NCBI GenBank assembly: GCA_012837335.1
Contig: DURM01000064.1
Coordinates: 1 to 64,000 of the forward strand
DNA: 64,000 bases
Source of the DNA: Bacillota bacterium
GTDB lineage: Bacteria > Bacillota > Limnochordia > Darwinibacteriales > DTU012
Direction: 5' to 3'
Shown: positions 1 through 64,000 of the stretch, piece by piece
Layout of the letters: every line of letters begins with the position of its first letter
Position numbering within the stretch: the stretch's first letter is position 1
Notes under the pieces: model-generated
Told to the model about the DNA's origin: nothing
The model's input: the letters and a program-made list of their open reading frames with translations, nothing else
Database searches by the model: none
Program-made: the position numbers and the translations under genes

Positions 1-411
1 GTTCTGGGCGGATACCGCTTTGTTTCTGTAAACTACGGAAATGGACTTGGTCAAACTGTGCTGGCAACGGGACTCCAGGATCTGTTTGCCCATGTCGGTG
101 CCTTCTCTAATGCTCCTACTTCCAGTACCGGGAGTGTGTTAGGCGCAGGTATTGCAGCAGCTGAGCACAAGCTGGATCTGCTCTACATTACCTGCGGCGA
201 TGCGGATCACATCTCGCTTCAGACCTACCGCGCCTCAGTTAATGGACTCGCGGATGCTGCCGGCGAAAACCTTAATGCCTTGTATCTAATTGAATTAAAG
301 GGTGAAGACCACACCTTTGCAGTGTGGACCCACGGCTTGTATAATTTTGTGCGCTTATGTTTTAAAGGAAATTACCAGCCGCAGATTACTGCTTTAGCCC
401 TTGATAAATAA
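1..411 (+). CDS. Esterase-like alpha/beta hydrolase, C-terminal part (5' end outside window)
   Basis: This is the last 136 residues of a protein that enters the window in frame from base 1. It resembles the C-terminal half of the PF00756 putative esterase family (esterase D / feruloyl esterase-like). A DLFAHVGAFSNAP segment matches the strand after the nucleophile elbow, GDAD supplies a plausible catalytic acid, and GEDHTFAVW a plausible catalytic His. Where the family has a GLSMGG nucleophile motif, this copy reads NYGNGL, so the serine appears to be Gly; that alignment is from memory. It ends 34 bp before the next gene, another esterase, so the two may form a small hydrolase operon. The substrate cannot be told. 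Confidence 0.7.
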   Translation, partial: VLGGYRFVSVNYGNGLGQTVLATGLQDLFAHVGAFSNAPTSSTGSVLGAGIAAAEHKLDLLYITCGDADHISLQTYRASVNGLADAAGENLNALYLIELKGEDHTFAVWTHGLYNFVRLCFKGNYQPQITALALDK

Positions 412-445
412 TGCCCGAGCGGGTAAGCTGAAAGGAGTGTTAGCT

Positions 446-1969
446 GTGCTGAGGGAAGTTAGGACTGAAAACGGGATTGTGCGGGGCCTGCCCGCTGCTG
501 ATCCCCGCATCACCAGCTTTAAAGGAGTTCCATTTGCCGCGCCGCCCATTGGCAAAAATCGCTGGCGGGCACCTCAACCGGCAGAAGATTGGGATGGAGT
601 CTTGGAAGCGTTTCAGTTTGCGCCCATCTCGATGCAGGCGAGACCGGGGGTAAATAAGAAGGATCTGTACAGCCGGGAGTGGCATGTCGATCCGGATCTG
701 CCCATGAGTGAGGATTGTCTGTACTTGAATATCTGGACACCGGCAGTAAGCGCCGATGAGAGGCTGCCTGTCTATGTCTGGTATTTCGGCGGCGGGCTCC
801 AGATGGGCTACACCTCAGAAATGGAGTTCGATGGGGAGCGGATCGCCCGTCGGGGAATCGTAGTAGTTACAGTTAACTACCGGGTGAATGTGTTTGGGTT
901 TTTAAGCCACCCAGAGCTGACGGCAGAAGCACCTGATGCTCCCACGAATTTTGGTCATCTGGATCAGCAGTTCGCCCTCAAATGGGTCAAACGCAACATC
1001 GCAGCTTTTGGAGGCGATCCGGATAACATCACCATCGGCGGCCAGTCTGCCGGTGGAGGCAGCGTATTGGTTCAGCTCACTTCGCACCAGAACGAGGGCT
1101 TATTCCAGAGGGCGATAATTCAAAGCGGCATGTTTGCTCCTGTGTATGGACGCCGCCGGTCGCCGCTGTTAGGCACAGGTTTAGCTGAAGCGGAGCAGAA
1201 GGGTATCGAGTTTTTCAAGTTTTTGGGCGTATCTTCCCTTGCTGAAGCCCGGGATTTAGATGCCCAGTACTTAATGGATAAGGCTTTAGAGTATAAAGGA
1301 TTCTGGGGAACTGTGATTGATGGTGTGTTCTGCCCGGGCAGTCCTTTTGACATGTTTTTGGAAAACAAGCGCCTTCAGGTGCCGGTGATGGCTGGGCACA
1401 CTTCTTCAGAGTTTTTTGCAGTGCTGCAGGCAGCATCGAAACCGGAGTTTGAGAATTTAGCAGTGGAGATTTTCGGTGACGATGCGGAGGAGTTTTTAAG
1501 CATCTGCCAGTTGGAATCCGGTGCCACTGCCGAAGTGGTCCGGCGCACAGCGGTCAACAGCATCGAGTATGCAATTAGGGTTGCTGGCAGGGCTAATGCC
1601 GAGACAGGCGGAAAAACACCGCTTTATTATTATAACTTTGACGGGGAAATACCGGGTTGGGATAATCCCGGAACATTCCATTCTGTTGATTTATGGTTTT
1701 TCTTTGAAACTTTAGCTAAGTGCTGGCGGCCTTTTGTAGGCAAACACTATGATTTGGCACGCCAGATGTGCAATTACTGGGCTTATTTTATCAAGAGCGG
1801 AGATCCCAACGGCCAAGATATTACCGGTGAAGAACAGCCCCACTGGCGCCCCTATACACCGGAACATCCTCACTGCATGGTGTTTCGCGAGGGGCCAGAG
1901 CCGGTTGAAGCTTACCCGAGTGAGCTGATGGAGTTCCTGGTCAACCGTTACTTTAAGACTAAAAAATAG
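446..1969 (+). CDS. Type B carboxylesterase / para-nitrobenzyl esterase-like
   Basis: Alpha/beta hydrolase of the carboxylesterase type B family (PF00135), 507 aa, a normal length. The family hydrolyses carboxylic esters; the natural substrate is unknown. Visible signatures are EDCLYLNIWTP, the oxyanion-hole GGG after YVWYF, the nucleophile motif GQSAGG (Ser about residue 201), a candidate acidic residue in GHTSSEFF, and the catalytic His in FHSVDLWFFF. The GTG at 446 is preferred because AAAGGAG lies 8 nt upstream; an in-frame TTG at 401 would overlap the preceding gene and lacks such a site. No signal peptide is evident, so it is probably cytoplasmic. Confidence 0.9.
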   Translation: MLREVRTENGIVRGLPAADPRITSFKGVPFAAPPIGKNRWRAPQPAEDWDGVLEAFQFAPISMQARPGVNKKDLYSREWHVDPDLPMSEDCLYLNIWTPAVSADERLPVYVWYFGGGLQMGYTSEMEFDGERIARRGIVVVTVNYRVNVFGFLSHPELTAEAPDAPTNFGHLDQQFALKWVKRNIAAFGGDPDNITIGGQSAGGGSVLVQLTSHQNEGLFQRAIIQSGMFAPVYGRRRSPLLGTGLAEAEQKGIEFFKFLGVSSLAEARDLDAQYLMDKALEYKGFWGTVIDGVFCPGSPFDMFLENKRLQVPVMAGHTSSEFFAVLQAASKPEFENLAVEIFGDDAEEFLSICQLESGATAEVVRRTAVNSIEYAIRVAGRANAETGGKTPLYYYNFDGEIPGWDNPGTFHSVDLWFFFETLAKCWRPFVGKHYDLARQMCNYWAYFIKSGDPNGQDITGEEQPHWRPYTPEHPHCMVFREGPEPVEAYPSELMEFLVNRYFKTKK

Positions 1970-1995
1970 ATTTTTGGCAGATTAGCAGAGGGGAG

Positions 1996-4203
1996 GTGAC
2001 ACCAATTCTTAAGTTTGCTGGTGTAATTGTCGATGTAAAAGTCAGTTCAGTTAATAAACCATTTCACTACCGCATACCGGAGCACCTCCAAGATCTGAAG
2101 TGCGGTCATCGTGTTTTAGTCTCTTTTGGGCGGCGCCGGGTAGAAGGTTATGTGGTGGAGATCGTTGATAAAGTGGATCTGGCACCGGACAAAATTAAGC
2201 CGATCATCAAAATTCTTGATCCAGAACCGGTGTTAACTCCGGAGCAGCTGGATACAGCCCGCTGGATGGTGGAAACCTATGCGGGGCTGTATTCTCAAGC
2301 GCTCCAGTGTTTTCTGCCGGCCGGAACCAGGTATGGGAAAGAAAGAGTGAGCGAGAAAAAGCAGCTGGCAGCAGCGCTTGTCGATCCGGAAAAGGTGGAT
2401 GGGTATTTGGCCCAGCTTTCTCCTCGCGCGGTAAAACAGCGGCAGGTACTTTTGGAACTTATGGAAAACCCGCGGCAGCTGGCGAGCGGCCTGTGTCAAA
2501 AGACAGATACGGGCTATCAAACGCTGCGGGCTTTAGAGGCCAAAGGCTTTATTACTCTGGAAGAGGAAACGATTGAGCGGGAGCTTAAGTTTAGAGCAGA
2601 TGAAAAAGCGGTGCCAGTTTTAACACCCGATCAAAATCAAGCGCTGACCGCTGTAATTGAAGAGTGCACCGGTGCTAAAAAGCCCATCTTAATTCATGGT
2701 GTCACTGACAGCGGCAAAACCGAGGTTTATCTGCGGGCGATCGATCACTGCCTGAACCAGGGCAGACAGGCGATTATGCTTGTTCCGGAAATTGCCTTAA
2801 CTGGGCAGACGATCGCCCGGTTTACCCAGAGATTTCCCGGACAAATTGCGGTGCTTCACAGCGGGTTATCGGAGGGTGAGCGCTATGATCAGTGGCTGAG
2901 CATTTTCCGCGGTGAGGTACCGATCGTGATTGGAGCAAGGTCAGCAGTGTTTGCGCCTTTGAAAAATATCGGACTGATTGTAATTGATGAGGAGCATGAA
3001 GGCGCATACAAACAAGCTGATGGCCTGTTAAAATATCATGCCAGGAGTGTGGCGATTAAAAGGGCAGAGCAGCATGGGGCAGTGGTGGTGCTGGGAAGCG
3101 CCACTCCTTCTCTTGAGAGCTACCACCGCGCTCTGAGGGGTGAATTCCGTCTGGTAGAGATGCCGCGGCGGGTAAACAATCGTCCTTTTCCGGAAGTCTC
3201 TTTAGTGGATATGCGGGAGGAGTTTGCTGCGGACAACCGCACTATGTTCAGCAGGCAGCTCACTGAGGAGCTTAACTTAACCCTGGCCAACGGCGAGCAG
3301 GCGATTATCCTCCTGAATCGGCGGGGGTACTCAGCTTTTGTCCTCTGCCGCGAGTGCGGTTATGTGGTGGGCTGCCCCAACTGCCATGTCTCACTGACCT
3401 ATCATCAGGATAATAGGTTGAAATGCCATTACTGCGGCTATATGCAGGAACTCCCTCCAAGCTGTCCGGAGTGTGCCAGCCGCTATTTAAGGCAGTTTGG
3501 CACCGGAACGCAGCAGCTGGAGGCGTTTATCCGCCACAACTTTCCTCAAGCCCGAACAGTGCGCTTGGATTCGGATACAACTAGGCGAAAAGGCGCCCAC
3601 GAGCGGCTGTTAAGTCAGTTTCGCCGTGGAGAAGCCAATGTGTTAATTGGCACCCAGATGATTGCTAAAGGTCTCGATTTTCCGGACGTGACTCTGGTGG
3701 GCGTAATCAGCGCCGATTTCGCCCTCAATTTCCCGGATTTTCGCTCGGCAGAGCGCACTTTTCAGCTGTTAATGCAGGTTTCAGGGAGGGCTGGACGGGG
3801 TGAAAAACCCGGTCGGGTGATCATTCAGTGCTATGATCCGGAACATTATGCGGTGGCAGCGGTAAAAAAACATGATTATCTTGAGTTTTACCGCCAGGAA
3901 GTTTCTTACCGCCGGGCATTGGCCTATCCTCCCTATGGGCATATGGTGCGGATCCTGATTCAGGGAAGTGAGGCTGCGGTTTCCCAAAAAAGCAGGGATC
4001 TGCATAAACTGCTGACAGAGCGGGTACCTGATGCAGTGATTTACGGACCGGCACCGGCACCGATTTCCAAAATCAAGGGACGCTACCGCTGGCATATTAT
4101 CATCAAATCAGGCCGCAAGATCAGTCAACTATTGACGGATCTACCGCAGAATGACGGTGAGTTCACAGTCAGCGTTGATCCCGATCCCTTGTTCTTATTA
4201 TAA
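1996..4203 (+). CDS. priA: Primosomal replication restart helicase PriA
   Basis: PriA binds stalled forks and reloads the replicative helicase. About 735 aa, full length. Order: N-terminal DNA-binding domain, DEXH helicase lobes with Walker A at residues 235-242 and DEEH at 331-334, eight-Cys zinc region from about 451, and a C-terminal domain. The Walker A reads GVTDSGKT: the usual second Gly is Asp (codon GAC at 2707). The start is uncertain. The GTG at 1996 lies inside the Shine-Dalgarno-like AGGGGAGGTGA (1988-1999), whereas the ATT at 2005 has ideal spacing and places the protein start close to where PriA homologues begin. The usual upstream gmk-rpoZ-coaBC genes are not here. def follows. 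Confidence 0.96.
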   Translation: MTPILKFAGVIVDVKVSSVNKPFHYRIPEHLQDLKCGHRVLVSFGRRRVEGYVVEIVDKVDLAPDKIKPIIKILDPEPVLTPEQLDTARWMVETYAGLYSQALQCFLPAGTRYGKERVSEKKQLAAALVDPEKVDGYLAQLSPRAVKQRQVLLELMENPRQLASGLCQKTDTGYQTLRALEAKGFITLEEETIERELKFRADEKAVPVLTPDQNQALTAVIEECTGAKKPILIHGVTDSGKTEVYLRAIDHCLNQGRQAIMLVPEIALTGQTIARFTQRFPGQIAVLHSGLSEGERYDQWLSIFRGEVPIVIGARSAVFAPLKNIGLIVIDEEHEGAYKQADGLLKYHARSVAIKRAEQHGAVVVLGSATPSLESYHRALRGEFRLVEMPRRVNNRPFPEVSLVDMREEFAADNRTMFSRQLTEELNLTLANGEQAIILLNRRGYSAFVLCRECGYVVGCPNCHVSLTYHQDNRLKCHYCGYMQELPPSCPECASRYLRQFGTGTQQLEAFIRHNFPQARTVRLDSDTTRRKGAHERLLSQFRRGEANVLIGTQMIAKGLDFPDVTLVGVISADFALNFPDFRSAERTFQLLMQVSGRAGRGEKPGRVIIQCYDPEHYAVAAVKKHDYLEFYRQEVSYRRALAYPPYGHMVRILIQGSEAAVSQKSRDLHKLLTERVPDAVIYGPAPAPISKIKGRYRWHIIIKSGRKISQLLTDLPQNDGEFTVSVDPDPLFLL

Positions 4204-4218
4204 GCAGTGTGGTATAAT
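4189..4218 (+). promoter_or_regulatory. Sigma-A promoter for def-fmt
   Basis: A weak -35 TTGTTC (4189-4194), an 18-nt spacer and a perfect -10 TATAAT (4213-4218) preceded by TGG, giving an extended -10. Predicted transcription start is near 4225, so the ATG at 4224 cannot be the def start and the ATG at 4251 is favoured. Confidence 0.7.
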
Positions 4219-4250
4219 TAATTATGCTGATTTGGAAAGAAGGGTTAATA

Positions 4251-4721
4251 ATGGCTGTAATGAAAATTGTAACAATAGGTGATCCGGTTCTGAGGCAACC
4301 GACAGAACCGGTTACAAAAATAACGAAGAAGATATCAAGACTGATCCAGAACATGATTGAAACCATGTACGCTGCTGATGGGGCAGGTTTGGCCGCACCT
4401 CAGGTGGGGATAAGTAAAAAGATCTGCGTAATCGACGTGGGTGAGGGACCGATTGTTCTAATCAATCCCGAGATCGTGTCCGGATCAGGTGAAGCTATCG
4501 ATGTGGAAGGCTGTTTAAGCATTCCAGGCAAACAAGCCTATGTCAAACGCATGGCGGAGGTTGTCGTAGAAGCGATCAATGAAGAAGGCAAACCGATCCG
4601 CATTCAAGGTGAAGGATTATTAGCGCGGGCTCTGCAGCATGAAATTGATCATCTCAACGGTATTATGTATGTAGACTTAGTCGACAAAAAAGATATTTTT
4701 TCTGTAGAAGGGGACGAGTAG
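4251..4721 (+). CDS. def: Peptide deformylase
   Basis: Removes the formyl group from nascent N-terminal methionine as it leaves the ribosome; a metal-dependent cytoplasmic enzyme. 156 aa. All three family motifs are present: GAGLAAPQ (residues 44-51), EGCLS (86-90, Cys metal ligand) and HEIDH (130-134, two His ligands and catalytic Glu). The start at 4251 has an AGAAGGG ribosome site 6 nt upstream and lies downstream of the predicted transcription start. fmt, which adds the formyl group to initiator tRNA, begins 1 nt after the stop, so the two opposing steps are co-transcribed. Confidence 0.97.
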   Translation: MAVMKIVTIGDPVLRQPTEPVTKITKKISRLIQNMIETMYAADGAGLAAPQVGISKKICVIDVGEGPIVLINPEIVSGSGEAIDVEGCLSIPGKQAYVKRMAEVVVEAINEEGKPIRIQGEGLLARALQHEIDHLNGIMYVDLVDKKDIFSVEGDE

Positions 4722-4722
4722 C

Positions 4723-5661
4723 ATGCGGGTAGTTTTCATGGGCACTCCGGAGTTTGCCGTGCCGAGTTTGGAGGTTACCGCTCGTGACCATGAACTCTTG
4801 GCCGTGGTAACTCAGCCGGATCGCCGGCGGGACCGGGGCCAAAGCATTAAGTTTTCTCCGGTTAAGGAGAAGGCCCTTGAGTACGGTGTTCCGGTTCTGC
4901 AGCCAGAACGAGTGGGCACAAAAGCGTTTTTAGCCGAGATGGAGCAGCTGAAACCAGATGTAATTGTGGTGGTTGCTTTCGGCCAAAAAATTCCCAAAGC
5001 TCTGCTTGAACTGCCGCAGCATGGGTGTATTAATGTCCACGCATCACTTCTGCCTAAATACCGGGGTGCAGCGCCGATCCAATACGCAATTATCAATGGT
5101 GATGAGGTAACCGGTGTCACCACAATGTATCTCAGCGAAGGCTGGGATGAGGGAGACATGATTTTAAAAGCAGAGGAACCGATTTATCCCACCGATACCG
5201 CTGGTGCCCTTCATGACCGCCTAGCTGTCAAAGGCGCTGAGCTGCTGGGGGAAACCTTGAAGCAGATTGCAGCCGGCACAGCTCCCCGCATTCCGCAGGA
5301 TCATGATCAGGCAACTTTTGCATATAAATTAGAGAAAAGCCATGGAGAAATCGACTGGAATCAGGATGCGGCAAGCATCCACAACCTGGTAAGGGGCCTG
5401 AATCCCTGGCCGACTGCTTATACTTATTTTGAAAGCCGGATTTTGAAGATATGGGAAACTGAAGTTATTGAAATCAGCGGCGGCAGCCCGGGTGAGATTT
5501 TGGAGATTGCGCCAGAAGGCATAGTGGTGGGAACAGGGAAAGGTGGTCTCCTTTTAAAGCAGGTACAGCGCCAGGGCGCTCGGATCATGTCTGCCTATGA
5601 TGCGGCCAATGGAATGCGGCTTCAGATTGGCCAGTATTTAGGAGCACCCGATGAGAGTTAA
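4723..5661 (+). CDS. fmt: Methionyl-tRNA formyltransferase
   Basis: Transfers a formyl group from 10-formyl-tetrahydrofolate to Met-tRNA(fMet) for translation initiation. 312 aa, typical. The N-terminal formyltransferase fold starts with MRVVFMGTPEFAVP, and the catalytic Asn-His-Asp triad is visible (N104 and H106 in NVHASLLP, D142 in WDEGD). The C-terminal OB-like tRNA-binding domain follows from about residue 205. The stop overlaps the next gene by 11 bp, indicating translational coupling with the DUF116 gene, a pairing I recall from several Clostridia. Confidence 0.97.
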   Translation: MRVVFMGTPEFAVPSLEVTARDHELLAVVTQPDRRRDRGQSIKFSPVKEKALEYGVPVLQPERVGTKAFLAEMEQLKPDVIVVVAFGQKIPKALLELPQHGCINVHASLLPKYRGAAPIQYAIINGDEVTGVTTMYLSEGWDEGDMILKAEEPIYPTDTAGALHDRLAVKGAELLGETLKQIAAGTAPRIPQDHDQATFAYKLEKSHGEIDWNQDAASIHNLVRGLNPWPTAYTYFESRILKIWETEVIEISGGSPGEILEIAPEGIVVGTGKGGLLLKQVQRQGARIMSAYDAANGMRLQIGQYLGAPDES

Positions 5662-6376
5662 TCAAAGTCCCCGCCTGTTTGTGGGGTTAGTGGGCGGATG
5701 TTTAGCCCTGGTGTTCGCGCTTACCCTTGGTATCTTTTATTTCAGTTTTACCAGTTATTTTCTGCTCGCGGTGATTGGCATTATTTTCGCTGTGGGCATT
5801 CTGATCTTACTCGGCCTCTCAATCACTCTCCACCGCGGCAGAACCATACCCGGCTTGGAAGGTCCATCAATCTGGCTGATTAACTTCCTGTATCCGGCAG
5901 CTGTTGGTCTGGGCAGTTTGTTCGGAATTGATAAGGATCGGGTGCGGGGCTCGTTTATTGCTATCCGCAACCGTTTAACCAGCCTCCGGACTGTAAAGGC
6001 CAGACCTGAGCAGGTGCTGATTCTGCTTCCCCACTGTCTGCAGCTTGCCGACTGCCAGTATAAGGTTACCACCGATGCTGACAACTGCCGCCGCTGCGGC
6101 CGCTGTGTGATTGCTGATATTCTCAAGCTTAAAGACCGCTATGGGGTGAATGTAGCGGTAGCCACTGGCGGCACTCTTGCCAGACGGCAGGTGAAGGAAC
6201 TTAGACCCAAGGTGGTGCTGGCTGTTGCCTGCGAGCGTGATCTTGCCAGCGGGATCGCGGACATTGAAAGGGTCCAAGTTTACGGCATTACGAACGAGCG
6301 ACCCCATGGTCCCTGTTTTAACACTACTGTTGATTATCGGGAAATCGAAAAGGCGGTTCAGGCTGTATTAGAGTAA
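5651..6376 (+). CDS. DUF116 family membrane protein with cysteine cluster
   Basis: 241 aa. Two hydrophobic segments occupy roughly residues 9-60, followed by a cytoplasmic domain rich in conserved cysteines: LLPHCLQLADC, CRRCGRC (about 142-148), ACERD and GPCFNT. The pattern matches the DUF116 family, found next to fmt in many Clostridia. The cysteines could bind an Fe-S cluster or zinc; no function is established that I know of. It overlaps fmt by 11 bp and probably belongs to the def-fmt operon. Confidence 0.85.
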   Translation: MRVNQSPRLFVGLVGGCLALVFALTLGIFYFSFTSYFLLAVIGIIFAVGILILLGLSITLHRGRTIPGLEGPSIWLINFLYPAAVGLGSLFGIDKDRVRGSFIAIRNRLTSLRTVKARPEQVLILLPHCLQLADCQYKVTTDADNCRRCGRCVIADILKLKDRYGVNVAVATGGTLARRQVKELRPKVVLAVACERDLASGIADIERVQVYGITNERPHGPCFNTTVDYREIEKAVQAVLE

Positions 6377-6419
6377 AATGGGCTGAACTGCAAAAACTAT
6401 GAGTAAAGGGAGTGCTGAA

Positions 6420-7106
6420 ATGTTCTTTTATTATGATCCTACCTGGATTTTAGTACTGCCGGCATTAATTTTTGCCATGTGGGCTCAGAGCAAGGTTAGC
6501 TCGACATTCCGCAAATATCTGCGGGTGTTCGCCTCTTCTAACTACACAGGGGCGCAGGTGGCCCGCTATCTTTTGGATGCCAATGGTCTCCATGATGTGC
6601 GGATTGAAATGGCCAGAGGTACTCTGACCGACCACTATGATCCGCGGACCAAAACCCTGCGGCTCTCCAAACCGGTTTATGAAAGCAGCAGTGTGGCTTC
6701 TTTAGGTGTTGCGGCCCATGAAACCGGTCACGCGGTGCAGCACGCGGAGAACTATGTTCCCCTGGGAATTCGCAATAATCTGTGGCCTGTAGCTAGCTTT
6801 GGCTCTCAGGCAGCGTTTCCGCTGTTTTTCATTGGTCTTTTATTCGGAATTCCGGTTTTAACAACGATCGGAATTTGGTTCTTTGTTGCTGCTCTGGCGT
6901 TTCAAGTTGTTACTCTGCCTGTTGAGTTTAACGCATCGCGGCGGGCACTGAATATGCTGACGGAAGCAGGGTTTATTACCCAGGCCGAGCGGCCTAAAGC
7001 AAAGGAAGTACTGTCCGCAGCCGCTTTAACCTATGTGGCGGCAGTAGCTGTTTCAGCAATGCAGCTGCTTCGGCTGCTGGTGCTGCGCAACGCAAGAGAA
7101 CGATAA
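6420..7106 (+). CDS. yugP: YugP-like zinc metallopeptidase (membrane)
   Basis: 228 aa membrane protein of the zinc-dependent peptidase family PF04298. An HETGH zinc-binding motif sits in AAHETGHAVQHA after an N-terminal helix, with two or three further membrane spans at roughly 120-165 and 200-220. The start at 6420 has AAAGGGAG 7 nt upstream; an earlier ATG at 6399 has no ribosome site. Substrates are unknown. An intrinsic terminator lies 6 bp past the stop and ends the def-fmt transcription unit. The order fmt-DUF116-peptidase-rsmB is conserved in Clostridia. Confidence 0.88.
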   Translation: MFFYYDPTWILVLPALIFAMWAQSKVSSTFRKYLRVFASSNYTGAQVARYLLDANGLHDVRIEMARGTLTDHYDPRTKTLRLSKPVYESSSVASLGVAAHETGHAVQHAENYVPLGIRNNLWPVASFGSQAAFPLFFIGLLFGIPVLTTIGIWFFVAALAFQVVTLPVEFNASRRALNMLTEAGFITQAERPKAKEVLSAAALTYVAAVAVSAMQLLRLLVLRNARER

Positions 7107-7111
7107 ATCAG

Positions 7112-7137
7112 CCGGCGAGCTAATCGCCGGTTTTTTT
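7112..7137 (+). terminator. Intrinsic terminator after the yugP-like gene
   Basis: Perfect 7-bp GC-rich stem CCGGCGA / TCGCCGG with a GCTAA loop and a run of seven T. The T-run abuts the ribosome site of rsmB, so rsmB would need its own promoter or readthrough. Confidence 0.88.
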
Positions 7138-7150
7138 GAGGTGTGTACCA

Positions 7151-8482
7151 ATGAACAGCAAACTAAATCCACGGAAAGCAGCTTTAGATGTACTACTGAT
7201 GGTCGAAAACGGAGCTTTTATCAGTGATGCCTTGAATCAAGTGTTTGGAGAATACCATCTTTCGGAGCTGGACAAGGCATTAGCGGCTGAAATTGCCTAC
7301 GGCACTGTGAGAATGCAGAAAAGCCTTGATTATCTCTTGAACAAAGTAAGCCGCCGCAGAGTGGATCAGCTGCAGCCTAATATCCGCTCTATTCTCCGGC
7401 TGGGTGCTTACCAGCTCGAGTATCTGGATCGGATTCCGCCTGCAGCTGCCGTTAACGAAAGCGTGAAGCTGATTCCCAAAAAAGAGCGGCGGGGTGCCGG
7501 AGGCTTTGTTAACGCTGTGCTTCGCAATCTGATTAGAAAGCGCAGCGAGATAGATTTTCCTAGTTTAGAGGCGGATCCCGTGCGGCACATCGCGGTTAAG
7601 TACTCCCATCCCGAGTGGATGGTCAAGCGCTGGGTCAAGCGCTGGGGAGAACTTGATTCCATCAAGCTCTGCGAAACTAATAATCTTAATCCCAAATTCC
7701 ATGTCCGGGTAAATACGCTTAAGATTACTCGAGATGAGCTGAAAGCCTATTTTTTGGAGCGGGGGATCAATGCGGTTCCCGCGCAGTTCGCGCCAGATGT
7801 TTTGATCTGTGATAAAAGCATTGATCTAGCGAGTGAGCCATATTTCCAAGCGGGGTACTACTACATCCAAAACGAAAGCTCTGCTTTGGCCGCCCACGCC
7901 TTGGGTCCCCGACCGGGTGAGACTGTCTATGATCTGTGCGCCGCTCCTGGCGGAAAAAGCACCCATTTGGCTCAACTGATGGACAATGAAGGCCGAGTTT
8001 TAGCTGTTGACCAAACTGAAGCTAAGACAGGTCTGATTCGGAATAATGCCGAGCGATTGGGTGTCTCCATTATTGATATTAGAGTAGGCGATGCCGCTGG
8101 GATTGAGCTTCCTCAGGCAGACCGAGTCTTGGTTGATGCCCCCTGCTCCGGATTGGGTGTTCTGCGCCATAAACCTGATGCCCGCTGGCATAAAACGGAG
8201 CAGAATATCTTCGATCTGGCTGAGATTCAGCGCAAAATTTTGGGAAATGCCGCCAGATTGGTAAAACCAGGAGGAATCTTAGTTTATTCCACATGTACAT
8301 TAGAACCTGAAGAAAATGAAGACATGATCGCCTGGTTATTAGAAAAATATCCCTCTTTTCAGTTATCGCCCCTTCCGGAATGGTTTCCACCTTCCCAAAC
8401 CGAGGGAATGCTCACCATTCTTCCATTTGTTTATGGTATTGACGGGTTCTTTATATGTAAAATAGCAAACAATCTATTTTGA
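7151..8482 (+). CDS. rsmB: 16S rRNA m5C967 methyltransferase RsmB
   Basis: Methylates C967 of 16S rRNA using S-adenosylmethionine. 443 aa. The N-terminal NusB-like RNA-binding domain (about 1-140) is followed by a Rossmann methyltransferase domain with CAAPGGKS (from residue 263), DAPCSG (Cys332) and YSTCTLEPEENE (Cys382); the two cysteines are the expected catalytic pair. The ATG at 7151 has GAGGTG upstream and gives the usual N-terminus. In many Firmicutes rsmB is directly followed by rlmN and the PP2C/kinase genes; here spo0A, a tRNA and a small gene are interposed. Confidence 0.96.
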   Translation: MNSKLNPRKAALDVLLMVENGAFISDALNQVFGEYHLSELDKALAAEIAYGTVRMQKSLDYLLNKVSRRRVDQLQPNIRSILRLGAYQLEYLDRIPPAAAVNESVKLIPKKERRGAGGFVNAVLRNLIRKRSEIDFPSLEADPVRHIAVKYSHPEWMVKRWVKRWGELDSIKLCETNNLNPKFHVRVNTLKITRDELKAYFLERGINAVPAQFAPDVLICDKSIDLASEPYFQAGYYYIQNESSALAAHALGPRPGETVYDLCAAPGGKSTHLAQLMDNEGRVLAVDQTEAKTGLIRNNAERLGVSIIDIRVGDAAGIELPQADRVLVDAPCSGLGVLRHKPDARWHKTEQNIFDLAEIQRKILGNAARLVKPGGILVYSTCTLEPEENEDMIAWLLEKYPSFQLSPLPEWFPPSQTEGMLTILPFVYGIDGFFICKIANNLF

Positions 8483-8511
8483 GCAGGAAAGTGTAATTTT
8501 GTGGCGAATTG
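8483..8511 (+). promoter_or_regulatory. Sigma-H-type promoter upstream of spo0A
   Basis: GCAGGAAAG (8483-8491), an 11-nt spacer and GGCGAATTG (8503-8511) match the Bacillus sigma-H pattern RNAGGAWWW / RNNGAATWW with one mismatch per element. It starts 1 bp after the rsmB stop. B. subtilis spo0A is also driven by a sigma-H promoter, which supports the call; it is pattern matching only. Confidence 0.6.
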
Positions 8512-8566
8512 AAAAATTACTATCTTTAGAGAGGAGAAGGGGATGAAGGGATGAGGGAAAATTAAA

Positions 8567-9340
8567 ATGATGCGGATCTTGGTTGTTGATAATAATGTCG
8601 AATTGTGCAGTATATTGGCGGAATTTTTCGACAGTCAGCCAGATATGGAAACGGTCGGAGTTGCTTATGATGGGGAAGAGGCTTTGGTCAAGCTGACTGA
8701 ACTGCGGCCGGATGTAATGATTTTAGATATTACCATGCCGCATCTTGATGGAATTGGTGTTTTAGAGCGGATGGAAACAATGGATTTAGATCCTCGCCCG
8801 AGGATTATTGTCCTAACTGCTTTCAGCCGCGACGAACTCCTGTCCCGTCTCACCGAACTAGGTGTCGATTACTTTATAGTCAAACCCTTTAGCCTAGCCC
8901 TACTTGCAGAAAGAATCCGTGAATTTACACAGGAGGGTCCGGAAACTGGCCGGGAAATCAGCCATCAAGATCATGGAAAGTATCATAGGCCGGTGCGCGA
9001 GTTGCCGGAAAAGCGCATTGTTAAGCTCTTACATGAAATGGGGATCCCACCGCATTTTAAAGGATTTACTTATCTGCGGGATGCGGTGCTGATGTGCCAG
9101 AGCCGCGGCTATGTCGGGGGAGCCCTTACCAAAGAAATTTATCCGGCCCTTGCAGACAAATATAATGCAACGATTGGAGGCGTGGAAGCCGCGATCCGCA
9201 ACGCTGTAGTAGCTGCGTGGGAAAACGGCAACACCGAATACATAAGCGAGTTATGCGGCACTCATCGAGGGGAAAGGGTGCCCACCAATTCGTTAGTAAT
9301 TGCAAAACTGGCAGAAGAAATAGCTGTTGCCGCGATGTAA
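8567..9340 (+). CDS. spo0A: Sporulation master response regulator Spo0A
   Basis: Phosphorylation-dependent transcription factor controlling entry into sporulation. 257 aa, normal. The receiver domain (about 1-120) has the phospho-acceptor in MILDITMP (Asp54), the switch Thr in LTAFS and Lys in YFIVKPF. After a linker, the C-terminal Spo0A DNA-binding domain carries the recognition helix region VEAAIRNAVVAAW and PTNS. One oddity: the acidic pocket reads VVDNN where Spo0A normally has two Asp, so the second Mg-binding acid is Asn. It sits after rsmB, not in the usual recN-spoIVB-spo0A setting. ATGs at 8567 and 8570 are both possible starts. Confidence 0.95.
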   Translation: MMRILVVDNNVELCSILAEFFDSQPDMETVGVAYDGEEALVKLTELRPDVMILDITMPHLDGIGVLERMETMDLDPRPRIIVLTAFSRDELLSRLTELGVDYFIVKPFSLALLAERIREFTQEGPETGREISHQDHGKYHRPVRELPEKRIVKLLHEMGIPPHFKGFTYLRDAVLMCQSRGYVGGALTKEIYPALADKYNATIGGVEAAIRNAVVAAWENGNTEYISELCGTHRGERVPTNSLVIAKLAEEIAVAAM

Positions 9341-9410
9341 ATCACTTCTGAGTCCCGCTCCGGCTGTGTCTGTGTGGAGTATAATCTTCAGCTGGAATAA
9401 AAAATTATGG

Positions 9411-9439
9411 TTGACAATTTCCAGCTTAAGGGTTATACT
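9411..9439 (+). promoter_or_regulatory. Sigma-A promoter for tRNA-Pro
   Basis: Consensus -35 TTGACA (9411-9416), 17-nt spacer, -10 TATACT (9434-9439). The predicted start is about 9 nt before the mature tRNA 5' end. Confidence 0.88.
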
Positions 9440-9454
9440 AAACAAGTAAGCATA

Positions 9455-9531
<77 letters not shown>

Positions 9532-9540
9532 TGATTAAAA

Positions 9541-9569
9541 ACTGGATGAGCAATCATCTGGTTTTTTTT
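9541..9569 (+). terminator. Bidirectional terminator between tRNA-Pro and the convergent small gene
   Basis: A 9-bp stem ACTGGATGA / TCATCTGGT (two G-T pairs) with GCAA loop, followed by T7 on the plus strand and by TTTTT on the minus strand. The stop codon of the minus-strand gene lies inside the stem. Confidence 0.82.
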
Positions 9570-9835
9570 AATATTAGGGAAAGATTTTCGATTGCCAGTA
9601 CTTCGCTGCCGAAGACAAAGAACTTCCGGAGTGTTCTGCGCAGACGGTTTTTATAAGAAGTTGATTGGGCAGAATGATTGATGAAGTTGATTACATCTGC
9701 CTCAGTAATATTGGCTAAAAGATAGCGAAGGAAGCGGCTGGCATCGCCGACGTAGTATTCTTCAGAACGGATACCGCTGGTTAGTAGGTATTCTACATAG
9801 GCGGTCAGAAAGTGGACCTTGCTGCTTTTATGCAT
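9554..9835 (-). CDS. Small protein resembling a lone tyrosine-recombinase N-terminal (SAM-like) domain
   Basis: 93 aa. Residues about 8-85 look like the core-binding N-terminal domain of XerC/D-type integrases, with the pattern of four helices, YVGDASRFLRYLL, TEADVINFI and YKNRLRRTLRKFF. No catalytic domain (no R-HxxR-H-Y) follows; the frame ends in a shared terminator. The ATG at 9835 has a good GAGGTGA ribosome site, suggesting a translated gene rather than random sequence. It lies convergent to tRNA-Pro, a class of site often used by integrative elements, so it could be a remnant integrase or a small DNA-binding protein. Confidence 0.62.
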   Translation of the reverse strand: MHKSSKVHFLTAYVEYLLTSGIRSEEYYVGDASRFLRYLLANITEADVINFINHSAQSTSYKNRLRRTLRKFFVFGSEVLAIENLSLILKKTR

Positions 9836-9905
9836 GACATCACCTCATTAAGTAGATTAACCTCTCGGCAGCAGCTCTATCCGATGGGATATAGGAGGAA
9901 AGATT

Positions 9906-10955
9906 GTGCAAAAACGGGATAAACTAGAGATCAATAGTCTCACATTAGATAATTTGCAGACAATTATCGGGGAAGATCAGTTTCCGCGGTTTCGCGCCGT
10001 GCAGATTTTCCAATGGATTCACAAGCATGGAATTAATGATCTGGACCTGATGAGCAACCTGCCAAAAGATCTTAAAGAGTATCTTCAGGAGCGGTTTCGT
10101 TTTACTGTGATGGATCAGGTGATCAAGCAGGTGAGCCGCGATGGCACAGTTAAGTACCTGTTTAGGCTCTATGATGGGCGGACCATTGAAGCGGTGATGA
10201 TTCCAGAGCAGTCCCGCAGGACCATCTGCGTATCCTGTCAGGTTGGCTGCGCCATGGGCTGCACCTTCTGCGCTACAGGTAAGGCCGGCTTTGATCGCAA
10301 CCTCACCAGCGGTGAGATCTGCCGCCAAATTGAGTTCATCAGCAGGGATTGGGGCGAAATAACGAATATTGTCTTTATGGGTATGGGCGAACCCTTTCAC
10401 AATTATGACAAGGTGATGGAAGCGATCTCAATTCTTAACTCCAACGCGGGAATGAACCTGGGGTGGAGGCGGTTTACCATTTCCACCTGCGGGCTCGTAC
10501 CTAAGATTTACCGGTTGGCCAATGAAAACGATCAAGTAGGCCTAGCGGTTTCCCTCCACGCTGCTGATGATGAGAAGCGTAGGAGCATCATGCCCATAGC
10601 CAGAGCTTACTCTCTGGCCGAGCTGATGGAAGCCTGCCGCTACTATTGCGATAAAACAGGCAGGCGGATTACTTTTGAGTATGCCCTGATTGCCGGCTTT
10701 AATGACAGCCCGGCTGATGCCAAAAATTTGGCAGATTTAATGTCAGGTTTAAACTGCCATGTCAATCTAATTCCGGTAAATCCTGTCTCTGCCGGGTATG
10801 AGCGGCCCCCGCAGCAAGTTACGGAAGGTTTTATGAATCTGTTGAGTGATTACCAAATCCCCACCAGCATCCGCCGAGAGCGCGGCACCGATATTGACGC
10901 GGCCTGCGGACAGCTAAAACAGTCAACTAGGGAGGATCTTGATGAAGATTCTTGA
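9906..10955 (+). CDS. rlmN: 23S rRNA A2503 / tRNA A37 C2-methyltransferase RlmN
   Basis: Radical-SAM enzyme that methylates C2 of A2503 in 23S rRNA and of A37 in some tRNAs. 349 aa. The 4Fe-4S CxxxCxxC motif is Cys115, Cys119 and Cys122 in VGCAMGCTFCATG. A C-terminal RRERGTDIDAACGQL contains the conserved methyl-carrying Cys region. The GTG start has AGGAGG 8 nt upstream. The fhaA start lies inside its last codons, so rlmN and the wall-signalling genes appear to be one operon. Confidence 0.97.
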   Translation: MQKRDKLEINSLTLDNLQTIIGEDQFPRFRAVQIFQWIHKHGINDLDLMSNLPKDLKEYLQERFRFTVMDQVIKQVSRDGTVKYLFRLYDGRTIEAVMIPEQSRRTICVSCQVGCAMGCTFCATGKAGFDRNLTSGEICRQIEFISRDWGEITNIVFMGMGEPFHNYDKVMEAISILNSNAGMNLGWRRFTISTCGLVPKIYRLANENDQVGLAVSLHAADDEKRRSIMPIARAYSLAELMEACRYYCDKTGRRITFEYALIAGFNDSPADAKNLADLMSGLNCHVNLIPVNPVSAGYERPPQQVTEGFMNLLSDYQIPTSIRRERGTDIDAACGQLKQSTREDLDEDS

Positions 10956-11691
10956 CCGTATTGAGGATCTGATTGAAAATTTACTGGAAGGAGTATTTCG
11001 CAGAAATAATCCCAGTCCCATTCAGCCGATCGAGATCGGCAGGAAACTTTTAAAAGTTATGGAAGGCAATAAACGTGTCAGCATTGCTAAGACTTATGTG
11101 CCGAATCAGTATCAGATTTATCTCAATCCTAATCAGCTGATTGAATTTGAGTCCCTAAAGCAGACTCTTGCTCAGGAATTAAAAGGAGTTTTACAGCAAA
11201 AAGCCGAAAAAGAAAACTTAAGCTTTATTGGCAATTTATGGATCAATTTCACGGCAGATCCTGATTTGGATTTGGGTGCGATCCGTATCGAGGCTGGTTT
11301 TTTAGAACAGAGTGAAAGTGAGACCGGTGAGTTTTCGGTAACCGCACCCCAGGCTGATTTTGGTCACACGCAGATCTTTAGTATTCCAGATAAGATCAAA
11401 AAGCAGGCTCATCTAGTCATTGAGAACCATGAACATGAGTATGTCCATTCATTAAGCGGTGGACGGCAGAGCCTCGGCCGAAGCCACAAATGCGATATCG
11501 TTATTAAAGATCAGAACGTGAGCCGAGTCCACGCCTGGCTGGAGTCGGTGGACGGACAGTGGAAACTTATCGATAACGAAAGTACTAATGGCACTTTTGT
11601 CAATAACCAGCGGATTGGTGAGCAGGTATTACAAAGTGGAGATCAGATCCGAGTCGGAACTACCACCATCATTTTTCAGGATGGTGAATAA
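10942..11691 (+). CDS. fhaA: FhaA-like DUF3662 plus FHA domain protein
   Basis: 249 aa. An N-terminal DUF3662 domain (about 1-120) is joined by a linker to a C-terminal FHA phosphothreonine-binding domain (about 165-245) with the signatures SLGRSHKCDIVI, VSRVHA and NESTNGTFVN. FHA domains bind phosphorylated partners of the Ser/Thr kinase; in Actinobacteria FhaA sits in the same cluster as a PP2C phosphatase, RodA, PbpA and PknA/B, and the same order follows here. The ATG at 10942 has GGGAGG 6 nt upstream and overlaps the end of rlmN by 14 bp. Confidence 0.9.
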   Translation: MKILDRIEDLIENLLEGVFRRNNPSPIQPIEIGRKLLKVMEGNKRVSIAKTYVPNQYQIYLNPNQLIEFESLKQTLAQELKGVLQQKAEKENLSFIGNLWINFTADPDLDLGAIRIEAGFLEQSESETGEFSVTAPQADFGHTQIFSIPDKIKKQAHLVIENHEHEYVHSLSGGRQSLGRSHKCDIVIKDQNVSRVHAWLESVDGQWKLIDNESTNGTFVNNQRIGEQVLQSGDQIRVGTTTIIFQDGE

Positions 11692-11692
11692 G

Positions 11693-11791
11693 GTGAGTCT
11701 GCTTCAGAGTTTAATCAAAGTGATAATTGTGCTTTGGCTCTTGAGTTTTGGCATCCGGATGGTAAAGGCGATGCTTAAGGAGTTCGACTGA
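11693..11791 (+). CDS. Predicted single-span membrane microprotein (32 aa)
   Basis: A GTG-started frame of 32 codons begins 1 nt after the fhaA stop and ends 15 nt before the PP2C start. It has one hydrophobic helix (LIKVIIVLWLLSFGI) followed by a basic tail. An alternative ATG at 11681 adds four residues. AGGATGG lies upstream. In related clusters this slot holds FhaB, which has one N-terminal membrane span plus an FHA domain, so this may be a reduced FhaB relic or an unrelated microprotein. It is too short for firm support. Confidence 0.4.
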   Translation: MSLLQSLIKVIIVLWLLSFGIRMVKAMLKEFD

Positions 11792-11806
11792 TACGAGGTG
11801 AGAAGC

Positions 11807-12508
11807 GTGCGAGTGGGAGCAGCAACAAGCAATGGATTAGTGAGGGACCACAACGAAGATGCCTACTGGATATCTGAACATGTCTTTGCGGTCTGCGATG
11901 GCATGGGAGGGCACCAGGCGGGGGAAGTGGCGTCGCAGCTGGCTGTTGATGTATTTAAAGATTACAGATTTAATGAGGAGGAGCCTTTAGAGGCCGTTTT
12001 GGGTGCCATTACAAAAGCTCACCGTGTGGTCCAGACAGAAGCTCAGACTCCAGATTACAGCGGAATGGGAACGACTGTCACTCTTGCCTATATAGCTGAA
12101 GAGCAGGGAGAGTATCAGCTGTATATCGGCCATGTGGGCGACAGCCGCGCCTATGTGTTAACAAACGGTAAGCTGGAGCAGGTTACCTCTGATCATTCTT
12201 TAGTGGGTGAGCTGATCCGCAACGGCAATTTATCAAAAGATGACGCTGTTAACCACCCCCACCGCCATGTGGTGACTCAGGCCTTAGGCATCGGTGAGAT
12301 TGAGATTGAGACTTTTACCCGAACGCTTAATTCTGCAGATCTAGTGCTGCTCTGCACCGATGGTCTAACTGATGTAGTGGAAGATGCGGTAATTGCTGAT
12401 ATTTTAAAGGATTACAGTCCAGAGGAAGCGGCACAGAAACTGGTTGCTCTGGCCAATGAAAAAGGTGGGCCTGATAATATTACTGTAATAATAATCAAGA
12501 TCCCCTAA
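11807..12508 (+). CDS. prpC: PP2C-family Ser/Thr protein phosphatase PrpC/Stp
   Basis: Metal-dependent phosphatase that reverses the PASTA kinase. 233 aa. The PP2C motifs are in order: RDHNED, DGMGGHQAGE, GHVGDSRAY, CTDGLTD and GGPDNIT, with all metal-binding Asp residues retained. The GTG at 11807 is chosen because GAGGTG ends 6 nt upstream; the GTG at 11798 lies inside that site. It is soluble and cytoplasmic. It sits between fhaA and the SEDS-PBP gene, with the kinase following. Confidence 0.95.
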   Translation: MRVGAATSNGLVRDHNEDAYWISEHVFAVCDGMGGHQAGEVASQLAVDVFKDYRFNEEEPLEAVLGAITKAHRVVQTEAQTPDYSGMGTTVTLAYIAEEQGEYQLYIGHVGDSRAYVLTNGKLEQVTSDHSLVGELIRNGNLSKDDAVNHPHRHVVTQALGIGEIEIETFTRTLNSADLVLLCTDGLTDVVEDAVIADILKDYSPEEAAQKLVALANEKGGPDNITVIIIKIP

Positions 12509-12520
12509 GGGGTGAACAAT

Positions 12521-15034
12521 TTGAGCTGGCCGATCAAAGCTTGCTTAGAGCTGGGAGCGCTGAGTTTTGCTGCTTTTTTATGGCTGACGCAGATAAGATC
12601 GTTTGCGTCTTGGTGGCAGTTGGCTTCAATCTGGGCAGTTTGGACAGTGTTTGTGATTTTCCTTAATAAACGCAAGCTGCCGGTGGATGGATTGGTCTGC
12701 TGCGGACTGCTCCTGATGATTGGATGGTTGTTTATTTTCCGCATCGACCCGGTTTTAGCTCTAAATCAATGGTGCGGTATTTTGCTTGGGTTTATCGGTT
12801 TTTCGGCCTGTCTCTTGGTTAATTGGCATGATTTTAAATATAAATATATCAGCGGTAGCGCAGCCCTGCTCCTGCTTCTAGTAACTCTTATCTTCGGCGA
12901 AACAGCAGGAGGCGCTAAGGCGTGGCTGCAGATCGGATCAATTAGATTTCAGCCGGTTGAAACAGTCCGGATTTTACTGCTGTTATTTCTCGCAGGTTAT
13001 TTTTATGATCATGAAGAACTGCTGCGGTTAAACCGGCGCTGGCCGCAGTTGAAGTATTGGGGTCCGTTGCTGGTGCTGATGGCCGGTGTATTTTTGTTCT
13101 TGGCGGTCCAGCGCGATTTAGGTCCAGCGCTCTTATTCTTCGGCTTGTTTGTGACTTTGGCTTTATATATCAATTTTAACTGGTACTTGGTTTTGATTTA
13201 TCTATTGGCAGCAGGCGGGGGAGTAGTGCTGGCTTGGTTTGGTTTTCCCCATATCCGCCGCCGCTTTCTGGTATGGGTGGATCCTTGGGTTGATTCTACC
13301 GGTGCGGGCTATCAAATTGTTCTGGGCTTATTTGCAGTTCATAACGGCGGTTTGTTCGGTAGGGGTCTGGGTTTCGGATTAGGAACGGATCTGCCGGCTG
13401 TGCACACCGATTATATTTTTGCGCTGATCAGTGAAGAACTTGGTTTGATCGGAACTGTGGTAATTTTGCTGATTTACCTGCTGCTGTTGTTTTTTGGTTT
13501 AAAGTCGGCCAAGAAACTTAAAGGCAGAAGCCATATTCTGGCGATCGGAATCGTATTAATCTGGGGATACCAGGTGTTTATTGTCAGTGGTGGGATTCTC
13601 AAGGTAATACCTCTAAGTGGTATGACCCTGCCTTTTATCAGCTATGGAACTACTTCGCTGATCGCAAATATGTGTTTGTTAGGCATATTGACGAAGCTTG
13701 GATCAGGATCAGATCCGAAGCAGGACGAGGGGAAACTTAGAGAAAAGCGCAATCCAAGGCTGGTCTTAAATTTAACTGTGCTTTTATTTGCAGTTTTATT
13801 GAGCGGACTAATCTACTGGCAGGTGCTGCGTCCGGATCTGGACAATCATCCGCAAAATCCAAAAGGGCTGATGGTATTTAAAACGGAACGGGGAACTATT
13901 TATGACCGCAACGGCACAGCTTTAGTCAGTACCGATAGCGAAACTTTACGGAGGATATACCACGGTCACCCCAGTCTGGTTCATCTAATTGGCTATTTCC
14001 ATCCCCGCTATGGGATTACCGGTCTGGAATCGGCATATAACCGCCAGTTAAGCAGCAGACAAGATTTGTACCTCACTGTTGATGCCGAGCTGCAGGCCTT
14101 AATTGATGGATTATTTAAACCCCATCAAGGCGCTGTAGTGGCGATCAATCCCCAGACAGGTGAAGTGTTGGCATTATATGCTGCGCCTTATATTGATCCG
14201 AATCAGCTTGATCAAGCTTGGGAGCAGTTTCAAAAAGATCCCCACAGCCCATTTTTTAATCGGGCGGTAAGTGGAGCCTATCCACCCGGTTCAAGTATAA
14301 AACCGCTGTGGTTGGCGGCTGCGTACCAGACTAAAGCGGCGGCGCCGGAGCAGTTCTGGCAGGACCAGGGCTTGATCGAGTTTGGCGAGCAGAGCATTCA
14401 GAACTTTAACCGCCGCAGCTTTGGTTCGATTACAACTCAGCAGGCTTTAAGCCTTTCCTCAAATACAGTGTTCGCTGAGCTGGCAGTGCTCTTAAAGGCT
14501 GAAGGCTTAGAGTATCTGAGGATGTTCGGCTTGGGAACAGCTCCGGGCAATCTGCCCGAACCACAGCTGAGCGATTATGGCTGGGCACAGCTGGGCATCG
14601 GCCAGGGCAGTATTGCAGTGAGTCCGCTGCAGATGGCTGCTGCCATCGGCGCCATTGCCAATCGGGGGATGGGCATGGAGCCTTATTGGGTTGGATCTTT
14701 AACAGGCAGCTGGCTGACCAGAAGAATCTACCGGCCGCGGGTGAAGAGCCAGGTGATAACTGGGTTAACTGCAGGGCTGTTGCGAGACGCGATGGTGGAA
14801 TGTGTCAACTCGGGCACCGGTCAGGCAGCCCGCATTCCTGGAATCACTGTCGCGGGCAAGACGGGAACAGCGGAAAATCCCCACGGGCAAGATCATTCTT
14901 GGTTTGTAGGGTTTGCCCCGGCGGATTACCCGGAAATTGCAGTGGCGGTGGTTGTCGAACATGGAGGTCAAGGCGGAGGGCTGGCAGCTCAGATAGCCCG
15001 AGAGGTTATGGCCGCTTGGCTGAACAGGCTTTAA
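12521..15034 (+). CDS. Fused SEDS glycan polymerase and class B penicillin-binding protein
   Basis: One unbroken 837-aa reading frame carries two enzymes that are normally separate. Residues about 1-395 are a polytopic FtsW/RodA (SEDS) domain, with the HTDYIFA Asp expected to be catalytic and PFISYGT near its end. Another membrane span (about 415-435) leads to a short pedestal and a transpeptidase domain with SSIK (Ser about 591), SSN and KTGT. This resembles RodA joined to PbpA. It would polymerise and cross-link peptidoglycan at the membrane. A TTG start at 12521 has AAGGGGTG 6 nt upstream; the GTG at 12512 is the alternative. It lies between the phosphatase and the PASTA kinase. Confidence 0.93.
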   Translation: MSWPIKACLELGALSFAAFLWLTQIRSFASWWQLASIWAVWTVFVIFLNKRKLPVDGLVCCGLLLMIGWLFIFRIDPVLALNQWCGILLGFIGFSACLLVNWHDFKYKYISGSAALLLLLVTLIFGETAGGAKAWLQIGSIRFQPVETVRILLLLFLAGYFYDHEELLRLNRRWPQLKYWGPLLVLMAGVFLFLAVQRDLGPALLFFGLFVTLALYINFNWYLVLIYLLAAGGGVVLAWFGFPHIRRRFLVWVDPWVDSTGAGYQIVLGLFAVHNGGLFGRGLGFGLGTDLPAVHTDYIFALISEELGLIGTVVILLIYLLLLFFGLKSAKKLKGRSHILAIGIVLIWGYQVFIVSGGILKVIPLSGMTLPFISYGTTSLIANMCLLGILTKLGSGSDPKQDEGKLREKRNPRLVLNLTVLLFAVLLSGLIYWQVLRPDLDNHPQNPKGLMVFKTERGTIYDRNGTALVSTDSETLRRIYHGHPSLVHLIGYFHPRYGITGLESAYNRQLSSRQDLYLTVDAELQALIDGLFKPHQGAVVAINPQTGEVLALYAAPYIDPNQLDQAWEQFQKDPHSPFFNRAVSGAYPPGSSIKPLWLAAAYQTKAAAPEQFWQDQGLIEFGEQSIQNFNRRSFGSITTQQALSLSSNTVFAELAVLLKAEGLEYLRMFGLGTAPGNLPEPQLSDYGWAQLGIGQGSIAVSPLQMAAAIGAIANRGMGMEPYWVGSLTGSWLTRRIYRPRVKSQVITGLTAGLLRDAMVECVNSGTGQAARIPGITVAGKTGTAENPHGQDHSWFVGFAPADYPEIAVAVVVEHGGQGGGLAAQIAREVMAAWLNRL

Positions 15035-15049
15035 CGAAAGGTTGATACC

Positions 15050-16978
15050 ATGATTGGCGAAGTACTTTCAAATAGATATGAAATCGTAGCTAAAATCGGC
15101 GATGGAGGCATGTCCCTGGTCTACAGCGCTAAGGACACACTTTTGAATCGCTTAGTGGCGGTCAAGGTGCTTAGGGAGCAGTATGCCAATGATCGGGAGT
15201 TTCTTGAGCGCTTTCACCGCGAAGCTCAAGCGGCTGCCAGTTTGTCCCATCCCAATGTGGTCAATGTCTATGATGTTGGCACCGTCAATGAGACTCCATT
15301 CATCGTGATGGAGTATGTGGAAGGGAAAAACTTAAGCGAGATTATCAGGGAGCAGGAACGCCTGAGTCCTGATTATGCTGTGAAAATTGTGCTGCAGATT
15401 TGTTCAGCCCTGGCGCATGCCCATAAGTATAAAATAGTGCATCGAGATATTAAGCCGCATAATATCTTGATCACCGGAGATAACCAGGTGAAAGTCACTG
15501 ATTTCGGCATTGCCGCCGTATCATCCATGAGCATTACTCAAACCGGAGTTGTGCTGGGCTCTGTGCTGTATTTTTCACCAGAGCAGGCTCGGGGTACTAA
15601 GGTGGATCATTTATCTGATTTATATTCTTTAGGTATTGTGATGTATGAAATGCTCACCGGCAGAGTGCCTTTTCGAGCTGATACGCCCATATCCACCGCT
15701 TTAAAGCACATCCAAGATCTTCCCAAACCTCCGTCACAGCTTAATCCTGATATTCCAGCGGATCTGGAGCGGATAATTCTGAAACTGCTGGCGAAGAAGC
15801 CGGAAGAGCGATTTCAATCAGCACAGGAATTAAGCCGCGCTTTAGAGAAACTGGAATTTAATGCTGGTATTGAGAAGACCCAGAAGTTTGTAATAGATCC
15901 GGATCAGATTGCACCAGACGAGAGGGAGGAGGAAGATGATTTGGCCCGTGCCAGCAGGAAGATGAGCAGCAGAAAAAAGAAAAGCAAGCAGAAGAACCGT
16001 TTACCGCTAGTTTTACTGTCCTTACTTGTTCTGTCCGTTATGGTTTACGGTATTATTGAGTTCATTCCCCGGGTACTGTTTCCCGACGATGTGCAGGTAC
16101 CTGATGTTACCGGTTTAAGTGTGGAAGAAGCAGAAAGACTGCTAAATCAGCGGAATCTGAAGATGGCAGTAGAAATCGAGGTGTTTGATAACGAGTTTCC
16201 GAAAGGGACAGTGATCAGTCAGGATCCCCGGGCGAACCGGATGAAAAAAGAAAATCAATTTGTTTACGTGCGGGTGAGCAAGGGTCCGGAGTTTGTGGAT
16301 ATGCCCAGCGTAATAGGAATGTCCAATCGGGAAGCCCAGGTATTCCTCACCCAGTTCGGATTCACTCTGGGTGAAATCAGCTACCAACCCACTGATGAAC
16401 ATCCGGTCAATACGGTTATCGGTCAAATACCGGAGCCGGGGGAACATACAGCTTTAGGAACTCCGATTGATCTGATTATCAGCCAAAGTATTGACGAAGC
16501 TCCATTGATTATGCTGCCTGATTTCCGCGGGCAAAACATTAACGATGTCCGCCAGCAGCTTGCGGAGCTTGGTCTTAAAGAAGGACTCTTGATCCAGGAG
16601 TACAGCACTACCGTTCCTAAGGATCTGGTTATCGAGCAGAATCCGCCGCCCCGCACCGAGGTAGAAGTGGGCTGGACGGTAGATCTGGTCTACTCCCAAG
16701 GTCTGCCTACCAGCGGCAGACCGGACAGCGAAGGTATCCTGCATTGGACTACCGGTGATGATTGGCATGAAGAAGTAATCAATATCTATGTTCCGGAAGG
16801 GCGCGACCAGGAAGTAGCGATTATTATCGTCGATGATTTTGGCGCTCGCGAAGTTTATCGAGAGATTCATAAGGGTGATACCAGTTTTACCTACACCGCT
16901 CGTGGTAGAGGAAATAATGCCCGGGTGCAGGTATATATTGGAGGCAGATTATTTATTGATCGCGATCTAGTGGAGTGA
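15050..16978 (+). CDS. prkC: PASTA-domain Ser/Thr protein kinase PrkC/PknB
   Basis: Membrane kinase that senses peptidoglycan fragments and controls wall synthesis, growth or germination. 642 aa. The cytoplasmic kinase domain (about 10-270) has the glycine-rich GDGGMS loop, HRDIKPHN at 131-138 and DFG. A basic juxtamembrane segment, one membrane span (about 316-337) and three extracellular PASTA repeats (about 345-550) follow. The last 80 residues form an extra beta-rich domain of unknown function. The ATG start lies 15 nt after the SEDS-PBP stop, and rsgA follows after 4 nt. Confidence 0.96.
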   Translation: MIGEVLSNRYEIVAKIGDGGMSLVYSAKDTLLNRLVAVKVLREQYANDREFLERFHREAQAAASLSHPNVVNVYDVGTVNETPFIVMEYVEGKNLSEIIREQERLSPDYAVKIVLQICSALAHAHKYKIVHRDIKPHNILITGDNQVKVTDFGIAAVSSMSITQTGVVLGSVLYFSPEQARGTKVDHLSDLYSLGIVMYEMLTGRVPFRADTPISTALKHIQDLPKPPSQLNPDIPADLERIILKLLAKKPEERFQSAQELSRALEKLEFNAGIEKTQKFVIDPDQIAPDEREEEDDLARASRKMSSRKKKSKQKNRLPLVLLSLLVLSVMVYGIIEFIPRVLFPDDVQVPDVTGLSVEEAERLLNQRNLKMAVEIEVFDNEFPKGTVISQDPRANRMKKENQFVYVRVSKGPEFVDMPSVIGMSNREAQVFLTQFGFTLGEISYQPTDEHPVNTVIGQIPEPGEHTALGTPIDLIISQSIDEAPLIMLPDFRGQNINDVRQQLAELGLKEGLLIQEYSTTVPKDLVIEQNPPPRTEVEVGWTVDLVYSQGLPTSGRPDSEGILHWTTGDDWHEEVINIYVPEGRDQEVAIIIVDDFGAREVYREIHKGDTSFTYTARGRGNNARVQVYIGGRLFIDRDLVE

Positions 16979-16982
16979 TGCT

Positions 16983-17855
16983 ATGCAGAATAATATCATT
17001 GTGCGTGGAATCGGAGGCTTCTATGATGTGCTCACACGGGATGCGAAGGTGATCCGGTGCAAGCTGAGGGGAAGACTCCGCCTTACCATGGATAGAGTGC
17101 TGGTTGGCGATTGGGTGGAAGTGACACCTCTCAATGATGAAGAGGGCGTGATTGAAGAGATCCTGCCCCGAAAGAATGAGCTGGTTCGTCCTGCCATCGC
17201 CAATGTGGACCAGGCTGTAGTTGTGCTGGCCTGCTCCGATCCTAAACCGGATTGGCTGTTTTTAGACCGGCTGTTAGTTTTGATTGAAGCGAACGGCTTA
17301 GAGCCGGTAATCTGCTTCAACAAGAGTGACCTGATTGATGAGATTGAGGGGTATTTAGATATTATTGAGATTTACCGGGCTGCGGGCTATCCAGTTGTGA
17401 TTACCAGCGCTGCTGCGGGAGAGGGAATCGAAGAGCTGAGAACGCTGCTTAAAGATCGGGTCAGCACTTTTGCCGGTCCGTCAGGGGTCGGCAAATCTTC
17501 ACTGCTGAATAAGATCGAGTCAGGGCTCGAACTGGCCGTGGGAGCGATCAGCGCTAAGTTAAGAAGGGGAAAGCATACAACCAGACAGGTAGAGCTGATT
17601 CAGCTTTCATTTGGCGGACTTGTTGCTGATACACCCGGATTCTCTCAGCTGAGTCTAACTGGGATCAAGCCCCAAGAACTGCAGCAGTATTTTCCTGAGT
17701 TCTACGAAGCATCGTTCGACTGCAAGTTTAGAGGCTGCATGCATGTCAAGGAGCCGGATTGCGCTGTAACAGAGTTGGTTAATTCTGGTAAGATTTCCAA
17801 GCTGCGCTATCAGAATTACCTAACACTGCTGGAAGAAATAGAGCAGATGAGGTGA
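16983..17855 (+). CDS. rsgA: Ribosome small-subunit assembly GTPase RsgA
   Basis: Circularly permuted GTPase that helps mature the 30S subunit. 290 aa. An N-terminal OB fold is followed by NKSD (G4), SAA (G5), then GPSGVGKSS (G1, residue 165 on) and DTPGFS (G3), the permuted order expected. The C-terminal zinc knuckle is visible as CKFRGCMHVKEPDC. prkC-rsgA-rpe is the conserved order in Firmicutes. Its stop overlaps the leader of rpe. Confidence 0.96.
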   Translation: MQNNIIVRGIGGFYDVLTRDAKVIRCKLRGRLRLTMDRVLVGDWVEVTPLNDEEGVIEEILPRKNELVRPAIANVDQAVVVLACSDPKPDWLFLDRLLVLIEANGLEPVICFNKSDLIDEIEGYLDIIEIYRAAGYPVVITSAAAGEGIEELRTLLKDRVSTFAGPSGVGKSSLLNKIESGLELAVGAISAKLRRGKHTTRQVELIQLSFGGLVADTPGFSQLSLTGIKPQELQQYFPEFYEASFDCKFRGCMHVKEPDCAVTELVNSGKISKLRYQNYLTLLEEIEQMR

Positions 17856-17860
17856 GCAGA

Positions 17861-18505
17861 ATGGAGAGAATCGCAGTATGTCCATCAATTCTTGCCGCAG
17901 ATTTTACCCAGTTAGGAGCTGAGCTGGAGCGGGTTAAAAACGCTGATTATATTCATATTGATATTATGGACGGCCATTATGTGCCCAATCTCAGTTTTGG
18001 TCCGATGATTGTTAAGGCTGTTCAAACCGTTGTTGAGATTCCGTTGGATGTGCACTTGATGGTGACCAATCCCGAGGATTATCTTGATGTTCTGCTGCCC
18101 ATGCAGCCAGGATTTATTACTGTTCATTATGAAACCTGCACCCATCTGCAGCGTACTTTGAGTAAAATCAGGGCGGAAGGGGTTAGGGCAGGTGTAGCCC
18201 TTAATCCCCACACACCTGTCTCTGGATTGGAGTATGTGCTGGATGATTTGGATCTGATTTTAGTAATGACTGTTAACCCCGGATATGGAGGGCAGCAGTT
18301 TATTCCCAGCATGTACCAGAAAATTCGCGACGCCCGGAGCCTAATCGGGGAACGAACGATCAGGCTGCAGGTGGATGGTGGAATCAGTTTAGAGAATATC
18401 GGCAGGATTGTGGAGGCTGGTGCCGACACCATTGTGGCCGGGTCAGCTGTCTTTCACGCTGATGATCCAGCCGCTTATATTGACCAGCTGCGAGCCGCAC
18501 AGTAA
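17861..18505 (+). CDS. rpe: Ribulose-phosphate 3-epimerase
   Basis: Interconverts ribulose-5-phosphate and xylulose-5-phosphate in the pentose phosphate pathway. 214 aa TIM barrel. Motifs: HIDIMDGHYVPN, DVHLMV, NPGYGGQ and VDGGI, with the metal-binding His and Asp residues retained. The ATG at 17861 has GAGGTGA 5 nt upstream (17849-17855); the in-frame GTG at 17852 lies inside that site. The stop codon falls in the loop of an intrinsic terminator that closes the rlmN-to-rpe unit. Confidence 0.96.
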   Translation: MERIAVCPSILAADFTQLGAELERVKNADYIHIDIMDGHYVPNLSFGPMIVKAVQTVVEIPLDVHLMVTNPEDYLDVLLPMQPGFITVHYETCTHLQRTLSKIRAEGVRAGVALNPHTPVSGLEYVLDDLDLILVMTVNPGYGGQQFIPSMYQKIRDARSLIGERTIRLQVDGGISLENIGRIVEAGADTIVAGSAVFHADDPAAYIDQLRAAQ

Positions 18506-18517
18506 TGTGCGGTTTTT
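18495..18517 (+). terminator. Intrinsic terminator of rpe
   Basis: Perfect 7-bp stem CCGCACA / TGTGCGG, loop GTAA containing the rpe stop codon, then five T. It insulates the RNA gene downstream. Confidence 0.88.
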
Positions 18518-18555
18518 AATTTATCCGGTATAATGTAAAGTTATCCGAAATAAGG

Positions 18556-18584
18556 TTGACATATCAGAAAGTTTGTTTTATAAT
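18556..18584 (+). promoter_or_regulatory. Consensus sigma-A promoter of the structured RNA
   Basis: Perfect -35 TTGACA (18556-18561), 17-nt spacer and perfect -10 TATAAT (18579-18584). It is one of the two best promoters in the window. Predicted start is near 18591. Confidence 0.92.
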
Positions 18585-18590
18585 AGTGTT

Positions 18591-18913
18591 GCGGCTCTAA
18601 CAGAGTAGTCGGCGAAGTTGCAGAAATTGCACAGAAAGGCGGTGATGCATGTACATTCTCAATACTAACCCAAGGACTTGCACCCAAAGAAGTGAGATCG
18701 ATTACCACATAGACGCTATCTGTCTAGCACATCTCTTCTCTTGGGTGTGGATATGGGACTCCTTTAACCCAAGCGGATAGATAGCAGTAGCACCTCCGCT
18801 GCAAGTCTGATTCCCATATTAGCGCAGCTTCGTTGGCTATGTGGGCACTCTGGGGCTGTGTCGAAAGTAGTAGCACTAGGCGCCGACCGGGATGGTTGGC
18901 GTCTATTATTTTA
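18591..18913 (+). ncRNA. Candidate structured non-coding RNA of about 320 nt, family not recognised
   Basis: No convincing protein is encoded. The transcript would fold strongly. A 17-bp long-range helix pairs 18605-18621 with 18824-18840. Inside it are hairpin B (18681-18697 with 18732-18747, two bulges, apical stem 18710-18714 / 18722-18726) and hairpin C (18751-18758 with 18812-18819, apical stem 18772-18777 / 18795-18800). A 5-bp helix (18844-18848 / 18858-18862) follows. An 11-bp hairpin (18878-18888 / 18894-18904) with ATTATTTTA makes a terminator. RNase P, tmRNA, SRP RNA and common riboswitch signatures were looked for and not seen. It may be a free RNA or the first part of the thiT leader. 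Confidence 0.68.
18878..18913 (+). terminator. Terminator of the structured RNA
   Basis: An 11-bp stem (18878-18888 with 18894-18904, two G-T pairs), GGGAT loop and an interrupted U tract ATTATTTTA. The imperfect tract may allow readthrough into the thiT leader. Confidence 0.7.
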
Positions 18914-18981
18914 GGTAAATAAAAATTAAAGCAGGAATTCTGCATGATCTAGAGAATAATATAGGCGTGAAACTTAATATT

Positions 18982-19067
18982 CCGCTGGGGGTGCTGGATA
19001 CAGCTGAGAGCAGCGCAAGGCTGCAACCCTTGGAACCTGTCAAGGTAATTCTTGCGGAGGGAAGCGG
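18982..19067 (+). promoter_or_regulatory. TPP riboswitch aptamer (THI element)
   Basis: Closing stem CCGCT (18982-18986) / AGCGG (19063-19067) encloses the conserved thi-box pieces GGGGTGC, GCTGAGAG, ACCCTTGGAACCTG and a GCGGAGGGAAGC end. It binds thiamine pyrophosphate and lies 83 nt before thiT, so it controls thiamine uptake. No separate promoter was found between the upstream RNA's terminator and this element. Confidence 0.94.
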
Positions 19068-19095
19068 TGATGCCTGGATAGAAAGTAATTTTGGA

Positions 19096-19127
19096 AACTG
19101 CGGCTTCACGGCTGCGGTTATTTTTTT
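19096..19127 (+). terminator. Riboswitch-controlled terminator before thiT
   Basis: A 9-bp stem (19096-19104 with 19111-19119, two wobble pairs), then ATTTTTTT. Its position between the TPP aptamer and thiT fits termination at high TPP. Confidence 0.85.
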
Positions 19128-19150
19128 ACCATTTTTTAGGAGGGATTAAT

Positions 19151-19702
19151 GTGAAGCGATTCAGTATCAGTGTACAGGTTGAGACAGCTATTGCCGTAGC
19201 TTTGGCAATCGTTCTCTCATACATCAAGTTTTTTCAAATGCCGCAGGGAGGATCGGTTTCTCTGCAGATGGTTCCCATTGTGCTGCTGGCAGTGAGAAGG
19301 GGACCGAAGGTAGGACTTCTGGGTGGACTGCTTTTCGGTGTTTTGAAAAGCATGCTTAATCCCAGCTTTTATGTTGATCCGGTTCAGCACATCCTGGACT
19401 ACCCAGTTGCGTTTACCGTAATTGGTTTAGTGGGACTGTGGGTAAAATACGGAAAGACACGGAAAGATCTGATCGGCAACGCGGCAGCGGTCTGTTTCGT
19501 GTTCGGACTGCGCTTTCTGGTGCATGTGCTGTCGGGCAAGATCTTCTTCGGAATCTATGCGCCGGAAGGGATGAATCAGTGGTGGTACAGCTTGACCTAC
19601 AACGCAGCCTATCTGCTGCCGGAAATGATTGTAACCCTGGTTGTGGTAATGTTTCTTTTAACCCGGAGGGATCTGGTTGAGGTTGACCAAAATGGAAGAT
19701 AA
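19151..19702 (+). CDS. thiT: Thiamine transporter ThiT (ECF S component)
   Basis: Substrate-binding membrane subunit of an energy-coupling-factor transporter for thiamine; it needs a shared EcfAAT module located elsewhere. 183 aa, about six membrane helices, with the family features GGSVSLQMVPI and HILDYPVAF. The GTG at 19151 has AGGAGGGA 5 nt upstream. It is preceded by a TPP riboswitch, which confirms the substrate. Its last codons overlap the start of thiN. Confidence 0.94.
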   Translation: MKRFSISVQVETAIAVALAIVLSYIKFFQMPQGGSVSLQMVPIVLLAVRRGPKVGLLGGLLFGVLKSMLNPSFYVDPVQHILDYPVAFTVIGLVGLWVKYGKTRKDLIGNAAAVCFVFGLRFLVHVLSGKIFFGIYAPEGMNQWWYSLTYNAAYLLPEMIVTLVVVMFLLTRRDLVEVDQNGR

Positions 19703-20342
19703 ATTCAAGCGGGCTGTGATTATCGGATCCGGGGAAGATGTACCTGGGGAAGCACCAATTATCGCAAAGGATACCCTGGTCATCGCTGCTGACGGAGGTC
19801 TGAAGCAAGCATATCAGTGGGGCTTGACCCCCGATTATCTCCTTGGTGATTTTGATTCCCTGGACCTTGGTAGAGAGCAGATTGATCTGCCGGCAGACAG
19901 GATTATTCGCTTTCCGGTAGAGAAAGATCAAACTGATCTGGAGCTGGCGGTGGATTTTGCCCTCGCCCGCGGCGTCGACGAGATTATCCTTACCGGAGCG
20001 TGGGGCGGCAGCATCAGCCACAGCTTGGGCAATCTGGAACTTTTGTATCTTTTAGCACAAAAACAGATCCAGGCTGAGATCATCACCAATTCAGCCCGCA
20101 TCTATACAGTTAAGGGCGAGCTAAAGCTTGAGCTGCCAACTGATAGCCGCATCTCATTGGTACCCCTCAGTGAAACTGCAGCGGGTGTTACTACTAAGGG
20201 ATTGTATTATCCGCTGCGGGATGCGGTAGTGGCTAAAGGAAGCACATGGACGATCGGTAATAAAACGGTGGAAAAATGCATACAAATAAGCTGTACATCG
20301 GGAATTCTCATAGCAGTGGTTGAATTGAAAAACCCCAGGTAA
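19692..20342 (+). CDS. thiN: Thiamine pyrophosphokinase ThiN
   Basis: Converts imported thiamine to TPP using ATP. 216 aa. The N-terminal catalytic domain contains ADGGLK, PDYLLGDFDSL and KDQTDLELA, the nucleotide and metal-binding motifs of the family; a C-terminal beta-rich thiamine-binding domain follows. It overlaps thiT by 11 bp, so import and activation are co-expressed under riboswitch control. In Bacillus thiN follows rpe directly and is followed by spoVM and rpmB; here thiT and the RNA are interposed, and no spoVM is visible before rpmB. Confidence 0.95.
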   Translation: MEDKFKRAVIIGSGEDVPGEAPIIAKDTLVIAADGGLKQAYQWGLTPDYLLGDFDSLDLGREQIDLPADRIIRFPVEKDQTDLELAVDFALARGVDEIILTGAWGGSISHSLGNLELLYLLAQKQIQAEIITNSARIYTVKGELKLELPTDSRISLVPLSETAAGVTTKGLYYPLRDAVVAKGSTWTIGNKTVEKCIQISCTSGILIAVVELKNPR

Positions 20343-20361
20343 TAACGCTTACCTGGGGTTT
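20331..20361. terminator. Bidirectional terminator between thiN and rpmB
   Basis: A perfect 12-bp stem (20331-20342 with 20349-20360) and a 6-nt loop. The minus-strand side is followed by TTTTT, making it a good terminator for rpmB; the plus-strand T run is short. Confidence 0.82.
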
Positions 20362-20384
20362 CGATCTCAATTTTAGCTAAGGGG

Positions 20385-20576
20385 TTAAATGACTCTCTCG
20401 ATTTTGTTGCTTTTAATGCATCGAGTACAGACATAGGCACGCCGGGGAACCCCTTTAATCATCACACGGATTTTTTGAAGATTTGGTTTCCATGTGCGGC
20501 GATTCTTATTCATTGCATGACTGCGTGTGTTGCCAAATGCAGTACCTTTGTCACAAACAATACATTTTCTTGCCAT
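20385..20576 (-). CDS. rpmB: 50S ribosomal protein L28
   Basis: 63 aa large-subunit protein. It carries two CxxC pairs (CIVC near residue 5 and CTRC near 54), the zinc-binding form of L28, with the conserved SHAMNKNRRTWKPN core. The ATG at 20576 has AAAGGGGG 8 nt upstream; a longer frame upstream has no support. It is transcribed opposite to its neighbours from its own promoter. Confidence 0.96.
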   Translation of the reverse strand: MARKCIVCDKGTAFGNTRSHAMNKNRRTWKPNLQKIRVMIKGVPRRAYVCTRCIKSNKIERVI

Positions 20577-20631
20577 AGCGTTAACCCCCTTTAACTCTTC
20601 GTTCCCTGTGCATAAAACGCCACTGTTATTC

Positions 20632-20660
20632 ATTGTAGCACAGCGAATCTCAGTTTGCAA
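20632..20660 (-). promoter_or_regulatory. Sigma-A promoter for rpmB
   Basis: On the minus strand, -35 TTGCAA (20655-20660), 17-nt spacer, -10 TACAAT (20632-20637). It is divergent from the yloU promoter, with the two -35 elements 11 bp apart. Confidence 0.72.
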
Positions 20661-20671
20661 GCTAAAAATAC

Positions 20672-20700
20672 TTTACAATTACACTCATAACGGATAAAAT
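20672..20700 (+). promoter_or_regulatory. Sigma-A promoter for yloU-fakA-fakB
   Basis: -35 TTTACA (20672-20677), 17-nt spacer, -10 TAAAAT (20695-20700). Predicted leader is about 40 nt. Confidence 0.65.
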
Positions 20701-20747
20701 GAAGCTAGTATAAAATTGCTTTGGTAAATTTAGGGGGGATATTGTTG

Positions 20748-21119
20748 ATGACCCAAAAGATTCAGACTGAACTCGGAACAATCAATATCAGCGAAGAGGT
20801 CATTGCTGTTATCTGCGGAGTAGCAGCCATGGAGTGTTATGGATTGGTTGGAATGGCCTCCCGCAATGTGCAGGATGGAATCACTGATCTGCTGCGCAAA
20901 GATTACTATGAGCGCGGCGTTGATGTTCAGTATATTGAAGATGATAAAGTGAGTGTTACACTTTATATTGTGGTGGAATACGGAGTGAAAATCTCTGAAG
21001 TGGCCCGCAACATCCAAGAGCGGGTCAAGTATGCTGTTGAAAACACGCTGGGACTGCAGGTAGTCAGCATTGATATTCGCGTGCAGGGTGTTAGAGTAAC
21101 AGATGCGAAACGAAAGTGA
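20748..21119 (+). CDS. yloU: Asp23/Gls24 family envelope-stress protein (YloU-like)
   Basis: 123 aa cytoplasmic protein of the Asp23/Gls24 family, with the family core ECYGLVGMAS and a C-terminal VQGVRV. Members are linked to cell-envelope homeostasis; the mechanism is not settled. The ATG at 20748 has AGGGGGGAT about 8 nt upstream. It immediately precedes the fatty acid kinase gene, the conserved rpmB/yloU/yloV arrangement of Firmicutes, with rpmB divergent. Confidence 0.92.
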   Translation: MTQKIQTELGTINISEEVIAVICGVAAMECYGLVGMASRNVQDGITDLLRKDYYERGVDVQYIEDDKVSVTLYIVVEYGVKISEVARNIQERVKYAVENTLGLQVVSIDIRVQGVRVTDAKRK

Positions 21120-21135
21120 GCAGGAGGATAAGAAA

Positions 21136-22809
21136 TTGCAAGTACTAAATGGGGTAGAACTCAAAAGGATTATTACAGCGGCGGCGCAGGTGTTGGATGA
21201 TCATAAAGAAGAAGTCAATGCTCTCAATGTGTTTCCAGTTCCGGATGGAGATACAGGCACTAACATGGCATTGACCTTAAAGGCTGCTGTTCGCGATTTA
21301 GATAATTTAGAAACCGATACTGTTTCTAAGGTTGCATCCACCATCGCCCGCGGTTCGCTGATGGGTGCCAGAGGCAACAGCGGTGTAATTTTATCCCAAT
21401 ATTTTCGTGGATTCAGCGATGGTTTAGCCAATCTCCAAACAGCGAACGGCCCTCAGCTTGCCCAAGCATTCAACCAGGCTGCTAAAACAACTTATAAAGC
21501 GGTGATGAAGCCGGTAGAAGGCACCATGCTTACTGTCGGACGCGCTGTTGCTGAAGCATGTATGGAAGCTGTTCAAAACGAGGAGTTGTCGCCGGTTGAG
21601 GTGTGGGGAATCGGTGTTGAAGCTGGTGCAAAAGCCCTAGCTAACACTCCCAACATTCTGCCGGTACTGAAAGAAGCCGGTGTAGTGGACGCTGGCGGCA
21701 AAGGCCTGCTTTTAGCGCTGGAGGGAGCGTATAAAGCGTTAATCGGCGAACTCGATTTAAAAACAGTCACGGAAAAACCAGCTGCAGCTGTTGTGCAGCC
21801 GCAGGAAGGCATTACCCGAATCGATGGGGTGCTGGTTAACAAGTACTGCACCGAGTTTATCATTAAAGGCAGCAATCTTAAGGTCGAGGAGATCAAAAAG
21901 ACCCTCGAACCCCAGGGCGAATCCATGCTGGTAGTTGGCGATGAATTGGTAGTTAAGGTACACATTCACACCGACCATCCTGGAAAAGTATTGGAATACT
22001 GCAGTCAGCTTGGTGATTTGACTGAGATCGCCATCGATAATATGAAGCTTCAGAACGAAACGATAACCGAAACCGAGGACAATCACAGCAGTAATGTGGT
22101 TTCATTTCCGCTCAATAAAGTTAACTCCGCAGCTAATGCTCAGAGTGAGCCGAAACCCATCGGTATTGTGGCTGTTGTACCCGGTGACGGTTTGACGGAG
22201 ATTTTTACCAGCCTTGGTGTAGACTATATCATTCACGGCGGGCAGACCATGAATCCCAGCACGGAAGAAATCGTTCGCGCTGTGGAAGAGATCAATGCCG
22301 AAACAGTGATCATTCTGCCCAACAATAAAAACGTGATTTTTTCAGCCAATCAGGCCAAAGAGCTGTGTGAGAAGAGGGTGGAAGTGATTCCTACCAAGAC
22401 AATTCCCCAGGGTATTGCTGCCATGGTTGGCTTTGCAGAGCACTGCGATGCAGAAGAAAATCTCGAGTCAATGGAAGCGGAGATTGCCAATGTCCGCTCC
22501 GGTGAGATTACTTTTGCAGTTCGCTCCACTAAAGCGGGCGAGTTGGATATTGAGGAACAGGATTATATCGGACTGGCTGAAGGTAAAATCGTGACAGCCG
22601 GACGTTCACTTACAGCGGTTGGACTTGAACTGCTGGAAAAACTTGTTGACGATGATTCATCCCTGATCAGCATTTATGTAGGAAATGATCAGGATATGCA
22701 GGCAGCTGAGGAGTTCAAGGCAGAAGTTGAGGCCAAATTTGACTTTTGCGAAGTGGAGCTGTACCATGGAGGTCAACCACTGTACTATTACATCATGTCA
22801 GTGGAGTAA
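21136..22809 (+). CDS. fakA: Fatty acid kinase ATP-binding subunit FakA (DAK domain, YloV)
   Basis: FakA phosphorylates fatty acids carried by a FakB protein, giving acyl phosphate for phospholipid synthesis. 557 aa. The N-terminal DhaL domain (about 1-200) has the Mg-ATP motif NVFPVPDGDTGTN (Asp residues from 37), followed by a middle domain and the C-terminal DAK-like domain typical of YloV. The TTG at 21136 is chosen because AGGAGG lies 8 nt upstream. A DegV/FakB gene follows after 18 nt, supporting the role, and plsX lies 11 kb downstream. Confidence 0.93.
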   Translation: MQVLNGVELKRIITAAAQVLDDHKEEVNALNVFPVPDGDTGTNMALTLKAAVRDLDNLETDTVSKVASTIARGSLMGARGNSGVILSQYFRGFSDGLANLQTANGPQLAQAFNQAAKTTYKAVMKPVEGTMLTVGRAVAEACMEAVQNEELSPVEVWGIGVEAGAKALANTPNILPVLKEAGVVDAGGKGLLLALEGAYKALIGELDLKTVTEKPAAAVVQPQEGITRIDGVLVNKYCTEFIIKGSNLKVEEIKKTLEPQGESMLVVGDELVVKVHIHTDHPGKVLEYCSQLGDLTEIAIDNMKLQNETITETEDNHSSNVVSFPLNKVNSAANAQSEPKPIGIVAVVPGDGLTEIFTSLGVDYIIHGGQTMNPSTEEIVRAVEEINAETVIILPNNKNVIFSANQAKELCEKRVEVIPTKTIPQGIAAMVGFAEHCDAEENLESMEAEIANVRSGEITFAVRSTKAGELDIEEQDYIGLAEGKIVTAGRSLTAVGLELLEKLVDDDSSLISIYVGNDQDMQAAEEFKAEVEAKFDFCEVELYHGGQPLYYYIMSVE

Positions 22810-22827
22810 AAAAGGGAGGTATCAGCT

Positions 22828-23679
22828 ATGCCAAGAATCCATATTGTAACCGATAGCGGCAGTGATTTACCGAAATCGACGAAGGAACAGTACAATATTC
22901 ATGTAGTCCCTTTAAGCATTCAGTTTGGCGAGGAAATCTACCGCGATGGTGTGGAGCTGAGCGCAGAGCAGTTCTATCAGCGGCTGGCCGAATCGGCCGA
23001 TCTGCCCAGTACCTGCCAACCCTCTCCCGCGGATTTTGTTAAGTGTTATGAAGAGATTTCTGAACCAGGCGACGAGATTATCTCGATCCATTTAAGCAGC
23101 AAGTTAAGCGGCACTTACCAATCAGCTGTTTTGGCAACAACTATGGTTGAGGATCGCAAGATTCATGTGATTGATACCAAAGCAGCATCGATGGGGATTG
23201 GACTGGTAGTAGTAGCAGTTGCAGAAGCAGTTCAAAACGGAGCATCGGTTCAGGAAGCGGTTGAACTGGCAGAGCGGGTAATCGATGAGCTCAATGTCTA
23301 CTTTGTAGTTGACACGCTGGAGTATCTGCGGCGCAACGGCCGGATTGGCGCTGCGTCAGCATTGGTTGGTTCTCTGTTGAACATCAAGCCGGTGTTAACG
23401 CTGGAAAATGGCATCGTTACTCCCTTCGATAAAGTGCGCGGCAAAGCGAAAGCTGTAAGAAAAATCTATGATCTGCTAAGCGATTACGCTAAAGCGAGAC
23501 CAGGACAGAAAATCCGCATTGGGCTGTCTCATGGTAATACAATGGAGGAAGCTCAGCGGGTAATAGATAAAATTAGAGAAGAGTTTTCCAATTATGATTT
23601 AATTGTAGAACTGGTTGGACCCACTATTGGAGTGCACGCCGGACCCGGTACAGTCGCTCTGATGTGGTATTCAATGTAA
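22828..23679 (+). CDS. fakB: DegV family fatty-acid-binding protein FakB
   Basis: 283 aa. DegV/EDD fold, which holds a fatty acid and presents it to FakA. Signatures are TDSGSDLP at the N-terminus, STCQPSP (about 62-68), LSSKLSGTYQSA and a C-terminal HAGPGT. The start has GGGAGG upstream. Adjacent to fakA, so very likely its partner subunit; which acyl chain it prefers cannot be read. An intrinsic terminator follows, ending the yloU-fakA-fakB unit. Confidence 0.93.
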   Translation: MPRIHIVTDSGSDLPKSTKEQYNIHVVPLSIQFGEEIYRDGVELSAEQFYQRLAESADLPSTCQPSPADFVKCYEEISEPGDEIISIHLSSKLSGTYQSAVLATTMVEDRKIHVIDTKAASMGIGLVVVAVAEAVQNGASVQEAVELAERVIDELNVYFVVDTLEYLRRNGRIGAASALVGSLLNIKPVLTLENGIVTPFDKVRGKAKAVRKIYDLLSDYAKARPGQKIRIGLSHGNTMEEAQRVIDKIREEFSNYDLIVELVGPTIGVHAGPGTVALMWYSM

Positions 23680-23685
23680 GATTAG

Positions 23686-23710
23686 ACCCCTGGGGAAACC
23701 TAGGGGTTTT
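23686..23710 (+). terminator. Intrinsic terminator after fakB
   Basis: Stem ACCCCT(GG) / (CC)TAGGGGT with a GGAAA-type loop and TTTT. Confidence 0.8.
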
Positions 23711-23730
23711 GGCTGTAATGGAGGTGGGCA

Positions 23731-25737
23731 ATGTTAACACATCCAATCACGGTATTACCAGGAGTAGGTAAAGCCAAGGCCAAACTGGCAGCCAAGTTGA
23801 ATCTCGAAACGATTGCCGATGTGCTCCACAGTTATCCCCGCACTTATAAGGATTTCACAAAAGTAATCAGCCCAGACCAGGCGGAAATCGGCAGCGAAGG
23901 CTTGTTTTACGGCCGGCTGATCGATCTTAATGAGCGAGAGGTGCGCAGCAGGCGCCGCTTAATTCAAGCCCGGCTGCTAGGCAGCCACAAAGCTCTAACA
24001 TTAAGCTGGTTCACGGTGCCATACCGCCGCGGCCCAAGCTACCAGTATCAGCAGCTCGCTAGGGTAGGCGAACTGTGGGTATATGGACAGGTAAAACAGG
24101 GCTTCTATGGTCCGGAGATAGCCAGCGGCGAGTATTATACCTCGCGGCCTAAACACTTAGGCTTAGTTCCCGTCTATCCGCTGGTCGCCGGCATCACTAA
24201 CCGGATGCGGTTGGAGTGGATTGAGTTCGCCCTAAAATACTTGGATCAGGTGGAAGAGTGCCTCCCTGCTCATCTTTTCGATCAGTTTATGGGCCGAAAG
24301 CAGGCGGTGCGAGCCATTCATTTTCCCAAGAATGATGCTGAGCTGGCTCAAGCTAGGAAGCGGCTTATTTTTGAAGAGTTTTTCCTGTTTCACCTTAGTT
24401 TGGGGGCCGGCAGCCAGATCAAGGAATCGATTGCCCATAAACCTGATGGGAAGTTAACTCAAGCGTTTTTAGCCGGGCTTCCTTTTGAGCTTACTCCCGG
24501 GCAGATGCGGGCAATCAGAGATGTGCGGGAGGATATGGAATCGAAGCTGCAGATGCGCCGGTTAATTCAAGGCGATGTGGGCTCCGGAAAAACAGTAATT
24601 GCTCAGTATGCCACCTTAAAAGCAGTTGATTCCTGCGGCCAAGCAGCAATCATGGTACCGACCGAGATTTTGGCTCGGCAGATGTTTGAGCGGATGGAAG
24701 CTGCTTTTCGGCCGCTTGGTGTCAAGATTGCGCTTTTGATCGGCAAAACCACTGCCAAGCAGCGGGAGCAGATTCTGGAGGACTTAGCATCGGGAGAGCT
24801 TGCGGTGGTCGTGGGCACCCATGCGCTGATCACTGATGAAGTCAAGTTTGCTAATTTAACCCTCGCTGTTATTGATGAGCAGCACCGCTTTGGTGTGCGC
24901 CAGCGGACTGCGTTAAGCGAGAAGGGCAGCGCTGATCTGTTGGTGATGAGCGCAACACCCATTCCGCGATCATTGGCACTGACTCTCTATGGAGATTTAA
25001 ACACTACGATTATTCGTGATCTGCCCAAAGGCAGAAAGCCAATAGATACACGGTTAATTCATCCTAATCAGCGGGATGATGTCTACCGCTTTGTAGTTAA
25101 AAGAGTTAAAGCGGGCGAGCAGGCCTTTGTAGTCTTTCCTTTAGTTGAAGAGTCGGACAAGCTCGATGTGCGGGCAGCGATTCAGGAGATGGAAATGCTG
25201 ACTCAACACCAATTGGCTGAAGTGCGTGTAGGACTCGTCCATGGCCAGATGGGAAAAGCTAAAGATGAAGTGATGCAGGACTTTTACGAAAAAAAGCTCG
25301 ATGTGCTGATTTCCACAACGGTGATCGAAGTTGGCATGAATGTGCCTTCAGCCACAGTAATGGTTATAGAAAATGCTGACCGGTTCGGCCTGGCACAGCT
25401 GCACCAGCTGCGGGGGAGAGTCGGCCGGGCGGACCAGCAGGCCTACTGCTTCCTCATTGCTGATCCGAAAACCGATCATGCCAAACAGCGCTTGGATATT
25501 ATCAGGCATACAAATGATGGTCTTAAAATCGCGGAAGAGGATCTAAAACTGCGGGGTCCCGGTGATCTGCTGGGAACCAGGCAGTCAGGGGAGCCCTGGT
25601 TTAAGCTTGCCGACATCGTCCGGGATCAGCCTCTGCTTGAGCTTGCCGCCCGGGAAGCTCGCAAGCTCGTTTTGGCAGATCCAGATTTGGACAACCATCC
25701 GATTCTGGCTGCAGAAGTTAAAAGGCAGCAGCCGTAA
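23731..25737 (+). CDS. recG: ATP-dependent DNA helicase RecG
   Basis: Branch-migration helicase that remodels stalled forks and Holliday junctions. 668 aa, slightly short for the family but complete. An N-terminal OB-fold wedge domain (about 1-230) precedes the helicase lobes with GDVGSGKT (281-288), DEQHRFG (382 on), SATPIPR and QLRGRVGR, and a C-terminal TRG-like region. The ATG has GGAGGTGG upstream. It follows a terminator without an obvious promoter of its own. Confidence 0.97.
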   Translation: MLTHPITVLPGVGKAKAKLAAKLNLETIADVLHSYPRTYKDFTKVISPDQAEIGSEGLFYGRLIDLNEREVRSRRRLIQARLLGSHKALTLSWFTVPYRRGPSYQYQQLARVGELWVYGQVKQGFYGPEIASGEYYTSRPKHLGLVPVYPLVAGITNRMRLEWIEFALKYLDQVEECLPAHLFDQFMGRKQAVRAIHFPKNDAELAQARKRLIFEEFFLFHLSLGAGSQIKESIAHKPDGKLTQAFLAGLPFELTPGQMRAIRDVREDMESKLQMRRLIQGDVGSGKTVIAQYATLKAVDSCGQAAIMVPTEILARQMFERMEAAFRPLGVKIALLIGKTTAKQREQILEDLASGELAVVVGTHALITDEVKFANLTLAVIDEQHRFGVRQRTALSEKGSADLLVMSATPIPRSLALTLYGDLNTTIIRDLPKGRKPIDTRLIHPNQRDDVYRFVVKRVKAGEQAFVVFPLVEESDKLDVRAAIQEMEMLTQHQLAEVRVGLVHGQMGKAKDEVMQDFYEKKLDVLISTTVIEVGMNVPSATVMVIENADRFGLAQLHQLRGRVGRADQQAYCFLIADPKTDHAKQRLDIIRHTNDGLKIAEEDLKLRGPGDLLGTRQSGEPWFKLADIVRDQPLLELAAREARKLVLADPDLDNHPILAAEVKRQQP

Positions 25738-25912
25738 CAGCTGCTGCCTATGGGAGAGGAGAAACCGGAGGAAGAATAGAACCAAATCAATGGTTGCACT
25801 TCCTGTGCCTTTTGGGGAGGGCCAATCTCTTCACTGCTATTATGTGGTAGAATGTCCATCAAATATTCAAAAATCACTGCGGTATTTTTTTCCAGTTTTA
25901 GGAGGAATGAAT

Positions 25913-26470
25913 GTGCGGGTAATCTCCGGCAGTGCCCGGGGCCAAAAACTAAAGAGTGTGCCCGGTGTCACTACTAGACCAACCACTGATCGCGTCAAAG
26001 AGAATCTCTTTAATATTCTCGGCAGTCGGGTGATCGATGCCGTGTTTTTAGATTTGTTTGCCGGAAATGGCGGGATGGGGATTGAAGCTTTAAGTCGAGG
26101 AGCAAAACTAGCTGTCTTTATTGATAAAAGCCGCGCCTGCACGAAAATGATCAGGACAAATCTTGAGGAAGTAGGTTTTGTCGATCGAGCGCGAGTGTAT
26201 ACCAATGATGCCCTGAAAGCAGCGGCTGTTTTAGGCAGGCAGGGTGCAAAGTTTGATCTTATTTATGTCGATCCGCCTTATCAAACTGGCTTAGTCGCAA
26301 AATCTTTAGCTGCTATCAGCCAATTCAGCCTGCTGGCAGAAGATGGATTAGTGATCGCTGAATATGGAAAGAAAGAGGAAATTGCTCAATTTGCGTTGAA
26401 CTTAGTTCGAGTAAGAGAAGAAAAATATGGAGACACAGTTTTAGGATTTTATCGCAGCAAGGGGGATTAG
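25913..26470 (+). CDS. rsmD: 16S rRNA m2G966 methyltransferase RsmD
   Basis: SAM-dependent methylation of G966 of 16S rRNA. 185 aa. Motifs: [10 protein letters not shown] start, [27 protein letters not shown] (SAM binding) and VDPPY (120-123, catalytic). The GTG at 25913 has AGGAGG 7 nt upstream; an ATG at 25907 is too close to that site. The 175-bp gap before it holds a perfect 9-bp hairpin just after recG (25724-25748) with no T run and a possible extended -10 (TGGTAGAAT). The stop is 1 nt before coaD. Confidence 0.95.
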
Positions 26471-26471
26471 T

Positions 26472-26963
26472 GTGAGAATTAGCGTATGTCCCGGCAGCTT
26501 TGATCCGGTTACATATGGACATATAGACATCATCGAGCGGGCGTCCGAGTTGTTTGAGCATGTGTATGTGGCAGTACTTCAGAACCGCGGTAAAACAGCC
26601 TGCTTTACCACCGAAGAACGCCTGGAAATGCTGGCAGAATCAGTGAAACATTTAACTAATGTTTCGGTAGAAAGTTTTGATGGTTTGGTAGTGGACTACG
26701 CGCGGAAAAAAAAGGCGCTGGCGATTGTGCGGGGGTTAAGGGCTGTCACAGATTTTGAATACGAGTTTAAGCTGGCCGCTATGAACCGCAACCTTGCCCC
26801 AGAAATCGAGACCGTATTCATGATGACCAGCAGCCAGTACTCGTTCTTAAGTTCTTCAGCTGTTAAGGAAGTTGCCAGCTTTGGCGGCGATGTTTCCCAG
26901 TGGGTTTCGCCGGCTGTTGCTGAACGCTTATATGCCAAGTACGAAATCAGTGGAAAGGAGTAG
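26472..26963 (+). CDS. coaD: Phosphopantetheine adenylyltransferase
   Basis: Penultimate step of coenzyme A synthesis: adenylates 4'-phosphopantetheine. 163 aa. Nucleotidyltransferase TYGH (residues 14-17) and the C-terminal [18 protein letters not shown] match the family HxGH and ISST-type motifs. The GTG start has AAGGGGG 6 nt upstream. rsmD-coaD is a conserved pair. Confidence 0.97.
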
Positions 26964-26969
26964 GCTGAA

Positions 26970-27452
26970 TTGAACAGGATCAATTTGATTATTCTCCTCG
27001 ACAAATTAGAAGACATTATTGACAATGCTCCTGAAATTCCTTTGACCGGGCGGGTGCTATTAGACTCGGATGAACTGCTGGAATTAATTGAAAAAATCCG
27101 CAACGCTGTACCCGAAGAGGTTAAGCGGGCGGAAATGGTTTCCACAGAAAAGGATCGCGTAATTTCCGAAGGACAGCAGCGGGCAGAGCGAATTATTGCC
27201 CAAGCTAAGGAGCAGGCGGCGCGGATGCTGAAAGAAAGTGAGATTTACCGTCAAGCCCAGCAGGAAGCAAAACAGATTCTAGCGGAAGCGCATCAGCGGG
27301 CTCAGGAGCTGATTAAAGGCTCAGAAGAATACGCCTTTAATGTCCTTTCAGAGCTCCATGAAACCCTGGATAAGACTATCAAAGTTGTAGCTAGGGGTCA
27401 GGAAGAACTGCAGAAAGATAATCGGAATACTGCTGCCGCCGCAGCTGAGTAA
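26970..27452 (+). CDS. Coiled-coil protein of unknown function downstream of coaD
   Basis: 160 aa, soluble. The N-terminus (about 1-50) is a short helical domain beginning NLIILLDKLEDIIDNA; residues about 60-150 form a long Glu/Gln/Ala/Arg-rich coiled coil reminiscent of ATP synthase subunit b or DivIVA-like helices, and the tail is poly-Ala. TTG start with AAAGGAG upstream. Proteins of this shape occur after coaD in Clostridia, often labelled ATPase, but no nucleotide-binding motif is present. It converges on ylbJ with one base between stop codons. Confidence 0.78.
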   Translation: MNRINLIILLDKLEDIIDNAPEIPLTGRVLLDSDELLELIEKIRNAVPEEVKRAEMVSTEKDRVISEGQQRAERIIAQAKEQAARMLKESEIYRQAQQEAKQILAEAHQRAQELIKGSEEYAFNVLSELHETLDKTIKVVARGQEELQKDNRNTAAAAAE

Positions 27453-27453
27453 G

Positions 27454-28668
27454 TTAGGATTTTGGTCCAATCCACACAAAGATAATGCGGTTGATTAAGC
27501 AGAAAACCACTGCAGTTAGAAACAGCAGGATACCGACTGCCACAGCCATTTTAGCCGACACGGCCAAGATGGCAATAAAGGATGGTTGGGCAGCTGCGTA
27601 GACTGCAGATGCTGGAGCAGAAAGTTTAAAACGGCTCCAGATGCTGGTCAGCGGTGGATAAACAAGGGCTGCTGTTATCCCTGCGCACAAAGCGTGAAGT
27701 ACACGAGCAGTAATATATGGTTTCATTCTGATATCTGTGCCGTGGATCATGGCAGCTACTTGTGCATGGACCGAAAGGCCGCTCCAGGCAAGCACTGCGC
27801 TGACAGCGGTTACCATCTGCCGGATTGGTGCTCCGCTTTTACTGATTGCTAAAGCGCCGATGTCAATTTCCAAGACTCCGGCGATCACCGCTGCGGTAAG
27901 CTCGCGGCTGATCCTAAACCAGGATAGGATGGGGGCGAGCAGATCCGCGGCTAGAGGTGTAATGCCGGTTAGCACTAAGATGCGCGATAAAACTGAAAAT
28001 GCTGTGATACAGCCGCCAATAAAAAGCAGTGAGGTAAAAGCTCCCGATACTGCCTCGTAAAACATAACGCCAAATGGCCGGCTGTTTTTTCTGCGTGCCT
28101 CGACCAGAGCCTGCACAGCTTTGGAAAGAGGTTTTTTTGTTGTTTTTTCGAGTTTAACCGGTTCGCGGCTCCCGTAAAAACGCATTAAAATCCCCACCAT
28201 AAAGGCCGAGAGGTAGTGGGCGGTAAATAAAACTGCGGCTAAATCGGGGCGTCCGAACATGCCCACACTCACCGCTCCGGCAATAAAGAGGGGGCCGGCT
28301 GTGTTAGCAAAGCAAAGCAGCCGCTCTGCTTCAATTTGGGTGCAGAGTTCTTCCCGGCGCAGCTCAGCGGTAATCTTAGCTCCCATTGGATATCCTGAAG
28401 CTAACCCTAAAGCCACCGCAAAAGCACTAGCACCCGGTATGCGGAACAGGGGGCGCATCACCGGTTCCAGTAAAGCCCCGATAAACTGCACAACTCCCCA
28501 TTCCATCAGAAGCCTGGCCATAACCATGAAGGGGAGCAGGGCAGGCAGAACCACTTCAAGCCACAATTTCAAGCCTTCCAGTGATGCCGCAAAAGCTTCC
28601 TGGGGGAAAATCACCAGGGCAGCTGCCAGCAGAAACCCGATCAAAGCTGTTAAATAGATGCGGCTCAT
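27454..28668 (-). CDS. ylbJ: Sporulation integral membrane protein YlbJ
   Basis: 404 aa, about eight to ten membrane spans, two nucleoside-recognition (Gate) type repeats with the family features LPALLPF, ASGYPMGAK and FANTAGP. In B. subtilis ylbJ is a sporulation gene expressed in the mother cell; the molecular function is unknown. The ATG at 28668 has AGGGAGGG upstream. In Firmicutes ylbJ commonly lies next to rsmD-coaD, as here. I could not identify a clean sigma-E promoter upstream. Confidence 0.92.
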   Translation of the reverse strand: MSRIYLTALIGFLLAAALVIFPQEAFAASLEGLKLWLEVVLPALLPFMVMARLLMEWGVVQFIGALLEPVMRPLFRIPGASAFAVALGLASGYPMGAKITAELRREELCTQIEAERLLCFANTAGPLFIAGAVSVGMFGRPDLAAVLFTAHYLSAFMVGILMRFYGSREPVKLEKTTKKPLSKAVQALVEARRKNSRPFGVMFYEAVSGAFTSLLFIGGCITAFSVLSRILVLTGITPLAADLLAPILSWFRISRELTAAVIAGVLEIDIGALAISKSGAPIRQMVTAVSAVLAWSGLSVHAQVAAMIHGTDIRMKPYITARVLHALCAGITAALVYPPLTSIWSRFKLSAPASAVYAAAQPSFIAILAVSAKMAVAVGILLFLTAVVFCLINRIIFVWIGPKS

Positions 28669-28742
28669 TCCAGTCCCTCCCTAGTCTGTCTATACCAATA
28701 CATATTGACTAAATTATCGTTTTATGCCGATGCTGTTTTTAC

Positions 28743-28771
28743 TTGATTTTTCCTTTAGCAGGTGGTAGTAT
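28743..28771 (+). promoter_or_regulatory. Sigma-A promoter for the siderophore transporter operon
   Basis: -35 TTGATT (28743-28748), 17-nt spacer, -10 TAGTAT (28766-28771) preceded by TGG. The predicted start falls next to the Fur-like box. Confidence 0.6.
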
Positions 28772-28782
28772 AAACATAAGAC

Positions 28783-28801
28783 GAGAATGAGACTCGTTCT
28801 C
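28783..28801 (+). promoter_or_regulatory. Fur-family operator (iron box)
   Basis: Inverted repeat GAGAATGAG-A-CTCGTTCTC, 9-1-9 with one mismatch, close to the Fur-type core TGAGAAT-N-ATTCTCA. It overlaps the predicted transcription start of the transporter operon, consistent with iron-dependent repression. PerR or Zur binding is not excluded. Confidence 0.72.
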
Positions 28802-28851
28802 AATCTAATGTAGATAAAGGAAATTAACAGCAGCGGTTAGGTAGGTGCACT

Positions 28852-29775
28852 ATGAAAAACAGTTATCTTTTGATAATCCTGGTACTTTTAGCAGCAGCGT
28901 CAGTAATGATCGGAGCAGCAGATTTCATAAGCGGCGAAATCAATATTATCCTGTTAAGCCGCATTCCCCGAGTGGTTGCGATTATTATCGCCGGGATGGG
29001 AATGAGTATTGCCGGGGTGATTATGCAGCAGTTAAGCCGCAATAAGTTCGTGGCCCCGACCACTGCTACCACTGTTGATGCCGCTAAATTTGGAGTTTTA
29101 CTAGCACTGATCTTATTTCCTGGATCAGGTTCACTGGTAAAAATGCTGATCGCGTTTGCCGCAGCCCTCCTTGGAACACTGCTGTTTATGGGGATTATGA
29201 GAAACCTCAAGCAGAAGAACATTATTTTTGTTCCGCTGATTGGGATCATGTTGGGCGGCGTTATCGATGCGATCACTACCGTGATCGCGTACCGCTATGA
29301 GCTGGTCCAGAATATCTCAACCTGGATGATGGGTAATTTCTCAATGATTATCAAAGGCCGTTACGAGCTGCTGTACTTAAGCATTCCGCTGTTAATTGTG
29401 GCATATTTATATGCGCAGCACTTTACCATTGCGGGTATGGGGGAGGATTTTGCCACAAACCTTGCCTTAAACTACAACCGCATTGTCAATACCGGTGTGA
29501 CGATCGTGGCTCTGATTACAGCTTTAGTGATTATCACTGTGGGCCGAATCCCATTTTTAGGACTGGTTGTTCCCAATATTGTCGGACTTTACAAAGGTGA
29601 TAATCTGCGCAACACCATTATCACAACAGCTCTGTTCGGTGCGGTTTTTCTTTTGGTCTGCGACATTTTCAGCCGCATCATCATCTTCCCTTATGAAATT
29701 CCCATCGGTCTAACCGTCGGGGTAGTGGGAAGCATCATGTTCTTGTATTTAGTGGTGCGGAGGAGAGAGCAATGA
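28852..29775 (+). CDS. yclN: Siderophore ABC transporter permease (YclN-like, FecCD family)
   Basis: 307 aa, about nine membrane helices, FecCD/BtuC-type permease. Typical features are SRIPRVVAIIIAGMGMSIAG near the N-terminus, PTTATTVDAAKFG, and GRIPFLGLVVPNI close to the C-terminal coupling helix. It would pair with the next permease to form the channel for an iron-siderophore. Best match from memory is the petrobactin importer YclNOPQ of B. subtilis. Preceded by a Fur-like box; the stop overlaps the next start (ATGA). Confidence 0.9.
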   Translation: MKNSYLLIILVLLAAASVMIGAADFISGEINIILLSRIPRVVAIIIAGMGMSIAGVIMQQLSRNKFVAPTTATTVDAAKFGVLLALILFPGSGSLVKMLIAFAAALLGTLLFMGIMRNLKQKNIIFVPLIGIMLGGVIDAITTVIAYRYELVQNISTWMMGNFSMIIKGRYELLYLSIPLLIVAYLYAQHFTIAGMGEDFATNLALNYNRIVNTGVTIVALITALVIITVGRIPFLGLVVPNIVGLYKGDNLRNTIITTALFGAVFLLVCDIFSRIIIFPYEIPIGLTVGVVGSIMFLYLVVRRREQ

Positions 29776-30716
29776 GTAATAAACGTCGACTTTTACTGCT
29801 GGGATTGATCGCTGCGGTCACCATCATCCTGTACCTTTCCATTGGTTTAAATGCCCGCAACTGGGATTACGCTTTATCAAGGCGGTTGCCCCGAATTCTT
29901 GCCATTGTGACTACGGGTGCTGCTATCGCCGTATCCACAACTATCTTCCAAACCATCACCCACAATCGGATCTTGACGCCAAGTGTGATGGGACTAGATT
30001 CACTGTACATGCTGTGGCAGACAGTAATTGTGTTCTTTTTTGGTTCCGGAAGTGTTTTGGTCCGCAATGTCAATCTCAATTTTGTGATTACCGCAGTCCT
30101 GATGGTTGGATTTACCCTGGTAATCTTCAAGTTTTTGCTGCGGCGCGAAGCAGGCAATGTGTTTTTCCTGCTGTTAATCGGATTAATCGTCGGGACACTG
30201 TTTCAAAGCCTCTCGTCATTTATGCAGATGATTATTGATCCGAATGAGTTTACAGTGCTGCAGGGAAGGATGTTTGCCAGCTTTAACAGCGTAAATGTCA
30301 ATGTTTTGACCATCGCTGTGATCAGCTGCGGCGCTGTCTTGGTAGCGAGCATCCGCTATTTTCCCATTCTTGATGTATTAGCGTTAGGCCGCGAACAGGC
30401 TATCAATCTGGGGGTGGCTTATGACAAAGCAGTCTGGCGGCTGCTGATTATGGTCATAATTTTGGTCTCGACGGCTACCTCGCTGGTTGGACCAATTACC
30501 TTTTTGGGTCTGTTGGTTGTAAATTTAGCCTGGCAGCTGTTAGCAACCTACCGCCACCGCACGATTATCTGGGGAGCATTCCTTCTAAGCATCATCACCT
30601 TAGTGGGCGGACAGCTGGTAGTAGAGCATGTTTTGAATTTTGCCGTGCCGATCAGCACTTTAATCAATTTAATCGGCGGCATTTACTTTATCAGATTACT
30701 AGTAAAGGAGAAGTAG
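29772..30716 (+). CDS. yclO: Siderophore ABC transporter permease (YclO-like, FecCD family)
   Basis: 314 aa, second FecCD permease. SRRLPRILAIVTTGAAIAVS and TPSVMGLDSLY are the family hallmarks, and GPITFLGLLVVNLAW marks the coupling region. About nine helices. Four-base ATGA overlap with the first permease and three bases to the ATPase gene indicate one operon. Two different permeases plus one ATPase and one binding protein is the YclNOPQ architecture. Confidence 0.9.
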   Translation: MSNKRRLLLLGLIAAVTIILYLSIGLNARNWDYALSRRLPRILAIVTTGAAIAVSTTIFQTITHNRILTPSVMGLDSLYMLWQTVIVFFFGSGSVLVRNVNLNFVITAVLMVGFTLVIFKFLLRREAGNVFFLLLIGLIVGTLFQSLSSFMQMIIDPNEFTVLQGRMFASFNSVNVNVLTIAVISCGAVLVASIRYFPILDVLALGREQAINLGVAYDKAVWRLLIMVIILVSTATSLVGPITFLGLLVVNLAWQLLATYRHRTIIWGAFLLSIITLVGGQLVVEHVLNFAVPISTLINLIGGIYFIRLLVKEK

Positions 30717-30719
30717 ACT

Positions 30720-31475
30720 GTGATCGAGATCCGCAATGTTACCAAAAGCTATGGAGATTTAAAAGTAGTCGATGAAGTCTGCATCAGGATTCCTAAAGGT
30801 AAAATTACTTCCTTAATTGGGCCTAACGGCGCCGGGAAAAGTACCTTACTGTCGATTATCAGCAGGCTGATATCTAAAGATGATGGTGAGGTGTATATCG
30901 ATCAGAAGGAACTGAGCGATTGGGATAATAGGGAGCTGGCGAAGAAAATCTCCATTCTCAAGCAGGCTAATCACACCGATCTGCGCTTAACCATTCGTGA
31001 ACTGGTAAGCTTCGGACGCTTCCCGCACTGCCGCGGCAATTTGACTAAAGCAGACTGGGAGCAGGTGGATCAGGCAATTGAGTATATGGGCCTGGCAGAT
31101 ATCCAGCATAAGTATCTCCACCAGTTAAGCGGCGGCCAGCAGCAGCGAGCTTATATTGCCATGGTAATAGCCCAGGATACCGAGTATATCCTCTTGGACG
31201 AACCTTTAAACAACCTGGATATGAAGCACTCGGTGGAAATTATGAAAATGCTCCGCAGATTGGTGGCAGAGCTCGGCAAAACAGTCATTATCGTCATCCA
31301 TGATATTAACTTTGCCTCCTGCTATTCTGACTATATTATTGCCATGAACGATGGTGTGGTGGTCAAAGTTGGCACGGCAAATGAGATCATCGATCAATCT
31401 CTTTTGACAGACATCTATGATCTTGATTTTCACATTGAAACTGTTAACAACAACCGCATCTGCATCTATTACTAA
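30720..31475 (+). CDS. yclP: Siderophore ABC transporter ATP-binding protein (YclP-like)
   Basis: 251 aa ABC ATPase that powers uptake. Walker A GPNGAGKST (residue about 34 on), signature LSGGQQQR, Walker B YILLDEP and the switch His in IIVIHD are all present. GTG start with AAAGGAG 8 nt upstream. Located between the permeases and the binding protein in a four-gene operon. Confidence 0.94.
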   Translation: MIEIRNVTKSYGDLKVVDEVCIRIPKGKITSLIGPNGAGKSTLLSIISRLISKDDGEVYIDQKELSDWDNRELAKKISILKQANHTDLRLTIRELVSFGRFPHCRGNLTKADWEQVDQAIEYMGLADIQHKYLHQLSGGQQQRAYIAMVIAQDTEYILLDEPLNNLDMKHSVEIMKMLRRLVAELGKTVIIVIHDINFASCYSDYIIAMNDGVVVKVGTANEIIDQSLLTDIYDLDFHIETVNNNRICIYY

Positions 31476-31495
31476 AAAATTATGGGGTGAATCTA

Positions 31496-32416
31496 ATGCA
31501 AACAAAAAATAGAGTGGTACGCATGATCTTTGGTGTAGTATTTGCGCTGGTATTGGCGGCAGCAAGCTCGCCGGTGCTGGCAAAGGTAGAAGTCAAACAT
31601 GAACTTGGGACAGCAGTCGTGGCGAAAAATCCTCAGACAGTTGTAGTTTTCGATTATGCAGCTCTTGATTCTTTAGATAATATGGGGATCGAAATTACTG
31701 GTCTGCCCAAAGCAAGTATTCCGGAGTACCTCTCCAAATTCAACGATAAAAAATATGTTGATGTAGGCACTCTTTTTGAACCAAACTTTGAAAAAATTTA
31801 TGAGCTGAGACCGGATGTGATCTTTATCAGCACCCGCCAAGCCGAAGTGTATCCGGAACTAGCTCGGATTGCTCCAACTGTGTACCTAACCATTGATACT
31901 TCCGATTTCTTAGGCTCCTTTGCCGCTAACCTGCGGATCTTGGGCGAGATTTTCGAGCAGACAGAGTTTATCGAAGCAGAAATTGCAGGTATTGAGGAGG
32001 AGTTTGCTGCAGTAAATGCCAAGATCCAAGAGCTTGGAGCAAAGGGCCTTCTGATTATGGCTAATGACGGTGCTTTAAGCGCCTATGGACCTAACTCGCG
32101 CTTTGGTGTGCTCCATAAGGAATTTGGCTTCCCGCCAGCGGATCCGAATATTGAAGTTGCCAATCACGGGCAAAACATCTCCTTTGAGTATCTCGCCAGG
32201 ATTAACCCTGATTACTTGTTTGTAATCGACCGGGCAGCCACTGTGGGCGGCAGCATTTCTGCTCAGCAGGTTTTAAACAACGATATTGTTAAATCTTTAA
32301 ACGCTTATAAATCTGATCGGATCATTTACCTGACCTCCCAAGTTTGGTATGTAGCCTCCGGCGGATTAACCGGAACCAAGATCATGATTGAAGATATCAA
32401 GCAGGTATTTAAATAA
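31496..32416 (+). CDS. yclQ: Siderophore-binding protein (YclQ/CeuE-like) without lipobox
   Basis: 306 aa substrate-binding protein of the helical-backbone TroA/FhuD type. The signal peptide runs MQTKNRVVRMIFGV to VLA at about residue 29. The mature protein has VFDYAALDSLDNMGIEITGLP and the LRPDVIFISTRQAEVYPEL segment typical of CeuE/YclQ. Unusually for a Gram-positive binding protein there is no lipobox cysteine, so membrane anchoring is not explained. The ATG at 31496 has GGGGTGA about 5 nt upstream. Last gene of the operon; the 164-bp gap after it shows no clear terminator. Confidence 0.9.
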   Translation: MQTKNRVVRMIFGVVFALVLAAASSPVLAKVEVKHELGTAVVAKNPQTVVVFDYAALDSLDNMGIEITGLPKASIPEYLSKFNDKKYVDVGTLFEPNFEKIYELRPDVIFISTRQAEVYPELARIAPTVYLTIDTSDFLGSFAANLRILGEIFEQTEFIEAEIAGIEEEFAAVNAKIQELGAKGLLIMANDGALSAYGPNSRFGVLHKEFGFPPADPNIEVANHGQNISFEYLARINPDYLFVIDRAATVGGSISAQQVLNNDIVKSLNAYKSDRIIYLTSQVWYVASGGLTGTKIMIEDIKQVFK

Positions 32417-32534
32417 AACACTGATAAAAACCGACCGGGAGCAGGAATTTACTTCTAACTGGCAAATATAATGATTTGAGTTTTGGTTAGTATCCCCTTG
32501 ACGGAGAAATAATGAGGATATGGGCGCATTTGAC

Positions 32535-32563
32535 TTGACAGTCAGAGCCAATCTTTGTATAAT
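32535..32563 (+). promoter_or_regulatory. Consensus sigma-A promoter for the DUF177-rpmF unit
   Basis: Perfect TTGACA (32535-32540), 17-nt spacer, perfect TATAAT (32558-32563). The expected start, about 32570, falls at the ribosome binding site, leaving a leader of only some 11 nt. Confidence 0.9.
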
Positions 32564-32580
32564 TTATGAGGTGAACAGCA

Positions 32581-33098
32581 TGCAGATTAAGATTTCTGCT
32601 CTCAGTAAGGTCGGCAGTATGCTGACTTTTGAGGAAGTCGTTCCTGCTGAAAGTTTTCCGGATTTAATCCAGCTGGGTGAGTTTCATTCTCCCCTCGATA
32701 TTCAAGTTACAGTAGTGAAGACTGAGTCCGGCTTTCTGGTATACGGGAGCGCTTCTGGCGATGTAACGCTGAGATGCTCTCGGTGTTTAGAGCCATTCGT
32801 ATATCATGTTGAAGCAGAGTTTGATGATGAATTTGTACCCCAGTCAAGCATAAACAGCGAGCCTGAGTTTGCTGACCTGGGAGACGAAGTATCCACATAT
32901 CAAGGTGATTATATCGACATTAAAGAGCTGATTACCGAATCGGTTCTCCTTGATGTACCAATGAAAGTCGTGTGCCGCGAAGACTGCAAAGGAATTTGTC
33001 CTGACTGCGGTCAAGCATTAAATGAAAAGACATGTCAGTGTAATCCACATAAGCCAGATCCTCGCTTGGCTGTATTAGCTGACTTGTTTAAGGAATAA
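32581..33098 (+). CDS. yceD: DUF177 (YceD-like) protein upstream of rpmF
   Basis: 172 aa DUF177 family protein. CSRCLEPF at about 63-70 is the family signature, and a C-terminal zinc-finger-like cluster (CREDCKGICPDCG) follows. The family is almost always next to rpmF and has been linked to 23S rRNA or large-subunit accumulation; the precise action is not established. The ATG at 32581 has GAGGTGA 5 nt upstream. rpmF follows after 23 nt. Confidence 0.92.
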
Positions 33099-33121
33099 TA
33101 GCATGAGAGGAGGATGCAGCA

Positions 33122-33304
33122 ATGGCAGTACCAAAGAGAAAGGTTTCGAAAAGAAGGGGTCGCAATCGCCGTGCCCACTGGAAGGTCAATCTTGTTAACA
33201 GCGTCGAATGTCCTCAATGTCATGAGCCCAGATTACCACATCGCGTATGCTCCAACTGCGGGTATTATAAAGGCCGTCAGGTTGTGGAAGTTAAAGCTGA
33301 GTAG
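33122..33304 (+). CDS. rpmF: 50S ribosomal protein L32
   Basis: 60 aa. MAVPKRKVSKRRGRNRRAH is the diagnostic N-terminus, and two CxxC pairs (CPQC, CSNC) form the zinc-binding version. Strong AGAGGAGG ribosome site. A terminator follows, separating it from fapR. Confidence 0.98.
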   Translation: MAVPKRKVSKRRGRNRRAHWKVNLVNSVECPQCHEPRLPHRVCSNCGYYKGRQVVEVKAE

Positions 33305-33314
33305 TTTTTAACAG

Positions 33315-33345
33315 TGATAGAGAGAAATCTCTATCATTTTTTTTT
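33315..33345 (+). terminator. Intrinsic terminator after rpmF
   Basis: Perfect 9-bp stem TGATAGAGA / TCTCTATCA with a GAAA loop and nine T. Confidence 0.92.
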
Positions 33346-33354
33346 GCCTTGGAC

Positions 33355-33383
33355 TTTACAAACATCCTCTTTTTGGATATACT
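33355..33383 (+). promoter_or_regulatory. Sigma-A promoter for the fapR-fab operon
   Basis: -35 TTTACA (33355-33360), 17-nt spacer, -10 TATACT (33378-33383). The predicted start near 33390 is immediately upstream of the FapR box. Confidence 0.82.
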
Positions 33384-33392
33384 GATACTTGC

Positions 33393-33410
33393 TTAGTACC
33401 AGGTATTATT
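33393..33410 (+). promoter_or_regulatory. FapR operator
   Basis: TTAGTACCAGGTATTATT matches the FapR box pattern (TTAGTACC followed by an imperfect inverted copy). It lies just downstream of the predicted start and upstream of the fapR ribosome site, so FapR should repress its own operon when malonyl-CoA is low. Confidence 0.85.
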
Positions 33411-33424
33411 AGGAGGTCATGATA

Positions 33425-33997
33425 ATGACATCCAATCGAGAACAGCGTCGCAGGCAGCTGCAGACTTTACTCAGCCAAGAACCATTTTTGACTGACCGCC
33501 AGATCGCAGAGCGGTTGGATGTCAGCGTTGCCACAGTCCGCTTGGATCGGATGGCTTTGGGAATTCCAGAGCTGAGGGAAAGAATCAAGACAGTAGCTAA
33601 GAAAAATTATTCCAAGGTGCGTGCCATGGAAGGGCACGAGGTGATCGGCGAGCTGATCGATCTCCACATCGGACAGCAGGCAATTTCGCTGTTGACTACG
33701 ACCCAAGATATGACATTTAAGCGCACTGATATTCTCAGGGGCCATTACTTGTTTGCCCAGGCAAATTCTCTGGCAGTAGCACTGGTGGATGCAGAAGTCG
33801 CTTTAACTGCAGCGGCGAAAATTAACTATCTGCATCCGGTTCGCAGCGGGGAGCGGGTTGTGGCAAAAGCGGAGTTGATAAAAAAACAGGGTTCTCGGCA
33901 CACTATAAGCGTTGACAGCCGGGTAAATCAGCGGGTTGTCTTTCGCGGTGAGTTTGAAATTGCTGCCTTGGACAATAAGGAGAGTGATTCCAATTAA
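33425..33997 (+). CDS. fapR: Fatty acid and phospholipid biosynthesis repressor FapR
   Basis: 190 aa. An N-terminal DeoR-type helix-turn-helix (about 20-45, LTDRQIAERLDVSVATVRLD) is joined to a hot-dog domain that binds malonyl-CoA. Malonyl-CoA releases the repressor. The ATG at 33425 has AGGAGGT 7 nt upstream; an ATG at 33419 is too close. A FapR box precedes the gene. Its stop overlaps the start region of plsX, giving the conserved fapR-plsX-fab order. Confidence 0.95.
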   Translation: MTSNREQRRRQLQTLLSQEPFLTDRQIAERLDVSVATVRLDRMALGIPELRERIKTVAKKNYSKVRAMEGHEVIGELIDLHIGQQAISLLTTTQDMTFKRTDILRGHYLFAQANSLAVALVDAEVALTAAAKINYLHPVRSGERVVAKAELIKKQGSRHTISVDSRVNQRVVFRGEFEIAALDNKESDSN

Positions 33998-34979
33998 GAT
34001 TGCGGTGGATGGATTTGGCGGAGATTATGCTCCCGAACAGATTGTGATGGGATGTCTTCAGGCAGCCAGCATGGATGGGATACCCATTCTGCTCACGGGG
34101 GATGAAAAAGTGCTGGCTCCAATGATCGCCGGCAAACCCGGCAGCGAGCTGATTGAGATCGTCCACGCTTCTGAACAGATCGGCATGGATGAGTCGCCGG
34201 TAGAAGCAGTGCGGACGAAAAAAGACGCATCCATCAATGTGGCTGCCCGCCTGGTGAAGCAGGGTGATGCGGTAGGAATGGTAAGCGCAGGCAACACAGG
34301 CGCCTGCATGGCAGCAGCTTTATTCGGTATCGGCAGAATCAAAGGGATTGAGCGTCCAGCAATTACTTCGCTGATGCCAACCGTGAAAGGTGTCTGCTTG
34401 ATGGTAGATGTGGGAGCCAATGTTGACTGCCGACCGAGCCAATTGGTGCAGTTTGCCCACATGGGCGCAATTTACGCCGAACGAGTATTAGGCAGAACAC
34501 GGCCGAAAGTGGGACTGCTCAATGTAGGGGAAGAGCCGTCCAAGGGCAATGAGGCCGCGCAAAAAACCTATGCAGAACTGATCGAAGATGGGAATATAAA
34601 TTTTATCGGTAATATTGAGGGCCGCGATATTCCCACCGGAGAAGTGGATGTTGTTGTCTGCGATGGATTTGTAGGCAATATCGTGCTGAAATTTGCAGAA
34701 GGACTGGGAACGGGACTGTTCAGCATGCTCAAAGATGAGCTGACCGCTTCCTTACCGCGCAAGCTGGCAGCTTTAGTTCTCAAACCCGGTTTTGCTAATA
34801 TCAAGAAGAAAATGGATTATACTGAGTACGGCGGAGCCCCACTCTTGGGTGTAAAAGGGGCTGTGATTGTCGCCCACGGCAGCTCCAATCAGAAAGCAAT
34901 CCGCAATGCCATCCGGGTGGCAAGAGAAGCTGCAGAAAACCAGGTAGTAGAAGCGATCGCTGAAAGGATGGGAAGGTGA
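33993..34979 (+). CDS. plsX: Phosphate acyltransferase PlsX
   Basis: Converts acyl-ACP to acyl-phosphate, the first step of phospholipid synthesis in most Gram-positives; acyl-phosphate is also the product of FakAB. About 328 aa. The N-terminus KIAVDGFGGDYAP matches the family MRIAVDAMGGDHAP, and GNTGA and GNIEGRD are further conserved pieces. The start is odd: homologous proteins begin at the codon ATT (33993), which has AAGGAG 10 nt upstream. The only standard start nearby, GTG 33984, is 1 nt from that site. I annotate from the ATT; if GTG is used the protein gains three residues. Confidence 0.93.
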   Translation: MKIAVDGFGGDYAPEQIVMGCLQAASMDGIPILLTGDEKVLAPMIAGKPGSELIEIVHASEQIGMDESPVEAVRTKKDASINVAARLVKQGDAVGMVSAGNTGACMAAALFGIGRIKGIERPAITSLMPTVKGVCLMVDVGANVDCRPSQLVQFAHMGAIYAERVLGRTRPKVGLLNVGEEPSKGNEAAQKTYAELIEDGNINFIGNIEGRDIPTGEVDVVVCDGFVGNIVLKFAEGLGTGLFSMLKDELTASLPRKLAALVLKPGFANIKKKMDYTEYGGAPLLGVKGAVIVAHGSSNQKAIRNAIRVAREAAENQVVEAIAERMGR

Positions 34980-34984
34980 CACAA

Positions 34985-35929
34985 GTGCGTCCGGATGTCG
35001 GCATCTATGGTTTGGGCAGGGCAGTACCCAAGCGCATCTTAACGAATCAAGATTTGGAAGCAATGGTTGATACCAGTGATGAATGGATTACTACCCGCAC
35101 CGGAATAAAACAGCGCTGCATTGCCGATCCGGAGATTGCCGCTTCAGATTTAGGCTGGGAAGCCGCGGTGCAGGCGCTCCAGGCAGCTGAAGTTGCTCCT
35201 GATGAGCTTGACCTGATTATTGTGGCAACTACAACACCGGATATGGCTTTTCCATCGACCGCCTGCTTAATCCAGGAGCGCCTCAAGGCGAAACGGGCCG
35301 CCGCTTTCGATCTGGCAGCAGCCTGTTCGGGATTTGTCTATGGATTAGAAATAGGACGCTCAATGGTTAAAGCAGGGTATCAAAAAGTGCTGGTCATCGG
35401 GGTAGATCTCCTCAGCCGCTTGCTTGATTACACCGATCGTTCCACCTGTGTGCTGTTTGGCGACGGAGCGGGGGCCGCTGTTTTAGGTCCCACATCAGCG
35501 GGGTACGGTATTTTAGCTTCTGAAATCGGAGCTGATGGTTCTGGTGCCAAAATGCTCCATGTTGATGAATACGTGAAAATGTCCGGCCGAGAAGTTTTCA
35601 AGTTTGCTGTTAAAGTGATTGTCGATTCCACTAAGCGGGTTGCGAAGCAGGCCGCCATCGATATCTCTGATATCAGCTGGTTTGTGCCTCATCAGGCAAA
35701 TATCCGGATTATTAACGCTGCAGCAGAGCGCTTGCACATTGATTCGGAACGAATCTTTGTCAATGTGGATAGATACGGCAACACATCAGCTGCCAGCATA
35801 CCCATTGCCCTGACAGAACTTGCTGAGTCAGGCAGGCTGCGGAACGGAGATTTAGTGTTATTGGTTGGATTTGGCGCAGGATTAACCTGGGGTTCAACAA
35901 TCCTGCGGTGGGGAGGATTAATTACATGA
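34985..35929 (+). CDS. fabH: Beta-ketoacyl-ACP synthase III
   Basis: Condenses acyl-CoA with malonyl-ACP to start fatty acid synthesis. 314 aa. Catalytic Cys114 in AAACSGF, His in PHQANIRI and Asn in YGNTSAAS are present. The GTG at 34985 has AAGGTG about 7 nt upstream. Part of the FapR-controlled operon; the stop overlaps the fabD start by 4 bp. Confidence 0.96.
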   Translation: MRPDVGIYGLGRAVPKRILTNQDLEAMVDTSDEWITTRTGIKQRCIADPEIAASDLGWEAAVQALQAAEVAPDELDLIIVATTTPDMAFPSTACLIQERLKAKRAAAFDLAAACSGFVYGLEIGRSMVKAGYQKVLVIGVDLLSRLLDYTDRSTCVLFGDGAGAAVLGPTSAGYGILASEIGADGSGAKMLHVDEYVKMSGREVFKFAVKVIVDSTKRVAKQAAIDISDISWFVPHQANIRIINAAAERLHIDSERIFVNVDRYGNTSAASIPIALTELAESGRLRNGDLVLLVGFGAGLTWGSTILRWGGLIT

Positions 35930-36795
35930 TTGCTTGCGCATTCCCCGGCCAGGGGGTACAAAAAGTCGGTATGGTCTCGGATCTGTATGCGTCCCAGCGC
36001 CGTTATTTCGAAACAGCCAGTGAAATATTAGGCTATGATCTTTTGCAGCTGTGCCAAGAAGGTCCACAGGAAAAGCTGTCCAGCACCCAGTTTGCACAGC
36101 CGGCAGTAATGGTAGCCTGCATTGCTTCCTGGTCAGAATATATTATGACGGCAACTCCTTCAATCTTACTCGGCCACAGCCTCGGGCTGGTCACAGCGTT
36201 TATTGCTGCCGGGGCGGTAGAGTTCAGTGATGGGGTAAGAATTGTCGCGAGAAGAGGAGAGCTGATGCATGATGCTCCAGTTCCGGGGCAGATGACAGCG
36301 ATTCTCGGTTTAGAACTGGATGCTGTCCAAGAAATTGTGGAAGAAGCTGGAAGTAGGGGTACCGTTGCTGTCGCCAACTACAACTGTCCAGGCCAGTTTG
36401 TGCTGAGCGGTGAAACAGGGGCGGTTGAGTACGCGGGCGAACTAGCCCTGAAAAAGGGAGCTAAGCGGGCAGTTAAACTCGATGTCAGCGGACCTTTTCA
36501 TTCCAGCTTGATGCAGGGACCGGCTGAGCACTTCGAAAGATTCTTAGAGCAGTTTAGATTTGCTGATCCGAAATATCCGGTGATAAGTAATATTAACAGC
36601 CGCTTGATTACTAGCGCGGAACAGGTTAAAATGGAACTGGTTGCTCAGCTTACTAACCCAGTAGACTGGATCGGCAATATTCAAGCTTTAGAACAGCTGG
36701 GGGGAACTCAGCTGGTAGAGATAGGTCCGGGCAGTGTGCTTACCGGTTTAACTAAGAGGATTACTAAAAATCTGGAACTGATCTCGTTTGCCTAG
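35926..36795 (+). CDS. fabD: Malonyl-CoA:ACP transacylase
   Basis: Loads malonyl groups onto acyl carrier protein. 289 aa. FPGQG at the N-terminus, nucleophile Ser85 in GHSLG, and the catalytic His in SGPFHSSLM are all visible. The ATG at 35926 has GGGGAGG 9 nt upstream and overlaps the end of fabH. Confidence 0.97.
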   Translation: MIACAFPGQGVQKVGMVSDLYASQRRYFETASEILGYDLLQLCQEGPQEKLSSTQFAQPAVMVACIASWSEYIMTATPSILLGHSLGLVTAFIAAGAVEFSDGVRIVARRGELMHDAPVPGQMTAILGLELDAVQEIVEEAGSRGTVAVANYNCPGQFVLSGETGAVEYAGELALKKGAKRAVKLDVSGPFHSSLMQGPAEHFERFLEQFRFADPKYPVISNINSRLITSAEQVKMELVAQLTNPVDWIGNIQALEQLGGTQLVEIGPGSVLTGLTKRITKNLELISFA

Positions 36796-36806
36796 GAGTG
36801 GTAAAG

Positions 36807-37529
36807 ATGAGCGAAACTAAAAAAACCGCAATTGTTACCGGTGCAACCCGAGGGATTGGCAGAGCCATTGCCTTTAAGCTTTTGGAAGCGGGTATGAATG
36901 TTGCTGTGTGCGGACGCAGTGAGGCCCAGCTTGCTGAGTTTGATCATCCGCAGGTTCTTCCGGTTAAAGCCGATATCAGCTCAGTAGAAGATGTTAACAA
37001 TTTGGTTAAGCAGACGCTGGAGCATTTTGGCAGAATTGATGTGCTGATCAATAATGCCGGAATTACCAGGGACGGCCTTTTGATGCGGATGAGCGATGAG
37101 GATTGGGATGATGTAATCCAAGTGAATCTCTCCGGCACGTTTTATCTGTGCCGGGCAGTGATCCGCCATATGCTCAAGCAGCGGTCCGGACGAATTGTCA
37201 ACATCTCATCAATTGTAGGTGTTGCCGGCAATCCCGGTCAGGCCAATTACGCTGCTGCTAAGGCTGGTATCATTGGATTGACTAAATCTTTGGCTAAAGA
37301 AGTTGCCTCAAGGCAGATACTAGTAAATGCTGTCGCTCCTGGGTATATTGATACTGAAATGACCCGTGTGTTAAGCGACAAGCAGAAAGAAGAAGTCACC
37401 AGGCTGATACCCCTGGGTAGAGTCGGTGATGTGTCAGATGTTGCGGAATTAGTATATTTTTTAGTTTCTGATGCTAACCAATACATTACAGGTCAAGTCA
37501 TCCATGTTGATGGCGGCCTAGTAATATAA
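36807..37529 (+). CDS. fabG: 3-oxoacyl-ACP reductase
   Basis: NADPH-dependent reduction of beta-ketoacyl-ACP. 240 aa short-chain dehydrogenase. TGATRGIG cofactor loop, NNAG, catalytic Ser in NISSI and Tyr148-x3-Lys in YAAAK are present. The ATG at 36807 has AGGAG 8 nt upstream. Lies between fabD and acpP. Confidence 0.97.
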
Positions 37530-37555
37530 ACAGTGTTTATGAGGAGGTGACTGGA

Positions 37556-37789
37556 ATGGAAATTTTCGATCGCGTAAGAGATATCCTGGTTGAACAGCTT
37601 GGTGTTAAACCTGAGGATGTTACCATGGATGCGTCTTTTCAAGATGACTTAGGCGCTGACTCTTTGGATGTTGTTGAGCTGGTTATGGCCTTTGAAGAGG
37701 AATTCGACCTCAGCATTCCGGATGAGGATGCAGTTAGCATCAGTACTGTAGCGGATGCTGTGGAGTATATAAAAGCTCAAGTTAATTAA
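37556..37789 (+). CDS. acpP: Acyl carrier protein
   Basis: 77 aa acidic protein. Ser36 in GADSLD is the 4'-phosphopantetheine attachment site; CoaD, encoded earlier in the window, makes the precursor of that group. Strong GAGGAGGTGA ribosome site 5 nt upstream of the ATG. A terminator after it partly separates acpP from fabF, allowing higher acpP expression. Confidence 0.98.
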
Positions 37790-37804
37790 TTTCAAACTGA
37801 TTTT

Positions 37805-37837
37805 TGAGACCCCTAGTTAAGCTAGGGTCTCATTTTT
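37805..37837 (+). terminator. Intrinsic terminator after acpP
   Basis: Stem TGAGACCCcTAG / CTAGGGTCTCA with TTAAG loop and one bulge, then TTTTT. fabF starts 20 bp later, probably served by partial readthrough. Confidence 0.82.
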
Positions 37838-37856
37838 CATATAGTGAGGTGGAAGT

Positions 37857-39095
37857 ATGACTCGCAGAGTTGTTGTCACCGGAATCGGAGTGATCTCGCC
37901 TTTGGGTCCAAAGGATGCCCTTTGGGACAATCTCATTAACGGCGTCAGCGGTGTAGGCCGAATCACACATTTTGACGCCTCAGAGTATCCGGTCCAGATA
38001 GCTGCTGAAGTAAAAGACTTTGACCCTAGTGAATACATGGATTACAAAGCGGCTCGCCGCATGGATCTGTTCTGCCAGTACGCAGTAGCAGCAGCAGTGC
38101 AGAGCCTGGCGGATGCAGACTTGGAGATAACAGAGCAGAACGCCCATCGAATCGGAGTTCTGATTGGGTCGGGAATCGGTGGAATTAATACTATTGAAAA
38201 CCAACTGCATGTCTTAAAAGAAAAGGGCGTTGGCCGGGTCAGTCCGTTTCTGGTGCCAATGCTGATTCCCGATATGGCAAGCGGTCAGACAGCAATCATT
38301 ACCGGCGCTAAGGGGCCGAACTCCTGCACTGTCACTGCCTGCGCATCCGGAACCCATTCCATCGGCGATGCCTTTCGGATTATTGAGCGGGGCAACGCAG
38401 ATGTGATGCTGGCAGGAGGAGCTGAAGCTGGAATTACCCCTCTGGCCATGGCCGGATTTATCGCTGCTAGAGCCCTGTCCAGCCGCAACGATGATCCGGA
38501 GAGCGCAAGCCGGCCGTTTGATTTAAACCGCGATGGATTTGTGATGGGCGAAGGCGCAAGTGTGCTGGTATTAGAAGAATTAGAGCACGCCAAGGCTCGA
38601 GGAGCGCGGATTTATTGCGAACTTGTCGGTTACGGCGCGAGTGGTGATGCATATCATATTACTTCGCCGGCTCCGGAGCATGAAGGTGCCCAGCGGGCTA
38701 TGAAGGAAGCGCTGGCAGATGCGGGTCTTTCTCCTGAGGATGTCAGCTACATCAACGCCCACGGCACCAGCACTAAATATAACGACTACTATGAAACTGC
38801 GGCAATTAAGCGGGTTTTTGGAGAGAGGGCAAAAGAGATTCCCGTCAGCTCTACCAAATCCCTGACCGGGCATCTGCTCGGAGCTTCAGGCGCCTTAGAA
38901 GCAGCGATCTGCGCTCTGGCGCTGACCCATCAGCTTATTCCGGGCACCTACAACTATCAAGAGCCGGATCCGGACTGTGATTTAGATTATGTCCCGAACC
39001 AGGCGCGGGAAGCCAGCATTGAGATAGCGATGAGCAACTCCTTTGGTTTTGGCGGACATAATGCAGTACTAATTATGAAACGGTGGGTTGATTAG
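37857..39095 (+). CDS. fabF: Beta-ketoacyl-ACP synthase II
   Basis: Elongating condensing enzyme of fatty acid synthesis. 412 aa. Catalytic Cys162 in TACASGT and the two His in NAHGTST and [12 protein letters not shown] are intact. GAGGTGG ribosome site upstream. rnc starts directly after the stop codon. No enoyl-ACP reductase (fabI/fabK) is in this cluster. Confidence 0.97.
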
Positions 39096-39785
39096 ATGCG
39101 CGGTGAGCAGAAGTTATCTGAGTTAGAGCAGAAGTTGAAGTATAGATTTAGAAATAGGGAGCTTTTAGAGCTGGCCTTAACCCATAAATCTTATAAGGGA
39201 TCAGACAGGGGCAATAATGAGCGTCTTGAGTTTTTGGGAGATGCAGTGCTGCAGATTGTGGTCAGCGAATACCTGTATAAAGAATATCCGGATCTGGCTG
39301 AAGGTAAGCTTGCAAAACTGCGGGCAGTTTTAGTCAGTCAGCCGACTTTGGCTGAGCATGCTCGGGAGCTGGGTTTAAACAGGTACCTTAAGGTGGGGAA
39401 GGGCGAAGTAAGGTCTGGAGCGCGCGAGCGCGATTCGCTGCTCTGCGATGTGTACGAAGCAGTAATTGGTGCTGTTTACTTGGATTCTGGATCAGACCTG
39501 GAAACAATGAGGCCGATTATCCTCAGCCATCTTCCGGAATTGGACAAGTCGCAGCTGCCAATTATTGATGCTAAGAGCACACTTCAGGAGCATCTCCAGC
39601 AGACCAGCCAGGTTTTACCCACCTATCATTTGGCAGAAGAGCATGGTCCGGATCATGATAAGAAATTTGTAATCGAGGTCTTATTTAAGAACAAGGTTTT
39701 AGGCAGAGGAGTAGGCAATACAAAAAAAGAAGCTGCTCAAAACGCAGCTCGCGAAGCATTGATGAAATTAGAACTTCAGGACTGA
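39096..39785 (+). CDS. rnc: Ribonuclease III
   Basis: Double-strand-specific endonuclease for rRNA and mRNA processing. 229 aa. The catalytic domain has NERLEFLGDAVL and a DSLLCDVYEAVIGAVYLD second acidic motif; a double-stranded RNA-binding domain occupies about 155-225. The order acpP-fabF-rnc-smc-ftsY is usual; here two genes are inserted between rnc and smc. The 3' end overlaps the convergent S24-like gene by 10 bp. Confidence 0.96.
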   Translation: MRGEQKLSELEQKLKYRFRNRELLELALTHKSYKGSDRGNNERLEFLGDAVLQIVVSEYLYKEYPDLAEGKLAKLRAVLVSQPTLAEHARELGLNRYLKVGKGEVRSGARERDSLLCDVYEAVIGAVYLDSGSDLETMRPIILSHLPELDKSQLPIIDAKSTLQEHLQQTSQVLPTYHLAEEHGPDHDKKFVIEVLFKNKVLGRGVGNTKKEAAQNAAREALMKLELQD

Positions 39786-40357
39786 GGGTAGTTCCGCCAC
39801 TGCTGAATTATCCCGCCGATAATGTCAAAATCCTTGCGGCAGAGCGGCTCAAGCGAGTTGATGTCAATCAGGTTTTTCTGATCATCGCAGCGGGCGATGA
39901 AGTGCGAACGGCCCTTTTTCAAAAGTACCCATCCTGCTTGGGAAGGCTCTGCTTCCGAGTTGACAATTATCATGTCGCCTTTTAAATACCAGGGTGCAAA
40001 GTCGTTAGATTCAACCGTCACTGCAAATAAGCCCCGGGGATTGGGCGTGTCGTAAAACAGATAAACCCAGTTATGGGTATTATCTGTTTTTTTTGGGTTC
40101 CACTGTTTAACTGGAATTTTAATTAAGAACTTAGTCTCACCATTTTGAATGACGCCGAGACCCTCTAAGGTTTCGGCTTGATCCTTTAAAATGGCCTGTT
40201 TAAAATCACCGATTCCCTGAAAATTAGCTTTGCCCAACCAGTAATAAACCGATTTATTATCAGCGAATTTAAGACGATCAGCTATTTCCCTAACAGTGAT
40301 ATTTGGATTTTCCCGAACCAAGTATGCCATGTATGCCAAGGTTTCATTAAGCTGCAA
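39776..40357 (-). CDS. LexA/S24-like regulator lacking peptidase catalytic residues
   Basis: 193 aa. The N-terminal winged helix (about 1-60, with ITVREIADRLKF) is LexA-like; the C-terminal half has the S24 fold signature FAPWYLKGDMIIVN. Where LexA has Ser in SM and Lys in VKRL, this protein shows Asn/Asp and Ala (SHFIARC), so self-cleavage seems lost; that comparison is from memory. A TTG at 40357 is preferred because GGTGGGA lies 6 nt upstream. It may be a repressor that responds to something other than RecA. An inverted repeat ATATCCA / TGGATAT (40381-40446) lies in the divergent gap. Confidence 0.65.
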   Translation of the reverse strand: MQLNETLAYMAYLVRENPNITVREIADRLKFADNKSVYYWLGKANFQGIGDFKQAILKDQAETLEGLGVIQNGETKFLIKIPVKQWNPKKTDNTHNWVYLFYDTPNPRGLFAVTVESNDFAPWYLKGDMIIVNSEAEPSQAGWVLLKKGRSHFIARCDDQKNLIDINSLEPLCRKDFDIIGGIIQQWRNYPQS

Positions 40358-40596
40358 GCTGATTCCCACCCATCTTAGAAATATCCACGAATATACTGTT
40401 AGTTTATAATCCCGGCTCGGAAAACCTTTACACAATACATGGATATATCTGCGGTTTTGGCAAATTAGAGGCGGTTTTATCCATGGCTTATGGTTCGATT
40501 TAGGGGGAAATCTTAGTCTAAAAAGCATATCGCCTGTTTTTCCTCATATAGATAGTAGTGGAAAGACATGCCATTACAGTCTGGGGAGGAACATGA

Positions 40597-41298
40597 ATGG
40601 CTGAGACTTCTCGTTCTGAAGCTAATCAAAAGAAGGATTACCAGCTGATCACCCGCATTCGCGTAGGGGATGAGCATGCAAAGGAAGAGCTGGTGCTCAA
40701 GTATGTGCCGATGGTTAAGCATATCGTTCGCAATTACTATGCTAGTTTTCTGGATTTCGATGATTTAATGCAGGAAGGTATTATCGGGCTGTTGAATGCT
40801 ATAGAGGAATATAAACCGGAGCAGTACAATGTCAAATTCAGCTCTTTTGCCTACATCTGCATTATCCGTAAGATTTACAATGTAATTAAGCAGACGACCG
40901 GCAATAAACACAAAGCGTTAAATGATGCCCTTTCTCTCCAATCCCAACTCGGCATCGATGATAACCGGATCATGCAGGATTTGGTGATTAATCAAAACTC
41001 CACAGTCGATCCCCAGCAGCTGATCGAAGACAAGATTATCAATCAGCACTTAGATCAACTGTTAAGCAATCATCTGTCACTGCTGGAGTACTCGGTAATT
41101 ATGATGCTGCTCAAAGGATACACCTGCGGTGAAATTGAAAACGAGATCGGTGTTGGGTCAAAAGTCGTGGATAACGCCCGCACCAGAGTAAAAGCTAAGC
41201 TGCGGCGGCTAATTCGAGAGTATGGTTCGCTGTTAAGTCCGAGGGTGCCGACCACTGTGCGCAAAAGAGAGGATCTGTACTTAAAACTGGGGGGCTGA
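40597..41298 (+). CDS. SigH-like sigma-70 family factor
   Basis: 233 aa. Region 2 contains LDFDDLMQEGIIGLLNAIEEY and SSFAYICIIRKI; region 4 contains YTCGEIENEIGVGSKVVDNA, a helix-turn-helix. The spacing and the KHKALNDALSL segment resemble sporulation sigma factor SigH more than other group 3 sigmas. It may be SigH itself or a paralogue; SigH usually sits near rlmB and the rpoB region, not before smc. The ATG at 40597 has GGGGAGGA 5 nt upstream. A spo0A promoter of sigma-H type occurs in this window. Confidence 0.82.
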   Translation: MAETSRSEANQKKDYQLITRIRVGDEHAKEELVLKYVPMVKHIVRNYYASFLDFDDLMQEGIIGLLNAIEEYKPEQYNVKFSSFAYICIIRKIYNVIKQTTGNKHKALNDALSLQSQLGIDDNRIMQDLVINQNSTVDPQQLIEDKIINQHLDQLLSNHLSLLEYSVIMMLLKGYTCGEIENEIGVGSKVVDNARTRVKAKLRRLIREYGSLLSPRVPTTVRKREDLYLKLGG

Positions 41299-41315
41299 TT
41301 CCTCCAGTTTTATCA
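41283..41315 (+). terminator. Terminator at the end of the sigma factor gene
   Basis: Stem AAAACTGG(GG) / (CC)TCCAGTTTT around the stop codon, then TTTTAT. It overlaps the last codons. Confidence 0.68.
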
Positions 41316-41331
41316 AATTATGAGCTTTTTA

Positions 41332-41340
41332 TGATACAAT
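41332..41340 (+). promoter_or_regulatory. Probable extended -10 promoter for smc
   Basis: TGATACAAT is an extended -10 (TGn plus TACAAT), 34 bp before the smc ATG. No good -35 is visible. Confidence 0.5.
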
Positions 41341-41373
41341 ACTTACAGTACTACTACCGCCCTGGAGGTCATT

Positions 41374-44300
41374 ATGCGCTTAAAAAGGTTAGAGCTAGTG
41401 GGTTTTAAATCATTTGCCAATAGAGTCAAGCTAGAATTTGACGATGGAATTACCGCCATTGTCGGCCCGAACGGCAGCGGCAAGAGTAACATCGCCGATG
41501 CTGTGCGCTGGGTTTTAGGCGAGCAGAGCATTAAAAGTCTCCGCGGTTCTAAACTCGAAGATGTTATCTTTGCCGGCAGTGACGGGAAAAGACCGCTGGG
41601 AATGGCGGAAGTACAGCTCACTTTAGATAACTCTGATGGATTCCTGCCCATCGATTACAACGAGGTAACAATTACTAGACGGGTCTACCGCTCGGGTGAG
41701 AGTGAGTTTATGATCAACCGCCAGGCCTGCCGCCTTCGGGATATCCAAGACCTGTTCACCGATACCGGTCTAGGCCGCGAAGGCTGCGCAATCATTGGAC
41801 AAGGCCAGATTGATGCTGTTCTGAGCGCCAATCCTATGGACCGGCGCTTTATTTTAGAGGAAACAGCGGGAATCTTAAAATATCGAAGCCGGAAAGAGCA
41901 GGCGCAGCGGAAAATGACTCAAACTGAATATGATCTAGTGCGAGTCTCGGACATTCTTTCCGAGCTAAAGGACCAGCTGGGACCTCTGGAAGAGCAGGCG
42001 CAGAAAGCCCGTAAATACCAGAACTTATCCCAAGAGCTGGAAGCAGTTGTTTTAGACCGCATGGCCCTAAAGCTCGCAGAGCTTGTCACTAAAGAAACAG
42101 AATCTAAAACCGCACTTGCTGCGTGCCGAGCTGAAGCTGAAGAACTAACTGAAGAACACCGCGAGCAGGAACAGACCCTCCTTCAGGATCAAGAGCAGCT
42201 CAATGACTTGGAGTACCGGATAGAACTCAATCAAGAGCAGATCGCTCAGATTAATGAGCAGATCAATCATACTATGCAGACGCTTGGTTTAATTGAAGAG
42301 CGGTTGAAGCATAATCTCGACAGCCGCGCAGAAAAAACTGAGCTATCTCAGGATTATGCGGAGCAGATTGAAGTCCTGTCTGCTAAGCTTGAACAGCTCC
42401 AGCATGATTTTGAGCTGAAGCAGGAGGAGCACAGAGAGCTCGATCAAATGGTGCGGGACAGCGAGCAGACAGTGGAGCAGAAGCGGCAGCAGCTCCAAAG
42501 ACAGCGCCATGAGCTAGAGCAGAAGAAAAGTGCTTTTATTGAGTTTGTGCGGGAGCTTGCTGATGCCCGCAACTTTGGACTCAACTACCAGCAGCAGATG
42601 GGTCAACTTGAGCGGGAGCTGAAAGCTGCAGAACAAGATGTGGCGGAGTTTGGAAAAGCAGTCGCAGCACAGCAGGCACTGATTTCCGCGCAGAGACAAA
42701 AGAGCCTGGAACTTGAACAAGCAGTGCGCAGCGCTTCCCAACAGCTGGAGCAGGCTGCCCAGGCCTGCAGTGAACTTGAACAGAAACTGCAGCAGCTGGA
42801 AGTTCAGGAGCAGCAGGCCGTAAAGCAGTATCAGCAGACTAATTCCCGCCTAGAAGCGCTTCAGGATTTAGAAGCAGAATACGAAGGGTATAATTTCAGT
42901 GTGCGCCGCTTATTTGCCGCGAACATTCCCAATGTTACCCTGCTGGGAACAGTAGCGGATGTCATTTCCGTTCCGGAAGGGCTGGAAACAGCTATTGAGG
43001 TTGCTTTAGGCGCGGGACTCCAGTACATAATAACACCTCATGAGAAGGATGCGAAGCGGGCCATCGAGTGGCTCAAACAGCATCGCGCCGGACGCTGCAC
43101 ATTTTTACCACTGAATAATATCAAAGGCAGCACCTTCCCCCAAAACTATGCCAAGCACTGGCAGGAACCAGGATGTTTGGGACCGGCAGTTAATCTGCTG
43201 GACTTTGACCCTAAATACAGTCCCGCCCTCAACGCCTTATTAGGCAGGGTTGTAGTTGTGGAAGACTTAGATACTGCGCTGATGATGCAGCGCAAACTGC
43301 CAAGTTTCAGCCGCATTGTAACCCTAGCCGGCGAAGTGGTTATGCCTAACGGTTCTCTGACCGGCGGCAGCATCAACCAGAGATCATCTGGGATTTTAAC
43401 GAGGAAAAATGAAATTGCTAGGCTTAAGCAGGAAGCGGCAGCTTATCAGGAAAAGACAGCAGCGATTAATCAAGCGAAAACTCAAGTCGAGAATCAACTC
43501 AAAACTGCGCGAACAGAGCAGGAGCAGATCAGCCAGCACCGCTACCAGCTGCAGCTGGATGGTCAAGCAGCAGTGGGTGAACTAAATAACCTCGAAGCCG
43601 AGTTGAAACGACTTGAGCAGCAGCTGGCGTCAAAACAGCAGCTGCTTCAAGATTACCACACAGCTAGGCTTGAGCTTCAGGACCAAGCCGCTGCATCTCG
43701 CGATAATGTCGCAGCGCTGGAGGAGGACGAGCAGGTTAAAAGGCGGGAAATCAACCAATTGGAAGATGCTGTGATCCGTCTTGAGCAGGAGTTGGAAGCA
43801 GAGTCTGCTAAACTTACCGGTCAAAAAGTTGCCGCAACCAGTGCAGCTGGAGAGGTGAACCGGGCAAAAGAACAGCTCACTGGTGCCGCTCAGCAGCTGG
43901 AGCACAACCGCAGTGCGCTTTTGACAGTGCTGGAAGAGATTGAAAAGCTGAAAGAGCAGCAGCGGCAGCTGGAAGCAGATTTGACTGCTAATCGGAAACT
44001 GGAAGAACAGCTGAAGGCCGACCGAGTTAAACTTCTGCAGGTTGCGGAGATAAAGAAACAGGAACGGGAAATGCTCAAAGAGAGCATTAATCAAACCAAT
44101 CACAAGCTGAAATCGATCCAAGCTAGAATTGCAAGAATCGATAAAAACATGTACAATTACCGCCTTGAGCTGGAACGCATTGAGTTAGAGCTGAGAAGGA
44201 TTGAAGAAGACCTAAGCGAGCGGGAACTGGAACCTGCCGTCCTTGCTGACAGGTCTGTTTCCACGAAAGTGACTGAGCTCATCGAGCAGGAAAAACAGCT

Positions 44301-44913
44301 CCGAGAACAGATTCGCGAGCTTGGAATTGTTAATCTGGCCGCACTGCAGGACTATGAAAATGTCAGGGAGCGGGTGTTCTTCCTCCAAGCCCAGTTCGAT
44401 GACCTGTTTAATGCCAAAGAAACACTCAATCAAACCATTACCGAAATTGATGCTGCTTCCGCTGAGCGTTTAGAAGCAACTTATAAAGAACTGCGGAGAG
44501 AGTTTCAATCCACGTTCATCCAGCTGTTCAAAGGCGGCAGAGCGGATTTAGTGCTGACGGATCCCGACAATATCCTGGAAAGTGGTGTGAATATTATCGC
44601 CCAGCCTCCAGGCAAAAAGCCCCAGAATCTCCTGCTGTTATCAGGGGGAGAGCGGGCTTTAACGGCAATAGCACTGCTTTTAGCAATCAGGACCGTTCAG
44701 CCCACGCCATTCTGCGTAATGGATGAGATCGATGCAGCTTTAGACGAAGTCAATCTAAAGCGCTTTACGGAACAGCTGCGGGTTTTGGCGGAAACCACCC
44801 AGTTTCTGATCATCACCCACCGCACCAGCACCATGGAGGTAGCTGACCGCCTGTACGGAGTTACCATGTCGGATGATGCGGTTTCGCAGCTGATGTCTGT
44901 TCAATTAACATAG
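41374..44913 (+). CDS. smc: Chromosome condensation ATPase Smc
   Basis: Dimeric ATPase that loops and segregates chromosomes with ScpA and ScpB. 1179 aa. Head Walker A GPNGSGKS at 32-39, long coiled coil to about 500, hinge domain about 500-690, second coiled coil, then the signature LLLSGGERALTA and Walker B FCVMDEIDAALDEVN near the C-terminus. GGAGGTC ribosome site upstream. ftsY follows in the same orientation, the standard Firmicutes order. Confidence 0.98.
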   Translation: MRLKRLELVGFKSFANRVKLEFDDGITAIVGPNGSGKSNIADAVRWVLGEQSIKSLRGSKLEDVIFAGSDGKRPLGMAEVQLTLDNSDGFLPIDYNEVTITRRVYRSGESEFMINRQACRLRDIQDLFTDTGLGREGCAIIGQGQIDAVLSANPMDRRFILEETAGILKYRSRKEQAQRKMTQTEYDLVRVSDILSELKDQLGPLEEQAQKARKYQNLSQELEAVVLDRMALKLAELVTKETESKTALAACRAEAEELTEEHREQEQTLLQDQEQLNDLEYRIELNQEQIAQINEQINHTMQTLGLIEERLKHNLDSRAEKTELSQDYAEQIEVLSAKLEQLQHDFELKQEEHRELDQMVRDSEQTVEQKRQQLQRQRHELEQKKSAFIEFVRELADARNFGLNYQQQMGQLERELKAAEQDVAEFGKAVAAQQALISAQRQKSLELEQAVRSASQQLEQAAQACSELEQKLQQLEVQEQQAVKQYQQTNSRLEALQDLEAEYEGYNFSVRRLFAANIPNVTLLGTVADVISVPEGLETAIEVALGAGLQYIITPHEKDAKRAIEWLKQHRAGRCTFLPLNNIKGSTFPQNYAKHWQEPGCLGPAVNLLDFDPKYSPALNALLGRVVVVEDLDTALMMQRKLPSFSRIVTLAGEVVMPNGSLTGGSINQRSSGILTRKNEIARLKQEAAAYQEKTAAINQAKTQVENQLKTARTEQEQISQHRYQLQLDGQAAVGELNNLEAELKRLEQQLASKQQLLQDYHTARLELQDQAAASRDNVAALEEDEQVKRREINQLEDAVIRLEQELEAESAKLTGQKVAATSAAGEVNRAKEQLTGAAQQLEHNRSALLTVLEEIEKLKEQQRQLEADLTANRKLEEQLKADRVKLLQVAEIKKQEREMLKESINQTNHKLKSIQARIARIDKNMYNYRLELERIELELRRIEEDLSERELEPAVLADRSVSTKVTELIEQEKQLREQIRELGIVNLAALQDYENVRERVFFLQAQFDDLFNAKETLNQTITEIDAASAERLEATYKELRREFQSTFIQLFKGGRADLVLTDPDNILESGVNIIAQPPGKKPQNLLLLSGGERALTAIALLLAIRTVQPTPFCVMDEIDAALDEVNLKRFTEQLRVLAETTQFLIITHRTSTMEVADRLYGVTMSDDAVSQLMSVQLT

Positions 44914-44931
44914 GAATAGGAGTCGATAACC

Positions 44932-46002
44932 ATGCTGAGAAGACTATTTGGCAGCAGAAATGCTAAAAAAGACAAAGTCAACCAGGAGCCGGAAGTCAAA
45001 GCTGAAGCAGTAAAGGAACAGGAACCGGAGCTTGAACCGGAGCAGCCTCAAGCAGCTGCTGAGCCGGAAACAGCAGAACCGGTTGTTACGAAGAAAAGTT
45101 TATTTGCCCGCCTCAAGCAGGGGTTAAGCAAAACCAGAACCGGGTTTATCGATCGGATCGGACAGATTGTCACCGGTAGAGCTATCGATGAGGAGCTGTT
45201 TGAGGAGCTGGAAGAGATCTTAATCCAAGCCGATGTGGGCGTGACCACTACCTTAGAGCTGATGGATACGATCCGGGAGCGGGTTAAGGCTGAAAAAATA
45301 ACCGATGGCGGCGCCCTGCAGGGACTCTTAAAAGAAGAGATTGTAGCTCTGCTCTCAAAATACCACAAACCCCTGGTGCTGTCTGATGACCGGCCGGCGG
45401 GAATTATGGTGGTTGGAGTAAATGGTGCGGGGAAAACTACCACCATCGGTAAGCTGGCGTATCGGCTGAAACAGGAGCAGGCTAAGGTGGTCTTAGGAGC
45501 AGGAGATACATTTAGGGCAGCAGCGGTTGATCAGCTCAAAGTTTGGGCTGACAGAGTGGGCGTTGATATGATTGCTCATCAAGAAGGGGCTGACCCTGGC
45601 GCAGTTGCCTATGACACTGTCGCGGCAGCCAAAGCCAGAAATGCAGATGTATTTATCCTCGATACCGCAGGCAGGCTCCAGACTAAGAAAAATCTCATGG
45701 CTGAGCTGGGTAAAGTTTACCGGGTTGCCCAAAGGGAATTAGGTCGGGATTTGGATGAGGTGCTGCTGGTAGTTGATGCCACCACCGGACAGAATGCCCT
45801 ATCTCAAGCTAAGCTGTTCAGTGAGTCGGCGCCAGTCACCGGGATTGTTCTCACTAAACTTGATGGCACAGCCAAGGGCGGCATTGTGCTCGCTCTGGCC
45901 AACGAGCTGAAGCTGCCGGTTAAACTCGTGGGCGTTGGTGAGCAGATGCTCGATCTCCAGGACTTCGATCCCCAGGAGTTTACTGAGGCATTATTCAGCT
46001 AA
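44932..46002 (+). CDS. ftsY: Signal recognition particle receptor FtsY
   Basis: Membrane-associated GTPase that docks SRP-ribosome complexes. 356 aa. A short basic N-terminus and an acidic Glu/Pro-rich region (about 15-55) precede the NG domain, with GVNGAGKTTT near 162, DTAGR and TKLDGTAKGG. GTPase signatures are complete. AGGAG ribosome site 9 nt upstream of the ATG. Confidence 0.97.
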   Translation: MLRRLFGSRNAKKDKVNQEPEVKAEAVKEQEPELEPEQPQAAAEPETAEPVVTKKSLFARLKQGLSKTRTGFIDRIGQIVTGRAIDEELFEELEEILIQADVGVTTTLELMDTIRERVKAEKITDGGALQGLLKEEIVALLSKYHKPLVLSDDRPAGIMVVGVNGAGKTTTIGKLAYRLKQEQAKVVLGAGDTFRAAAVDQLKVWADRVGVDMIAHQEGADPGAVAYDTVAAAKARNADVFILDTAGRLQTKKNLMAELGKVYRVAQRELGRDLDEVLLVVDATTGQNALSQAKLFSESAPVTGIVLTKLDGTAKGGIVLALANELKLPVKLVGVGEQMLDLQDFDPQEFTEALFS

Positions 46003-46021
46003 AAATGGCAAGGATTTATGC

Positions 46022-46050
46022 TTGACAGCTGCATCGTTTTTTTATATACT
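46022..46050 (+). promoter_or_regulatory. Sigma-A promoter for ylxM-ffh and the ribosomal cluster
   Basis: TTGACA (46022-46027), 17-nt spacer, TATACT (46045-46050). The predicted start is about 32 nt before the ylxM ATG. Confidence 0.88.
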
Positions 46051-46088
46051 ACCTCTGTAAAGTTAAAATGCTTAACAGAGGTATTGTT

Positions 46089-46454
46089 ATGGAAGATACA
46101 CTGCGCAAAAATCTTATCTATGATTTTTATGGGCCCTTACTTACTGAAAGGCAGCGGGATATTTATCAGATGTATTATGCCCAAGATATGAGTTTAGGGG
46201 AGATCGCCGAGCAGCTGGAGATCTCCCGTCAAGCTGTCTATGACATGATTAAAAGGTCCGCTGCAATCCTAGAAGATTATGAGAGCAAACTGGGATTGTT
46301 AAGCAAATTTCAAAGACAGCAGGCGTATCTCGATCAGATTGAGGAACACTTAGATAGACTTCAAAAGCAGGCTGCTGCCGGCAGATCCGATGGGCAGCTG
46401 GAGATTATGGGAGAAATTCAGCAGCTGATCAATAAGATTCGCGCTGAAGCTTAG
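46089..46454 (+). CDS. ylxM: SRP-associated regulator YlxM
   Basis: 121 aa, UPF0122 family. A helix-turn-helix resembling sigma region 4 (MSLGEIAEQLEISRQAVYDMIKR) is followed by a coiled tail. In streptococci YlxM binds SRP components; it nearly always precedes ffh. The ATG at 46089 has AGAGGT 6 nt upstream; an in-frame ATG at 46068 has no ribosome site. Confidence 0.93.
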   Translation: MEDTLRKNLIYDFYGPLLTERQRDIYQMYYAQDMSLGEIAEQLEISRQAVYDMIKRSAAILEDYESKLGLLSKFQRQQAYLDQIEEHLDRLQKQAAAGRSDGQLEIMGEIQQLINKIRAEA

Positions 46455-46466
46455 GAGGCGAAATTA

Positions 46467-47807
46467 GTGCCTTTTTCGAATTTATCAGGTCGACTACAAG
46501 AAACCTTACGCAAATTGCGTACCCGGGGAAAACTAACTGAGAAAGATGTAGAAGCCGCTCTAAGAGAAGTAAGATTAGCGCTGTTAGAAGCAGACGTCAA
46601 CTATAAGGTTGTGCGGGATTTTACCGCAAGAGTTAAAGAGCGGGCAGTTGGACATGAGGTATTATCGAGTCTGTCCCCGGCCCAGCAGGTTATTAAAATT
46701 GTAAATGAAGAGCTCACAGAACTCATGGGTGGAACACAGAGCAAAATCGCACTTGCTCCAAAGCCGCCGACGGTGATCATGATGGTGGGTCTGCAGGGAG
46801 CAGGTAAAACTACTACCAGTGGAAAACTGGCCCTGTCTTTTCGAACCAAAGGGCATCGGCCGCTGCTGGTTGCTGCAGATATTTACCGCCCGGCTGCAAT
46901 TAAGCAGCTGACAGTTGTGGGCGAACAGGTAGATGTGCCTGTGTTCAGCATAGGCGAAACTAATCCGGTTGATATCGCCAAAGGAGCTGTAGCTCACGCC
47001 GAGAAGTACGGCAATGATATCGTCATCATCGATACAGCCGGACGCCTGCACATTGATACTGAACTAATGGGAGAACTGGCAGAAATCAAGGATGCGGTCA
47101 ATCCCCATGAAATTCTGCTCGTGGTCGACTCCATGACCGGCCAGGAAGCGGTCAATGTTGCATCCAGCTTTAATGACCAGCTCGGCATTGACGGCGTAAT
47201 TCTCACCAAGCTTGATGGAGATGCTCGAGGCGGTGCTGCTTTATCCATTAAAGCCGTGACCGGCAAACCGATTAAGTTTGCCGCTATGAGTGAGAAAATG
47301 GATGGGCTGGAAGTATTCCATCCGGACCGGATGGCATCCCGCATCTTAGGCATGGGTGACGTGCTCAGCCTGATTGAAAAAGCGGAAGCCAGCTTTGATG
47401 AGCAGAAAGCCAGAGAGCTGACAGAAAAAATGCGCCAAGACGCATTTACCTTGGAAGATTTTAAGGAACAGCTGAGTCAGATCAAGCAGATGGGACCCCT
47501 GGATCAGCTGCTGGGCATGCTTCCCGGGATGGGAAAAATGAATCAGCTAAAAGATTTAGATGTGGATGAGAGTCATTTAAAGAAAATTGAAGCAATCATT
47601 GACTCCATGACAGTTGAGGAAAGGCGCAATCCCGATCTTATCGGGGGATCAAGACGGCGCCGCATCGCCAAAGGGTCCGGAACAAGAGTGCAGGATGTCA
47701 ACCGGCTTTTGAAGCAGTTTAACCAAACCCGCCAGCTGATGAAACAGTTTGCGGGCATGGAGAAGCGAATGAAAAAAGGCCGGGGCAAATTTAATCTCTT
47801 TCGCTAG
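46467..47807 (+). CDS. ffh: Signal recognition particle protein Ffh
   Basis: GTPase subunit of SRP that binds signal sequences. 446 aa. The NG domain has GLQGAGKTTTSGK, DTAGRLH and TKLDGDARGG; the Met-rich M domain (about 300-440) has the RNA-binding SGTRVQDVN segment. GTG start with AGGAGG upstream. Partner FtsY lies just upstream. Confidence 0.98.
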   Translation: MPFSNLSGRLQETLRKLRTRGKLTEKDVEAALREVRLALLEADVNYKVVRDFTARVKERAVGHEVLSSLSPAQQVIKIVNEELTELMGGTQSKIALAPKPPTVIMMVGLQGAGKTTTSGKLALSFRTKGHRPLLVAADIYRPAAIKQLTVVGEQVDVPVFSIGETNPVDIAKGAVAHAEKYGNDIVIIDTAGRLHIDTELMGELAEIKDAVNPHEILLVVDSMTGQEAVNVASSFNDQLGIDGVILTKLDGDARGGAALSIKAVTGKPIKFAAMSEKMDGLEVFHPDRMASRILGMGDVLSLIEKAEASFDEQKARELTEKMRQDAFTLEDFKEQLSQIKQMGPLDQLLGMLPGMGKMNQLKDLDVDESHLKKIEAIIDSMTVEERRNPDLIGGSRRRRIAKGSGTRVQDVNRLLKQFNQTRQLMKQFAGMEKRMKKGRGKFNLFR

Positions 47808-47856
47808 TCCTCTCTCAAGAGAGTGATATAGATAATTTTGAGTGGGAGGTGACATA

Positions 47857-48111
47857 ATGGCAGTAAGGATTCGTCTAAAGCGGATGGGTGCGAAAAAACG
47901 TCCATTTTACCGTCTGATAGTAGCTGATTCAAGAGCAGCCAGGGACGGAAGGTTTATCGATACCCTCGGATACTACAATCCGATTGCAGAACCCGCTGAG
48001 ATCAAGATCGACATCGAGAAAGCTAAGAGCTGGATTGCAAAAGGTGCTCAGCCTTCTGATACAGCAAGAGCGCTTTTGAAAAAGAGCGGTGTGTTTGATC
48101 AAGCAGATTAA
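47857..48111 (+). CDS. rpsP: 30S ribosomal protein S16
   Basis: 84 aa. [19 protein letters not shown] is diagnostic. Strong GGGAGGTGA ribosome site 5 nt before the ATG. First of the conserved rpsP-khpA-rimM-trmD-rplS run. Confidence 0.98.
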
Positions 48112-48137
48112 GGCTCTTTATTAAGAAAGGAGGCGCA

Positions 48138-48371
48138 ATGTTGAAAGAATTACTGGCATTCATGACCAAATCCCTGGTAGAAGATGCAGAAGCAGTCGAA
48201 GTAACATCTGAAGAAACCGATGCCGAAACTGTTTACCATATCAAAACTGCTGATTCCGATATCGGCAGAGTGATTGGCAAGCAGGGCAGAATTATCAAAG
48301 CCATCCGCACAGTAGCCAAAGCTGCTGCCGTAAAGGAAGGAACCAGAGTAAGGGTTGAAATTGTAGAGTAA
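48138..48371 (+). CDS. khpA: KH-domain RNA-binding protein KhpA (YlqC)
   Basis: 77 aa single KH domain with the GxxG loop in GRVIGKQGR. KhpA pairs with KhpB/Jag in several Gram-positives and affects RNA regulation and cell growth. AAAGGAGG ribosome site. The stop overlaps the rimM start by one base. Confidence 0.95.
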   Translation: MLKELLAFMTKSLVEDAEAVEVTSEETDAETVYHIKTADSDIGRVIGKQGRIIKAIRTVAKAAAVKEGTRVRVEIVE

Positions 48372-48904
48372 TGAGATACAAATGGATTCTCATTGGTGAA
48401 ATTGTATCAGCCCAGGGGAATAAGGGCGAAGTTCGCATTGTTGGTCATACCGATTTTCCGGAACGCTTCTTGAGCATGGATCATGTGCTGCTGTTTAGAA
48501 AAGCAGCCAGTGAACCGGCTTATCGATTGGAAATTGAGCACAGCCGGATGCACAAAGGGTTTATCATCCTGAAACTGGCAGGCATCGATACAATCGATCA
48601 AGCGTTAGCTCTTAAGGGACTGGAGATTAAAGTGGACCGCAGCGATGTGGTGCCACTGCCTTCAGGCCGCAATTATATCTTTGAATTGATTGGATTGAAG
48701 GTAGTAACCACTGAAGGATTAGAGTTAGGTGAGATTACTGATGTGCTCCAGACAGGTGCTAACGATGTTTATGTGGTCAAACCGAATCCTGGTGTTACGC
48801 AAAACCGCGAGATTTTAATACCAGTTATCGCAGAAGTGGTGCTTGAGGTTGACCTGGATAAACAGCTAGTGCTGGTAAATCTGCTGGATGGACTATTGGA
48901 TTAA
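48371..48904 (+). CDS. rimM: 16S rRNA processing protein RimM
   Basis: 177 aa, binds S19 and assists 30S head maturation. Two beta-barrel domains: the N-terminal part has GEIVSAQGNKGEVRI; the C-terminal PRC-barrel has GEITDVLQTGANDVYVV. Translationally coupled to khpA by TAATG. Confidence 0.96.
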   Translation: MRYKWILIGEIVSAQGNKGEVRIVGHTDFPERFLSMDHVLLFRKAASEPAYRLEIEHSRMHKGFIILKLAGIDTIDQALALKGLEIKVDRSDVVPLPSGRNYIFELIGLKVVTTEGLELGEITDVLQTGANDVYVVKPNPGVTQNREILIPVIAEVVLEVDLDKQLVLVNLLDGLLD

Positions 48905-48915
48905 GGATTGAAAAG

Positions 48916-49677
48916 ATGAGAATCGATGTGTTAACGCTGTTTCCCAATATGTTTACAGAAGTAATGGGAACAAGCATTATAGGCAGGGCGCAGGCCCGAG
49001 ACTTAGTTGAGATTAATCTCTGGAATATTCGTGATTTTGCCCTAGACAAACACCGCGTTGTTGATGATACTCCTTACGGCGGCGGTGCTGGGATGGTCAT
49101 GAAACCCGATGTGCTTGCAGCCTGCATTGAGCATGTCAAATCAGAAACCAGCGGCAGGGTAATTTATCTTGCACCTCAAGGAAGCGTTTTTAACCAGGCT
49201 CTAGCGGAAAGGCTAGCCAAAGAAGCGAACTTAATATTCCTCTGCGGACACTACGAAGGCATCGATCAGCGCATTCGCGACCACTGGATAGATGAGGAGA
49301 TTTCCATCGGCGACTATGTTCTGACCGGCGGAGAACTTCCGGCCATGGTTGTTATTGATGCAGTAGTCCGTCTGATTCCCGGTGTTCTGGGAGATGATAA
49401 TTCTGCTCAGGAAGAGTCATTTGCTGATGGGCTTTTGGAGTATCCCCATTATACTCGACCCGCAGATTTTGGCGGCTTAAAGGTGCCCAATGTGCTTTTA
49501 AGCGGCAACCATGAGTTAATCCGCAGGTGGCGTTTAAAAGAAGCTCTGCGCATCACCATGCAGCGGAGACCGGATCTTATCGAGAAACGCCAACTTACTG
49601 AAGAAGAGAAAACCATGCTGCAGGAATTAGCAGCTGAAACCGTAGGGAAGGGAGGTAACAACTGTGGACGTGATTAA
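48916..49677 (+). CDS. trmD: tRNA (guanine-N1-)-methyltransferase TrmD
   Basis: Methylates G37 of tRNAs, preventing frameshifting. 253 aa SPOUT enzyme. Conserved [24 protein letters not shown] and [11 protein letters not shown] are present, including the trefoil-knot SAM site. It overlaps rplS by 14 bp. Confidence 0.97.
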
Positions 49678-50011
49678 AGCCATTGAAAGAGAGTACATGA
49701 AAGAAGATCTGCCTGAATTTCGGGCTGGAGATACTGTCAAAGTTCATGTTAAGGTAGTTGAGGGTTCTAACGAGCGGATCCAGATTTTTGAAGGTGTGGT
49801 TCTGCGCCGTATGGGAACCGGTATCAGCGAACGCTTCACTGTGCGCAAAGTTACTCAAGGTATTGGTGTAGAGCGGACTTTCCCAATCCACTCACCAAGA
49901 GTAGCTAAGATTGAAGTAGTTCGCCGCGGTAGAGTCCGCCGCGCTCGCTTGTACTACTTGCGTCAGCGCTCTGGTAAAGCAGCTCGCATTAAAGAACGGA
50001 GATTTTCCTAA
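49664..50011 (+). CDS. rplS: 50S ribosomal protein L19
   Basis: 115 aa, located at the 30S-50S interface. Family core [13 protein letters not shown] and [14 protein letters not shown] is intact. GTG start with GGAGG 8 nt upstream, within the end of trmD. A terminator follows. Confidence 0.97.
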
Positions 50012-50018
50012 AATGGTG

Positions 50019-50050
50019 GGGAGTGAAACCATGCACTCCCTATCATTTTT
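50019..50050 (+). terminator. Intrinsic terminator after rplS
   Basis: Stem GGGAGTG / CACTCCC with an 8-nt loop, then TATCATTTTT. Confidence 0.75.
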
Positions 50051-50083
50051 GACTTGGCGATCTTGTGGAGATGAGGTGCTGCG

Positions 50084-50638
50084 ATGAGCAAGTCAGAGAT
50101 TCGTGAATATGTGGAAGCATTTATAATTGCAGTAGTTTTGGCTTTATTCATTATTACTTTCATTGCCCAATCCTTTAGAGTAGATGGATCCTCGATGGAA
50201 CCGACTCTGCATGATGGGCAGCGCTTAATTGTTGATAAATTATCTTACCGATTCGGTGCCCCAAAGGTGGGAGATGTGGTGGTTTTTCGCTATCCCACTG
50301 ATCTGAGCCGCATGTTTATTAAACGGATAATCGGCATTCCGGGGGATGAGATTCTGATTGAGGATGGAATAGTCTACCGCAACGGGCGGCCTCTAGTAGA
50401 GAATTACATCAATGGACCAACTCATGGCGCCTTTACCCGCGACTATGGTCCGGTAATTGTTCCAGAAGACAGTTACTTTGTTCTGGGCGACAACCGCCTT
50501 AACAGCGATGACAGCCGTTATCCCGATGTAGGCTTCGTGGACCGCGAGCTTTTCGTAGGCCGCGCTGTTTTCGTGTATTGGCCGCTTAATTCCATCGAAA
50601 TCATCAGCGTACCAGATTCACTGAAGCAAGAACGCTAG
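50084..50638 (+). CDS. lepB: Type I signal peptidase
   Basis: Cleaves signal peptides at the outer face of the membrane. 184 aa with one N-terminal span (about 10-30). Ser37 in SSMEP and Lys80 in FIKRI form the catalytic dyad; GDNRLNSDDSR is the last conserved box. Single-span form as in Bacillus SipS. Encoded next to the ribosome/SRP genes. Confidence 0.96.
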   Translation: MSKSEIREYVEAFIIAVVLALFIITFIAQSFRVDGSSMEPTLHDGQRLIVDKLSYRFGAPKVGDVVVFRYPTDLSRMFIKRIIGIPGDEILIEDGIVYRNGRPLVENYINGPTHGAFTRDYGPVIVPEDSYFVLGDNRLNSDDSRYPDVGFVDRELFVGRAVFVYWPLNSIEIISVPDSLKQER

Positions 50639-50653
50639 TTGTGGAGGGTTGAT

Positions 50654-51469
50654 ATGGATATACAATGGTATCCTGGACATATGGCAAAAGCTCGGCGCCA
50701 GATTAAAGAAAACCTCAAACTCATTGATCTGGTGGTTGAGCTTACTGATGCCCGTGTTCCCCAAAGTGCCCGCAATCCTGATATCCCCGAAATTCATCAC
50801 AAACCATACATCCTCGCTGTTACCAAAACGGATTTAGCTGATCCTGCCCGCACAGAAGTCTGGCGCCAATTCTGGCAGAAGAACCAGGAGGGGGCGGTTC
50901 TCCTCGATTTAGCGTCAGGAAAAGGAGTTGAAAAGCTGCGCACCGAAATTACAAAAAGTCTTCCCGCTCTGCGCCGGCCGCCCAGAGTATTGGTGGTGGG
51001 AATCCCCAATGTGGGGAAATCCTCGCTGATCAACCGCTTAACCGGTAGAAGCGGTACTAAAGTAGGTGCCAAGCCCGGTGTTACTAGAGGTAAGCAGTGG
51101 ATCAACGCCAAGGGTCTGCAGCTTTTGGACACGCCTGGGATCCTCTGGCCTAAATTTGAAGATCAGGAAACAGCCAAGAAACTTGCGGCTACAGCCGCAA
51201 TTCGCGATGAAGTTGTTAACATCGAAGAAGTTACCTATTGGCTCCTGAACTATCTCCGTGAACATTATCCCGAGCTTTTGGTAAAGCGCTACAGCTTAGA
51301 TCTTGGCATCAATAATACTCTAGAACTCTTTGAGCAGATCGGCAGGCAGCGGGGATGCTTAAGAGCACAGGGAGAAATCGATTATTTACAAACAGCGCAA
51401 GCAGTATTAAAAGATTTCCGTTCAGGTCTAATCGGACCTGTAACACTCGAATTACCAGAAAAGGAATGA
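50654..51469 (+). CDS. rbgA: Ribosome biogenesis GTPase RbgA (YlqF)
   Basis: Circularly permuted GTPase needed for late 50S assembly. 271 aa. TKTD (G4) precedes GIPNVGKSS (G1, residue 116 on) and DTPGIL (G3). N-terminus WYPGHMAKARR is typical. The ATG at 50654 has GGAGG 6 nt upstream; the longer TTG frame at 50639 begins directly at the lepB stop and has no site. Confidence 0.96.
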   Translation: MDIQWYPGHMAKARRQIKENLKLIDLVVELTDARVPQSARNPDIPEIHHKPYILAVTKTDLADPARTEVWRQFWQKNQEGAVLLDLASGKGVEKLRTEITKSLPALRRPPRVLVVGIPNVGKSSLINRLTGRSGTKVGAKPGVTRGKQWINAKGLQLLDTPGILWPKFEDQETAKKLAATAAIRDEVVNIEEVTYWLLNYLREHYPELLVKRYSLDLGINNTLELFEQIGRQRGCLRAQGEIDYLQTAQAVLKDFRSGLIGPVTLELPEKE

Positions 51470-51475
51470 CAGTTG

Positions 51476-52084
51476 ATGAGGGAGCTAGAAAGAGAACTGT
51501 GGAATCAGGGTTATCGCTTTGTTGTCGGCGTTGATGAAGCCGGAAGAGGTCCTCTAGCCGGGCCGGTTGTGGCAGCAGCCGTCTTCCTGCCTCAGGATGT
51601 GGAACTGCCTGAAGTCAGGGATTCGAAAAAGTTGACTGCAAAGAAAAGGACCGAGCTTTCCAACCAGATCTATCAAGTTGGAATGGTCGGCATTGGCTCT
51701 GCTTCCAACAGCGAAATCGATGAGTTCAATATTCTGCAGGCAGCACTCTTGGCAATGAGAAGAGCAGTAGAACAGCTGCAGGATCAGATTGAGGTTGATT
51801 TCTGTATTGTCGATGGCAATCAGCTGATCCCAAATTTATCCATTCCTCAGAAAGCAGTGGTTAAAGCAGATGCCACGTGTGCAGCTGCCGCTGCAGCGAG
51901 CATAGTTGCCAAAGTTCACCGCGACCGAATTATGGAAGAATACCACCTGCAGTATCCTGAGTATGGATTTGCCCTGCATAAAGGCTATCCCACCAAAAAG
52001 CATCTCGCGGCTTTAGCCGAACACGGCCCGTCTCCCATCCACAGGTTTTCCTTCGCCCGCGTTAAAGGGGGCATGATTTTATGA
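51476..52084 (+). CDS. rnhB: Ribonuclease HII
   Basis: Removes ribonucleotides and RNA from RNA-DNA hybrids. 202 aa. VDEAGRGPLAGPV and DSKKLT carry the acidic residues; GYPTKKH and GPSPIHR are conserved C-terminal pieces. ATG 51476 or TTG 51473 could start it. The stop overlaps the HD-GYP start by 4 bp. Confidence 0.96.
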   Translation: MRELERELWNQGYRFVVGVDEAGRGPLAGPVVAAAVFLPQDVELPEVRDSKKLTAKKRTELSNQIYQVGMVGIGSASNSEIDEFNILQAALLAMRRAVEQLQDQIEVDFCIVDGNQLIPNLSIPQKAVVKADATCAAAAAASIVAKVHRDRIMEEYHLQYPEYGFALHKGYPTKKHLAALAEHGPSPIHRFSFARVKGGMIL

Positions 52085-53142
52085 AGTATGTGTCTTACGA
52101 GAAGCTTCAACCAGGGATGTGCGTTGCGCGTCCTATTTACAGCAACGATGGGCGGGTGCTCTTAAACAGCGGCGTGATTTTAAATGAGAATTACATAGCT
52201 CGGATTATCGAGAAAGGAATCCCGGGTGTGTTTGTGGTCACTGATCCTGATGAAATGGTCGATATTCCTGAAGTAGTCAGCCAGCAGAGCAGACAGGAAG
52301 CAGTTCGCCAAGTCAAAAATGTATTTGAATCGATTGAAGTAGGGAAGACTTTTGATGTAGCGCCATTGAGCAAGACAATCAATGCGCTGATTGATGAGAT
52401 TGTGTCGAACTCGAACATTCTGATCCATCTTACCGATATCCGCACTTATGATGGTTATACCTTCTCCCACAGTGTTAATGTGTGCATTCTGTCTATTATT
52501 ATCGGTTTGAAGTTTCAGCTGAACGAACTTGAGCTGAGGGAACTGGCCATCGGTGCTGTGCTCCATGACGTGGGTAAGACCAGCGTGCCGATGCAGATTC
52601 TGCAGAAAAAAGGTCCCCTATCCCCAAGTGAGTTCAGCTTAGTTCAGAAGCATACGGTCAATGGATGGCAGATTCTCAAAAGTAATCCTGCAATTCCCCT
52701 GTTCAGCGCCCATATAGCGTATCAGCATCACGAACAACCTAATGGTAAGGGTTATCCCCGGAAGCTGATCGATGAACAGATCGATCTCTATGCCAAAATT
52801 GTTTCGGTAGCTGACGCTTACGATGCGATGACATCGGCTCGTGTTTACCGGCCTGCCATGCTGCCGTCCCAAGCACTGCGGGTGATCCGACAGCTGAGGG
52901 ACATTCAGTTTAACAATGAGGTCGCTAATCATTTAATCAATTCTGTAGCACTTTACCCGGTAGGCTCACGCGTACAGCTCACCAGTCTAGAGATTGGCAT
53001 CGTGGTTGATGTAAATACCGCTGAGCGGGACCGGCCAATTGTGCGCGTATTGTTTCAGGCTGACGGCAGAAAATACCGCAATCCCTATGAAGTGGACTTA
53101 GCAAAAGAGCGCTCTCTGGGAATTATCAGAACTCTGCCGTGA
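52081..53142 (+). CDS. HD-GYP domain phosphodiesterase
   Basis: 353 aa. An N-terminal DUF3391-like segment (about 1-75, KLQPGMCVARPI) precedes an HD-GYP domain with HDVGK (162-166), HH (about 217-218) and GYP at 224-226, so the metal-binding and signature residues are intact. The family hydrolyses cyclic di-GMP or cGAMP. A short beta-rich C-terminal domain follows. No receiver or membrane domain. It is inserted, with 4-bp overlaps on both sides, between rnhB and yraN, which are usually adjacent. Confidence 0.9.
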   Translation: MKYVSYEKLQPGMCVARPIYSNDGRVLLNSGVILNENYIARIIEKGIPGVFVVTDPDEMVDIPEVVSQQSRQEAVRQVKNVFESIEVGKTFDVAPLSKTINALIDEIVSNSNILIHLTDIRTYDGYTFSHSVNVCILSIIIGLKFQLNELELRELAIGAVLHDVGKTSVPMQILQKKGPLSPSEFSLVQKHTVNGWQILKSNPAIPLFSAHIAYQHHEQPNGKGYPRKLIDEQIDLYAKIVSVADAYDAMTSARVYRPAMLPSQALRVIRQLRDIQFNNEVANHLINSVALYPVGSRVQLTSLEIGIVVDVNTAERDRPIVRVLFQADGRKYRNPYEVDLAKERSLGIIRTLP

Positions 53143-53474
53143 CCAGGTCCGTGGGAGACCACGCAGAAGAACTGGCAAGGCAGTATCTGGAGAAGCAGGG
53201 ATTAATAACCAGGGAGCAGAACTACCGCACTAAGTTTGGGGAATTAGACCTGATTATGCAGGACGGTGAAGTGCTGGTATTTGTGGAGGTGAAATACCGC
53301 AGTTCGGATCGATTCGGAAACCCGTTGGAAGCGGTTGATCTTCGCAAACAACGCAGAATTAAAATGCTTGCCCGCCACTATATGGCGAAGTTAAGATGTG
53401 AGCCGTTATGCAGATTCGATGTCGTGGGGATATTAGGTAATGAGATTTATTGGGTGAAGGGAGCATTTACATGA
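53139..53474 (+). CDS. yraN: UPF0102 family nuclease-like protein YraN
   Basis: 111 aa, restriction-endonuclease-like fold. GELDLIMQDGEVLVFVEVKYR has the D-x-ExK arrangement expected of such nucleases. No cellular role is established that I know of; the family is typically next to rnhB. GTG start overlaps the previous gene by 4 bp, and the stop overlaps dacF by 4 bp. Confidence 0.93.
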   Translation: MTRSVGDHAEELARQYLEKQGLITREQNYRTKFGELDLIMQDGEVLVFVEVKYRSSDRFGNPLEAVDLRKQRRIKMLARHYMAKLRCEPLCRFDVVGILGNEIYWVKGAFT

Positions 53475-54613
53475 AATCGAGAACAATTTTTCTGGTTGCT
53501 TTCCTACTGATTGCTGTAACCTGGTCAGCATCAGCGCAGAACTTCTCAGTTGACGCCAGTGTCGGCCTGCTTTATGATTTTAATTCCAGTCAGGTTCTAT
53601 TTGCTCAGCAGGCTGATGATGAGTGGATTCCAGCCAGTCTAGTCAAAGTTATGACTATGTATGTGGCGCTTGACCGCATTGCAGCTGACAATGTTGCCCT
53701 CGATACTGAAGTAGTTGTCAGTGAGCGAGCGTGGCGCATGGGTGGTTCCCAGATGTTTTTAGAAGTAGGCGACCGTGTTACATTGGAGGATTTATTGTAT
53801 GGTATAGCGGTTGTTTCCGGCAACGATGCCTGTGTTGCCATTGCTGAAGCATTAGCGGGAACTGAATCTTTATTTATCCAGTGGATGAATAATAAAGCGA
53901 AAGAACTGGGACTTAATCTTCACTTTGTCGACGTGCACGGTCTCTCGGAAGATAACCGGATCACTGCGCGAGATTTTGCCATCTTGATTGAAAACTATCT
54001 CCGCGATCATCCAGAAGCGCTCCAGTACCACAGCAGGCTTTCTTTTGGTTATCAACCCCGTTCCAGCTCCTCTCCCATTGTTCAGTCAAACCGCAATGGG
54101 CTGCTGCGCACCTATGAAGGTGCCGATGGGTTGAAAACCGGGTTCTTAAGCAAGGCTGGAAATAACCTAACTGCTACCGCCAAACGTGATGGTCGAAGGC
54201 TGATTGCGATCGTGCTCGGCGCCGACAGCGAAGCAAAGCGGGAGCAGGAGGCCGCCAAGCTGTTGGATTATGGTTTCCGAAGCTTTGAATCAATTCATAT
54301 GGACGAACTCCTGTCTGAACAAGAGGTAAAGGTGTATAAAGGACGCAGTAAGAGTGTTGAGCTGACAGTCGATACCAGTGTCAGCTTCCTGCGGGGCAGC
54401 CGGGAACAGCTTAACACAGTTGTGATAATAGACGAGTTAGAAGCCCCGATTGAGGCTGGGGAAAAAGTAGGCACCATCTCTGTTTATTTGGAAGACGAGC
54501 TGTTAAAAGAAGCTCCAATCCTAGCCGCTCAATCAGTGGAACGGGGCGGATGGTTTACTGTATTAATCGATTCGATTATCCTCTTTTTCAAAAAACTGTT
54601 CAGTCAGGCGTAG
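53471..54613 (+). CDS. dacF: D-alanyl-D-alanine carboxypeptidase (DacF/PBP5-type)
   Basis: Trims the terminal D-Ala from peptidoglycan stems. 380 aa. A signal peptide (about 1-23, ending SASAQ) is followed by the S11 peptidase domain with SLVK (Ser56), SGN (116-118) and KTG (222-224), then the PBP5 C-terminal domain and an amphipathic membrane anchor (LIDSIILFFKKLF). AAGGGAG ribosome site 7 nt upstream. DacF in Bacillus is sporulation-specific; a vegetative DacA-like role is equally possible. Confidence 0.94.
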   Translation: MKSRTIFLVAFLLIAVTWSASAQNFSVDASVGLLYDFNSSQVLFAQQADDEWIPASLVKVMTMYVALDRIAADNVALDTEVVVSERAWRMGGSQMFLEVGDRVTLEDLLYGIAVVSGNDACVAIAEALAGTESLFIQWMNNKAKELGLNLHFVDVHGLSEDNRITARDFAILIENYLRDHPEALQYHSRLSFGYQPRSSSSPIVQSNRNGLLRTYEGADGLKTGFLSKAGNNLTATAKRDGRRLIAIVLGADSEAKREQEAAKLLDYGFRSFESIHMDELLSEQEVKVYKGRSKSVELTVDTSVSFLRGSREQLNTVVIIDELEAPIEAGEKVGTISVYLEDELLKEAPILAAQSVERGGWFTVLIDSIILFFKKLFSQA

Positions 54614-54640
54614 AGAAGGACCCGCCGGTCCTTCTCTTTT
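54612..54640. terminator. Terminator after dacF, shared with the convergent hydrolase gene
   Basis: Perfect 11-bp stem AGAGAAGGACC / GGTCCTTCTCT, CGCC loop, T run on the plus strand. The dacF stop and the minus-strand gene's stop flank it. Confidence 0.85.
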
Positions 54641-54998
54641 AAACGCAGAAAACATGGTCTCCGATTAAATAGATGATTTCTCGGGAGCGGATCCAGGATG
54701 TTGGGCTGACTTTATCGGGATTGTAGAAAAAAAGTGCTCCACCGGTCGGATCAGCGCCAGCCATTGCCATTTCTGCAGCTTTAACACAATCAGGATGGGG
54801 CTTGGTAATGCTGAATAGGCGGCCATCGGAGACCGGGGAAAACTGCTGCGGCTGAAAAATAATTTCTCTAATTGAATTGGGAAAGCGGGGATCTTTGAGC
54901 CGATTCATCACTACTGCTCCAACCGCAACCTTGCCGATAAACGGTTCCCCTTCAGCCTCTGCGTGGATCAATCGAGCTAACTCATAGACATCGCTCAA
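54639..54998 (-). CDS. SleB-type cell wall hydrolase domain protein
   Basis: 119 aa consisting only of a Hydrolase_2 (SleB/CwlJ catalytic) domain: LARLIHAEAEGEPFIGKVAV holds the catalytic Glu, followed by NRLKDPRFPNSI and the QFSPV segment. SleB is a spore cortex-lytic transglycosylase, but it normally has a signal peptide and a peptidoglycan-binding domain; this one has neither, like CwlJ. TTG start at 54998 with GGAGGTGAG 5 nt upstream. A role in germination or wall turnover is inferred from family only. Confidence 0.88.
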   Translation of the reverse strand: MSDVYELARLIHAEAEGEPFIGKVAVGAVVMNRLKDPRFPNSIREIIFQPQQFSPVSDGRLFSITKPHPDCVKAAEMAMAGADPTGGALFFYNPDKVSPTSWIRSREIIYLIGDHVFCV

Positions 54999-55144
54999 TA
55001 AAACTCACCTCCAGTATAGATTACTCACTGGATTTTTTATTGCCACAAATATAATAACGAGAGAGGAATTTTACGATTTTCGTTGAAAGGATTATGTGCA
55101 AGTCAAAAAAAAGGAACTGAATCAAGCGCAGAGGAGGGATTACG

Positions 55145-55636
55145 TTGCAGATTGATGATTTAGATCGCGGGATTTTACAGCGTTTGAAGGAAGATGGCCG
55201 AACTAGCTACGTAACTTTGGCTCAAGAACTGGATGTGTCAGAAGGCACGATTAGAAAGCGAGTTCGGAGACTAGAAGAAAACGGGGTTCTCAAAATCGCC
55301 GGGGTAACTGATCCGTTCAAAGTAGGGTTGGATACTGTAGCTTTTATCTGGATGAAAATTGAGCGGAGCAGGTTAGAAGCGGTAATCAATGAATTGAGTA
55401 CGCTCGATGAACTCCGCTATTTAGTGATCACAACCGGAAGTTACGATGCTGTAGCCATGGCTGTGCTGCCGAATCGAGAGCGTTTGGTTCAGCTTCTCAA
55501 TAAAAAGCTGGCGTTAATTCCGGGTGTGCAGAGCACCGAGACTTCGATTGTACTTGAGATTCACAAGCAGATTTACAATTGGAGTCCGTTTGATCAGGAG
55601 GAACAATCAGGAGGTGATGCTCATGTCAGCAGTTGA
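55145..55636 (+). CDS. Lrp/AsnC family transcriptional regulator (first of a pair)
   Basis: 163 aa. N-terminal helix-turn-helix (about 3-55, ILQRLKEDGRTSYVTLAQEL and EGTIRKRVRRL) plus an alpha-beta ligand-binding RAM-like domain (about 65-150). The TTG start has GAGGAGGGA upstream. The ligand is unknown. The second regulator starts inside its last codons, so the two are coupled. Nothing nearby suggests an amino-acid operon as target. Confidence 0.9.
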   Translation: MQIDDLDRGILQRLKEDGRTSYVTLAQELDVSEGTIRKRVRRLEENGVLKIAGVTDPFKVGLDTVAFIWMKIERSRLEAVINELSTLDELRYLVITTGSYDAVAMAVLPNRERLVQLLNKKLALIPGVQSTETSIVLEIHKQIYNWSPFDQEEQSGGDAHVSS

Positions 55637-56084
55637 ACTGGACGATATTGACCGCAGTATTATTCAGATACTCCAAGAAGACGGCCGAGTTCCGTTTTTG
55701 ACCATTGCCAATCAGTTAGGCGTTGCTGAAGGGACAATCCGGCGCCGGGTAGCGCGAATGATGGACGAAAACATTCTGCAGATTGTTGGTATTACTGATC
55801 CTCAAAAAGTTGGCATGCACACAGTTGCCTTAGTTGGCCTGAGTGTAGAGCGCCGGAGGATTGAAGATACAATTGTGCGTTTAAAGGATATGCCTGAAGT
55901 GCGCTATGTCGCGGTCGCAACCGGCATGTACGATATTATTATTGAAATCGTTGTGCCGAGCAATGACGCTCTGCTCGAGTTTTTAATTGGGAAACTCAAT
56001 GAAATTCCCTGGATTGTAGATACAGGCACATCCCTGGTTTTAAAGATCGCCAAACAAGATCTGGCCTGGGCAATGGAGAATTAA
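55623..56084 (+). CDS. Lrp/AsnC family transcriptional regulator (second of a pair)
   Basis: 153 aa paralogue of the preceding gene with the same layout: helix-turn-helix (DIDRSIIQILQEDGRVPFL, EGTIRRRVARM) and ligand domain. Sequence similarity is clear along the whole length, so it looks like a tandem duplication whose products could form heteromers. The ATG at 55623 has AGGAGG 8 nt upstream; an ATG at 55617 is too close. Its stop abuts the stop of comM on the other strand. Confidence 0.9.
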   Translation: MSAVELDDIDRSIIQILQEDGRVPFLTIANQLGVAEGTIRRRVARMMDENILQIVGITDPQKVGMHTVALVGLSVERRRIEDTIVRLKDMPEVRYVAVATGMYDIIIEIVVPSNDALLEFLIGKLNEIPWIVDTGTSLVLKIAKQDLAWAMEN

Positions 56085-57539
56085 TCAAAAGAGATTCATT
56101 GCCTCCCAGCGGTAACGAAGCGCTTCACCGACATGGTACGGTTGGATTTCGGACATCCCATCCAACTCAGCAATTGTTTTTGCTATTTTAATGGTTTTGT
56201 AGTAGCCGCGGCCGGATAACCGCAACCGCTGAAGCGCTTTGTCCAGCAGATTCTTCACCGCTGCAGACAGCTGGATTTTCTGCACTTCCTCATCGCTGAG
56301 TAAGCCATTAGGATGGCATGATTTAAGCGGAATTGTTTCACTAGGATCATGGTCATTGTAATAGTCTTCGGTTTTAAGGGGCTCTAGAAAAGTAAACAAA
56401 TCAATCCGATCCAAAAGCGGTCCCATCAGTTTTTTCTGGTAGCGGTGGATCTCACTGTGACTGCAGCGGCACTCATGATAGGGGTCGCCGAGATATCCGC
56501 ATGGACACGCGTTTGTGGTAGCGATCAACAGGAATTTGGTCGGATATGTAACTCGTTCATTAGCCCTAACAATTGTGATTTTCTTTGCTTCCAGCGGTTC
56601 TCTTAAACCCTGAAGCACGTCACTTTTAAATTCCAACAGTTCATCGAGAATTAATACTCCGCTGCTGGCGAGGGAAACTTCACCTGGCTGAATGTTAGTA
56701 CCACCGCCTAATAAACCGGCTTTGGTGATGTTGTGGTGAGGCATCCTGACCGGTCTTTGGGTGATCAGTCCCGAGTTCGGCGGCAGCAGGCCCGCTGAGC
56801 TGTATATTTTGGTTACTTCAACTGCTTCAGCTCTGGAAAGGGGTGGCATCATACTCTGCACCGAACGGGCAAGCAGCGTTTTGCCGGTTCCGGGCGGACC
56901 AACCAGCAGGGCGTGGTGATGTCCCGCAGCAGCAATCGCCAGCATCCGCTTGGCAATCTGCTGGCCTTTAACAATTCCCATTGGCCCGCTGGGAACGCTA
57001 GGCACGTACGCCGCCTGTTTAATTGGCGGAATATTGATATTGTTATTTAAAAAGGAGAATGCGTGACTAAGACTCGAGACCGGATAGACTCGACTGCAGG
57101 CAGCAGCAGCTTCTTGGCTGTTTGCTGCTGGAATAAGGAGAGATTTGCCCTGCTCCTGAGCCAGCTCTGCAATACTGATTAATCCTGGAATAGCCCTCAG
57201 CTCACCGTTTAAAGACAATTCGCCAACAACAAGATAGTCCGCTAGGTTTTCTAGAGGGAGCTGACCGGTAGCCGCCAAAATGCCGATCGCAATCGGCAGA
57301 TCATACAGCGTACCGGTTTTCTTCAGATCCGCCGGCGCCAGGTTAACAATGATTTTATGCATTGGATAAGTGAAACCGGAATTTTTCAGGGCAGAGCGAA
57401 TTCGTTCTCGGCTCTCTTTGACCGACAATCCTGCCATGCCCACAATTTCAAAGCCCGGCAGACCGGAGCGAATGTCCACCTCCACATCGATTGGTACAGC
57501 TTGGATACCAAGCACTGCGGCACTTTTTACTGTGACCAT
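56085..57539 (-). CDS. comM: Mg-chelatase-like AAA+ ATPase ComM/YifB
   Basis: 484 aa. An N-terminal Lon-protease-like S5 fold domain (about 1-175), AAA+ core with GPPGTGKT and LLDELLEF (Walker B region), a zinc-like CPCGYLGDPYHECRCS insert, and the Mg-chelatase C-terminal domain. In Gram-negatives ComM is a branch-migration helicase for natural transformation. It lies next to dprA, another recombination/competence gene, though on the opposite strand. AAAGGAGG precedes the ATG. Confidence 0.93.
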   Translation of the reverse strand: MVTVKSAAVLGIQAVPIDVEVDIRSGLPGFEIVGMAGLSVKESRERIRSALKNSGFTYPMHKIIVNLAPADLKKTGTLYDLPIAIGILAATGQLPLENLADYLVVGELSLNGELRAIPGLISIAELAQEQGKSLLIPAANSQEAAAACSRVYPVSSLSHAFSFLNNNINIPPIKQAAYVPSVPSGPMGIVKGQQIAKRMLAIAAAGHHHALLVGPPGTGKTLLARSVQSMMPPLSRAEAVEVTKIYSSAGLLPPNSGLITQRPVRMPHHNITKAGLLGGGTNIQPGEVSLASSGVLILDELLEFKSDVLQGLREPLEAKKITIVRANERVTYPTKFLLIATTNACPCGYLGDPYHECRCSHSEIHRYQKKLMGPLLDRIDLFTFLEPLKTEDYYNDHDPSETIPLKSCHPNGLLSDEEVQKIQLSAAVKNLLDKALQRLRLSGRGYYKTIKIAKTIAELDGMSEIQPYHVGEALRYRWEAMNLF

Positions 57540-57665
57540 GCCAGAACCTCCTTTTTTAACTCTAATATTTGGAATTCTTCAATAACAGGGAAAATCCTGC
57601 ACTAACATATATTCACCCCGGTTTTGGAATTATAACAGCAGAGACATCTTGGGAAGGGGTTCTAT

Positions 57666-57902
57666 ATGGATTTTGATATCGGCAGCACGCGTATATTCAA
57701 CTGTCCGCTCTGCGGTGTGGATACACCTCACAGCATCAGGGCCCATAACGGTGATATCTACGGAATCGTCTGCACAAACTGCAGCTCAGGCGCGATTGTT
57801 CACGAGCTTGATCTGAGAATTTACCAGCTGAAATGGGAAGAAGAACTGCGGGAGATCCTCGACAGTTTGGTAGAACAGTCTTTTGGAAGTGACGATGATT
57901 AG
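57666..57902 (+). CDS. Small zinc-ribbon protein upstream of dprA
   Basis: 78 aa. Two CxxC pairs, CPLCG (about 13-17) and CTNC (about 36-39), form a likely zinc ribbon, followed by an acidic helical tail ending in SDDD. I do not recognise a named family. The ATG has AAGGGG upstream. Its stop lies 16 bp before the dprA start, so it is probably in the same transcript. Confidence 0.7.
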   Translation: MDFDIGSTRIFNCPLCGVDTPHSIRAHNGDIYGIVCTNCSSGAIVHELDLRIYQLKWEEELREILDSLVEQSFGSDDD

Positions 57903-57918
57903 TTGGGGAGGGGATATT

Positions 57919-58962
57919 TTGCAGAAATGTTCGCGTGAATACCTGATTGCTTTTAACATGGTGGAAGGTTTTGGACCAAGAAGGCTGAAAGCGCTGATCT
58001 CCCACTTTGGCACCCTGGAAAAGGCATGGAGCAGCTCTTACCTGGAGCTGATTAAGGTGCCCGGTTTAGGTCCGAAACTAGCTGCGCAGCTTGTAGAGAG
58101 CAGAAATCACATTGATCCGGCTCAGGAAACTGCCTGGGCGCGGAAGCATGCAGCCCGGATTGTCACCTGGGATGATAATGAGTATCCTGCTTGGCTCCAC
58201 AACCTCGCTGACCCGCCACCAGTGTTGTATTACCGGGGTACGCTTCCTGAGCGGATGGGAATAGCTATTATTGGGTCCCGCAAAGCTACTCAGACTGGAA
58301 AGACACAGGCTTATAGTTTTGCTGCTAGGCTAGCAGAAAGGGGGCTACCGATTATCAGCGGTCTAGCCCGCGGCATCGACACCCAAGCCCACAGAGGTGC
58401 ACTGACTGCGGATAACGGCTACACAGCAGCTGTAATGGGCACTCCCATCAATGTCATCTATCCACCGGAGAACCGCGAACTGGCTGAAAAAATTGCCCAA
58501 AGCGGCTGTTTGATCACAGAATTTCCCAGCACAAGCCGCACTAAACCCAATCATTTTCCTAGGCGCAATCGCTTAATCGCAGCTCTTTCCAGAGGTATAT
58601 TGGTAGTTGAGGCCGGTTTAAAATCCGGAACATTATCTACAGTTGACGCCGGTCTGGAAATTGGGCGGGATGTATGGGCGATTCCCGGAGATATTTCGCA
58701 ACCCCTCCGCCAGGGAACCCATGCCTTGATTAAACAAGGAGCAGGGCTGGTTGATTGTCCTGAAGATATTCTTAACAGCATACCTGAACTGGGTGGTGAA
58801 ATCGAAAAGCGGCTTGACCATTCCACTAAAACTGTGCTTAAATATTACCTGCAGGGTTGCTCACCGGAGAAAATTTCCGCGCTTACCGGTCTTCCAGTCC
58901 GTCAGATCCAGCATATCATGACAATGTTGGAGCTGGACGGTTTATTAGAAGATACAATATAA
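57919..58962 (+). CDS. dprA: DNA processing protein DprA
   Basis: Loads RecA on incoming single-stranded DNA during natural transformation; also present in non-competent species. 347 aa. N-terminal helix-hairpin-helix/SAM-like region (about 1-65), Rossmann core with IIGSRKAT, SGLARGIDTQAH and PRRNRLIAALS, and a C-terminal winged-helix (about 290-345). The TTG at 57919 is preferred because GGAGG lies 7 nt upstream. dprA-topA-trmFO-xerC-hslVU is a conserved order. Confidence 0.95.
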   Translation: MQKCSREYLIAFNMVEGFGPRRLKALISHFGTLEKAWSSSYLELIKVPGLGPKLAAQLVESRNHIDPAQETAWARKHAARIVTWDDNEYPAWLHNLADPPPVLYYRGTLPERMGIAIIGSRKATQTGKTQAYSFAARLAERGLPIISGLARGIDTQAHRGALTADNGYTAAVMGTPINVIYPPENRELAEKIAQSGCLITEFPSTSRTKPNHFPRRNRLIAALSRGILVVEAGLKSGTLSTVDAGLEIGRDVWAIPGDISQPLRQGTHALIKQGAGLVDCPEDILNSIPELGGEIEKRLDHSTKTVLKYYLQGCSPEKISALTGLPVRQIQHIMTMLELDGLLEDTI

Positions 58963-58987
58963 TATTGCTGGTAAAGGAACTAAATAT

Positions 58988-59016
58988 TTGCATTATAAGC
59001 ATAAAACTACTATAAT
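58988..59016 (+). promoter_or_regulatory. Sigma-A promoter for topA
   Basis: -35 TTGCAT (58988-58993), 17-nt spacer, perfect -10 TATAAT (59011-59016), 40 bp before the topA GTG. Confidence 0.82.
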
Positions 59017-59055
59017 AGTAGGGAATGGTTGGAGAGTCAAATAGGGGGTGAAAAT

Positions 59056-61122
59056 GTGGCAAAATCTCTGGTTATCGTCGAATCACCGACTAAAGCAAAG
59101 ACAATCAAAAGATTCCTAGGCAGAAACTACACAGTCAAAGCATCAATGGGACATGTCAGAGACCTACCTCGCAGTCAATTTGGCGTAGATGTTGAAAACG
59201 GCTACCAACCGAAATACATTACGATCAGAGGCAAGGGGAGTATTCTGCAGGAGCTGAGAAACTCAGCGAAAAAAGCAGATCGCGTGCTGCTGGCAACGGA
59301 CCCGGACCGAGAAGGTGAGGCGATTGCCTGGCACTTAGCCCAAGCCCTCAAACTTGATGAGGATAAATGCCGAGTTGAGTTTAGAGAGATTACAAAGCAG
59401 GCCGTTACCAGCGCAATCAAAAATCCACGGGAGATTGCAGATAATCTGGTCGCTGCTCAGCAGGGGAGAAGGATCTTGGACCGCATTGTCGGTTACAAGC
59501 TTTCGCCGCTTTTGTGGGCTAAGGTTAAAAAAGGCTTAAGCGCCGGTCGGGTGCAGTCGGTTGCTGTAAGACTAATCTGCGACCGGGAAGCAGAAATTGA
59601 GGCGTTTGTTCCTGAAGAGTACTGGTCCGCAACAGGGATTCTGCAAAACCAGGCTGGAGAACTGTTTGAAGCAAAACTAATCCAGTATAAAAATAAAAAG
59701 ATTAAGCTGCATAACGAAGCGGAAGCGCAGAAGGTAAAGAGCGATATTCAGAATCTTCCTTGGATTGTTGCAAAAGTCACCAGGAAAGAGCGGAAACGCA
59801 ATCCTTCACCGCCGTTCACAACAAGCACACTGCAGCAGGAAGCTGCTCGCAAACTGAACTTTACAGCTAAGAAAACAATGCATATTGCTCAGCAGTTATA
59901 CGAAGGCCTAGACGTTGGTGATGAAGGCAGCGTAGGATTAATAACCTATATGCGTACTGATGCGGTTAGAGTGGCAGACGAAGCAGTGACTGAGGTTCGC
60001 CAGATGATCAGCAGCAAGTACGGTAAAAACTTTCTACCGGCGCGGCCCAATCGATATAAATCTAAAAATCAGGCGCAGGAAGCCCACGAAGCAATTCGTC
60101 CTACCAGTGCGCTGAGAACGCCTGAGGCAGTTAAGCCGTATCTCAACCGCGATCAGCTGCGGCTGTACCGCTTAATCTGGGAGCGCTTCGTGGCTAGTCA
60201 GATGACTCCGGCAGTATACGACAGCGTATCAGCAGACATTGCGGTTGGCGACTATCTGTTCCGGGCAACTGGTTCTACCCTAAAATTCCCAGGCTTTATG
60301 CAGATTTATGTTGAAGGCAGTGACGAGAATGAAGAAAAAGAAGGCGCTTTGCCTAACTTAAACGAGAAGGAAAACTTGGTCTGCAAAAAACTCGAGCTGA
60401 AACAGCACTTTACCCAACCACCGGCCCGCTATACAGAGGCAATGCTTGTTAAAACTATGGAAGAAAAGGGTATTGGACGGCCCAGCACTTATGCACCTAC
60501 TATTGATACTATTCTTCGCCGGGGTTACGTGGAACTGGAGGACAAACGCTTTAAACCGACCGAACTGGGTAAAATTGTAGTTGAAATTCTTAAAGAAAAC
60601 TTTGCTGAGCTGATTGATGTAGATTTTACTGCTTCTATGGAACAGAAACTTGATGACATAGAAGCAGGGAGAGCCGACTGGGTTGAAATTATTGATGAAT
60701 TTTATCAGGAGTTTGCTCAGCATCTGGAAAAAGCCCATCAGGAGCTGGAAAAAATTGAAATTGAAGACGAAGTCTCCGATCAAAAATGCGATAAGTGCGG
60801 AGCGTATATGGTTATTAAGTGGGGCCGCTTCGGCAAGTTTTTAGCCTGCCCCAATTATCCGGAATGCAAGAACACGAAACCACTATTATCTACGATAGGT
60901 GTGCCTTGCCCTGACTGCGATGACGGAGATATCGTCGAACGCAGAACCAAAAGGGGCAGGTTATTTTATGGATGTTCAAATTATCCGGATTGCGAGTTTT
61001 CCAGCTGGTCCCGACCGGTGGACAAGAAATGTCCCCACTGCGGAAAGCTGATGGTAATTAAGCGGCAGAACCAGGATCCTGTCTGTGATAACAAAGATTG
61101 CCCGGGAGGAAGCAGTCGATGA
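59056..61122 (+). CDS. topA: DNA topoisomerase I
   Basis: Relaxes negative supercoils. 688 aa type IA enzyme. TOPRIM domain with VIVESPTKAKTI and DPDREGE, active-site Tyr298 in ITYMRTD, then C-terminal zinc fingers: one four-Cys finger from about 578 and two more Cys clusters to the end. The GTG at 59056 has GGGGGTGA upstream and gives the standard MAKSLVIVESP start. Confidence 0.97.
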   Translation: MAKSLVIVESPTKAKTIKRFLGRNYTVKASMGHVRDLPRSQFGVDVENGYQPKYITIRGKGSILQELRNSAKKADRVLLATDPDREGEAIAWHLAQALKLDEDKCRVEFREITKQAVTSAIKNPREIADNLVAAQQGRRILDRIVGYKLSPLLWAKVKKGLSAGRVQSVAVRLICDREAEIEAFVPEEYWSATGILQNQAGELFEAKLIQYKNKKIKLHNEAEAQKVKSDIQNLPWIVAKVTRKERKRNPSPPFTTSTLQQEAARKLNFTAKKTMHIAQQLYEGLDVGDEGSVGLITYMRTDAVRVADEAVTEVRQMISSKYGKNFLPARPNRYKSKNQAQEAHEAIRPTSALRTPEAVKPYLNRDQLRLYRLIWERFVASQMTPAVYDSVSADIAVGDYLFRATGSTLKFPGFMQIYVEGSDENEEKEGALPNLNEKENLVCKKLELKQHFTQPPARYTEAMLVKTMEEKGIGRPSTYAPTIDTILRRGYVELEDKRFKPTELGKIVVEILKENFAELIDVDFTASMEQKLDDIEAGRADWVEIIDEFYQEFAQHLEKAHQELEKIEIEDEVSDQKCDKCGAYMVIKWGRFGKFLACPNYPECKNTKPLLSTIGVPCPDCDDGDIVERRTKRGRLFYGCSNYPDCEFSSWSRPVDKKCPHCGKLMVIKRQNQDPVCDNKDCPGGSSR

Positions 61123-62411
61123 GAATCAGTGTAATTGGTGGCGGACTGGCAGGCAGTGAAGCAGCCTGGCAGATAGCCGAGCGCGGACTTACTGTTGATC
61201 TGTATGAAATGCGTCCGCATAAATTTACGCCGGCTCACCACACCGGTAAACTGGCTGAATTGGTCTGCAGCAATTCGTTAGGTGGAAAACAGATTACTAG
61301 TGGAGGCGGGCTGCTGAAAGCTGAGCTGATGCAGCTTGATTCTTTGATTATAAAAGCAGCTTATCAGTGTGAAGTTCCAGCCGGCGGTGCCCTGGCGGTT
61401 GATCGCAACCAGTTTGCAGAGCTGGTTACAAAAGCTGTGGAAAACCATCCACGCATTAACCTAATCCGATCAGAGTGCACCGAGCTTCCCGAGGGGGTTG
61501 TGGTGATTGCCACCGGTCCCCTGTCTTCACCGGCTATGACCGAGCTCATTCAGAAGCTTACCGGAAGTAAGCAGCTGTCGTTTTATGATGCGGCAGCACC
61601 GATTGTAACTGGCGATTCCGTTGATTATGACCAAGGGTTCTGGGGAGCAAGGTACAACAAAGGAACAGCCGATTATTTTAACTGTCCGATGAGCAAGGAA
61701 GAGTATGAGCATTTTTGGCATGAGCTGGTAAACGCAGAACAGGCTCCGCTCCATGAAGGAGTTGAGGATCTCCAGGTCTTTGAAGGCTGCATTCCCATTG
61801 AGATTATGGCCCGCAGGGGAATCGAAACGCTGAGATATGGACCCCTTCGGCCGGTCGGCTTAGCTGATAAAGACGGCAGCCGACTCTACGCGGTGGTGCA
61901 GCTGAGATTGGAGAACACCGCCAAGACCTTGTTTAACCTGGTTGGTTTCCAAACCAGGCTGAAGTGGGGCGAGCAGAAACGAGTTTTCCGTCTGATACCA
62001 GCCCTTAAGAACGCCGAGTTTGTGCGATACGGCGTAATGCACCGCAATACCTTTGTCAACGCACCGAAGATTTTAGAGCGCACCTATCAGCTGCGTTCCC
62101 ATCCGCAGATATTCCTGGCTGGTCAAATTACAGGTGTAGAAGGATATGTGGAAAGTGTTTCATCCGGTCTAACCGCGGGAATCAACGCTGCCCGTTTAGC
62201 AAACGGTCAGCCTCCAATTGCGTTTCCCGAAGAAACTATGATCGGAGCGCTGGCGAAGTATATCACCACTGCGGGTGAGGATTTTCAGCCTATGAATGCC
62301 AATTTTGGTATTCTGCCGCCGCTTGAAGAAAAAGTTAAAAACAAGCTTGCCCGCAAGCAGGCCTATGCCGACCGCGCTCTGGCCTATTTTACAGAGGGTA
62401 GGTTATTTTAA
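61119..62411 (+). CDS. trmFO: Methylenetetrahydrofolate-tRNA-(uracil-5-)-methyltransferase TrmFO
   Basis: Forms m5U54 in tRNA using methylene-THF and FAD. 430 aa. Dinucleotide-binding IGGGLAGSEAAW at the N-terminus and a second conserved GQITGVEGYVES near 345 match the family. The ATG at 61119 has GGGAGGA 8 nt upstream and overlaps the topA stop. xerC begins on the last base of its stop codon. Confidence 0.96.
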   Translation: MRISVIGGGLAGSEAAWQIAERGLTVDLYEMRPHKFTPAHHTGKLAELVCSNSLGGKQITSGGGLLKAELMQLDSLIIKAAYQCEVPAGGALAVDRNQFAELVTKAVENHPRINLIRSECTELPEGVVVIATGPLSSPAMTELIQKLTGSKQLSFYDAAAPIVTGDSVDYDQGFWGARYNKGTADYFNCPMSKEEYEHFWHELVNAEQAPLHEGVEDLQVFEGCIPIEIMARRGIETLRYGPLRPVGLADKDGSRLYAVVQLRLENTAKTLFNLVGFQTRLKWGEQKRVFRLIPALKNAEFVRYGVMHRNTFVNAPKILERTYQLRSHPQIFLAGQITGVEGYVESVSSGLTAGINAARLANGQPPIAFPEETMIGALAKYITTAGEDFQPMNANFGILPPLEEKVKNKLARKQAYADRALAYFTEGRLF

Positions 62412-63295
62412 TGGATCAGGTGCTCAGCGATTACTTGCAGTATCTGCGGGTTCAGCGGAATTTGTCTGAGAATACACTCAAGGCGTACGAACGCGATTTG
62501 AGTGCGTTTTTGGATTTCGTGACAGAATTCTGGCAGCTCGATTTCAGGGAAGTAGACCGCCATCTGATTCGCGACTATCTGGCTGCACTGCGCCGCAGAG
62601 GTTATAAAAGCAGCAGCGCTGCCCAACAGCTGGCGGCACTGCGCAGTTTTTATCAATACTTGACGCAGTTCGGACATATCAAATCTAATCCAACCCTGGC
62701 GGTCAAGGTTCCTAAGCAGGAGAAAAGGCTGCCCCAAGTATTAAGCGTGGGCGAAGCCCATGTCCTCTTGGAAAGCATCGACCCATCCACTCCGCTCGGA
62801 CTGCGGGATAGGGCGGTTTTTGAGCTGCTGTATGCCGCGGGAATACGCTTGTCAGAGTTAACAGCTTTGGATGTAGATAAAGTTGATCTGAAATTCCAGT
62901 ATGTGCGGGTTTTTGGCAAGGGACGCAAGGAGCGGATTGTGCCGATCGGCGAGTATGCTGTGGAGGCTCTTTCCGCTTATCTGAAGGATGGCCGTCCCCA
63001 ATTGGCCAAGCCCGATGAAACTGCTCTCTTTGTCAACTACCGCGGCGAACGCTTAAGCCAGCGGGGTGTTCAATACCTGTTAGATAAGCACATTGAAAAA
63101 ACAGCGATAGCTAAAAATATTTCACCCCACAGTCTGCGCCACAGCTTTGCTACTCATCTGCTGGATGCTGGTGCAGATCTGCGGGTGGTGCAGGAACTGT
63201 TAGGACATGTGAGTCTATCAACGACACAGGTTTATACGCGCATCAGCCAAAGCAAACTTAAGTCCGTGTACAACAAAGCTCACCCTCGCGCATAA
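62411..63295 (+). CDS. xerC: Tyrosine recombinase XerC
   Basis: Resolves chromosome dimers at dif. 294 aa. N-terminal SAM-like core-binding domain (about 1-88), catalytic domain with Arg146, His240-x-x-Arg243, His266 and Tyr275 in QVYTR. All catalytic residues are present. Its position in the trmFO-xerC-hslV-hslU block is that of the chromosomal housekeeping enzyme, not an element integrase. Confidence 0.96.
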   Translation: MDQVLSDYLQYLRVQRNLSENTLKAYERDLSAFLDFVTEFWQLDFREVDRHLIRDYLAALRRRGYKSSSAAQQLAALRSFYQYLTQFGHIKSNPTLAVKVPKQEKRLPQVLSVGEAHVLLESIDPSTPLGLRDRAVFELLYAAGIRLSELTALDVDKVDLKFQYVRVFGKGRKERIVPIGEYAVEALSAYLKDGRPQLAKPDETALFVNYRGERLSQRGVQYLLDKHIEKTAIAKNISPHSLRHSFATHLLDAGADLRVVQELLGHVSLSTTQVYTRISQSKLKSVYNKAHPRA

Positions 63296-63323
63296 ATACT
63301 AGATAGTTTAAAGGAGGGTCTAT

Positions 63324-63881
63324 ATGAAACAGATTAGGTCCACAACCATAGCAGCGGTACGCAGAGATGGGAAAATCGCTATGGCTGGCGATGGGCAGGT
63401 AACCTTTGGGGAAAATATGATTATGAAGCATGGGGCCAACAAAATTCGCAAGCTCCACAACAATACGGTCCTAGTTGGATTTGCAGGAGCCGCTGCAGAT
63501 GCCTTTACTTTGTTTGAAAGATTTGAACGCAAATTGGAAGAATACCGGGGTAATCTAGAGCGTGCAGCCGTAGAGCTGGTCAAAGAATGGCGGACCGATC
63601 GGGCAATCCGCAATTTAGAAGCCCTGATTATTGCCGCTAATGCGGAGAAAATGCTTTTAATTTCCGGCTCAGGAGATATCATTGAGCCGGATCAAGACGT
63701 TATGGCCATTGGCTCAGGCGGAGCCTACGCTCTTGCGGCAGCCAAAGCCCTTCTTGCGCACACACAGCTTTCGGCTCGTGAGATCGCTCTGGAAGCATTG
63801 AAAATTGCTGCGGATATCTGCGTATACACTAATGATCAGGTCAACGTGGCAGAATTACCAGATGCAGAAGGGAGGCGGTGA
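63324..63881 (+). CDS. hslV: ATP-dependent protease peptidase subunit HslV (ClpQ)
   Basis: Proteasome-like peptidase that works with HslU. 185 aa. TTIAAV with the expected N-terminal Thr at residue 7 is preceded by a six-residue leader (MKQIRS), as in Firmicutes proteins rather than the E. coli form that starts [21 protein letters not shown] and [11 protein letters not shown] are conserved. AAAGGAGGG ribosome site. hslU follows after 2 nt. Confidence 0.97.
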
Positions 63882-63883
63882 GA

Positions 63884-64000
63884 GTGGAACTTACTCCAAA
63901 AGAAATAGTAGCCGAACTTGACAAGTACATCGTGGGACAGCAATCAGCCAAAAAGGCGGTAGCAATCGCACTGCGCAACCGCTACCGCCGCAGCAAGTTG
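63884..64000 (+). CDS. hslU: ATP-dependent protease ATPase subunit HslU (5' part, runs off the window)
   Basis: The first 39 codons of the AAA+ unfoldase partner of Hsl[19 protein letters not shown] and [12 protein letters not shown] match the HslU N-terminus. The GTG at 63884 has GGGAGGCGGTGA upstream. The rest lies beyond base 64000. Confidence 0.95.

Follow-up and report, generated by a model that had tools for sequence, protein, structure and literature searches.

The window (i.e., the whole 64,000-nt stretch of Bacillota contig DURM01000064.1 that was analyzed) carries, directly downstream of the ribulose-phosphate 3-epimerase gene (rpe), an RNA of approximately 320 nt that we predict to be an autonomous small RNA (sRNA) gene, with a probability of about 0.9. 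The RNA is not the leader of the downstream thiamin transporter gene (thiT) and belongs to none of the Rfam families tested; in the class Limnochordia, it founds a family that Rfam does not list. Traits of a stand-alone sRNA gene found here are its own promoter, a terminator, a covarying structure, conservation in relatives, and the lack of a conserved ORF. The RNA is framed by the promoter, a long closing helix (P1), and the terminator hairpin; we infer that its 5' end lies 6 to 7 nt after the -10 box, and its 3' end is that of the terminator. The features of the locus are as follows.

17861 to 18505, + strand: rpe, the upstream anchor gene, named from its sequence and neighborhood
18556 to 18584, + strand: promoter TTGACA-N17-TATAAT
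18591 to 18913, + strand: predicted small RNA gene, based on synteny, promoter, P1, and terminator
18605 to 18621, + strand: 5' arm of the P1 closing helix, 17 of 17 pairs with 18824 to 18840; the homologous helix covaries
18633 to 18646, + strand: Shine-Dalgarno (SD)-like element AGAAAGGCGGUGAU, complementary to the 3' tail of the genome's own 16S rRNA, GGAUCACCUCCUUUCU (anti-SD pairing)
18680 to 18748, + strand: predicted internal domain A with an apical stem at 18710 to 18726 (minimum free energy [MFE] fold)
18700 to 18709, + strand: GAUUACCACA, which corresponds to the conserved element GAUYACCACA
18730 to 18745, + strand: CAUCUCUUCUCUUGGG, which corresponds in degenerate form to the C-rich element UCUCCCUUGGG
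18750 to 18820, + strand: predicted internal domain B with an apical stem at 18772 to 18800 (MFE fold)
18824 to 18840, + strand: 3' arm of P1, partner of 18605 to 18621; the homologous helix covaries
18877 to 18912, + strand: intrinsic terminator, with a hairpin at 18877 to 18905 and a U-rich tail
18931 to 18960, + strand: putative promoter of the sigma-H type for the TPP-thiT unit (GCAGGAATT...GAGAATAAT), assigned by consensus, with a similar motif in most loci of the order
18977 to 19079, + strand: TPP riboswitch (RF00059; 69.4 bits), a separate downstream element
19151 to 19702, + strand: thiT, the downstream gene in the order, identified by its context and the TPP riboswitch

An earlier note on this DNA had described a strongly folded RNA with a perfect -35/-10 pair at 17-nt spacing, and the promoter indeed matches the consensus at 12 of 12 positions. 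The terminator hairpin was recovered independently as a terminator-like site and is drawn with an extended stem in the predicted fold, in which both of the internal hairpins with apical stems described in that note also appear. All 17 pairs of the long-range helix are present, with five G-U pairs rather than the six that had been counted; the predicted fold retains P1 as 18607 to 18621 with 18824 to 18838 and re-pairs its outer end. The attribute "strongly folded" did not survive, as the MFE of positions 18591 to 18913 (-107 kcal/mol) is not beyond chance for a single sequence (z = -1.5; 7 of 100 dinucleotide shuffles were equally good; z = -0.8 without the terminator). Since the folding energy is at the chance level, energy alone gives a functional structure no support. 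Support for the proposed selection on structure comes instead from the covariation in relatives, and the single-sequence folding energy proves nothing. A 43-codon ORF (18649 to 18780) begins 6 nt after the SD-like stretch and has no counterpart in the homologues, in agreement with the statement that there is no credible ORF. Elsewhere in the window, a tRNA gene was found at 9455 to 9528 (63 bits).

When 60 relatives were searched by DNA similarity (BLAST) using the window RNA as the query, no homologue emerged; the single weak match (in G041, locus L002) spans 22 nt at a locus with neither the neighborhood nor the motifs. The relatives were therefore approached via the neighboring gene rpe. 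Behind rpe, the order shows the same promoter, followed by a gap of the size of the RNA in which motifs recur, and finally TPP-thiT. In nearly every genome of the order, the RNA lies directly downstream of rpe and is closed by a P1 of different sequence. The promoter downstream of rpe is conserved across the order together with its spacer (TTGACAnRTCnGAnAATT-N5-TATnAT). A scan of the GTDB genomes with this pattern returned 36 contigs (one of them, L070, is the same as that of genome G007, in the window's family), 23 of which have rpe upstream; all 23 carry UCCCU..GG 80 to 150 nt past the promoter. The other 13 contigs all lack rpe and the neighborhood, and a chance-like CUCCCGAGGG occurs in one of them.

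A covariance model (R1), for which 13 sequences of family f3 were used, detects the RNA in 17 of the 37 genomes of the order, with one copy per genome and always behind rpe. In the alignable subset (20 distinct sequences), 93% of the helix cells are standard pairs, and two-sided changes occur in 18 of 22 pairs (P1, 13 of 13; internal hairpin, 5 of 6). None of 500 shuffles and no slid version (29 to 44% paired) came near these values; relatedness can inflate the shuffle control, while the slid controls preserve relatedness. For the members that cannot be aligned, the window included, P1 was assessed by exchanging arms among RNAs: own arms pair with an average of -36.7 kcal/mol versus -31.3 ± 0.6 kcal/mol for permuted arms, and none of 20,000 permutations was as low. 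The earlier note had proposed to check the stretch from rpe to thiT in relatives for covariation, and in P1 this covariation is strong. An intrinsic terminator is present in most members. The sister closest to the window (L033) has a thiT of 87% identity, and its RNA can be aligned only weakly with that of the window (score, 85.5; maximum for shuffled sequences, 73). The RNA is fast evolving in sequence and retains its promoter, P1, terminator, and place. In the window's genus, the RNAs of L004, L005, and L006 have inserts; L004 and L005 contain a second copy of the UCUCCCUUGG type, and the copy in L006 is weaker.

No Rfam 15 family, including RNase P, tmRNA, SRP RNA, and RsaE, matched the window region at its gathering threshold, and a permissive search (E < 10) gave a single chance match (E = 2.5). 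Scans of two sets of homologous loci (18 and 17 loci) returned the TPP element and chance matches only. The absence of a recognized family noted from the window alone thus extends to every homologous locus scanned, and the families that the earlier note had kept in play (i.e., raiA, ROOL, and other named classes) are removed as far as their models reach. Like raiA, ROOL, GOLLD, and OLE, which are long, stand-alone RNAs with covarying helices and a function that is at best partly known, the RNA is long, structured, and predicted to be free-standing; unlike them, it matches no Rfam model even at the permissive E value and has a different neighborhood. It also resembles 6S RNA in being stand-alone and closed by a terminal helix, but 6S RNA was rejected as an identity, as the RF00013 match of the window's genome lies on another contig (G000:C32); canonical 6S RNA is encoded elsewhere in 60 of 61 genomes, the window's genome included. 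Literature searches returned nothing relevant on this RNA.

The synteny rpe-RNA-TPP-thiT throughout the order would also fit a cis-regulatory leader (i.e., an attenuator) of the thiT operon, acting in tandem with the TPP riboswitch. This explanation was considered because, in family f1, the 5' arm of the terminator overlaps the 3' arm of P1 in an attenuator-like manner. However, P1 and the terminator do not overlap in f3, and the TPP riboswitch, which adjoins the RNA downstream in the order, is a separate element with its own match. A motif RAGGAWTTT...GAAT, which we take by its consensus to be a sigma-H-type promoter, precedes the TPP element in most loci of the order, and thiT appears to be served by a promoter of its own. 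The sigma-H-like motif at 18931 to 18960 also raises the prospect that thiamin uptake may be tied to a transition-state/sporulation sigma factor.

Members of the class beyond the order bear on the same question. In families f7, f11, f15, and f16, the RNA again lies behind rpe and contains UCCCUCAYGGGCAUGGCUGG or a close variant of it; there, neither a TPP element (in the approximately 1.5 kb read) nor thiT (in the stretch read) follows the RNA. A locus at positions 5323 to 6324 of L097 (the same as L119) holds three tandem RNA units between rpe and the TPP element, each of which carries a strong terminator and a TTGACA promoter of its own; the first two of the three have P1 and the terminator and are devoid of the SD-like and A-rich parts. 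A leader or riboswitch of thiT would always lie upstream of the regulated gene on the same transcript, and this was not found. The class members without TPP/thiT and the autonomous tandem copies show that the RNA is independent of thiT, and the attenuator was rejected on these grounds together with the separation of P1 and terminator in f3; we accordingly consider it improbable.

The reach of the family, which counts approximately 45 members, was traced with a sequence-only model (R2) of the last, C-rich part of the RNA, which matches 30 of 73 class genomes (E ≤ 0.01), each match being the rpe-side locus; since many of the matched sequences sit in the model, this result shows specificity rather than discovery. 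R2 misses the C-rich element in the window's genome and, at low sensitivity, matched none of approximately 380 genomes of the phylum outside the class. The pattern TCCCTCAYGGGCATGGCTGG with two mismatches gave chance-level matches in other classes, none of which adjoins rpe. Other families of the class, such as f10 and f6, were without the RNA behind rpe. In f10 (L108, L109, L112, L113, and L115), a conserved promoter (TTGACA..GTTAAAAT/GTTAATAT) lies behind rpe, and short ORFs resembling small pilin-type (Flp) genes stand in place of the RNA. In the class homologues L100, L105, and L107, inverted repeats lie between the -35 and -10 boxes of the RNA promoter (TGACTC..GAGTCA, GACnGGAAA..TTTCCnGTC, and GACAG..CTGTC); the sequences suggest lineage-specific repressor sites.

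Within P1, the SD-like purine stretch comes first, GAUYACCACA second, and an A-rich linker third; the last motif is the C-rich UCUCCCU(U)GGGC(AUGG). The 16S tail of the window's genome was read directly (in L159), and the best anti-SD pairing site lies just past the 5' arm of P1 in all 41 RNAs, 14 to 55 nt from the start, with a mean pairing energy of -16.0 kcal/mol versus -9.6 ± 2.4 kcal/mol for shuffled sequence. Such a strong SD, followed 6 nt downstream by an ATG in the window, L004, L005, and L007, would fit a short messenger for a small peptide or a dual-function RNA. An ATG within 12 nt is present in only 9 of 38 RNAs, though, the peptides share neither sequence nor length, and the distance from one conserved motif to the next is not divisible by three. 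The element is thus an SD without a conserved gene; a leader peptide was rejected, and a messenger of any kind is highly improbable.

The same element is open to another explanation, in which the RNA binds ribosomes: the start-less SD-like stretch would capture the anti-SD of the 30S subunit and park or titrate subunits, or aid the maturation of the 16S 3' end, with the C-rich part being structural. The equal placement of the site in every RNA, the absence of a conserved start codon after it, and the lack of mutual pairing between the SD-like element and the C-rich one favor this possibility; the nearby genes in the window, rsgA and rpmB, may point the same way. (A helix between the two elements was tried and rejected: own pairs reached -10.2 kcal/mol versus -10.96 ± 0.32 kcal/mol for permuted pairs; P = 0.99.) On the other hand, anti-SD pairing comes easily to purine-rich stretches, the site is not predicted to be open, and two tandem copies are without it, so that we regard ribosome binding of this kind as unlikely. 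Improbable as well is an RNA, most compact in family f5 (AUCAUCACGUCUCCCUUU), that would target the small ribosomal subunit directly, either to capture 30S or to assist 16S maturation; to our knowledge, no RNA of this kind is known in any bacterium.

We favor, at somewhat better than even odds, an autonomous sRNA that would act in trans and independently of Hfq by base pairing at translation initiation. The C-rich UCUCCCU(U)GGG would be the seed that pairs with the G-rich SD regions of target messages, as in RoxS/RsaE, and the SD-like stretch would be an anchor that pairs with the 16S tail and brings the RNA to the 30S subunit. UCUCCCU occurs in nearly all members. Across the order (genomes G000 to G036), hfq was undetected except in f5, so that a trans-acting function would be Hfq independent. 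In RoxS, C-rich regions bind SD sequences, and sRNAs of Gram-positive bacteria generally do not require Hfq (PMC5419742). The RNA thus shares with RoxS/RsaE of the Bacillota the C-rich stretches that could pair with G-rich SD regions and the likely dispensability of Hfq (PMC5419742). Unlike RoxS/RsaE, it is much larger, is closed by a long P1, carries an SD-like element, has no Rfam match, is fixed beside rpe, and was found here only in Limnochordia.

Several observations stand against base pairing. Neither element is predicted to be unusually unpaired (C-rich, 0.43; SD-like, 0.42; overall, 0.44); only the A-rich linker is open (0.69). The C-rich element is degenerate in the window, where it is tied up in a predicted internal hairpin, and two of the three L097 copies are without the SD-like element. 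In the window species, the C-rich element is less well preserved than the SD-like one, which would therefore be the better candidate there. In the outer families, UCCCUCAYGGGCAUGGCUGG is strictly conserved, in a manner that resembles a site for a protein or an RNA fold more than it does a flexible mRNA seed. This would suit a protein-binding scaffold or decoy RNA with the logic of 6S or CsrB, in which the conserved UCCCUCAYGGGCAUGG would be the protein site. The 20-nt block is invariant in f7 and f15, and second UCUCCCUUGG copies occur in the inserts of genus g1; however, no known protein site was recognized in it, and the RNA diverges rapidly in the window's genus, and we hold a scaffold to be rather improbable.

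The RNA adds a conserved family to a barely studied class of the Bacillota in which hfq is mostly missing, and because it sits at one fixed chromosomal place, it can readily be traced in newly available genomes. If its SD-like/anti-SD-like anatomy is functional, it would make a direct, testable claim for an RNA whose point of action is translation initiation or the 30S subunit itself.
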